33,203 nucleotides of DNA from Clostridiaceae bacterium (lineage in GTDB: Bacteria; Bacillota; Clostridia; Saccharofermentanales; Saccharofermentanaceae). Both the position numbers and the translations under genes were made by a program. The stretch spans positions 1 to 33,203 of the forward strand of contig JAAYBI010000061.1 of the NCBI GenBank assembly GCA_012718915.1, given 5' to 3'. Positions 1 through 33,203 of this stretch are shown here, in pieces (the stretch's first letter is position 1; each line of letters starts with the position of its first letter). Under the pieces are notes generated by a model. It made no database searches. It saw nothing but the letters and a program-made list of their open reading frames with translations, and was not told the DNA's origin.

Positions 1-239
1 CCGCGGAATTACTTGTTAAGTCGGGTTACATTACCTATAGATAAGATTCGTGATAATCATTAACACCTTCTTGAACCGGATTTTTCTTAACTGATACTAT
101 TTTGTTTTCAGTTGACAAAGATCTCGATTCGAGGAGGTGTTTGTATGTATTTATAGTATTTGATATAGAAATAAGAGCATTCTCACATTTCTGCAATTGT
201 GATTTGTCAGAATAATTAAAAAAATATCTTGTATTGGGC
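1..239. other. Intergenic stretch, no gene recognised
   Basis: I see no gene here. The + frame starting at base 1 is open for 20 codons before a stop at 61-63, so it could be the tail of an upstream gene, but it is too short to identify. An AGGAGG-like sequence near 132-137 precedes only very short frames. A TTGACA at 112-117 has no matching -10. Confidence 0.4.
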
Positions 240-268
240 TTGACGGTATTGGCGAGTTATGACATAAT
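240..268 (+). promoter_or_regulatory. Sigma-A type promoter of the tRNA operon
   Basis: TTGACG (240-245) and CATAAT (263-268) are separated by exactly 17 bases, giving a predicted start near 275, about 40 bases before the first tRNA. This fits a housekeeping promoter for the two tRNA genes that follow. No T-box or other leader structure lies between. Confidence 0.7.
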
Positions 269-316
269 CACTCTTGCGCTTTGAGTTGTGACTAATTAGT
301 GGCAACAATCAAGCTT

Positions 317-393
317 GGGCCTTTAGCTCAGTTGGTTAGAGCAACCGGCTCATAACCGGTCGGTCCCGGGTTCGAGTCCCTGAAGGCCCACCA
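317..393 (+). tRNA. tRNA with CAT anticodon (Met, or Ile2 after lysidine modification)
   Basis: This is a 77-base cloverleaf with encoded CCA. The acceptor stem pairs GGGCCTT with AAGGCCC, the D stem pairs GCTC with GAGC, and the anticodon stem pairs ACCGG with CCGGT around loop CTCATAA, anticodon at 351-353. The discriminator is A. CAT is used by elongator Met, initiator Met and Ile2. The first acceptor pair is G-C and the anticodon stem lacks three consecutive G-C pairs, so an initiator is unlikely. The C4-G69 and C5-G68 pairs would also suit a TilS substrate (Ile2). The T stem (366-370 with 378-382) has one C-T mismatch at its second pair. Confidence 0.93.
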
Positions 394-420
394 TTTTGAC
401 AGTTGACATCATCTATATAT

Positions 421-505
<85 letters not shown>

Positions 506-506
506 G

Positions 507-534
507 AACCCGATACGCAAGTATCGGGTTTTTT
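507..534 (+). terminator. Rho-independent terminator of the tRNA operon
   Basis: A perfect 10-bp stem (507-516 with 521-530) closes a GCAA tetraloop and ends in a run of six T. It starts two bases after the CCA of tRNA-Tyr and closes the two-tRNA transcript. Confidence 0.93.
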
Positions 535-637
535 CATTTTCAGGCATCAATTCAGAAAATGTACAATATTGCGGCTTAGTTCCTGGATAATTAAAAACTA
601 GAGATAAAAAATTAAAGCAAGAGTTTAATTAATTATA

Positions 638-666
638 TTGACAATTCAATTGCGCTGATGTAATAA
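638..666 (+). promoter_or_regulatory. Putative promoter of the DUF2975/HTH gene pair
   Basis: A perfect TTGACA (638-643) is followed after 17 bases by TAATAA (661-666), a moderate -10. This leaves a leader of about 75 bases before the DUF2975 gene, which contains the inverted repeat at 695-726. Confidence 0.5.
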
Positions 667-694
667 TCCAGTTAGAATCTGTCGGCAATTCTAC

Positions 695-726
695 AATTTC
701 ATTCATTTTTTTAGCAAAATGAAATT
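695..726. repeat. 8-bp inverted repeat in the leader of the DUF2975 gene
   Basis: AATTTCAT (695-702) and ATGAAATT (719-726) are perfect inverted copies separated by 16 bases, ending about 7 bases before the ribosome binding site. They could form an RNA hairpin or be a binding site for the small HTH regulator encoded downstream. The region is AT-rich, so chance is also possible. Confidence 0.3.
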
Positions 727-748
727 TTAATGAGAGAAGGAATAGACT

Positions 749-1372
749 ATGAAGGATGCACTTCCAATTTTAAAAAAGAAAGTAAAAGTGGATACATATA
801 TTACATTTGTCATGGCCATTCTAATGTTTTCAATGGCAGGAGTATCTACCTTTAATGCAATTCGCTACGGCATGATGAATGCGGATCGTTTTGAAATTAG
901 AGAGGTCGATGTATCTGACTCTTCGAGCCCAGAGGAAATAGGATTATATATCGATGGTGAATTGTCTTCATTAGGTGATGAAAGCATTGCGAGATCAATT
1001 ACTACTCCTGATTATACTAATCCCAAATATCCGTTTGTTATTAACAAGGTGATAGAAGCTATTCGACTAATATTTATGGGCCTGATACTATCAGTGGTCT
1101 ATGCGATATTTTGCACGATCCAATCCGGTTCGACACCATTTTCAAAAAAGTGCGTCAATTATCTTCGCGTGGTTGCACTACTTACAATTCTGCTCGGTGT
1201 AGTACCAAGCACGGCGCACATCATATTGAACTTTATTATATATAATGCGTCTTATGTTCAGATAAATCCGGTACAACTATTTATCGTCTTGTTAGGAGTC
1301 GTTATTGGGATGATTTCTGAAATATATCGATATGGAACAGCTCTTCAAGATGATATTGATTCAATTGCATAA
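749..1372 (+). CDS. DUF2975 family membrane protein
   Basis: This 207-residue integral membrane protein has four hydrophobic segments at about residues 15-36, 99-121, 138-162 and 174-192, with a polar loop between the first two. That size, topology and the helix-turn-helix gene directly downstream match the DUF2975 family (YoaS-like in Bacillus), whose biochemical role is not known. An AGAAGG ribosome binding site lies about 10 bases before the ATG. The stop is 11 bases before the next start, so the two genes form an operon. I infer that the membrane protein and the regulator act together, as in other DUF2975/HTH pairs, but the sequence gives no ligand or enzymatic motif. Confidence 0.85.
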   Translation: MKDALPILKKKVKVDTYITFVMAILMFSMAGVSTFNAIRYGMMNADRFEIREVDVSDSSSPEEIGLYIDGELSSLGDESIARSITTPDYTNPKYPFVINKVIEAIRLIFMGLILSVVYAIFCTIQSGSTPFSKKCVNYLRVVALLTILLGVVPSTAHIILNFIIYNASYVQINPVQLFIVLLGVVIGMISEIYRYGTALQDDIDSIA

Positions 1373-1383
1373 GGAGTAGAAAG

Positions 1384-1587
1384 ATGGCTATTATCGTTCG
1401 GCTGGATCGAGTTATGGCGGATAGAAAAATCTCGCTAAATGAGCTCGCTGACAAAGTAGGAATGAGCAACGTAAATCTTTCAAATTTGAAAACCGGAAAA
1501 ATGAAGGGTATTCGCTTTGAGACCATGGAATCGATATGTTCAGTTCTGGAATGTCAGCCCGGCGATTTGTTCGAGTTTGTAAAATAA
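1384..1587 (+). CDS. Cro/C1-type (XRE, YozG-like) transcriptional regulator
   Basis: This 67-residue protein is essentially a single helix-turn-helix domain. It has the usual Cro/C1 order: a helix around residues 16-25 (SLNELADKVG), a recognition helix around 28-37 (SNVNLSNLKTG), and the terminal pattern in which a short helix is followed by CQPGDLFEFV. This is the short YozG-like type regularly found next to DUF2975 proteins. An AAGGAG ribosome binding site overlaps the end of the upstream gene. Its DNA target is unknown; the inverted repeat at 695-726 in front of its own operon is a candidate. The transcript would end at the hairpin at 1638-1677. Confidence 0.92.
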   Translation: MAIIVRLDRVMADRKISLNELADKVGMSNVNLSNLKTGKMKGIRFETMESICSVLECQPGDLFEFVK

Positions 1588-1637
1588 TACCCATATTGTG
1601 GGCTCGAATTCATACGTATCCCAATAAAATATATAAA

Positions 1638-1677
1638 AAGGGGCTGTCTCTCAACTTTCGTTTTGAGACAACCCCTT
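1638..1677. terminator. Bidirectional terminator between the HTH gene and tRNA-Leu
   Basis: AAGGGG and TGTCTC (1638-1650) pair with GAGACA and CCCCTT (1665-1677) with a C/T imperfection, giving a long hairpin flanked by A-rich and T-rich sequence. It lies three bases beyond the CCA of the minus-strand tRNA-Leu and also ends the DUF2975/HTH transcript. Confidence 0.75.
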
Positions 1678-1679
1678 CT

Positions 1680-1766
1680 TGGTGGGGCTGATGGGACTTG
1701 AACCCATACAACCTCTCGATTGGCAGATTTTGAGTCTGCTGCGTCTGCCAATTCCGCCACAGCCCC
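1680..1766 (-). tRNA. tRNA-Leu (CAA)
   Basis: This is an 87-base class II tRNA on the minus strand with encoded CCA. The acceptor stem pairs GGGGCTG with CAGCCCC, the discriminator is A, and the anticodon stem pairs GCAGA with TCTGC around loop CTCAAAA, giving anticodon CAA for UUG codons. The loop has A36-A37-A38, so A37 should be a MiaA and MiaB substrate. It diverges from the pyr operon, with interlocked promoters. Confidence 0.97.
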
Positions 1767-1782
1767 GCGTGTACTAAGAAAT

Positions 1783-1810
1783 ATTATCACAGCTACTTGA
1801 AAAGTGTCAA
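1783..1810 (-). promoter_or_regulatory. Promoter of tRNA-Leu (CAA)
   Basis: Read on the minus strand, a perfect TTGACA (1805-1810) is followed after 16 bases by GATAAT (1783-1788). The predicted start is about 10 bases before the tRNA. Its -35 falls inside the spacer of the divergent pyr promoter. Confidence 0.75.
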
Positions 1811-1825
1811 CGAATAGTTTATGCT
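1797..1825 (+). promoter_or_regulatory. Promoter of the pyr operon
   Basis: TTGAAA (1797-1802) and TATGCT (1820-1825) are separated by 17 bases. The predicted start near 1832 puts the PyrR-binding hairpin at the very 5' end of the transcript, as expected for an attenuated pyr leader. Confidence 0.65.
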
Positions 1826-1834
1826 TTTTCAAAA

Positions 1835-1950
1835 CAACCTTTTAATCTTGATCCGGAGAGGTCAGGAAGGGTGACATACTGATTTGCGATTCTTATGCCG
1901 ATTCGCACGCTTGTGGTTACCTTTCGTTATCTTGACGGAAGGTTTTTTTT
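1835..1950 (+). promoter_or_regulatory. PyrR-dependent transcription attenuator (pyr leader)
   Basis: Three mutually exclusive structures can be drawn. The PyrR-binding hairpin (anti-antiterminator, about 1838-1870) carries the family's conserved loop sequence ATCCGGAGAGGTC at 1851-1863, closed by CCTT and AAGG. The antiterminator pairs 1866-1875 with 1916-1925 over 10 base pairs. The terminator is at 1919-1950. The antiterminator uses the AAGG needed by the PyrR hairpin and the ACCTTTC needed by the terminator, so PyrR bound with UMP should release the terminator and stop transcription before pyrR. This is the Bacillus-type mechanism; the pairing is seen in the sequence, the ligand response is family knowledge. 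Confidence 0.9.
1919..1950 (+). terminator. Terminator hairpin of the pyr attenuator
   Basis: A 9-bp stem (1919-1927 with 1935-1943, one G-T pair) closes a 7-base loop and is followed by eight T at 1943-1950. It lies 36 bases before the pyrR start and is the conditional stop of the pyr leader. Confidence 0.9.
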
Positions 1951-1985
1951 GAGTATAAACCTTGAGCATCGAAAGGAGTCAAGAT

Positions 1986-2552
1986 ATGGCAGAATCATTT
2001 GAAAAAGCAATTATCATGGACGCTTCAGCTCTCACTCGGGCAATGACCAGAATCTCTCATGAAATCCTCGAAAAAAACAAAGGCCTTGATAATCTGGTAC
2101 TAATCGGCGTTCAAAGACGTGGCGTTCCAATGACACAGAGAATTGCCGAATATCTCCATAAAATTGAAGGTGTAAAACCACCAATCGGGTATCTGGACAT
2201 CACTTTCTATCGTGATGACTTATCTATGCTCAGCGCGCATCCTATTGTAAACAGTACAGATATTCCATTCGATATTAACGATAAGAAAATTATACTCATT
2301 GATGACGTCCTATTTACCGGAAGAACCGTTAGAGCGGCAATAGAGGCGCTGTTTGACATGGGAAGACCGGCGGAAATTCAGCTGGCTATCATGGTAGACC
2401 GTGGACACAGGGAATTGCCCTTTCGACCCGACTATGTGGGGAAGAACGTTCCGACATCAAATACTGAATCGATTCACGTCGAACTCGTCGAGATTGACGG
2501 ACAAGATCGGGTTGCCCTTTTTGACGAGGTGAAAAATCATGTTGAAGAGTAA
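1986..2552 (+). CDS. pyrR: PyrR, pyr operon RNA-binding attenuation protein / uracil phosphoribosyltransferase
   Basis: PyrR binds the pyr leader RNA when UMP is high and promotes termination; most members also convert uracil and PRPP to UMP. The 188-residue protein has the type I PRPP-binding motif [13 protein letters not shown] at about 103-115 and the family segments GVQRRGVP (41-48) and [13 protein letters not shown] (68-80). I chose the ATG at 1986 because AGGAG lies 7 bases upstream. The in-frame TTG at 1962 would add eight residues from the leader and put that ribosome binding site inside the gene. The attenuator directly upstream makes the gene self-regulated. The 3' end overlaps pyrB by 14 bases, so translation is probably coupled. 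Confidence 0.97.
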
Positions 2553-3465
2553 AGATTTATTGGGCCTTAAGCAATTATCGGCAGAAGAAATCAACGAAAT
2601 TATTACCACAGCAGAAATGATGAAAATGGTTCTTGATACTAACAATAAAAAGACATCCCATCTTCAAGGCCGTTCGGTAGTCACCCTATTCTATGAAAAC
2701 AGTACACGTACGCGCTTGTCATTTGAACTAGCTTCAAAGTATATGGGTTCAGTAAGTGCTAACATTTCGACATCCGGCAGTAGTGTCAATAAAGGCGAAT
2801 CATTATTAGATACGGCAAGAACGATTGACATGATGGCGACTGACATCATTATTATGCGTCACAATCAGTCCGGTGCGCCCCATTTTATCGCCCCTCACTT
2901 AAAATCTTCTGTTGTAAATGCCGGAGATGGAATGAATGAGCATCCGACTCAAGCCTTGTTGGATATGTTCACCATGAAGTCATCGTTCGGAAAAATTGAA
3001 GGCCTAAAAGTTGCTATCTGCGGTGATATTTTTCACAGCAGGGTCGCTCGAAGCAATGTCATTGGTTTAACTAAACTTGGTGCCGAAGTGTCTCTTTTCG
3101 GACCGCCAACTATGCTTCCGATGGGTATCGAGAAAATGGGTTGTAAAGTAGCCGGATCGGTTCATGAAGCCGTTGAAGGCGCAGATGTCGTAATGGGGCT
3201 TCGCGTTCAACTTGAGCGTCAGAACCAATCGCTGTTTCCTACCGTTTCTGAGTACGCAAACTTTTACTCGATTACTCAAGATGTGCTGAAATTAGCGAAT
3301 AAAAATGCAATTGTCTTGCACCCGGGACCATGTAATCACGGGGTAGAGCTTCCCACGGTTGTATACGACAGCCCGCAATCGCTCATTAATGAGCAGGTTA
3401 AGAATGGTGTCGCCATTCGCATGGCCATTCTTTATATGCTTATGGCCAGGAGGAATCAACAATGA
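2539..3465 (+). CDS. pyrB: Aspartate carbamoyltransferase catalytic subunit
   Basis: PyrB joins carbamoyl phosphate and L-aspartate to give N-carbamoyl-L-aspartate, the second step of UMP synthesis. The 308-residue protein has the usual catalytic-chain length. The carbamoyl-phosphate signature FYENSTRTR is at 51-59, and a HPGP motif at 261-264 with CNHGVEL following forms the aspartate side. The common form of that segment is N-R-G/D, so His 267 in place of Arg is a small variation. No pyrI regulatory chain is in the cluster, which fits an unregulated Bacillus-like enzyme controlled through PyrR. A GAGGTG ribosome binding site within pyrR precedes the ATG. The end overlaps pyrC by 4 bases (ATGA). 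Confidence 0.97.
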
Positions 3466-4718
3466 AAACAATAATTAGAAATGCAAAAGTCATGAATGAA
3501 GATAATTTGTCCGATTTTTACATATCGGACGGACTCATATCGGCTCCCTTTTCGGATACAGCAGATATTGAATTTGATGTCATGGGTGCTTCTCTATTTC
3601 CCGGGCTGATTGATGCTCATTGTCATTTGAGAGAGCCCGGATATGAATATAAAGAAGATATTGAAAGTGGGACCCGATCAGCCGTCAGAGGTGGATATAC
3701 ATCAGTATGCCCAATGCCGAATACTTCTCCGGTATGTGACAGCCCGGCTATTGTTCAATCGATAATGAAGATTGCATCTCAAAAGGCTTCTTGTAATGTA
3801 TTTCCGATTGGAGCGGCCAGCAAGGGTCTTAAGGGTCTGGAGCTATCCGAAATCGGTCTTATGAAGCAAGCCGGTATTGTTGCCGTTTCTGACGATGGAC
3901 TTCCCATAAAGACCGCAGCGCAACTCCGCAAAGTAATGGAGTATGCATCGTACTTTGACATACCCGTATTAAACCACTGTGAAGATATCTCTTTGGCAGA
4001 AGGTGCGATGAACGAAGGCGCTCTTGCGACCTCTATGGGTTTACGGGGCATCCCTGAGTTAGCCGAAAACATAATGATTTCAAGAGATGTTTTAATCGCC
4101 GAGTATCTTAATCTGCCCATTCATATATGCCACGTGAGCACACGCAAAGGCGTCGAAATTATACGAGATGCAAAACGTCGCGGCGTCAAAGTAACAGCCG
4201 AAACGTGTCCGCATTATTTTACACTTACGGAAAGTGCGTGTGAGGGTTATAACACCTATGCAAAAATGAATCCGCCTCTTCGAACTGAAACTGATCGTCA
4301 ATCAATCATTGAGGGCATTGCGGATAGTACAATTGATATAATTGTTACCGACCATGCACCACATCATGAAGACGAAAAAATACTCGAATTTTCGCTTGCG
4401 CTGAATGGGATAATCGGATTTGAGACAGCGTTTTCGCTCGGATATACTTACCTCGTCAAGCCCGGACATGTTGAATTAGGTCGCTTCATTGACGCAATGA
4501 CGAAGCGTCCGTCGGATATTTTGAAATTGAACCGTGGAACGTTAGATATTGGTGCACCTGCTGATATTGTCTGCTTCGACCTGGAGCATGAGTATAAATT
4601 CGACGCTCGAAATGTATTAAGTAAATCCAAAAATACGCCTTTTGATGGATATGATTTATTCGGAAGATGCATACTTACCATTGTAGGAGGAAAATTATCG
4701 TATGAAGAACTTTGCTGA
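3462..4718 (+). CDS. pyrC: Dihydroorotase (class I)
   Basis: PyrC cyclises N-carbamoyl-L-aspartate to dihydroorotate in the cytoplasm. The 418-residue protein is of the longer class I amidohydrolase type. The zinc-binding DAHCHLREPG is at 51-60 (His 53 and His 55), CHVS and CPHYF histidines lie mid-protein, and the catalytic TDHAPHH segment is at 296-302. The C-terminal part (GAPADIVCFD) is the usual amidohydrolase beta-domain return. The start overlaps the pyrB stop (ATGA), after AGGAGG eight bases upstream, and the end overlaps pyrF by 17 bases, so the gene sits within a tightly coupled translation unit. Confidence 0.97.
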   Translation: MKTIIRNAKVMNEDNLSDFYISDGLISAPFSDTADIEFDVMGASLFPGLIDAHCHLREPGYEYKEDIESGTRSAVRGGYTSVCPMPNTSPVCDSPAIVQSIMKIASQKASCNVFPIGAASKGLKGLELSEIGLMKQAGIVAVSDDGLPIKTAAQLRKVMEYASYFDIPVLNHCEDISLAEGAMNEGALATSMGLRGIPELAENIMISRDVLIAEYLNLPIHICHVSTRKGVEIIRDAKRRGVKVTAETCPHYFTLTESACEGYNTYAKMNPPLRTETDRQSIIEGIADSTIDIIVTDHAPHHEDEKILEFSLALNGIIGFETAFSLGYTYLVKPGHVELGRFIDAMTKRPSDILKLNRGTLDIGAPADIVCFDLEHEYKFDARNVLSKSKNTPFDGYDLFGRCILTIVGGKLSYEELC

Positions 4719-5634
4719 TCAACTCGTCGAGAAAATCCGAATCATGAAGAATCCGACCGTTATGGGTCTGGACCCTGTATTAGATTATGTTCCCGACCAT
4801 ATTATTGCAGAGAGTACTCAGCGTTACGCAGATCCTTCTAAGGCATCGTCCCAAGCTATCCTTGAGTTTAACAAAGCGCTTATTGATGCGACATCGGATA
4901 TAATACCTGCCGTAAAACCACAATTCGCATATTACGAAATGTACGGTGTCAACGGTATCAAAGCTTTAGTAGAGACGATTGATTACGCGAAATCAAAAGG
5001 AATGCTTGTGATTGCAGATGCAAAGCGCAATGACATTGGCAGTACGGCACAAGCTTACGCTACTTCGATTCTCGGAAAGACGACGCTCTCAGACGGACAG
5101 CAAAAAGAAATGTTTGGTGCAGATGCCGTGACGCTCAACGGATACCTTGGTATTGACGGTATAGAACCGTTTATTTCACTGGCCAAATCTTTTGGGAAAG
5201 GTATGTTCATTTTAGTTCATACGTCAAATCCGTCATCAGTACAGATCCAAGAACTAGAGCTCAAAGACGGGCGCTTGCTTTATGAAGCCGTTGCAGAGCA
5301 GGTTACGGATTGGGGAAGTACTTTAGTCGGAAAGCATGGGTATTCATCCGTCGGTGCAGTGGTCGGTGCTACATGGCCCGAGCAAGCAAAAAAACTGAGA
5401 GAAATAATGCCCAACACTTTCTTCCTGGTTCCTGGCTATGGTGCTCAAGGCGGAGATGCTCAAACAGTCAAGTCATGCTTCGACAAAAATGGCGATGGCG
5501 CGATTGTGAACGCATCCAGAAGTCTTATGTGTGCATATAAAAAGAATAATTCCGTTGACCCTAAAGATTTCATGATGGCGACACGCGAGGAAGCGATTCG
5601 CATGAGAGAAGATTTAAATAACGCCATATTCTAA
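4702..5634 (+). CDS. pyrF: Orotidine 5'-phosphate decarboxylase (type 2)
   Basis: PyrF decarboxylates OMP to UMP, the last step of the pathway. The 310-residue length and the N-terminal GLDPVLDYVPD (22-32) place it in the longer type 2 group rather than the 230-residue enzymes. The catalytic D-x-K-x-x-D signature is DAKRND at 106-111. The segment LVPGYGAQGGDA near residue 250 forms the phosphate-binding end. AGGAGG at 4685-4690 lies 11 bases before the ATG, inside pyrC. Seventy-nine bases containing a likely promoter separate it from carB, where other Bacillota usually have carA. Confidence 0.97.
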   Translation: MKNFADQLVEKIRIMKNPTVMGLDPVLDYVPDHIIAESTQRYADPSKASSQAILEFNKALIDATSDIIPAVKPQFAYYEMYGVNGIKALVETIDYAKSKGMLVIADAKRNDIGSTAQAYATSILGKTTLSDGQQKEMFGADAVTLNGYLGIDGIEPFISLAKSFGKGMFILVHTSNPSSVQIQELELKDGRLLYEAVAEQVTDWGSTLVGKHGYSSVGAVVGATWPEQAKKLREIMPNTFFLVPGYGAQGGDAQTVKSCFDKNGDGAIVNASRSLMCAYKKNNSVDPKDFMMATREEAIRMREDLNNAIF

Positions 5635-5652
5635 ATAACAAAAAATCGCGAG

Positions 5653-5680
5653 TTGCAGTAGATATCAATGATGGTATAAT
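5653..5680 (+). promoter_or_regulatory. Putative internal promoter before carB
   Basis: TTGCAG (5653-5658) and a perfect TATAAT (5675-5680) are 16 bases apart in the only real gap of the pyr operon. The predicted start is about 25 bases before the carB ATG, with AGGAGG-like GGAGG close to it. No PyrR loop sequence lies between, so transcripts from here would escape the leader attenuator. Confidence 0.55.
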
Positions 5681-5713
5681 TATGCACACACTTGCATAAA
5701 CGGAGGTCACTTC

Positions 5714-8700
5714 ATGCCAAAAAGAACAGATGTCAGTCGCGTTATGGTTATCGGCTCCGGGCCTATTATTATCGGACAAGCAGCAGAATTTGATTATGCG
5801 GGAACGCAAGCGTGTCGTGCACTAAAGCAAGAGAATTTCTTTGTTGTTTTGGTTAACAGTAATCCTGCGACCATCATGACTGATCCCGGTGTAGCAGATA
5901 AAATCTACATTGAACCTCTGAATATTGATGTCATCAAGAAAATTCTTCTTGACGAGAAGATCGATGGCTTAGTCGGAATGCTGGGTGGACAGACGGGACT
6001 GAATTTTTCCATGGAGCTGGCTGAATCCGGTTTTCTTGATGAAAACGGCATAATTTTAATGGGAACTCAGGCCGACGGGATTAAGAGGGGAGAGGATCGG
6101 GAAGATTTTCGCGAAGCAATGCTTCGGATTAATGAGCCATGTATACCTTCTTCAACGGCCATGAGCATTGATGATTGCGTTCGAATTGCGAACGATATCG
6201 GTTATCCGATTATCGTAAGACCGGCATTTACTTTGGGCGGCACCGGCGGCGGTATCGCCGCGACTGAAGAAGAGATGATTGAGATAGCAGTTGTCGGCTT
6301 GGAAGCCAGTCGTGTGCATCAAGTATTAATTGAAAAATGCATAGCCGGGTGGAAAGAAATAGAATTTGAAGCGGTAAGAGATGCAAACGGTAACAAAGTG
6401 ACCATTTGCTCGATGGAAAATTTTGACCCGGTTGGCGTCCATACCGGAGACTCCATTGTTGTGGCTCCCGCTCAGACGCTCACGGACCATGAGTATCAGA
6501 AGCTTCGTACATCTGCACTCAAAATTGTTGAAGAATTGGAAATCGTAGGCGGATGTAACGTCCAATTTGCTTTGCATCCGACTTCGGGCGAATACGCAGT
6601 CATCGAAGTTAATCCGCGTTTGTCGCGCTCATCTGCATTAGCATCTAAGGCGACAGGATACCCGATTGCTAAGGTAGCTTCAAAAATCGCTTGCGGATAT
6701 ACACTTGATGAGATTCCTAATGAAGTTACCGGAAAGACCAAAGCCTGTTTTGAACCGGCGGTGGATTATATTGTTGTAAAAATTCCCAAATTTCCTTTTG
6801 ATAAATTTGTTAAAGCCAAGAAGACATTGGGAACGCAAATGAAGGCGACCGGAGAAGTGATGTCGATCTCGAATAATTTTGAATCGGCGCTCATGAAAGC
6901 GATTCGCTCTCTGGAACTCGGAATAATGGGCCTTTATATACCGACTATTAATCAATTATCAGACGAAGAACTGTTTCAGCATTTATGTATTGTTGAAGAT
7001 AAGCGTTTGTTTTATCTGTCGGAAGCGATTCGAAGAGGACAAACCATAGAATATCTTTATGATTTAACAAAAGTCGACAAGTTCTTTTTAAATAAACTTC
7101 AGCATTTGGTAACCGTCGAAGAGCAAATTCGTTCTTGTAATACACCCGAGGACATATCCGAACAATTATTTAGAAAAGCGATATACTACGGCTTCCCGGA
7201 TGCCTATATCGCCAAACTGACAAATGTAACGACTGATATCATTCGTGATCTCAGAAAGTCTCTTAAGATGAATTATAGCTACAAAATGGTCGATACTTGT
7301 GCCGGTGAATACACTGCGATAACACCGTATTATTATTCAACTTTTGATAAAATGAATGAAGCCGTTCGAACGGAACGCAAAAAGGTAATTGTTTTAGGAT
7401 CCGGCCCGATTCGAATCGGACAAGGGATCGAGTTTGACTATTGTTGTGTTCACTCGTCATGGGCGCTTCGAGACATTGGCTATGAATCAATAATAATTAA
7501 CAACAATCCGGAAACGGTCTCCACGGATTATGATACATCCGATCGTCTCTATTTCGAACCACTAACGGCAGATGATGTCAGAGCTGTTATCGAGAACGAA
7601 AAACCTGATGGATGCATTTGTCAGTTTGGCGGGCAGACTGCTATTAAGTTAATCAAAACAATCTCCGATATGGGTGTCACAATTTTTGGCACTTCGGCTG
7701 ATATGGTCGATGCGGCCGAAGACCGCAAGCGTTTTGACAAAATTCTTGAAGATTGTAATATCAAAAGACCGGAAGGTAGTACGGTATTCACCGTTGAAGA
7801 AGCATTATCACTGGCAGAAAAACTTACCTATCCGGTACTTGTTCGTCCATCCTATGTTCTGGGCGGTCAAGGGATGGCGATAGTGACCAATAATGATGAA
7901 ATGATTGAGTACATGCGTATCATTAACCTTGTGGAGCAGGAGCATCCCATCCTGGTCGATAAATACCTCCGTGGTGTAGAACTTGAAGTGGATGCCGTTT
8001 GTGACGGCAAGAACATTTTGATACCGGGGATAATGGAACATCTTGAGCGTGCAGGTGTCCATTCCGGCGATTCGATTTCGATTTTTCCTGCATATATTCC
8101 CGAAAAAGTCAGAGATACAATCATCGACTACACTCGAAAATTGTCATTGGCGCTAAATGTCATCGGGCTGATTAATATTCAGTTCATCCTGTTTAATGAT
8201 GAGGTTTATGTCATTGAGGTTAATCCCAGATCATCCAGAACCGTTCCTTATATCAGCAAAGTGACCGGCATTCCGATTGTGGATGTTGCAACGCGGATTA
8301 TGATGGGCGCCAGTTTATCCGATTTTTCTTTCGGAACCGGTTTGTATGCCCGATACCCATGGGTTTATGCGATAAAAGCGCCGGTGTTTTCGTTTGAAAA
8401 ATTACACGATGTGGATGTGAGTTTGGGGCCGGAGATGAAGAGCACCGGAGAAGTTCTGGGTCTGTCCGTGACTTATGCCGAAGCCATGTTCAAAGCGATT
8501 TTAGCGTCCGGCTTTAAGTTTCCTCAAAAAGGAGCGGGTGTCTTATTAACGGTCAAAGATAGCGACAAATCAGATTTGGTGCCGCTTGCGGATAAACTTT
8601 TAGCGCTGGGCTATGAGCTCTATGCAACCGGTGGAACTGCGAATTACTTGAATCGATACGGAATTCCGACAAACAGTGTTCGAAAAATGGAAGAAGCTGC

Positions 8701-9004
8701 ACCTAATGTGATATCTTATATCTCAGAAGGCAAAATCAAAATGCTCGTTAACACAGAGTCTAACAGTACCGTCATGATTAATAACGGATTTCGTTTGAGA
8801 AGAAAGTGTATTGAGCACGGCGTTCCGACCATTACATCTCTCGATACACTTGTTGCGGTCATCGATTGTCTGCAAAATCAGACTCAACCTAAGGATATTA
8901 AGCCTTATGAACTGGGCAGCTTTGCGGATATTGTCAGATCCACAAGAAACGAAATCGTTCCGATGAATGAGGCCCCGCCTGAGAATAAAATGCTGAAGAA
9001 GTGA
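5714..9004 (+). CDS. carB: Carbamoyl-phosphate synthase large subunit
   Basis: CarB makes carbamoyl phosphate from bicarbonate, ammonia and two ATP, using ammonia delivered by the CarA glutaminase. The 1096-residue protein has two homologous ATP-grasp halves. The first includes VNSNPATIMTD and RPAFTLGGTGGG, the second includes NNNPETVSTDYD and RPSYVLGGQGM. A C-terminal MGS-like allosteric domain around 940-1050 (ELYATGGTANYL) follows. It is slightly longer than the typical 1060-1075 residues because of a charged C-terminal tail. No glutaminase domain is fused and no carA is adjacent, so the small subunit must be encoded elsewhere if the enzyme uses glutamine. The stop overlaps the pyrK start by 4 bases. 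Confidence 0.97.
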   Translation: MPKRTDVSRVMVIGSGPIIIGQAAEFDYAGTQACRALKQENFFVVLVNSNPATIMTDPGVADKIYIEPLNIDVIKKILLDEKIDGLVGMLGGQTGLNFSMELAESGFLDENGIILMGTQADGIKRGEDREDFREAMLRINEPCIPSSTAMSIDDCVRIANDIGYPIIVRPAFTLGGTGGGIAATEEEMIEIAVVGLEASRVHQVLIEKCIAGWKEIEFEAVRDANGNKVTICSMENFDPVGVHTGDSIVVAPAQTLTDHEYQKLRTSALKIVEELEIVGGCNVQFALHPTSGEYAVIEVNPRLSRSSALASKATGYPIAKVASKIACGYTLDEIPNEVTGKTKACFEPAVDYIVVKIPKFPFDKFVKAKKTLGTQMKATGEVMSISNNFESALMKAIRSLELGIMGLYIPTINQLSDEELFQHLCIVEDKRLFYLSEAIRRGQTIEYLYDLTKVDKFFLNKLQHLVTVEEQIRSCNTPEDISEQLFRKAIYYGFPDAYIAKLTNVTTDIIRDLRKSLKMNYSYKMVDTCAGEYTAITPYYYSTFDKMNEAVRTERKKVIVLGSGPIRIGQGIEFDYCCVHSSWALRDIGYESIIINNNPETVSTDYDTSDRLYFEPLTADDVRAVIENEKPDGCICQFGGQTAIKLIKTISDMGVTIFGTSADMVDAAEDRKRFDKILEDCNIKRPEGSTVFTVEEALSLAEKLTYPVLVRPSYVLGGQGMAIVTNNDEMIEYMRIINLVEQEHPILVDKYLRGVELEVDAVCDGKNILIPGIMEHLERAGVHSGDSISIFPAYIPEKVRDTIIDYTRKLSLALNVIGLINIQFILFNDEVYVIEVNPRSSRTVPYISKVTGIPIVDVATRIMMGASLSDFSFGTGLYARYPWVYAIKAPVFSFEKLHDVDVSLGPEMKSTGEVLGLSVTYAEAMFKAILASGFKFPQKGAGVLLTVKDSDKSDLVPLADKLLALGYELYATGGTANYLNRYGIPTNSVRKMEEAAPNVISYISEGKIKMLVNTESNSTVMINNGFRLRRKCIEHGVPTITSLDTLVAVIDCLQNQTQPKDIKPYELGSFADIVRSTRNEIVPMNEAPPENKMLKK

Positions 9005-9786
9005 GTAAATGTATGGCTAAGGAATATACGGTTACACTTAAAGAAAGTATTCGCGTCAATCCGTCAACACACTTTCTGTCTTTCTATTGTCCTGAGATTG
9101 CTCTCAATGCATTGCCGGGGCAATTTGTAGCGATCTCGAGTAATCAGTTTCTTAAACGACCATTCGGAATTGCGCAGGTGGACAAGGACAAAGGCACATT
9201 TTCAATCGGTGTTCGAATTGTTAAGGATGGCACCCGATATTTAGCAACTTCGCCAATCGGCACTGAGTTTGAAGTGATGGGTCCTCTGGGAAATGGTTTT
9301 TCGATTGAAAAGGATCGACCTTTACTATTAGTCGGCGGGGGCACCGGTGTATTCCCGTTGAGATTTCTGCAAAGTTACGCGCAAGAGCATTCAATCCCAT
9401 TCTACTCTGTTAATGGTTTTCGTTGTGTTGATGACGCTTGTTTTATTGACGGTGAACGGAACAGTAATTGCATCGTCGCGACGGATGCCGGTGATTTCGG
9501 GGTTAAGGGAAATGTTCTGGATGCACTGGAGATGATTCCATTTGATATGATTCGCGGATCTACGGTATGCACGGTCGGGCCGGAAATTATGATGAAGCAT
9601 GTCGCCTCGTGGGCCGAATCTAAAGGTCTCACTTGCTATGTATCCCTCGAGAAGCGTATGGCTTGCGGTATCGGTGTTTGCTTGGTATGCACATGCAAAA
9701 CGAAGTCAGACAAGGAACCGGGATATGAGAATAAGCGTTGTTGCAAGGACGGACCGGTATTTCTGTCCGCGGAGGTTATATGGTAG
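9001..9786 (+). CDS. pyrK: Dihydroorotate dehydrogenase electron transfer subunit
   Basis: PyrK passes electrons from PyrD to NAD+ through FAD and a [2Fe-2S] cluster. The 261-residue protein has an FAD-binding RPFGIA at 53-58, a pyridine-nucleotide GGGTG at 112-116, and the cluster cysteines C222, C227 and C230 (C-x4-C-x2-C) with C247 or C248 as the fourth ligand. The GTG at 9001 overlaps the carB stop (GTGA), which suits translational coupling. An ATG four codons later (9013) is an equally possible start and neither has a strong ribosome binding site. Together with the class 1B PyrD it marks a NAD-linked dihydroorotate dehydrogenase. The gene overlaps pyrD by 7 bases. Confidence 0.95.
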   Translation: MSKCMAKEYTVTLKESIRVNPSTHFLSFYCPEIALNALPGQFVAISSNQFLKRPFGIAQVDKDKGTFSIGVRIVKDGTRYLATSPIGTEFEVMGPLGNGFSIEKDRPLLLVGGGTGVFPLRFLQSYAQEHSIPFYSVNGFRCVDDACFIDGERNSNCIVATDAGDFGVKGNVLDALEMIPFDMIRGSTVCTVGPEIMMKHVASWAESKGLTCYVSLEKRMACGIGVCLVCTCKTKSDKEPGYENKRCCKDGPVFLSAEVIW

Positions 9787-10700
9787 ATTTATCCGTAACG
9801 ATCGGTAATGTCAGATTCAAAAATCCAATTATTCTGGCTTCCGGTACTTGTGGTTTCGGCCGCGAACTTGAACAGTATATTGATTTCTGCTCGGTTGGCG
9901 CATTATCTTCAAAAGGGTTAACACTACGACCACGACAAGGGAATGATGGCTGCAGGGTCGCTGAAACGCCTTCAGGTATGCTTAATAGTGTCGGTTTACA
10001 AAACCCCGGAGTTCGCTATTTTGTTGAGAATGACTTGCAGTTTATGGCGTCTTTGCCGACAGGTGTTATCGTCAATGTCGCCGGACATTCTACGGAAGAT
10101 TATGTTGAAGCAGTACGCTTCCTTGAGCCGCATCGCGAATTTATCGATGCCATAGAACTTAATCTTTCTTGCCCGAATGTCAAAGAGGGTTGTATGGTCA
10201 TCGGTGCGTCTCCTGAAGCACTATTTCAGTTGGTGTCACTTGTTCGAAAAGAAACCACTTTGCCTCTGTGGGTTAAACTGACACCTAATGTTACGGATAT
10301 TTCTTTAACCGCTTTAGCGGCTCAAAGAGCAGGAGCCGATGCCGTTGTTGCAATTAACACACTTCTTGGGATGGCCATTGATGTCAAGACTCGTCGACCA
10401 ATCCTCAATAATAATACCGGCGGGCTATCGGGTCCCTGCATTAAGCCTGTCGCACTTCGGATGGTCGAGGCGTGTGCCTCCGTTCTTGATATTCCGGTCA
10501 TCGGTTGCGGAGGCATCAGTACAGGAGAAGATGTCTTGGCATTTATGATTGCCGGAGCTTCCGCGGTTCAAATTGGCACGTCGACTTTGATTCATCCGTC
10601 TGCTTGTGAGACAATAACCGAAGAGGTTGTTGCACTCGCGGAAGATTTGAATATTTCGAGTATAAGTGAGATTGTGGGAACTCTTAATCTTTGGAGGTAA
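9780..10700 (+). CDS. pyrD: Dihydroorotate dehydrogenase, class 1B catalytic subunit
   Basis: PyrD oxidises dihydroorotate to orotate on FMN. The 306-residue protein shows the class 1 features: SGTCGFG at 21-27, the orotate-binding NSVGLQNPG at 69-77, and the catalytic-cysteine motif NLSCPNVK at 128-135 (Cys 131). Class 1B is supported by the neighbouring pyrK. I chose the ATG at 9780, which has GGAGG 4 bases upstream and starts with the conserved VDLSVTIGNVRFKNPI. The upstream in-frame ATG at 9738 would add 14 residues that merely read through pyrK out of frame. pyrE-like follows after 4 bases. Confidence 0.97.
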   Translation: MVDLSVTIGNVRFKNPIILASGTCGFGRELEQYIDFCSVGALSSKGLTLRPRQGNDGCRVAETPSGMLNSVGLQNPGVRYFVENDLQFMASLPTGVIVNVAGHSTEDYVEAVRFLEPHREFIDAIELNLSCPNVKEGCMVIGASPEALFQLVSLVRKETTLPLWVKLTPNVTDISLTALAAQRAGADAVVAINTLLGMAIDVKTRRPILNNNTGGLSGPCIKPVALRMVEACASVLDIPVIGCGGISTGEDVLAFMIAGASAVQIGTSTLIHPSACETITEEVVALAEDLNISSISEIVGTLNLWR

Positions 10701-10704
10701 ATTT

Positions 10705-11571
10705 ATGAACGATCCAATAATTGATTCTTTGTTTTCAACGAATGCCGTTCGTGTCAGTGACCCCGAAGCCCCCTTTTGGTATGCGTCAGGAATGCTTGGT
10801 CCATTTTACATTAATACACACTTTTTACTTCATAATGAGATGGAAGCCGCTCGCTTATTGAGCATTATTGAGACAGCATCCGGCACGGATCGATTTGCAA
10901 TGCCTCATATTTTACTGGACCATTTACTTGCTTTTTATGAACGCTCAGAGTCATTCAAACAAGTCACTGACGCTATTGTCGCCGCATGCCGCGGATTATC
11001 TTTTGATTTTGTGTCCGGTGGCGAGCGAAGAGATTATTTTTTCTCGATTTTGCCGGCATATTTTCTTCACAAACCACATTTGTTTATTTTTAAAGATTTT
11101 CAATCGGTTTATGCTGATGAATCAATGACAGATTGTGTCTTAGCTACCGAGGCAGATCTTGATGGGAAAACTGCACTTCATATCGCAGACCTTGTTACCG
11201 AAGCATCAAGTTATTTACGCGTGTGGGTGCCTGTGATTAAGAATCTGGGAGCTAAAATAACAGACACGATTGCAGTTGTTGATCGCGTGCAGGGCGGTCG
11301 AGAGATTTTGGCCGGAGAAGGAATATCATTACATGCTTTGACGGCAATTGATACTCAATTGTTTCAAAATGCGCTTGCAATGAAATTAATCTCAACTCAT
11401 CAATATGAAATGGTTCTTGATTATATGAAGGATCCGGATACATATGTCCGAAACTTCTTTTCGACTCATCCGGGTTATGTTGAAGCGCAGATTCAGCTTG
11501 GCGGTAAAGCAAAAGAACGAGCAGAGCTTGCGATTTCAAAAGGCTATGCTGATCCGGTTTGCGAGCTCTGA
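10705..11571 (+). CDS. PyrE-like phosphoribosyltransferase fold protein (presumed orotate phosphoribosyltransferase, divergent)
   Basis: It occupies the pyrE slot, where orotate and PRPP should become OMP. The 288-residue protein is longer than ordinary PyrE (about 210). Partial resemblance is visible: WYASGMLGPFYINTHF (25-40) recalls the PyrE N-terminal S-G-x-x-S-P-x-Y-I-D hood. VSGGERRDYFFSILPAYFLHKPHLFIFKD (103-131) recalls the core strand-helix. DRVQGGREILAGEGISLHAL (193-212) recalls the D-R-x-x-G-G-R-E end. The PRPP motif, normally D-D-V-x-T-x-G, reads ADLVTEASS (161-169), so one acidic residue and the glycine are lost. I see no K-x-x-x-K-x-H-G loop. The ATG has GGAGG 7 bases upstream; the earlier in-frame TTG at 10666 is a pyrD shadow. 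Orotate phosphoribosyltransferase activity is inferred from context only. Confidence 0.7.
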   Translation: MNDPIIDSLFSTNAVRVSDPEAPFWYASGMLGPFYINTHFLLHNEMEAARLLSIIETASGTDRFAMPHILLDHLLAFYERSESFKQVTDAIVAACRGLSFDFVSGGERRDYFFSILPAYFLHKPHLFIFKDFQSVYADESMTDCVLATEADLDGKTALHIADLVTEASSYLRVWVPVIKNLGAKITDTIAVVDRVQGGREILAGEGISLHALTAIDTQLFQNALAMKLISTHQYEMVLDYMKDPDTYVRNFFSTHPGYVEAQIQLGGKAKERAELAISKGYADPVCEL

Positions 11572-11578
11572 ATCGAAA

Positions 11579-12157
11579 ATGAATTCCATTGAAAGAGTCT
11601 CGCCGATTTCAGAAATTCCGTATGTGTTGATTCGTGCTAAGAAAAAGACCATAAGTATTCATGTCAAACCCGGTCAATCCGTCACGGTTCGAGCGCCCAA
11701 TAATGCTTCAACGCGATATATCGATGCTTGTGTTGATGAACGAGCACCCTGGATTTCTGAGCAACAGAAACGTTTATCTCAAAAATTGATGCTGCCAATA
11801 ATTTCCGATAAAGATAAGCCTTTGATCAAGAAAGAGATTTTGAGCAAGGCTCAATACTATTTGCGAGACTATACCGGGAAGCTGCCACAAAAAATTTACG
11901 TGAGATATGGTTCATCGCGATGGGGGAGTTGTTCCGGTCTTGGTAACATTAGTTTAAACGGATATCTGTACTTTCTTCCGGATTCGCTTTTTGAATATGT
12001 GTTGTGGCATGAAGTGACTCACTTGTATCATCTGAACCACTCCCCATTATTTTGGCGTGCGCTCTCAGAAAAAGTGCCTCATCCAAAATCCTTCAGAAAG
12101 ATTTTGGCGACTTATTCGATTCCGGAAAATAACCGGACGGACTCGATTGAAGCTTGA
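11579..12157 (+). CDS. YgjP/SprT-like zinc metalloprotein (DUF45)
   Basis: This 192-residue protein belongs to the YgjP (DUF45, M48-like) family of small zinc-dependent hydrolases of uncertain substrate. It has the family signature YGSSRWGSCSGLGNISLN at 110-127 and the zinc motif HEVTH at 144-148, with the third His at 154 (H-x2-H-x5-H pattern of this family). The start is uncertain. The ATG at 11579 lies 7 bases after the pyrE-like stop and has no clear ribosome binding site, suggesting translational reinitiation. The frame stays open upstream to 11444, but that part overlaps the preceding gene and does not resemble the family. It is probably the last gene of the pyr transcript by position only; no link to pyrimidines is evident. 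Confidence 0.88.
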   Translation: MNSIERVSPISEIPYVLIRAKKKTISIHVKPGQSVTVRAPNNASTRYIDACVDERAPWISEQQKRLSQKLMLPIISDKDKPLIKKEILSKAQYYLRDYTGKLPQKIYVRYGSSRWGSCSGLGNISLNGYLYFLPDSLFEYVLWHEVTHLYHLNHSPLFWRALSEKVPHPKSFRKILATYSIPENNRTDSIEA

Positions 12158-12175
12158 GAAGCTATCGTTTATACT
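12147..12175 (+). promoter_or_regulatory. Promoter of the acyl-CoA synthetase-tldD-tldE operon
   Basis: TTGAAG (12147-12152) and TATACT (12170-12175) are 17 bases apart, overlapping the end of the YgjP gene. The predicted start near 12182 leaves a 37-base leader with a strong GAGGAGG ribosome binding site. It separates this operon from the pyr cluster. Confidence 0.65.
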
Positions 12176-12218
12176 GGTAAATAGCTGCAAAAAGCCCACG
12201 GACGACGAGGAGGTCTTT

Positions 12219-13925
12219 ATGAAGAATGCACCATTGTATGAGGTTCGTAAAATTCGCGATTTGCGGGATATGCTCGATCAAAGCGTTAAGATATTTCGCG
12301 ATAAGACGGCATTCCTGATCAAAAAGGGAAGAGGCGAGGCTTATACCTCGATTTCTTACAAAGAGTTCGGTGATGATGTAAATGCCTTTGGCACAGCTTT
12401 GACGGATCTTAACGGAGCAGGATCCAGAGTTGCGATTCTTGCTGAAACTCGCTATGAGTGGAATATTACATACTTAGCTACAACCAATGGTGTCGGTGTC
12501 GTTATACCTCTGGACAAAGAACTTACGAAGCAGGAAATAGCCAATCTCTTAAACCGATCTCATGCGGATATTTTGGTCTATTCGGCTTCAAAGCAACCCA
12601 TAATTGATGATATTTATTCTGAGATTCCTTCAGTCAAGCATTTTATTTGCATGGATCGACTGTCAGACAATTCGCGGTCCGTCGTATTCGAAGATCTCCT
12701 TGAGAAGGGACGAGCACTTCTTGAGGAAGGTAATCGCGTATTTTTAGATGCCAGTATTGATGTTGAAGCTACCAATATACTCTTATTCACGAGCGGTACG
12801 ACAGCTCAGTCCAAGGCAGTCATGCTCTCTCATCGCAATATTTGTGTGAACCTGGAGGGTATGTGTTCGATGGTCTATATCGATCCGTCTGACATCTTCC
12901 TTTCTATCTTACCGCTACATCATACCTACGAGTGTACTTGCGGATTTCTCTGCCCAATTTATCGAGGCGCAACGGTTGCACATTGTGAAGGTTTAAGATA
13001 TATCACTCAGAACATGAAAGAAGCCAAGGCAACTGTTATTTTAGCTGTTCCCTTAATGCTGGAAATGTTTCACCGCGCCATTATGAAAAAGGCACTCGGA
13101 GACAGCAAAACCGCAAGAAAATTCAAGTTCGGTATCAAGCTTACTCGTGCGTTGAGAAAGATTGGCATTGATAAGAGACGAAAGATCTTTTCGGCAATCC
13201 ATGATAGCTTTGGCGGTCATCTCCGTATGTTAATATCCGGCGGTGCCGGAATCGATCCCAAGATTCTTTTGGATATGCAGAATATGGGATTCCTTTGTCT
13301 GCAAGGATACGGGTTAACGGAATGCGCGCCTATTCTTGCTCTGAATCGGGATGTATTCTTTAACGATCGGGCGGCCGGACTAGCATTACCGGGTGTCGAT
13401 ATTCGCATCATCGATAAGGACGAAAATGGTATCGGTGAAATAATCGGCAAAGGGCCGAATGTCATGCTTGGATATTTTGAGAATGAAGAAGCCACAAGGG
13501 AGGCCATAGATGCCGACGGTTATTTTCACACCGGAGATTTGGGATATCTGGATTCGGACGGTTTCGTTATTATTACCGGACGCAAGAAGAATGTCATCAT
13601 TTCCAAAAACGGCAAAAATATATTCCCGGAAGAGATAGAGTCACTACTTTCCCGCTCTGTGTATGTTGCAGAGTCGATTGTAAGCGGAGAAGACAACCAA
13701 CATGATGACATCATCGTAACTGCAACTATTTTTCCGAATCAAGAGGCCATTACCGAAAAATTCGGTGCAAATCCGGACCCGGATGCGATTCAACAGGTCT
13801 TGGGAGAAGAGTGCAAAAAGGTTAATGATCAATTACCTTCTTATAAGCAAATTCGCAAAGTTGTCTATCGAGATACCGAGTTTGAAAAAACAACATCTAA
13901 GAAAATAAAAAGATCATACAAATAA
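12219..13925 (+). CDS. Long-chain acyl-CoA synthetase (AMP-forming)
   Basis: This 568-residue adenylate-forming enzyme would activate a fatty acid with ATP and CoA. The phosphate-binding motif TSGTTAQSK is at 191-199, YGLTE is at 364-368, and the hinge region YFHTGDLGYLDSDGFVIITGRKKN lies near 435-458, with NGKNIFPEEIE after it. The overall pattern is closest to long-chain acyl-CoA synthetases (FadD/FAA-like) of Clostridia; chain-length preference cannot be read from the sequence. I chose the ATG at 12219 because GAGGAGG lies 5 bases upstream; the frame extends to 12057 but that part overlaps the YgjP gene and the promoter. tldD begins 11 bases after its stop, so the three genes form an operon. 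No beta-oxidation genes are nearby, so a role in reusing fatty acids for lipids is one inference. Confidence 0.93.
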   Translation: MKNAPLYEVRKIRDLRDMLDQSVKIFRDKTAFLIKKGRGEAYTSISYKEFGDDVNAFGTALTDLNGAGSRVAILAETRYEWNITYLATTNGVGVVIPLDKELTKQEIANLLNRSHADILVYSASKQPIIDDIYSEIPSVKHFICMDRLSDNSRSVVFEDLLEKGRALLEEGNRVFLDASIDVEATNILLFTSGTTAQSKAVMLSHRNICVNLEGMCSMVYIDPSDIFLSILPLHHTYECTCGFLCPIYRGATVAHCEGLRYITQNMKEAKATVILAVPLMLEMFHRAIMKKALGDSKTARKFKFGIKLTRALRKIGIDKRRKIFSAIHDSFGGHLRMLISGGAGIDPKILLDMQNMGFLCLQGYGLTECAPILALNRDVFFNDRAAGLALPGVDIRIIDKDENGIGEIIGKGPNVMLGYFENEEATREAIDADGYFHTGDLGYLDSDGFVIITGRKKNVIISKNGKNIFPEEIESLLSRSVYVAESIVSGEDNQHDDIIVTATIFPNQEAITEKFGANPDPDAIQQVLGEECKKVNDQLPSYKQIRKVVYRDTEFEKTTSKKIKRSYK

Positions 13926-13936
13926 GAGGAGTCTTT

Positions 13937-15322
13937 ATGCTCTCGCAATTAACGATTGAACGCATACTATGTGCAGCGTTGCTCTATGCTGGCGATTTTG
14001 CTGAAATATATATCGAAAGCACAAGATCTAATTCGCTTTCTGCAATCAACCGACGCATCGAAAACGTATCTTCCGGCATTGATTTTGGGGTCGGAATCCG
14101 TGTTATGGATGGAGTCAGAAGTGTCTATGTATATGCAAACTCTACGGATGAGAATGTTTTAATTAAAATGGCAAAGGATGCATCCGCATCCTTGCACTCC
14201 AATAAATGCAGTGTTGCCGTGCCGTTGTCTGCGATAAGGCAATACTCGACTTCTGCGCCGGTTTTTCTTCCGGATTCGCGTCCGGATGCCCTGAAAGCCG
14301 ATTTATTACGTCAAGCTTGCGACATTGCCTCGCAATATGATGCTCGTATTACTCAAACCGGTGCCGGATATTCTGATTTATCGCGAGACATCATTATTGC
14401 TAATTCTGAAGGTCTTTATGTCTCGGATCACCGCGTCAGAACGCGATTTTCGGTCGAAGCCGTAGCGACTAAGGGCAATGAGAAGCAAACCGGACGACAT
14501 AGTCCGGGTGCAGGTAAAGGCTTAGAGTTTATTGACGAAATGGATCTCAATTTTTTGGCGACGGATGCCGCAAGAATGGCCGTCACTATGATTGAGGCAA
14601 AACCCTGTCCTTCGGGTCGATATCCGGTGGTCATCGGCAATGCTTTTGGAGGAGTTATTTTTCATGAAGCATGCGGACACGCGCTGGAGGCGACATCCGT
14701 CGGCATTGATGCGTCTGTTTTTGCAGGAAAAGTCGGAGAGAAAATTGCGTCCGATTGCGTTACTGCGGTGGATGATCCGACTATGTTGTATGAATGGGGT
14801 AGTTATTCCATTGATGATGAAGGGGTTGAGCCAATAGCCAACACATTAATCGATAACGGCATCCTGAAAAGCTATATGATAGATCGACTGGGTTCAAGAA
14901 GAATGAATATGGCTTCTACCGGATCCGGTCGGCGTCAGAACTATAGATATTGTCCGACTTCCCGAATGTCAAATACCTTTATTGCGGCCGGCAAAGAAAC
15001 GCCCGAACAGATTATTTCCGATACAGAATATGGTATTTATGCATCATCAATGGGTGGTGGATCTGTCGATCCTGCAACAGGTGAGTTTAACTTTTCTGTT
15101 AACGAGGCCTATTTAATTCAAGGCGGAAAGGTGACTATACCGCTTCGCGGAGCGACATTAATCGGCAAAGGCGATGATGTCTTGATGACCATTGACCGTG
15201 TCGCCGATGATTTAAAGTTAGCACAAGGCGTTTGCGGTTCTATCAGTGGACATGTTCCGGCAAGTATTGGTCAGCCAACCATTCGTGTTTCTCAAATGAC
15301 TGTCGGCGGGGTGGATGCATGA
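13937..15322 (+). CDS. tldD: TldD-type metalloprotease subunit
   Basis: TldD and its partner TldE (PmbA) form a zinc peptidase that degrades unfolded peptides; in Enterobacteria it matures microcin B17 and removes CcdA. The 461-residue protein has the catalytic zinc motif HEACGH at 243-248, followed by the conserved YSIDDEGVEP region, which marks it as the active TldD type. RBS AGAGGAG lies 7 bases before the ATG. The stop overlaps the start of the second subunit by 4 bases (ATGA), so equal synthesis of the pair is likely. No peptide natural-product precursor is visible near it, so a general protein-turnover role is more likely than a dedicated maturation role. Confidence 0.95.
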   Translation: MLSQLTIERILCAALLYAGDFAEIYIESTRSNSLSAINRRIENVSSGIDFGVGIRVMDGVRSVYVYANSTDENVLIKMAKDASASLHSNKCSVAVPLSAIRQYSTSAPVFLPDSRPDALKADLLRQACDIASQYDARITQTGAGYSDLSRDIIIANSEGLYVSDHRVRTRFSVEAVATKGNEKQTGRHSPGAGKGLEFIDEMDLNFLATDAARMAVTMIEAKPCPSGRYPVVIGNAFGGVIFHEACGHALEATSVGIDASVFAGKVGEKIASDCVTAVDDPTMLYEWGSYSIDDEGVEPIANTLIDNGILKSYMIDRLGSRRMNMASTGSGRRQNYRYCPTSRMSNTFIAAGKETPEQIISDTEYGIYASSMGGGSVDPATGEFNFSVNEAYLIQGGKVTIPLRGATLIGKGDDVLMTIDRVADDLKLAQGVCGSISGHVPASIGQPTIRVSQMTVGGVDA

Positions 15323-16695
15323 TTGATAATGACGTGATTAAGTATGTAGATTTTTTTCGCAAACTGATTGATAAATCATCTAGCTTTGGATTCAAGGAAT
15401 CCGAAGTGTTTTTTGAGGATGAATATTCTTCAGGAATTCAAGTATTGCACGGCGAAGTTTCCTCTTATGAGTCTTCAAAAGTCAACGGAATATCTTTCAG
15501 AGGTAAAGTTGACGAGCAAATGGGTTATGCTCATTCAGAATCCTTCACGGATGATGCAATCGATTTTCTACTGGAAAAAGCTTTGGCAAACAGTAAAATT
15601 CTAGAACCGGAGCAACCGGAAAGAATTGCGACTCCTGCTTCGAATTATCCGTCAGCAAACAACTACAATCCCAAATTATCCGAATTAAGTTTTTCGGATT
15701 TTGAATCAATAGTACTCAATATCGAGAAATCGCTTTTGGCTTATGATTCTCGAATAAAGGGTGTAGATCACTTAAGTATCGGGTATGGGGATTCTTCATG
15801 TATTATCATAAATTCTAAAGGACTGGATTGTCGCAGTCGATCAAATATGGTTTCTGTCTATGCCGGCGTTCGTGCTGCTGATAACGATGTCACTAAGACA
15901 GGATATGCCTTGTGGATCGGACGAGATCTGGATACATTCGATCCGGAAGCTTTCGTTAAGGAAGCAGCGAATGATTGTTTGTCCAAGCTTGGCGCAGTAT
16001 CTGTTAAATCCGGGAAATATGATGTCGTGCTTGCGCCTCGAGCCGCGACGGACTTACTCGCATCCTTTGCAGGTATTTTTTCTGCGGATGCGATTCAAAA
16101 AGGTTTTTCGATGCTTGGGGGCAAGGTTTCCCAGCGAATTGCTTCAGAAGCAGTAACCATTGTTGATGAAGGAATATGCTCGTTAGCATATATCAGTAAT
16201 TCGTTTGATTCCGAAGGCGTTCCAACACAAAGCAAGCATATTATTCGAAATGGCGTGCTTGAATCTGTTCTTCATAACATGCAATCTGCAGAAAAAGATT
16301 GCGTTCAATCATCAGGTAATGGCTTTAGAGGCGGATATAAGAGCCCGATATCTATCTGGCCAACCAACTTCTACATAAAGCCCGGAGCTATAGATGATGA
16401 AGTTCTTATGGGTTCGGTTAATAGCGGTATTTACATTACCGATCTCTCCGGACTTCATGCCGGAACCAATGCAATTTCCGGAGATTTTTCCTTGTTGTGC
16501 GAAGGTTTTCGAATTGAATCGGGCAAGATTACTTTCCCGGTTGATCAGATAACGGTTGCCGGAAATTTTTATAACGTTATGGAAAATATCGCTTGGGTCG
16601 GAAATCGCTTGCATTTTGATCCGCCTTCATCAAGTGGCTCAATGGGTTCGCCCGCGTTGATGTTACCTCAGATGCCAATTGCCGGTGAAGGTTAA
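15319..16695 (+). CDS. TldE/PmbA-type partner subunit
   Basis: This 458-residue protein belongs to the same TldD/PmbA superfamily but lacks a HExxxH motif, as expected of the TldE (PmbA) partner. The conserved C-terminal features include FDSEGVPTQSKHIIRNGVLESVLHN, followed by the glycine-rich ISGDFSLLCEGFRIESGKI. I chose the ATG at 15319, which overlaps the tldD stop (ATGA). The in-frame ATG at 15232 would add 29 residues that only read tldD out of frame. With tldD it should form the heterodimer. The gene ends 52 bases before the convergent dacF-like gene, and I see no obvious terminator between them. Confidence 0.93.
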   Translation: MIDNDVIKYVDFFRKLIDKSSSFGFKESEVFFEDEYSSGIQVLHGEVSSYESSKVNGISFRGKVDEQMGYAHSESFTDDAIDFLLEKALANSKILEPEQPERIATPASNYPSANNYNPKLSELSFSDFESIVLNIEKSLLAYDSRIKGVDHLSIGYGDSSCIIINSKGLDCRSRSNMVSVYAGVRAADNDVTKTGYALWIGRDLDTFDPEAFVKEAANDCLSKLGAVSVKSGKYDVVLAPRAATDLLASFAGIFSADAIQKGFSMLGGKVSQRIASEAVTIVDEGICSLAYISNSFDSEGVPTQSKHIIRNGVLESVLHNMQSAEKDCVQSSGNGFRGGYKSPISIWPTNFYIKPGAIDDEVLMGSVNSGIYITDLSGLHAGTNAISGDFSLLCEGFRIESGKITFPVDQITVAGNFYNVMENIAWVGNRLHFDPPSSSGSMGSPALMLPQMPIAGEG

Positions 16696-16747
16696 TCTCG
16701 GATTCGACCCATATATTGAGCTAATTATTGAAGTCAAATAAACAGGT

Positions 16748-18259
16748 TCAGAGCACTTTTGGCTTACGTCTGTTTTTGATTGTTTGGCGACGTTTCTGAA
16801 CTTGGAAATATATCCAGCCGGCAAATCCAAGAAACACAACGAGAAGCAATATAATTATTATTTTGGCAACAGTTTGAATCACGGACTTGAACGTGAATTT
16901 GGGTTCATCTGAGGGGTCGATAATATCCCGGCTTTTTATTGTTATTGAAAGTGTACCAATATTGTATTTTGCTCCATTTGAATAGGTTCGATAAATCGGC
17001 AAACTATGTGTTTGAGATTTTTCATTAGGGGAAATTATCGTAGATGATAAGTCGATGCTTGTCGTATATCCTCCGGATGCCTGTGACGCCGATGTAGTGA
17101 CATAGGAAATGGTGTTAATCTCACGGTCAGAAACATATAGCCCATAGTCTGTAATCGCCGTTTCAATTTGCCGCTCTGTATCGGCTTGCATTATACTGAG
17201 TTCGTTATTGTCGATGGTTGATGTCGTGAACTGGTTGAACCCATAATTGAATAATTCGATTAAATTACTATATCGGATTTCGGAATTATCGGCTCCGAAA
17301 ATGACTCCGATGAGCAATCTTCCGTCCTTAACTGCGGCAGCAGCGATTGTGTGTCCTGAAGCATTAGCAAAACCGGTTTTACCTCCGACATAATATTCAT
17401 AAGCATAAGTATTTGTCGATATGAAACGGTTTTGGTTATTGATGACGCGTTTCTCGTTAAACTTGTTCGTTTCTTTGATAGTGTAAGATGAAGCCGTCGA
17501 AATGTCGCTAAATAAATCATGCTCGAGAGCTGCTTCGAGTATTAGTGCCATATCGTGCACGGAGGTTTTATGATTTTCGTCAGTCAATCCAAACGGATTC
17601 GAGAAATTTGTGGATAGGCAGCCTAATTCAACGGCCTTTTCATTCATCATGGATGCAAATGCTTCCTTGCTTCCGGCCATTTTGAAAGCGAGTGCAGAAC
17701 AGGCGTCGTTTGCAGAGAGGAGAAGAGATGCATACATTGCGTCGTTAACCGTAATGACTTCATTCTCAGTCAACGGCAAGCGAACATATCCTTCAGGGAT
17801 ATAGTCATACATTTCTTTGGTAACGGTAATGGTATCACTCGGATCAAGATTCTCAATTGCCAACAGGACGGTCAATATTTTCGTTGTACTGGCCGGATGA
17901 AGGGGCTCGTCTACGTTATTACCTATTAAGAAAGTATCAGACTGAGCGTCGTATAATACATAAGCTGTTCCATTGATTAAAGGCGCATTGACAGGTGAAT
18001 TATCTAAAAGTACAGTAGGCGTGAATATTCCTGTGCTTGAACTCTGTTCTATAGAAGAACCGTTAGATTCTTGACCTGAAGCGGAGCCGTCTTGGTCATC
18101 CGGAGTGTCCGCAAAAACCAAGAAAGAGGATTGAATAAGAATGCATAAGACCATGATTGCGCACACTAACGACCGCAAAAGACTAACGCCGATGAACTGG
18201 CGCAGATGAAACATATAATGATTACGAGATATATTCGGATTATTCTGAACCGGTTGCAT
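16748..18259 (-). CDS. D-alanyl-D-alanine carboxypeptidase (peptidase S11, DacF-like)
   Basis: This low-molecular-weight penicillin-binding protein trims the terminal D-Ala of peptidoglycan side chains outside the cell. The 503-residue protein has a hydrophobic signal at about 22-50 with likely cleavage after VFA, then an acidic and Ser-rich linker (51-76). The catalytic triad of motifs is STTK at 124-127 (nucleophile Ser 124), SAN at 182-184 and KTG at 294-296. A beta-rich PBP5-like C-terminal domain follows, then a transmembrane helix at about 463-486 and a basic cytoplasmic tail. The C-terminal helix differs from the amphipathic anchor of PBP5. The ATG at 18259 has a weak AGAGAG upstream; an alternative ATG at residue 16 has none. 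Confidence 0.95.
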   Translation of the reverse strand: MQPVQNNPNISRNHYMFHLRQFIGVSLLRSLVCAIMVLCILIQSSFLVFADTPDDQDGSASGQESNGSSIEQSSSTGIFTPTVLLDNSPVNAPLINGTAYVLYDAQSDTFLIGNNVDEPLHPASTTKILTVLLAIENLDPSDTITVTKEMYDYIPEGYVRLPLTENEVITVNDAMYASLLLSANDACSALAFKMAGSKEAFASMMNEKAVELGCLSTNFSNPFGLTDENHKTSVHDMALILEAALEHDLFSDISTASSYTIKETNKFNEKRVINNQNRFISTNTYAYEYYVGGKTGFANASGHTIAAAAVKDGRLLIGVIFGADNSEIRYSNLIELFNYGFNQFTTSTIDNNELSIMQADTERQIETAITDYGLYVSDREINTISYVTTSASQASGGYTTSIDLSSTIISPNEKSQTHSLPIYRTYSNGAKYNIGTLSITIKSRDIIDPSDEPKFTFKSVIQTVAKIIIILLLVVFLGFAGWIYFQVQKRRQTIKNRRKPKVL

Positions 18260-18288
18260 GATTATTCTCTCTGTCGCTTTTGTCCTTT

Positions 18289-18317
18289 ATGGTATCATTA
18301 ATATGTTGATTTTCCAA
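18289..18317 (-). promoter_or_regulatory. Putative promoter of the dacF-like gene
   Basis: On the minus strand TTGGAA (18312-18317) and TACCAT (18289-18294) are 17 bases apart, about 30 bases before the start codon. Both hexamers match consensus only in part, so confidence is low. It lies in the divergent gap with miaB, for which I found no convincing promoter. Confidence 0.35.
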
Positions 18318-18394
18318 CTTATAGAGATCAAATCATTACCCAAACACGACTAAGTTTGATATCATTATCCCAGTATATTAGTGAGGTATTATTT

Positions 18395-19888
18395 GTGGCA
18401 ATATTAGAGGTAGCAGATGAACTTCTGGAAAGTCAGAAGAATTATTCTAATGAGCTCAGAAACTATTACGCCAGACGCAAGGTGAGTCTTGGAAGAGATT
18501 TAACGTATCATATATTGACATATGGCTGCCAGTCTAATGAAGCAGATAGCGAAAAACTTTCAGGCACCTTGGAAGATATTGGATTTCGACCGGCAGGTGA
18601 GGATGAATACGTAGATATTGTCATCCTGAATACTTGCGCTATTCGCGAAAACGCTGTTGATCGCCTGTTTGGCAACCTCGGCATTTGGAAGAACAAGAAG
18701 CTCGAGCACAAAGAGATGTTGGTAGCAGTATGTGGCTGTATGATGAAACAGGAAGGCAATGTCCCAAAGATTCAGAAGAGTTATCGATTTGTGGACATGA
18801 TTTTCGGACCACAAGACATATTTCGTTTGCCTGAACTTCTTTATGATCGAGTAATTAAGGGCAGAAAAGTATTGAATATCTCTCAAGAAGATTACATATT
18901 TGAAGATTTGGACTCGAGTATATCCCGTCAACGAAAGTATCGAGCATTAGTGCCGATAGTATATGGGTGCGATAATTTTTGCGCATATTGCGTTGTACCA
19001 TATACACGCGGAAGAGAACGTTCCAGAAATTATGATTCTATAATCGAACAACTTCAAAATCTCAGTTCGCAAGGTTATAAGGAAGTCTTGCTTTTGGGCC
19101 AAAATGTGAATTCTTATGGTCGGAAAAGCCCGGATTCTAAAGATTTTCCTTCTTTGCTTGAGGAAGTCGCTTCGAGAGATTTATTTTTCCGTATACGTTT
19201 TATGACATCACATCCCAAGGATATTTCTACAAGATTGATTGAAGTTATGGCAAAATATCCCTCTATTGAAAGGCATTTACATCTGCCGTTCCAATCCGGA
19301 AGTAACGCTATATTAGAAAAAATGAACCGAAAGTACACTCGCGAATCATATCTGCAAATCGTCGATACGTATCGTCGGCTTGTTCCGGATGGTTCATTAA
19401 CTACGGATATTATTGTTGGGTTTCCGGGTGAAACAGAAGATGATTTTCTTGAGACGCTTTCGTTGATGGAAGCGGTTCACTTTGATTCTGCATTTACCTT
19501 TCAATATTCGCCTCGCGCAGGCACAAAAGCCTATGATGATCCTAATCCGGTCTCTTCTGACATTATTACCGAGCGCTTTAATCGCTTGATTGAACTTCAA
19601 AATGCGCACAGTCTTGAATCCAACATCAAGTCTGTTGGTACAAAGCAAGCCGTACTTATTGAAGGATTAAGTCATACGTCTTCTGACATATACACCGGAA
19701 GATCGTCCAATAATCGACTGATAAATTTTACAATTCCGATTTCGCTGATAGAGGACGATCGACTTAAGTCACTTATTCAAGAGGGCAAAATTTCTGCTAC
19801 GCTTGAGGGGATGATAGCGATTGTTCATATTACTCATGCTAAGACGTTTTCCGTAGAGGGTATCCTGGAGCAATTTATTTATGAGTGA
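18395..19888 (+). CDS. miaB: tRNA-2-methylthio-N6-dimethylallyladenosine synthase
   Basis: MiaB is a radical SAM enzyme that adds the methylthio group to i6A37 in tRNAs reading UNN codons. The 497-residue protein has the three family parts: an N-terminal MTTase domain with TYGCQSN (42-48, Cys 45), the radical SAM cluster motif C192-x3-C196-x2-C199, and a C-terminal TRAM RNA-binding domain. The substrate is the product of MiaA, encoded four genes downstream in the same cluster. I chose the GTG at 18395 because GAGG lies 8 bases upstream; an in-frame TTG at 18356 would add 13 residues without a ribosome binding site. It overlaps mutS by 8 bases. The cluster suggests joint expression of tRNA modification and mismatch repair. 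Confidence 0.96.
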   Translation: MAILEVADELLESQKNYSNELRNYYARRKVSLGRDLTYHILTYGCQSNEADSEKLSGTLEDIGFRPAGEDEYVDIVILNTCAIRENAVDRLFGNLGIWKNKKLEHKEMLVAVCGCMMKQEGNVPKIQKSYRFVDMIFGPQDIFRLPELLYDRVIKGRKVLNISQEDYIFEDLDSSISRQRKYRALVPIVYGCDNFCAYCVVPYTRGRERSRNYDSIIEQLQNLSSQGYKEVLLLGQNVNSYGRKSPDSKDFPSLLEEVASRDLFFRIRFMTSHPKDISTRLIEVMAKYPSIERHLHLPFQSGSNAILEKMNRKYTRESYLQIVDTYRRLVPDGSLTTDIIVGFPGETEDDFLETLSLMEAVHFDSAFTFQYSPRAGTKAYDDPNPVSSDIITERFNRLIELQNAHSLESNIKSVGTKQAVLIEGLSHTSSDIYTGRSSNNRLINFTIPISLIEDDRLKSLIQEGKISATLEGMIAIVHITHAKTFSVEGILEQFIYE

Positions 19889-22550
19889 TTCATTAATGAC
19901 TTATGATCAAATTGATCGAAATGCATTAACTCCAATGATGCTTCAGTATTTAGAGATGAAGGTCGGGTGTGAAGATGCCATATTAATGTTCCGTCTCGGA
20001 GATTTCTACGAGATGTTTTTCGACGATGCGATTACTGCTTCAAAAGTTCTGGAACTTGCCTTGACCGGCCGTGATTGCGGACTCGCATGTCGAGCCCCGA
20101 TGTGTGGCGTTCCACATCATGCTGCTACTAATTATATGCAACGGCTCCTTTCCGCAGGATATAAAGTCGCCATTTGCGACCAGATCGAAGATCCGGCCAC
20201 TGCGAAAGGTATTGTCAAGCGCGCCGTTACTCGGATTCTTACGCCGGGCACGTCCATCGATTTAAGTCTTTTCGATGAAAAGAAGAATAATTTTCTGGTT
20301 TGTATTTATCGCGTTGGCATGCAATTTGCAGTAGCCGCGGCAGATATTGCTACCGGAGAAATTGAAGTGACACAACTTGTGATGGGTAATACACAGGTTC
20401 AATTGTTGAATTTATTAATGCGATATTCACCGTCAGAAATCATTTGCAATCCGGATTTTTCTAAATCGGATGTTTTCAGACAAGTTGAGTATTATTTTTC
20501 TGTTCCGTTAACCGTAATCGCTGCACAACAATTTTCTAACCCTGATGTTGAGCGCGTTGCTTCGTTGTCTCAAGATTTTGCGAAAAAAGACGATAAACGA
20601 ATGATGATATCTTGCGTCTCATCACTTCTTTATTATTTGGATGATACGCAAAAAACGACTGTGACCCATTTTCGGGCACTTCGTGTTTACAATATCGCAG
20701 ATAAAATGGAACTTGATATCCCTGCAAGAATGAATTTGGAATTAACGACTACAATTCGTTCATCTTCAAAAAAAGGCAGTTTGTTGTGGTGCATAGATTT
20801 AACGCAAACGGCAGTCGGCGGTCGTTTGCTTCGCAAGTGGTTGGATGAGCCACTTCTGAATATTGAAGAAATAATTTTTCGACAGGACGCAATAGAAGAT
20901 GCGCTTAATGCTTTCATTCATCGTCAAGCTCTTATTGATGCTTTGGCAGGTTTTTCTGATATTGAAAGACTGTCTTCGAAAATCGCATTAGGTACTGTTT
21001 CTCCGAGAGACTTGCTTTCGTTACTCCGTTCCATTCAGAAATTACCATCAATTTATGATTCGGCATCGCAATTCAATCGTGGTATTTTGGGCTGGGCTAA
21101 TGAGCATTTTGATGATTTATCAGATATTCGACAACTGTTATCCGCTTCTATATCTGATGATGCTCCTTTATCTTCAAGAGAAGGTGGCGTCATTCGTGCC
21201 GGTTATTCCGATGAAGTCGATCAACTACGAAATTTAACAACGGATGCTAAGCAATATATTCTGGATTTAGAAGCGGCCGAAAGAGAGAAGACCGGGATCA
21301 GAACCTTGAAAATCGGATATAACAGAGTGTTTGGATATTATCTTGAAGTATCTAAAGGTCAAGTCGGACTTGTTCCTGAGCATTATGTCAGAAAGCAAAC
21401 GTTGGCCAACGCTGAGCGATACGTCACAGATGAATTAAAAAAACTGGAAGATTCGATTCTTGGAGCAAACTCTAAGTTAGTTGCATTGGAATATCAATTA
21501 TTTTGTGACATTCGAATTCAGGTTCAAAAAGCCTGTGATAGAATTTATGCCGTTGCTTCGGCAGTTGCCGTATACGATGTTGTCTCATCTCTGGCAGAAT
21601 TGTCTCAACGAGAGGGCTACGTTCGCCCAATTGTTGATGCGTCGACTGACTTAATTATTGAAGAAGGTCGTCATCCGGTTGTAGAGAAAATGATGAAGGG
21701 CGAGCGATTTATTCCCAATGATACATTGATGAATGAAGAAAGTCGTCGAATTATGGTATTGACCGGTCCGAATATGGCCGGTAAGTCTACTTATATGCGT
21801 CAAGTCGCTCTGATTGTTTTGATGGCGCAAATGGGGGCCTTTGTACCTGCAAAATATGCCAGGATAGGTGTAGTTGATCGCATTTTTACGCGAATCGGTG
21901 CATCCGATGATATATCTTCGGGGCAATCTACTTTCATGGTAGAAATGAACGAAGTATCTTCAATACTTCGACATGCTACCGGAAAAAGCCTTCTGTTGCT
22001 CGATGAAGTCGGAAGAGGAACAAGTACTTTCGATGGCTTAGCTATTGCGTGGTCAATCTTGGAATTCATTTGTTCTCCGTCGATACTTTTTTCCCGAACT
22101 ATTTTTGCAACTCATTATCATGAGCTAAATCTTCTGGCAAATAAACTGCCCGGGTTATTCAATGCCCATGTTGAAGTTCAAAAACATGACGGTGAAGTAC
22201 TGTTCCTTCACAAGATTGCTGATGGCGGTACGGATGACAGTTATGGCATTGAGGTTGCTCGTCTTGCAGGCGTGCCCAATGATGTCATACAAAGAGCACG
22301 GTCGATTTTAGAGGTGCTTGAATCTACAAAAATCAGCACCAGCGAACAGGTCGAGGATCCCGATCGATTGTCTGAAGTAATTGAATCCGTTCGGCCGATG
22401 CCGGGTCAAATTCAACTAGATTCCGCCGGAAAACATTTTTCCAAAGCGGATCCCATACGTTCTGAATTAGCCAACATGGATATTTCTACCATGACGCCTC
22501 TTGAGGCGATGAATTTATTGTATGTCCTCATCGAAAAAGCCAAGGAATAA
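19881..22550 (+). CDS. mutS: DNA mismatch repair protein MutS
   Basis: MutS finds mismatches in newly made DNA and recruits MutL. The 889-residue protein has the full MutS1 layout. The mismatch-inserting F-x-E motif lies in GDFYEMF near the N-terminus, followed by the connector, lever and clamp domains. The ATPase has Walker A GPNMAGKS at 629-636 and Walker B LLLLDEVGRGTSTFDG around 700-715. The ATG overlaps the end of miaB, with GGAG 10 bases upstream. A 23-base gap separates it from mutL. Nothing unusual is seen in the catalytic motifs. Confidence 0.98.
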   Translation: MSDSLMTYDQIDRNALTPMMLQYLEMKVGCEDAILMFRLGDFYEMFFDDAITASKVLELALTGRDCGLACRAPMCGVPHHAATNYMQRLLSAGYKVAICDQIEDPATAKGIVKRAVTRILTPGTSIDLSLFDEKKNNFLVCIYRVGMQFAVAAADIATGEIEVTQLVMGNTQVQLLNLLMRYSPSEIICNPDFSKSDVFRQVEYYFSVPLTVIAAQQFSNPDVERVASLSQDFAKKDDKRMMISCVSSLLYYLDDTQKTTVTHFRALRVYNIADKMELDIPARMNLELTTTIRSSSKKGSLLWCIDLTQTAVGGRLLRKWLDEPLLNIEEIIFRQDAIEDALNAFIHRQALIDALAGFSDIERLSSKIALGTVSPRDLLSLLRSIQKLPSIYDSASQFNRGILGWANEHFDDLSDIRQLLSASISDDAPLSSREGGVIRAGYSDEVDQLRNLTTDAKQYILDLEAAEREKTGIRTLKIGYNRVFGYYLEVSKGQVGLVPEHYVRKQTLANAERYVTDELKKLEDSILGANSKLVALEYQLFCDIRIQVQKACDRIYAVASAVAVYDVVSSLAELSQREGYVRPIVDASTDLIIEEGRHPVVEKMMKGERFIPNDTLMNEESRRIMVLTGPNMAGKSTYMRQVALIVLMAQMGAFVPAKYARIGVVDRIFTRIGASDDISSGQSTFMVEMNEVSSILRHATGKSLLLLDEVGRGTSTFDGLAIAWSILEFICSPSILFSRTIFATHYHELNLLANKLPGLFNAHVEVQKHDGEVLFLHKIADGGTDDSYGIEVARLAGVPNDVIQRARSILEVLESTKISTSEQVEDPDRLSEVIESVRPMPGQIQLDSAGKHFSKADPIRSELANMDISTMTPLEAMNLLYVLIEKAKE

Positions 22551-22573
22551 AGACAGCTCTGAGAGGTAGATGG

Positions 22574-24571
22574 ATGAGTAGAATCAATCAACTCAGTGAA
22601 CAAGTAGCGAATGCGATTGCCGCCGGTGAAGTTGTCGAGAGGCCGGCTTCAGTTGTTAAAGAACTCATTGAAAATGCTTTAGACGCCGGTGCAACAAGTA
22701 TTTCAATCGAAATTGAAGATGGCGGCATTAAGCTGATTCGAGTAACGGACGATGGCTGCGGCATGGACAAGGACGATGCATATAAAGCATTTTCATGTCA
22801 CGCGACCAGTAAAATTATTGAACTCGAAGATCTGGAAGCCATTTATACAATGGGTTTTCGCGGCGAGGCTTTGGCCAGCATCGCTGCTGTCGCAAAAGTT
22901 GAGCTGTTAACTTGTTTGCCGAATCAGAACATCGGAACTCAAGTCAGAATTGAAGGAGGTAAGCATATCTTTACCTCGGAGGCATCCGGCGTTAGAGGGA
23001 CCATAATTACTATAAGAGATTTATTTTTCAATCAGCCGGCCAGGTATAAATTTCTTAAAAAGGACCACACCGAAGCTCAATATATCACAATCTTGTGCGA
23101 GCGTTTCGTTCTGATACGCCCGGACATATCATTTAAGCTAATCAATAACGGCAAGCCAATTCTTATTTCCCCCGGGAATGGAAATTCTAAGGATGCACTA
23201 TATTGTATCTATGGTCCTGAAGTCGTCGAACAGACGCTGTCGGTTGACTACAAGCAATCATCGGTTATTGTTCGTGGTTTTGCAGGAAAGCCGGCAATTG
23301 CCAGAAAGGGAAGAGGGGAGCAGACAATTTTTGTAAACGATCGATTAATTCGTTCAAAGACGATTTCAGCAGCTATTGAACAAGCTTATCGTCCATATCT
23401 GATGAAGGGCAGGTTTGCATTCATTGTCTTGTTCGTGCAAATCCCCTCTGCTCTTATTGACGTCAACGTTCACCCTCAAAAATCAGAAGTTCGTTTTTGG
23501 AATGATTCAGAAGTATTTCGCGCAATTTTTCATGCGTTGCAAAATACCCTCAAACAATCCGATCTGACCTCTGAACCCGGTCACTTGGATCCCGTCACCA
23601 GCGCTACGGATAATAAAAGCGATTCCGATTCGTCAAAACAGTTAGGGTCTTCATGTTTGTCAGAAAATGTAATGATTTCGAGTCCAAATAATGAGTCGGA
23701 TATCAAAGCGGCGATTGATAATGCTTTGACGGCGTCCGATGTTGATCCATCGAAGAATTCTGACATAGGTAAGATGTTACCTCATGAATTACTATCGCTC
23801 AATTATTCTCAAGGTTTTAATAAGTATGGAAAGGCCAACTATTTTAAAGAAGCGCCACTGAGTGAGTTAAGCTCTCAAACACCTTCTGACAATCATGCAG
23901 ATCGTCAATTGGGCATGGATCATGTTTCGATAAATAGCAATATGTCTTTCTCCGGTGAACCTGATAAGGATAAGCGAGATGCTCTTTCAGAATTACTCCA
24001 GGCACGGTTTGTAGGCGTATTATTTGCAACGTACATTTTATTGGAATCGAACTCGGCATTCATCATTATTGACCAACACGCGGCTCATGAGAAAATTATA
24101 TATGAAAGACTGGTTGACCGTAATCGATCAAAAGATTATTTAAAAGCACAATATTTAATCACGCCTCAATTGATAAGACTGTCTCGAGCTGAGGTTTTGA
24201 TGGTTCAGTCGAATCAAGACCGATTAAATGAATTAGCTTTTGATATTGACTTAATTGGCGATTTTGAGATTACTGTTCGAGCAGTTCCTTCTTTCGCAAG
24301 CGATTCGGATATCGCTGTACTCGTTCGAGATGTTCTGCAATCTCTGGATATTAAGAATAATCATTTGGAACAAGATATCTATCATCATTTGGCGACTGCG
24401 GCGTGCAAAGCTGCTGTCAAGGCGAATGACCTACTTGATGTTTCTGAAGTTCAAGGCTTGATAAAGGATTTGACCATACTCGAAAACCCATACCACTGTC
24501 CGCATGGCAGGCCTATTATTGTGCGTTACGAGAAGTCTGACATTGAAAAATGGTTTAAACGCATCGTGTAG
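22574..24571 (+). CDS. mutL: DNA mismatch repair protein MutL (endonuclease type)
   Basis: MutL couples mismatch recognition by MutS to strand nicking and excision. The 665-residue protein has the GHKL ATPase N-terminus (AIAAGEVVERPASVVKELIENALDAGA and GFRGEALASI) and a poorly conserved Ser/Asp-rich linker at about 335-470. The C-terminal domain carries the endonuclease motif DQHAAHEKIIYE starting at residue 500, an ACKAAVKAND helix, and a CPHGRP metal-binding end. These show the latent-nuclease type used by bacteria without MutH. GAGAGG lies 7 bases before the ATG. miaA follows after 15 bases. Confidence 0.98.
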   Translation: MSRINQLSEQVANAIAAGEVVERPASVVKELIENALDAGATSISIEIEDGGIKLIRVTDDGCGMDKDDAYKAFSCHATSKIIELEDLEAIYTMGFRGEALASIAAVAKVELLTCLPNQNIGTQVRIEGGKHIFTSEASGVRGTIITIRDLFFNQPARYKFLKKDHTEAQYITILCERFVLIRPDISFKLINNGKPILISPGNGNSKDALYCIYGPEVVEQTLSVDYKQSSVIVRGFAGKPAIARKGRGEQTIFVNDRLIRSKTISAAIEQAYRPYLMKGRFAFIVLFVQIPSALIDVNVHPQKSEVRFWNDSEVFRAIFHALQNTLKQSDLTSEPGHLDPVTSATDNKSDSDSSKQLGSSCLSENVMISSPNNESDIKAAIDNALTASDVDPSKNSDIGKMLPHELLSLNYSQGFNKYGKANYFKEAPLSELSSQTPSDNHADRQLGMDHVSINSNMSFSGEPDKDKRDALSELLQARFVGVLFATYILLESNSAFIIIDQHAAHEKIIYERLVDRNRSKDYLKAQYLITPQLIRLSRAEVLMVQSNQDRLNELAFDIDLIGDFEITVRAVPSFASDSDIAVLVRDVLQSLDIKNNHLEQDIYHHLATAACKAAVKANDLLDVSEVQGLIKDLTILENPYHCPHGRPIIVRYEKSDIEKWFKRIV

Positions 24572-24586
24572 AAACGGAGAGATATT

Positions 24587-25534
24587 ATGACCCTCATGTA
24601 CGGTACAGCCATAGGAGATATAAGTCATATTCCAATTATTGCCGGTCCGACGGCCAGCGGTAAAACGTCGCTTTCTTTAGCACTGGCTCAGCGAATAGAT
24701 AGTGAAATACTTTCATGTGATTCAATGCAGATATATAAGGGAATGGATATTGGCACCGCAAAAGCAAATGCTTCAGAAATGGAAACCGTTTCTCACAAAC
24801 TAATCGATATCATCGAGCCGACGAGTACATTTTCAGTTGCTGATTACGTACAACTCGCTTATGTCGAAATTAAGAAAACTTTGCAGAAAGGTAAACTACC
24901 GATTTTCTGTGGTGGTACCGGACAATATATTTCGGCTCTTTATGAAGGCATTTCATTTTCGAGCATCGCTATTTCAGAAAGTGTACGCCAAGAAGTAATT
25001 CAACTTTATGAATCGGATAACGGAAAAACTGCTTATGAAGAACTTTGTCGGGTAGATCCTGAAAGTGCAGAAAAAATTCATCCTAATAACGCCAAACGAG
25101 TCATCCGAGCACTTGAATTTTTTCTTGAAAGCCAGATTCCAATTAGTGTACATAATGCAAATTCTAAAAATAACGGACCCAGGTACCCATTCAAAGTATT
25201 TGTTATTGATGTCGACAGGATGATTCTATATCAAAGAATTGATTCCCGAGTTGACCAAATGATACAAAACGGACTTCTTGATGAAGTTCGAAAACTTATA
25301 GATCATTATGGCGAGCTGAGTATAACGGCATCACAGGCCATTGGATATAAAGAAATCATTTCCCATTTCAACGGGGAAATTTCGTTAGCCGCGGCCATAG
25401 ATCTCATCAAGCAAAGAAGTCGAAATTATGCCAAGCGCCAAATAACCTGGTATAAAAAAATACCGAATGCTGTATGGATAAAGCCGGATCAGTTAGAAGT
25501 TTTGATTGATTCTATCTGTCTGGATTTCGCGTAA
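24587..25534 (+). CDS. miaA: tRNA dimethylallyltransferase
   Basis: MiaA transfers a dimethylallyl group to A37 of tRNAs with A36-A37-A38, giving the i6A that MiaB then methylthiolates. The 315-residue protein has the P-loop GPTASGKT at 20-27, the SCDSMQIYKGMDIGTAK segment just after it, and the FCGGTGQY pattern near 105-112. All are standard for the family. Near the C-terminus, SRNYAKRQITWYK forms the tRNA-binding end. The ATG at 24587 is preceded by GGAGAGA; a second ATG three codons later is also possible. tRNA-Tyr and tRNA-Leu(CAA) of this window are expected substrates. Confidence 0.97.
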   Translation: MTLMYGTAIGDISHIPIIAGPTASGKTSLSLALAQRIDSEILSCDSMQIYKGMDIGTAKANASEMETVSHKLIDIIEPTSTFSVADYVQLAYVEIKKTLQKGKLPIFCGGTGQYISALYEGISFSSIAISESVRQEVIQLYESDNGKTAYEELCRVDPESAEKIHPNNAKRVIRALEFFLESQIPISVHNANSKNNGPRYPFKVFVIDVDRMILYQRIDSRVDQMIQNGLLDEVRKLIDHYGELSITASQAIGYKEIISHFNGEISLAAAIDLIKQRSRNYAKRQITWYKKIPNAVWIKPDQLEVLIDSICLDFA

Positions 25535-25611
25535 TTTACGTGTATATCATTTAGATTCCAACAGTGGAGCATGGTATTCTCTTTCTATAAAATAAATGAA
25601 AGAGGTGTCTT

Positions 25612-25971
25612 ATGAATCCAAGTGGCGTAAAATTTGCTCGCTCAACGTCCTATCAAGATCGAGGTCTTCTTGCACAATCTGTTTCCGATAAAGATAACGG
25701 GAGGCCGTTTCGCAGTGCGAATCTCCAAGAAATATTTCTTAACAACTGCAGAAAGAATCTAGATGTCGTTGAAGTCGTCCATGTAAATGGCTCTTCACAA
25801 TCCGGTACGATAATTGGTTTTGATTCACATTCATTGATTCTTGATGACGGGAAGACCCAGAGTCTTATCTACAAGAGTTCAGTGGCAAAGATTGAGCCAA
25901 CTACTCAAGTTAAGTACATTTTTAACGAAGAATTGATGAAGGAATATAAGCGCACTACACATCAATTCTAA
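25612..25971 (+). CDS. hfq: Hfq-like RNA-binding protein (divergent, N-terminal extension)
   Basis: Hfq is an Sm-like hexameric RNA chaperone for small RNAs. The 119-residue protein is longer than usual Bacillota Hfq (70-85). Residues 1-36 are an unmatched polar extension, and the Sm core runs from about 37 to 97. The core is recognisable as NLQEIFLNNCRKN, then VVHVNGSSQSGTIIGFDSHSLILDDGKTQSLIYK. Position in the order mutL-miaA-hfq, standard in many bacteria, supports the assignment. Differences are notable: the Sm2 Y-K-H motif reads YKS (87-89), so the proximal-pocket His is lost, and the usual basic R-R or R-K rim reads CRKN (46-49). AGAGGTG precedes the ATG. RNA binding is inferred, not proven. 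Confidence 0.85.
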   Translation: MNPSGVKFARSTSYQDRGLLAQSVSDKDNGRPFRSANLQEIFLNNCRKNLDVVEVVHVNGSSQSGTIIGFDSHSLILDDGKTQSLIYKSSVAKIEPTTQVKYIFNEELMKEYKRTTHQF

Positions 25972-25987
25972 CTCCAAGCCATATAGT

Positions 25988-26016
25988 TTGCTCAGACTGG
26001 TCACTTATGATATGAT
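25988..26016 (+). promoter_or_regulatory. Putative promoter of the glycosyltransferase gene
   Basis: TTGCTC (25988-25993) and TATGAT (26011-26016) are separated by 17 bases just after the hfq stop. It would give the glycosyltransferase its own transcript with a leader of about 90 bases. Confidence 0.5.
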
Positions 26017-26110
26017 TTCGAAGATATACACAGTTTCGGATGACTTTTTATTCCGATAGTTTTATCTATTATTGATAATTTATTTATTTATCATTTCTGT
26101 GGAGAATTTT

Positions 26111-26938
26111 ATGAATTCAAAAGTAGCCGTCGGAATTATTACTTACCAACCCGAGGAACAAGTCCTTCAACGGATAATCGAAGTCGTAGAAAGCGGATAC
26201 AAAGCTTATATTTTTGACAATTCTCCGGATGACCCGATTATTCGTAATTATGTGAAACAGGAAGCGTCCGATGATACCAAGATCACATACGTTACTTGCG
26301 GCAAAAATGTTGGTCTTGGAATCGGACTGTCTGCTCTATGTGCGCAAGCGTACTATGACTCTTTCCCGACAATATTATTCTTTGATCAAGATACGGTATT
26401 CAGTCGCATTACTTTAGATTACATTTCAGATTTTTATACAAACAATGAGAATCTGGCAGAACAGTACAGCTCAATTACATTTAACTCCAAAACCGTTGGT
26501 CACACGGATATCAAAGAACCATTAATTAAAGACGTTCGGTTGGTCATAAATAGTGGTAGTCTTTATCTTCTGTCGAATGTTAAGAAGATAGGCTGGCATG
26601 ACTCGGGGTTCTTCGTTGATTGTGTTGATTATGCATTCTGCCTGGCATCAAGCAACCATCATCTGAAAATTGGTGAACACTCAAAAACCCCCGGATTTGA
26701 TCATAGCACGGAGCAGGGAGATGAGCGATTCAAAGTGTTTGGAGTCGTCATTCCAATGAGGGCATATCGGTTTTCTCGCATATGGGATACTTACACGGCA
26801 TCAATCAAACTAATATTCAGAGCAATTTTTTCGGGAAACTTCAAATATGCAGTTACATTTTTTATGTCAGTAAACAAGTATATGTTTGTGCAATTTTACT
26901 ACCGTTTTGCAAAGTTATTCCGATTAAGAAGTTGCTAA
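26111..26938 (+). CDS. Glycosyltransferase, family 2-like
   Basis: This 275-residue protein has the features of a family 2 (GT-A) glycosyltransferase related to the rhamnosyltransferase (WbbL-like) group. The nucleotide-sugar strand YIFDNSPDDP lies at 33-42, a GKNVGLGIGLSALCAQA helix at 64-80, and the D-x-D type metal site at 92-94 in FFDQDTVF. The later GWHDSGFFVDCVDYAFCL segment fits the acceptor/catalytic base region. The C-terminus has hydrophobic helices near 225-260 that may touch the membrane. I chose ATG 26111 with GGAG 7 bases upstream; the in-frame TTG at 26072 lacks a ribosome binding site. It stands alone, with no polysaccharide operon nearby, so acceptor and sugar are unknown. 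Confidence 0.8.
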   Translation: MNSKVAVGIITYQPEEQVLQRIIEVVESGYKAYIFDNSPDDPIIRNYVKQEASDDTKITYVTCGKNVGLGIGLSALCAQAYYDSFPTILFFDQDTVFSRITLDYISDFYTNNENLAEQYSSITFNSKTVGHTDIKEPLIKDVRLVINSGSLYLLSNVKKIGWHDSGFFVDCVDYAFCLASSNHHLKIGEHSKTPGFDHSTEQGDERFKVFGVVIPMRAYRFSRIWDTYTASIKLIFRAIFSGNFKYAVTFFMSVNKYMFVQFYYRFAKLFRLRSC

Positions 26939-26972
26939 TCTTTTGCATAAATATATATGAATCACACGATTA

Positions 26973-27611
26973 TCAGATGCCGTTTCGAAATAGACCTGTG
27001 ACAATGCCCAGAATATGACATTCTTCAGTACAAAACGGAATGGGTTCATAAGCATCATTCTGCGGAAGAAGATATGGCTCTCCGTCAATTTCCGAAAGGG
27101 TCTTAACCGTTGCTTCTTCGCCGATTAGAGCGACAATAATCTGCCCGAGACGTGCAGTCGGTTGTCTCTTAACTATAACATAATCACCATCCATAATATG
27201 TGCATTAATCATACTGTCACCACGAACCTTAAGTACAAAATGCTCACCGGATGAAAGAAAATCAGATGAGAAGGGGAGCGTACGCTCAATATTTTGCTCA
27301 GCCAATATTGGTATTCCTGCAGTTACTGCACCAAGTAAAGGTAAGCGGGTAATATCATCATTGTCATTTGAGAATTCGGGAACCATAATAGCCCTGCGTT
27401 TGCCGGGTGTGTACTCTATGCGACCGAGATCTTGAAGTCGCTTTAAATGAGCGTGAATAGTAGAAGTCGACTTAATTCCGACACCATTGCAAATCTCCCG
27501 AACTGAAGGGGGGTATGAGTTCGCTTTAAGGTAACTGACGATATAATTATAAACAGATTCAACAGTCTGTTCGACATTACTTCTGGTGAATTTATTCTTT
27601 GCTGTATCCAT
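26973..27611 (-). CDS. lexA: LexA repressor
   Basis: LexA represses SOS genes and cuts itself when RecA filaments form. The 212-residue protein has an N-terminal winged helix-turn-helix (about 14-75, with the recognition region around SVREICNGVGIKSTSTIHAHLKRL). A short linker follows, then the S24 protease domain. The cleavage site is Ala 98-Gly 99 in GAVTAGIP, and the catalytic pair is Ser 133 (GDSM) and Lys 170 (ATVK). CCTCCT on the plus strand (AGGAGG, 27619-27624) gives a strong ribosome binding site. A LexA box joined to its -35 shows autoregulation. It converges on the glycosyltransferase with 34 bases between. Unlike many Bacillota, no yneA gene is next to it. Confidence 0.98.
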   Translation of the reverse strand: MDTAKNKFTRSNVEQTVESVYNYIVSYLKANSYPPSVREICNGVGIKSTSTIHAHLKRLQDLGRIEYTPGKRRAIMVPEFSNDNDDITRLPLLGAVTAGIPILAEQNIERTLPFSSDFLSSGEHFVLKVRGDSMINAHIMDGDYVIVKRQPTARLGQIIVALIGEEATVKTLSEIDGEPYLLPQNDAYEPIPFCTEECHILGIVTGLFRNGI

Positions 27612-27642
27612 TGAGATACCTCCTGAAAATCATCCTATAAAA

Positions 27643-27671
27643 ATACTAGCATTACCCTAGTTTAATGTCAA
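27643..27671 (-). promoter_or_regulatory. Promoter of lexA
   Basis: On the minus strand a perfect TTGACA (27666-27671) and TAGTAT (27643-27648) are 17 bases apart. The first bases of the -35 are shared with the LexA box, so bound LexA would block RNA polymerase. Confidence 0.7.
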
Positions 27672-27682
27672 ACGATTGTTCG
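27669..27682. promoter_or_regulatory. LexA (SOS, Cheo-type) box
   Basis: CAAACGATTGTTCG matches the Bacillota form CGAAC-N4-GTTCG with one mismatch. Overlapping it, AAACGA and TCGTTT (27670-27685) form a perfect inverted repeat with a 4-base spacer, so the operator has two possible centres. It overlaps the lexA -35 by three bases. Confidence 0.75.
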
Positions 27683-27719
27683 TTTCCGAGAATTATCTAT
27701 ATGTCAGTATGGATGAATG

Positions 27720-27728
27720 TGCTATAAT
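27720..27728 (+). promoter_or_regulatory. Extended -10 promoter of the membrane protein gene
   Basis: TGC-TATAAT (27720-27728) is a perfect -10 with the TGn extension, 35 bases before the start codon. No good -35 is present, which is acceptable for extended -10 promoters. The LexA box lies about 40 bases upstream of it, at the edge of the polymerase footprint. Confidence 0.5.
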
Positions 27729-27763
27729 CTCATAAGTAGAAAATAAGTAGAGGAATCCAACAG

Positions 27764-28309
27764 ATGAAGAAGGACCAACATCGACATAACGAATCAGCGC
27801 AAATGATGGGTGGAATCCGTCATTTGGGAATTACCGTTGTTGATTTTATTATGTCAATGGGACGAAGCACTGTGAGATTCATTAAAAATATTCCTCATCA
27901 GATTACTAATGAATATAAGAGGCACCTTAATGAGTTCCGGCGCCGACCGAAGAGAAAGACCCCAAATCGCGTTTATAGTCTCGTCGGATACACAACAAAG
28001 GCCTACGTAGATTCAAAGTATCGTGTAGCCCGAACATTAAGACTCATCCGTACGTCTCTAATATTTGCAATCATAATTATCCTACTTGTCATGATGATTA
28101 AGAGTATTTTGCCGATGCTGGATCCTAAGAATTATCAGCAGATATTCGGAATAAATGATTTCGAGCAATTAACTGAGAGCGATCCTTTTACGAATCATCG
28201 CGACGATGATATTGTGATGTTTTCAACCGGCGAAAGCGTCAGTATTTCCACAAGTGATCCTACTACTGCGGTTGAACAAACAACGACATCCACCGAAGAA
28301 ATCGAATAA
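27764..28309 (+). CDS. Single-pass membrane protein of unknown function
   Basis: I do not recognise this 181-residue protein. The first 95 residues are basic and helix-prone (KRHLNEFRRRPKRKTPNR at 52-69), a single strong transmembrane helix spans about 97-117, and the rest is acidic and Ser/Thr-rich (SVSISTSDPTTAVEQTTTSTEEIE). By the positive-inside rule the N-terminal part should be cytoplasmic and the C-terminal tail external. No catalytic motif or LysM domain is visible. It has an AGAGGA ribosome binding site 9 bases before the ATG and an extended -10 promoter. It diverges from lexA, where many Bacillota carry the SOS division inhibitor yneA, but the domain layout is different. Confidence 0.8.
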   Translation: MKKDQHRHNESAQMMGGIRHLGITVVDFIMSMGRSTVRFIKNIPHQITNEYKRHLNEFRRRPKRKTPNRVYSLVGYTTKAYVDSKYRVARTLRLIRTSLIFAIIIILLVMMIKSILPMLDPKNYQQIFGINDFEQLTESDPFTNHRDDDIVMFSTGESVSISTSDPTTAVEQTTTSTEEIE

Positions 28310-28442
28310 TTCCGGGAGATAGATCTTCAACGTTATCGTAAAACTTGAAAAATGTACGTTCACTTAATTCCGAAATTATCGATTCACTAAGATCATTGGA
28401 CAGAACTTTCAAACTCAACTTAAGATAGGGGAGAGTCGTCAA
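28263..28442 (-). CDS. Possible small ORF or gene remnant downstream of the GNAT gene (59 codons)
   Basis: The minus-strand frame from TTG at 28442 is open for 59 codons to a TAG at 28263. It overlaps the GNAT stop (TTGA) and, at its far end, 47 bases of the membrane protein gene on the other strand. The part outside that overlap has a protein-like composition (for example ESIISELSERTFFKFYDNVED) and codon use like the neighbours. No clear ribosome binding site precedes it; translational coupling to the GNAT gene is possible. It may equally be the decayed end of a former longer gene. I recognise no family. Confidence 0.25.
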   Translation of the reverse strand: MTTLPYLKLSLKVLSNDLSESIISELSERTFFKFYDNVEDLSPGIIRFLRWMSLFVQPQ

Positions 28443-28882
28443 ATCTGCTTGCTCATAAAGATAAAATCATCAACGGTTACCATTCCCTGATTATGGTAAA
28501 AATGTTCTGTTTGATCTCCTCTAATCGTGAGTAAAACAATTTGATGGGCGCCTTTTTCTTTCACCCGACGTTCAAGTTCTTTGTAAATCAACGTCCCAAT
28601 TCCCGATCCTCTCATGCCGTTTCTGACCCAGAATTCCTTAATGTCAAACATATTCCCGGTGTAGAACTCCTCCATACAGCCCAATACTACTCCGCACAGC
28701 AAGTCATCCTGATACGCACATAATCCATAGGAATCTTCTGTGTTAATCATCTGTTGCAATCTTTTTGCTGCGGAATCAATGGTCCATCTGTCATTCCAAG
28801 GCGGGGAATTAAAAGTGTCGACATATGATGCCGCAAACTCAGCCAAGTCGCAAATTTGAAGCTCTTCATATCTGATCTCCAA
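28439..28882 (-). CDS. GNAT family N-acetyltransferase
   Basis: This 147-residue protein is a single GNAT domain that would transfer an acetyl group from acetyl-CoA to an amine. The acetyl-CoA binding motif A is RGSGIGTLIYKELE at about 91-104, preceded by the DIKEFWV strand and followed by HFYHNQGM, the typical motif B. The start is a TTG with AGGAGG 7 bases upstream, which makes it convincing even though no ATG is present. A promoter with TTGCTT and TTTAAT is seen about 30 bases upstream of the start. The substrate cannot be read from the sequence. Confidence 0.9.
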   Translation of the reverse strand: MEIRYEELQICDLAEFAASYVDTFNSPPWNDRWTIDSAAKRLQQMINTEDSYGLCAYQDDLLCGVVLGCMEEFYTGNMFDIKEFWVRNGMRGSGIGTLIYKELERRVKEKGAHQIVLLTIRGDQTEHFYHNQGMVTVDDFIFMSKQI

Positions 28883-28912
28883 GAATAATCCTCCTAAGAA
28901 ATGTGATAATTA

Positions 28913-28941
28913 ATTAAAGCAGAGAACGGTCATCAAAGCAA
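28913..28941 (-). promoter_or_regulatory. Promoter of the GNAT gene
   Basis: On the minus strand TTGCTT (28936-28941) and TTTAAT (28913-28918) are 17 bases apart, placing the transcription start just upstream of the strong AGGAGG. Confidence 0.5.
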
Positions 28942-29041
28942 ATTGTGTGCCATTATATAGATGATTACAATACCTCGATAAATAAGTAGAGGAAGTATAT
29001 ATGAATTTAGTTTCCATCATGTATAATGGAAAACCATAACA

Positions 29042-29073
29042 CAATTAAACAAAATGCAAGTTTTGTTTAATTG
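29042..29073. repeat. 13-bp perfect inverted repeat
   Basis: CAATTAAACAAAA (29042-29054) and its exact inverted copy (29061-29073) flank a 6-base loop. No T run follows on either strand, so it is not a simple terminator. It may be an operator, an RNA hairpin, or an element remnant. Confidence 0.7.
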
Positions 29074-29191
29074 GGAAGAGGACGAATTGAATATTGCTGA
29101 CATACTTGCAGTTCCAGATGCGATTATCAATTGTTCGTTATCCAATTACTTCATTTCTTTTCTTTCTGTGCAAATCATAATACTAATATAA
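29054..29191 (+). CDS. Possible 45-residue small ORF
   Basis: An ATG at 29054 opens 45 codons ending at TAA 29191. The first part is acidic (NWEEDELNIADILAVPDA) and the end is hydrophobic (FISFLSVQIIILI). No ribosome binding site precedes the ATG, but AAGAGG stands 6 bases before an in-frame TTG at 29087, which would give 34 residues. It could be a small membrane peptide, a remnant, or chance. Confidence 0.2.
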   Translation: MQVLFNWEEDELNIADILAVPDAIINCSLSNYFISFLSVQIIILI

Positions 29192-29208
29192 TTGACGTAA
29201 TTCTTAGG

Positions 29209-29252
29209 AAAATGCAACGAGCGCGTAATTTCTTGCGCGCTCATTGCATTTT
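29209..29252 (-). terminator. Terminator after leuA
   Basis: A long hairpin with a 9-bp outer stem (29209-29217 with 29244-29252) and a 7-bp GC-rich inner stem (29219-29225 with 29236-29242), separated by one C/A mismatch, lies 80 bases beyond the leuA stop. Its ends are A-rich and T-rich, so it can stop transcripts in either direction. Confidence 0.8.
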
Positions 29253-29331
29253 AATCTGTCGTTTCTGAAAATGCATATCTTTTTATTATCTTTTTGCCGA
29301 ACGTTTCATCATTTCAGATTCTATAGAATGA

Positions 29332-31008
29332 TTATATATTTATACCACGGTTTTGAATCATCATGTTAATCGAACTAATTACGGCCCTCAACGACGATTT
29401 TGTCACTGAACTAGAAATTCCGGCGCCCAGATGTTTTTGTTTATTAACGTCCTCGATCTCAACATATGTAATTGCAGCTGAATCAGATCCGCTTTTCATG
29501 GCGTGCTCGTTATACATCGTAATGCTGACTTTTTCGCCGGTATGCTTGTAGAATCCGTCACAGAATGCATCCAATAAACCGTTACCTGAACCTTGTATTT
29601 CGATTTTATTGCCATTTTTCAATAAGGTCACATAGACATTGACATGGCTTTCGCTCAGGGACTCCTCCTTATACCCTGCTAATTCATAAGGATATTTGAT
29701 ATTTACAAATTTGTCATCGAACAGATCAAAAATCTGTTTTCCGTTCAGTTCACACTGCATTTGATCGGATACTGACGTACACAGGGCACCAACAGCCTTT
29801 TGGAATGGTTTGGGCAAGTGCAATCCAAACTGGTTTTCCAGTATATAAGATACACCGCCTTTTCCGGATTGACTGTTGATTCTGATAATCGGGTCGTAGC
29901 TGCGACCCACATCCATCGGATCTATCGGTAAATATGGAACCTCCCAATGATCCGGGTGAGCCTGCATTGCTTTCATGCCTTTATTTATCGCATCTTGATG
30001 TGATCCTGAGAACGCGGTAAAGACTAATTTACCGGCCCACGGATGACGAATGTGAACTTCCAGATTCGTAGCTTCTTCATAAGCCTCTATAACACGATTC
30101 ATATCAGAGAAATCCAAACCCGGATCAATTCCGTGCATATACATATTCATAGCAATGGTAACTATATCTGCATTACCTGTTCTTTCGCCGTTACCAAACA
30201 AAGTGCCTTCGACACGATCTGCGCCGGCCATCAAACCCAGCTCCGTAGCCGCCACCGCAGTGCCTCGATCATTGTGCGGATGAATAGAAACGATGATTTG
30301 ATCTCGCCATTTCGTGTTTTTGCAAAAATACTCCACTTGATCCGCAAAAACATTTGGTGTAGACATTTCAACGGTTCCGGGCAAATTGATTATTGCTTTT
30401 TTTGCAGAAGTCGGCTGCCAAACATCCAAGACATGATCGCAAATTTCAACAGCAAAATCGGGTTCGGTGCCAGAAAAGCTCTCTGGTGAATACTCAAAAA
30501 ACCATTCGGTACGGCTGTCATCTTTTTCAACTGCTTCCATAATCATTTTGGCACCGCTGACTGCCAGTTCAATACACTCCGTTTTTCCAAAACGGAATAC
30601 CACTTCACGTTGCAAAGTCGACGTTGAATTATACAGGTGAACTACTGCTTTCGGCGCACCTCTCAAAGCCTCGATAGTCTTTGCAATAATGTGTTCCCTG
30701 GACTGTGTCAAAACTTGAATTGCCACATCGTCCGGTATCATATCGTTATCAATCAGATATCGGCAAAACTCAAATTCCGTATCCGATGCTGCCGGGAAAC
30801 CAATCTCGATGGTCTTGAATCCGATATCAACCAGAAAGTTAAAATAATTCAGCTTTTGTTCCAAATTCATCGGAATTTCTAATGCTTGATTTCCGTCTCG
30901 TAAATCGACGCTACACCAAATCGGGGCTTTTGTGATTTCTTTGGATGGCCAGTCACGTTCCGATAAATGAACTCCCGGCATTTTTGAATATCTGTTTGCA
31001 TTTTTCAT
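29332..31008 (-). CDS. leuA: 2-isopropylmalate synthase
   Basis: LeuA condenses acetyl-CoA with 2-oxoisovalerate, the first committed step of leucine synthesis. The 558-residue protein is of the longer LeuA type with its own C-terminal regulatory domain. The N-terminal TIM barrel carries the metal-binding RDGNQ at 37-41 and the HPHNDRG signature near 240, followed by the GNGERTGNAD segment. The C-terminal LeuA allosteric domain, around 430-555, ends with GAGISSSVTKSSLRAVISSINMM, where leucine feedback would act. I chose the ATG at 31008 because GGAGG (31017-31021) lies 8 bases upstream; an in-frame ATG five codons earlier precedes that site. A leucine T-box controls it. No leuBCD follows in this window. 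Confidence 0.97.
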   Translation of the reverse strand: MKNANRYSKMPGVHLSERDWPSKEITKAPIWCSVDLRDGNQALEIPMNLEQKLNYFNFLVDIGFKTIEIGFPAASDTEFEFCRYLIDNDMIPDDVAIQVLTQSREHIIAKTIEALRGAPKAVVHLYNSTSTLQREVVFRFGKTECIELAVSGAKMIMEAVEKDDSRTEWFFEYSPESFSGTEPDFAVEICDHVLDVWQPTSAKKAIINLPGTVEMSTPNVFADQVEYFCKNTKWRDQIIVSIHPHNDRGTAVAATELGLMAGADRVEGTLFGNGERTGNADIVTIAMNMYMHGIDPGLDFSDMNRVIEAYEEATNLEVHIRHPWAGKLVFTAFSGSHQDAINKGMKAMQAHPDHWEVPYLPIDPMDVGRSYDPIIRINSQSGKGGVSYILENQFGLHLPKPFQKAVGALCTSVSDQMQCELNGKQIFDLFDDKFVNIKYPYELAGYKEESLSESHVNVYVTLLKNGNKIEIQGSGNGLLDAFCDGFYKHTGEKVSITMYNEHAMKSGSDSAAITYVEIEDVNKQKHLGAGISSSVTKSSLRAVISSINMMIQNRGINI

Positions 31009-31061
31009 TATTATTTCCTCCATCTATTTTGAATTCGTATTTTTGATGCTAAGTGATAGGA

Positions 31062-31112
31062 TCATTGGCAAGAAATCACCGAGCCATAATGAATGTGAAA
31101 TATGCTAATCAT
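31062..31112 (-). CDS. Possible 16-residue peptide ORF between T-box and leuA
   Basis: ATG at 31112 opens 16 codons (MISIFHIHYGSVISCQ) to a TGA. AGGAGG lies about 7 bases upstream, a stronger ribosome binding site than most here, right after the T-box terminator. It has no leucine codons, so it is not a classical leucine attenuator peptide. It may be a translated leader, a stub of a former gene, or serve to load ribosomes ahead of leuA. Confidence 0.4.
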   Translation of the reverse strand: MISIFHIHYGSVISCQ

Positions 31113-31127
31113 GTTCTCCTCCTAAAT

Positions 31128-31164
31128 AAAAAAAACCTCTCATCTCTAATACAGAGACGAAAGG
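31128..31164 (-). terminator. Terminator of the leuA T-box
   Basis: A 12-bp stem (31153-31164 with 31136-31147, including G-T pairs) closes a 5-base loop and ends in a run of eight T on the minus strand (A at 31128-31135). Its 5' arm is next to the T-box antiterminator sequence, as expected for a conditional terminator. Confidence 0.93.
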
Positions 31165-31453
31165 TATAAATATACTTCCGCGGTACCACTCTAATTCGCC
31201 AATTTAGGCGCTCTTACAGATACAAGGTTGCCCTGATATCCTGCCACTGTAACGGTTGGCCTCCGACTCCATCTAATAGTGATAATCACGTTCAACGAGC
31301 GCACTCCCAGGTGAGTTCAAAAGATTCTCAGACATTGCCTTGCACCCACCGGCAACTCTCTGTAGTCGAAAATTCTTTCTACTGATCCTTATCATCGTGT
31401 TTGGTAACGAATATTCAATTGTCGAATTTCAGAACGATTCATATGAATCGATT
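31128..31453 (-). promoter_or_regulatory. Leucine T-box riboswitch controlling leuA
   Basis: The minus-strand leader has the T-box core AGAGTGGTACCGCGG (CCGCGGTACCA on plus at 31178-31188) whose TGGT pairs with the uncharged 3' ACCA. Upstream, the stem I signature (CAGAGAG followed by GTGGGTGC) precedes the specifier region TTGAACTCACC, with the specifier codon CTC (Leu) at 31313-31315. The terminator lies directly downstream of the T-box. Uncharged tRNA-Leu (GAG) should favour the antiterminator and switch leuA on. The specifier reading is by comparison with known leucine T-boxes; the 5' limit is set at the predicted transcription start. Confidence 0.95.
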
Positions 31454-31459
31454 TGTCTC

Positions 31460-31489
31460 AAGATATCACAGACTAAATTCTTTCGTCAA
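31460..31489 (-). promoter_or_regulatory. Promoter of the T-box-leuA transcript
   Basis: On the minus strand TTGACG (31484-31489) and TATCTT (31460-31465) are 18 bases apart, right after the murD stop. This gives leuA its own transcript rather than read-through from murD. Confidence 0.5.
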
Positions 31490-31503
31490 GGCTTATTGAA
31501 AAA

Positions 31504-32955
31504 TTACTGAAATTCTTCAGAAAAACGATTGACCAATTCTTTGAATAAATTGCCTCTTTCCTCAAAATGCCTGAAGTGATCATAACTTGTTCCGGTCGGC
31601 GAAAGGACGATGACATCGCCTTCTGCGCTGAGTTGATATGCCTTTCGAATTGCGTCATCATAACTATTTGCATCCAAGATTGTCAACGTATTGGGCCCGC
31701 ATTCAACAATCAGAATCTCGCGAACCATTGCTGCATTGTCTCCGTACAAGACTACACTATGGCATACTTTCTCTATTGCATTCCCCAGACCGGCGTAACC
31801 ACACTTTTTGTCTTCACCGCCCGCGATCAAAACTCCACGTTCGGATCTCGTTGAAAGAGCATTCATGGTATTAATAGTTCGATTAGGACTTGTGTCGATA
31901 GAACTGTTATAGAACCGTCGATTATTAATACATGCCACTAATTCGATTCTATGTTCGACACCCGGAAAGGTCCTAGCGACATGAATAATCGCCTTCTTAT
32001 CGACAAATGAATGTGTTGCACCGATAGCTGCCAACATATTATCTACATTGTGGCGACCCGGAATTAAAATATCGTCAGCACTCATAATTTCTTCGGTACA
32101 TAATGCAGATCGAACATAAATCCGATTGTTTTCAAGAAATACCATTGATTCTGAGGAAGGCATGGACCGTAAGGAAATATTGTTAGTAAGCGAAAAGCAA
32201 GTCAGAGAACCTTTCTGCAGACCGATGAATTTATTAGTTAGTTCATTATCAGCATTGATGACCAATCGATCAAAAATCGTCTGGTTTCTAAAAATATTTT
32301 TCTTGGATTCGATATATTCTCTGTAATCGGCGTGAAAATCCAGATGATTTGGCGAAATATTTGTTATGACAGCAACATTGCATCTTTGCGTTATTGTCAT
32401 AAGCTGAAACGAAGAAAGCTCTAATACAACAAAATCCGTCGGAAGTATTTGATCTATTCGATCAAGAAGCGGCGTGCCAATATTACCGCCGAGATGAACA
32501 GTGTGACCCTGCGCCTCTAAAATTTTCGCAATGAGTGTCGTCGTCGTTGTCTTTCCGTCACTACCGGTAACGGCAATGATTCTAGCGGGGCACAGTGTCA
32601 TAAACACTTCCATTTCAGAAGTAAGTATGGATCCCTTTTGACGCAAGGCCGTTAATTCCGTAGAATCTGCTCTAAATTTGGGGGTCTTAAATACCAGATC
32701 ATATTCACCTTGAGAAAGCTGCTCAAGATAGGATTCACCGGTATGCCATTTTATGAAAATACCTTCAGACTCGAAATCCGACCTCGTCTTAGTTAGAACA
32801 GAATCGTCCGAATCTAATCTGTCAAATGCAGAAATATTGGCACCCAGTGCATATAGAAAGCGAATTATCGGTCGGTTGGAAATGCCGACACCAAGTATAG
32901 CTACAGATTTATTATTGATGAATGATCTGAATTCGGAGAATGTGTTTTCGTTCAT
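31504..32955 (-). CDS. murD: UDP-N-acetylmuramoyl-L-alanine--D-glutamate ligase
   Basis: MurD adds D-glutamate to UDP-MurNAc-L-Ala with ATP in cytoplasmic peptidoglycan synthesis. The 483-residue protein has the Mur ligase layout. A Rossmann-like N-terminal domain (AILGVGISNRP) is followed by the ATP-binding P-loop GSDGKTT at 131-137, in place of the more common G-T-N-G-K-T. The central domain has NISPNHLDFH and the C-terminal domain has the DTSPNRT segment. The Clostridia variant of MurD commonly has such changes. CAGGTGA precedes the ATG. Other mur genes and a dcw cluster are absent, so murD stands alone here. Confidence 0.95.
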   Translation of the reverse strand: MNENTFSEFRSFINNKSVAILGVGISNRPIIRFLYALGANISAFDRLDSDDSVLTKTRSDFESEGIFIKWHTGESYLEQLSQGEYDLVFKTPKFRADSTELTALRQKGSILTSEMEVFMTLCPARIIAVTGSDGKTTTTTLIAKILEAQGHTVHLGGNIGTPLLDRIDQILPTDFVVLELSSFQLMTITQRCNVAVITNISPNHLDFHADYREYIESKKNIFRNQTIFDRLVINADNELTNKFIGLQKGSLTCFSLTNNISLRSMPSSESMVFLENNRIYVRSALCTEEIMSADDILIPGRHNVDNMLAAIGATHSFVDKKAIIHVARTFPGVEHRIELVACINNRRFYNSSIDTSPNRTINTMNALSTRSERGVLIAGGEDKKCGYAGLGNAIEKVCHSVVLYGDNAAMVREILIVECGPNTLTILDANSYDDAIRKAYQLSAEGDVIVLSPTGTSYDHFRHFEERGNLFKELVNRFSEEFQ

Positions 32956-33010
32956 AAAGTCACCTGATTCGTAAAGATTTTCGAGTCATAATAACCGAGG
33001 GATCTTGTCT

Positions 33011-33039
33011 ATTTTGAACTCTTGCAATTTGCTTGTCAA
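33011..33039 (-). promoter_or_regulatory. Putative promoter of murD
   Basis: On the minus strand a perfect TTGACA (33034-33039) and CAAAAT (33011-33016) are 17 bases apart, about 55 bases before the murD start. It interlocks with the divergent tRNA-Leu promoter. Confidence 0.5.
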
Positions 33040-33050
33040 TCTAGTATTAT
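33022..33050 (+). promoter_or_regulatory. Promoter of tRNA-Leu (CAG)
   Basis: TTGCAA (33022-33027) and TATTAT (33045-33050) are 17 bases apart, with a predicted start about 6 bases before the tRNA. The -35 lies in the spacer of the murD promoter. Confidence 0.7.
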
Positions 33051-33062
33051 TACATCTGTTCT

Positions 33063-33149
33063 GCGGGAATGGCGGAATTGGCAGACGCGCTAGCTTCAGG
33101 TGCTAGTGATCGCAAGGTCGTGCAGGTTCAAGTCCTGTTTCCCGCACCA
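33063..33149 (+). tRNA. tRNA-Leu (CAG)
   Basis: This is an 87-base class II tRNA with encoded CCA. The acceptor stem pairs GCGGGAA with TTCCCGC, the discriminator is A, and the anticodon stem pairs CTAGC with GCTAG around loop TTCAGGT, anticodon CAG at 33097-33099 for CUG codons. G37 makes it a substrate for TrmD rather than MiaA. Confidence 0.97.
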
Positions 33150-33177
33150 AAAAGCTCGGCGAAAACCGAGCTTTTTT
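33150..33177 (+). terminator. Rho-independent terminator of tRNA-Leu (CAG)
   Basis: A perfect 10-bp stem (33150-33159 with 33166-33175) starts right after the CCA and ends in T residues. It makes tRNA-Leu(CAG) a single-gene transcript. Confidence 0.93.
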
Positions 33178-33203
33178 ATTACATAACGAGCAAAATCTAC
33201 TTA

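Follow-up and report, generated by a model that had tools for sequence, protein, structure and literature searches.

A divergent clostridial lineage of probable orotate phosphoribosyltransferases in the pyrE position of the pyr operon

The pyr operon studied here raises a simple question: which protein of this Clostridiaceae bacterium converts orotate into OMP? The operon lies in a stretch of 33,203 nucleotides (contig JAAYBI010000061.1), which we call the window, and its pyrE slot, directly after pyrD, holds a forward-strand ORF of 288 residues plus stop (10705-11571, ATG at 10705), as the initial annotation had described. That annotation left two readings, a non-canonical orotate phosphoribosyltransferase (OPRT) lineage or a regulator with a true pyrE elsewhere. 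Our findings strongly support a non-canonical OPRT, because the family to which the protein belongs excludes PyrE from its genomes, co-occurs with PyrB, keeps its operon position and carries an OPRT-type hood. Judged from sequence comparison, the gene very probably encodes the OPRT (PyrE) of this bacterium and represents a distinct clostridial lineage standing in for canonical PyrE. A literature search of open-licence papers returned no description of the family and no biochemical or genetic data on it.

Operon setting and the search for another OPRT

The operon runs in one direction on the forward strand and comprises pyrR (1962-2552; NF003549, 254.9 bits), pyrB (2539-3465; TIGR00670, 313.9 bits), pyrC (3462-4718; TIGR00857, 375.1 bits, above the cut-off), pyrF (4702-5634; TIGR02127, 279.8 bits), carB (5714-9004), pyrK, encoding the dihydroorotate dehydrogenase electron transfer subunit (9001-9786; NF000798, 158.6 bits, below the cut-off of 219), and a class 1 pyrD (9780-10700; NF005574, 394 bits), followed by the ORF at 10705-11571. 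Four bases separate the end of pyrD from the ATG at 10705, and a GGAGGT stands just upstream of it (10694-10699). CarB was named from its ORF sequence and has homologues that recur in syntenic loci; it is placed within the operon, flanked by pyrF and pyrK, and carA is located on another contig (C13:7908-9062).

Several other features were recorded in the window. The ORF 3' of the PyrE-like gene (11444-12157) appears metallopeptidase-like from its HEVTHLYHLNH motif, has no NCBIfam match at 1e-20 and is the same neighbour in many loci of the order; miaB and mutS also lie 3' of the operon. A T-box leader (RF00230, 119.9 bits) occupies 31150-31404 on the reverse strand, 5' of a 2-isopropylmalate synthase-like ORF (29332-31023).

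The genome, which is 96% complete, gave 12 PRT-domain matches. Those that were read comprise two Hpt proteins, two PRPP synthetases, Upp, Xpt, ComF, PyrR and an OPRT-like protein on contig C104; except for Xpt and PyrR, these names were assigned by reading the sequences. Across the genome, TIGR00336 reached at most 20.8 bits, for PyrR, against a cut-off of 106.8, and no canonical pyrE was found. Beyond the 288-residue ORF, the PRT-domain and TIGR00336 searches produced no convincing OPRT candidate, in agreement with the earlier statement that this ORF is the only one.

The C104 protein (22346-22984; locus L013 of genome G000) is 213 residues long and has a hood-like FATRHSHINYFVD segment without the D-D motif. 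Its type is patchily distributed (21 of 196 class genomes), occurs beside canonical PyrE too and is missing from most family-bearing genomes; it is therefore not a general OPRT, and on these grounds the paralogue was ruled out as the true enzyme.

The existence of this second OPRT-like protein, together with the altered PRPP motif and catalytic loop described below, is what would favour regarding the operon gene as a PRT-derived regulator or pseudo-enzyme, similar to PurR, kept in the operon while an unrecognised gene elsewhere supplies the OPRT. We consider this improbable, given the distribution of the C104 type, the presence of PyrR in the same operon and the lack of any match of the 288-residue protein to DNA-binding families in Pfam or NCBIfam. 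The true pyrE elsewhere that such a regulator was thought to imply is contradicted by the genomes themselves, as canonical pyrE is absent here and from 66 of the 67 family-bearing genomes of the class. Moreover, neither so strict an exclusion of PyrE nor the retention of the gene with pyrD, pyrK and pyrF after loss of pyrB and pyrC would be expected of a regulator.

Distribution of the family and of canonical PyrE

Homologues were detected in 49 of 58 relatives, as single copies with 39-82% identity; in one of them (G043), an insertion interrupts the match. A profile of 25 members (A1) recovered the family from 67 of 391 class genomes with E-values below 1e-80 (E < 1e-80), and a phylum-wide draw placed it, outside the class, in just one further family. 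Relatives were not found in PHROGs or in the viral contigs searched, and the sole plasmid match, on a Streptomyces plasmid, covers 26% of the query.

The distribution of canonical PyrE, called at E <= 1e-13, is nearly complementary. It is present in 275 of the 391 genomes, whereas 50 have neither type and only G341 has both. About 47 genomes with both would be expected and one was observed (Fisher p 1.8e-41, a significance overstated by ignoring phylogeny). The alternation extends to close relatives: G046 carries canonical PyrE, whereas its genus-mates carry the family, and G036 similarly differs from the relatives in its own family. PyrB above the cut-off accompanies the family in 60 of 67 genomes and PyrE alone in 260 of 274, as opposed to 10 of the 50 genomes with neither; several of the seven family carriers without PyrB are incomplete. 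The ten PyrB-positive genomes with neither PyrE type (G089, G183, G227, G234, G240, G308, G340, G387, G405 and G414), some of them incomplete, may include holders of yet another type of OPRT.

Synteny was inspected in 40 loci from many families, and in most the gene directly follows pyrD. In four loci of a single family (L115, L118, L120 and L121), it is divergent to the operon, and in L123 it lies away from the operon, before miaB and mutS. The loci L120 and L121, from the reduced genomes G173 and G239, retain pyrF, pyrK, pyrD and the family gene; pyrB and pyrC are not beside it, and PyrB was not found anywhere in either genome, a gene set that suggests the use of imported dihydroorotate or orotate. 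The gene is thus the sole candidate, excludes the other PyrE and co-occurs with the pathway, and this phyletic and syntenic pattern is the one expected for an orotate-using enzyme.

The same survey bears on whether the gene is intact. An unusual motif and the absence of any curated model above its cut-off could indicate a decaying or artefactual gene, arising from a frameshift or an error in assembly, in a bacterium no longer able to make pyrimidines de novo. Full-length open frames nevertheless occur in dozens of genera, the operon is intact with carA present elsewhere, and the window gene and its homologue in L045 differ by a dN of 0.125 and a dS of 1.44, the latter near saturation, giving a dN/dS of about 0.09 and indicating strong purifying selection. 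Eleven positions are invariant across 71 sequences (S28, N37, G106, R108, R109, D110, K130, D162, S168, S169 and R194), while A161, L163, T165 and A167 are each kept in 69; these counts leave out locus L128, which is mis-framed in the wider alignment. This conservation already refutes decay or artefact, which we regard as scarcely credible. The description of the PRPP motif as eroded was accordingly misleading: the replacement residues are invariant or nearly so and, with the low dN/dS, point to an active site that is rebuilt and maintained, in a family that is not decaying.

Composite architecture and active-site residues

No Pfam or NCBIfam model matched the 288-residue protein above its cut-off, which suggests that members of the family are often left unnamed in public records. 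The top NCBIfam model is nonetheless an OPRT equivalog, NF001729 (E 1.7e-10; 40.6 bits, cut-off 245), and 25 of 25 family members match it as well. The protein falls short of the cut-offs for canonical PyrE (TIGR00336, 15.5 bits against 106.8, and the PRK00455 equivalogs) and of that for adenine phosphoribosyltransferase (APT; NF002634, 20.1 bits against 170), whose PRPP motif also differs. By profile comparison, residues 2-248 align with OPRT at an hhalign probability of 98%, and the type I PRT core reaches 98% against OPRT and APT alike. The best single-sequence PDB match is the human-type OPRT domain of UMPS (2wns, E 6.8e-9, residues 152-217). An AlphaFold2 model built from two sequences only, the window protein and that of L045, had a pLDDT of 39, too low for a confident structure.

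The segments differ in their affinities, although the profiles behind this comparison are small (6 sequences for APT, 2 for the 4ohc type). Residues 1-60 (10705-10884) form an OPRT-type N-terminal hood, PFWYxSGxLGPxYINTHF, which matches E. coli-type OPRT at E 2.7e-7 and the 4ohc type at 1.8e-6, has no match to APT and compares with 0.0024 for the best of 40 column shuffles. The helical stretch at residues 62-99 (10888-11001), whose boundary as an insertion is uncertain between about 45 and 85, has no counterpart in OPRT (E 0.2 or worse) and matches residues 24-56 of APT (E 1.5e-5; best of 60 column shuffles 0.0064). Taken as one segment, residues 56-140 match APT at E 1.6e-11 and OPRT barely, while residues 140-216 match both and the core scores equally against the two. 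As a control, E. coli-type OPRT also matches APT around the pyrophosphate (PP) loop (E 1.7e-7, 37 columns from APT residue 54); therefore, the peculiarity of the family is the stretch before that loop. Residues 205-250 (11317-11454) correspond to OPRT-type C-terminal helices (E 2.2e-6 to the 4ohc type, none to APT), and residues 251-288 (11455-11568) form an extension without a match in the segment profile comparison.

These boundaries refine the earlier account of the length. The protein had been described as about 80 residues longer than standard PyrE and measures 75 more than E. coli PyrE (213 residues). Its last 75 residues had been said to lack a counterpart in PyrE, which holds for approximately 250-288, whereas 205-250 matches the 4ohc-type helices (E 2e-6); the other extra length is internal, at about 62-99, missing in OPRT and present in APT. 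The 75 additional residues thus comprise an APT-like stretch and a C-terminal extension. What appears to be new is this composite architecture, an OPRT hood and C-terminus around an adenine-PRT-type front core, a look that may reflect an ancient intermediate instead of a fusion.

Such affinities might also place the gene among adenine or other purine phosphoribosyltransferases that reached the pyr operon by chance, a reading to which the APT-like front core and the absence of apt from most genomes of the order, this one included, would lend some weight. It is very improbable, since neither the hood nor the C-terminus matches APT whereas both match OPRT, the family alternates with PyrE, and cells with a full operon would then be left without an OPRT. 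An alternation of the family with apt was rejected, because five of seven apt-positive relatives carry the family.

The active-site positions are altered in a consistent manner. Alignment with OPRT places T or A at K26, R109 at K73, an aromatic residue or Leu at R99, K130 at K100, A161 at D124, D162 at D125, T165 at T128, A167 at G130, S168 at T131 and R194 at R156. Residues 104-114 (SGGERRDYFFS, 11014-11046) form an APT-like pyrophosphate loop in which E107 is kept in 68 of 71 members and G105, F113 and S114 are invariant within A1. Residues 130-136 (11092-11112) are a remnant of the catalytic loop. The K-x-x-x-K-x-H-G pattern was correctly reported as not visible; of the canonical R-K-x-x-K-x-H-G, only the K100 position is retained, by the invariant K130, and the positions of K103, D104 and H105 vary among the 71 members. 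ADLVTEASS is present at 161-169 (11185-11211), as first described, with A161 in 69 of 71, D162 in all, T165 in 69, E166 in 58, A167 in 69, and S168 and S169 in all; the family motif, A-D-L-V/I-T-E-A-S-S, departs from the canonical D/E-D-V-x-T-x-G-x-x. R194 (11284-11286), aligned with the VDR/LDR of OPRT, is found in 71 of 71 and accompanies the hood as an OPRT-specific element. In OPRT, R156 takes part in orotate binding, and arginines like R109 bind pyrophosphate.

The catalysis, substrate contacts and choice of compensating residues proposed here are read from the alignments. The enzyme would convert orotate and PRPP to OMP and PPi, between the PyrD and PyrF steps of the same operon. Orotate would be held by the hood (residues 1-60) and R194, and PRPP would sit on the type I PRT core, with E107 and R109 acting in the APT-like pyrophosphate loop, D162-L-V-T-E-A-S-S serving as phosphate loop with Ala for the usual Gly and Ser for Thr, and K130 retained at the K100 position. 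The family-specific invariants R108, D110, H125, H159, Y170 and W174 probably replace the lost K103/H105 loop and D124. Against the OPRT reading stand the missing K103, K26, H105 and one PRPP-motif acid, the equally APT-like core and the seven carriers without PyrB.

Some of these losses are known from other enzymes. Acetylation of K26 and K103 in E. coli OPRT removes 71% and 96% of activity and abolishes complementation, although K103 is missing in C. botulinum OPRT and K26 in several others (PMC10087573). The M. tuberculosis OPRT has a hood that covers the substrate on closing and a PRPP motif to which the 5-phosphate binds (PMC5430920). Single departures at some positions thus have precedents (4ohc, C. 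botulinum), and none was found for the full combination.

Significance and comparison with known systems

By curated pyrE models, about one sixth of the sampled class genomes would be pyrimidine auxotrophs, yet they very likely make OMP; a missed pyrE affects metabolic models and genetic tools such as pyrE counter-selection with 5-FOA. If the enzyme is active, two features regarded as hallmarks of OPRT catalysis, the lysine of the loop and the first acid of the PRPP motif, would be replaceable, and the invariant residues would offer a defined set for mutational tests. We lean towards the broader view that the family is a further architectural class of OPRT, one that phosphoribosylates orotate and replaces canonical PyrE across many clostridial families; it would combine an OPRT hood and C-terminus with an APT-like front core and a rebuilt site from which the lysine of the catalytic loop and one acid of the PRPP motif are missing.

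With E. coli and Salmonella PyrE (TIGR00336; 1ORO, 1LH0), the family shares the pathway slot, the hood motif F-x-x-x-SG-x-x-x-P-Y/F-x-x-N, the positions of D125, T128, K100 and R156, and the order of core elements. It differs in having T/A at K26, R at K73, F/Y/L at R99, A at D124 and A at G130, in losing K103 and H105, in adding the stretch 62-99 and the extension 250-288, and in scoring far below the cut-off. APT (TIGR01090) resembles it over residues 62-140, a segment that takes in the E-x-R of the PP loop and the helix preceding this loop; unlike the family, APT lacks the OPRT hood and C-terminal helices and has an F-R-D-V/I-T segment and a D-D-x-x-A-T-G-G motif. Human-type OPRT (2wns) shares VTxxSS and the DRxQGG segment but differs in its motif E-D-V-V-T-S-G-S-S and its loop RRKETKDYG. 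The nearest OPRT type by profile is that of 4ohc and NF001729 (PRK00455.1-3). The 4ohc protein retains E-D and the lysines of an RKKPK loop and lacks both the APT-like stretch and the extension; like the family, however, it carries T in place of K26, GGE within the PP loop, C-terminal helices and a PRPP loop, EDLTTDSRS, that is also devoid of glycine.
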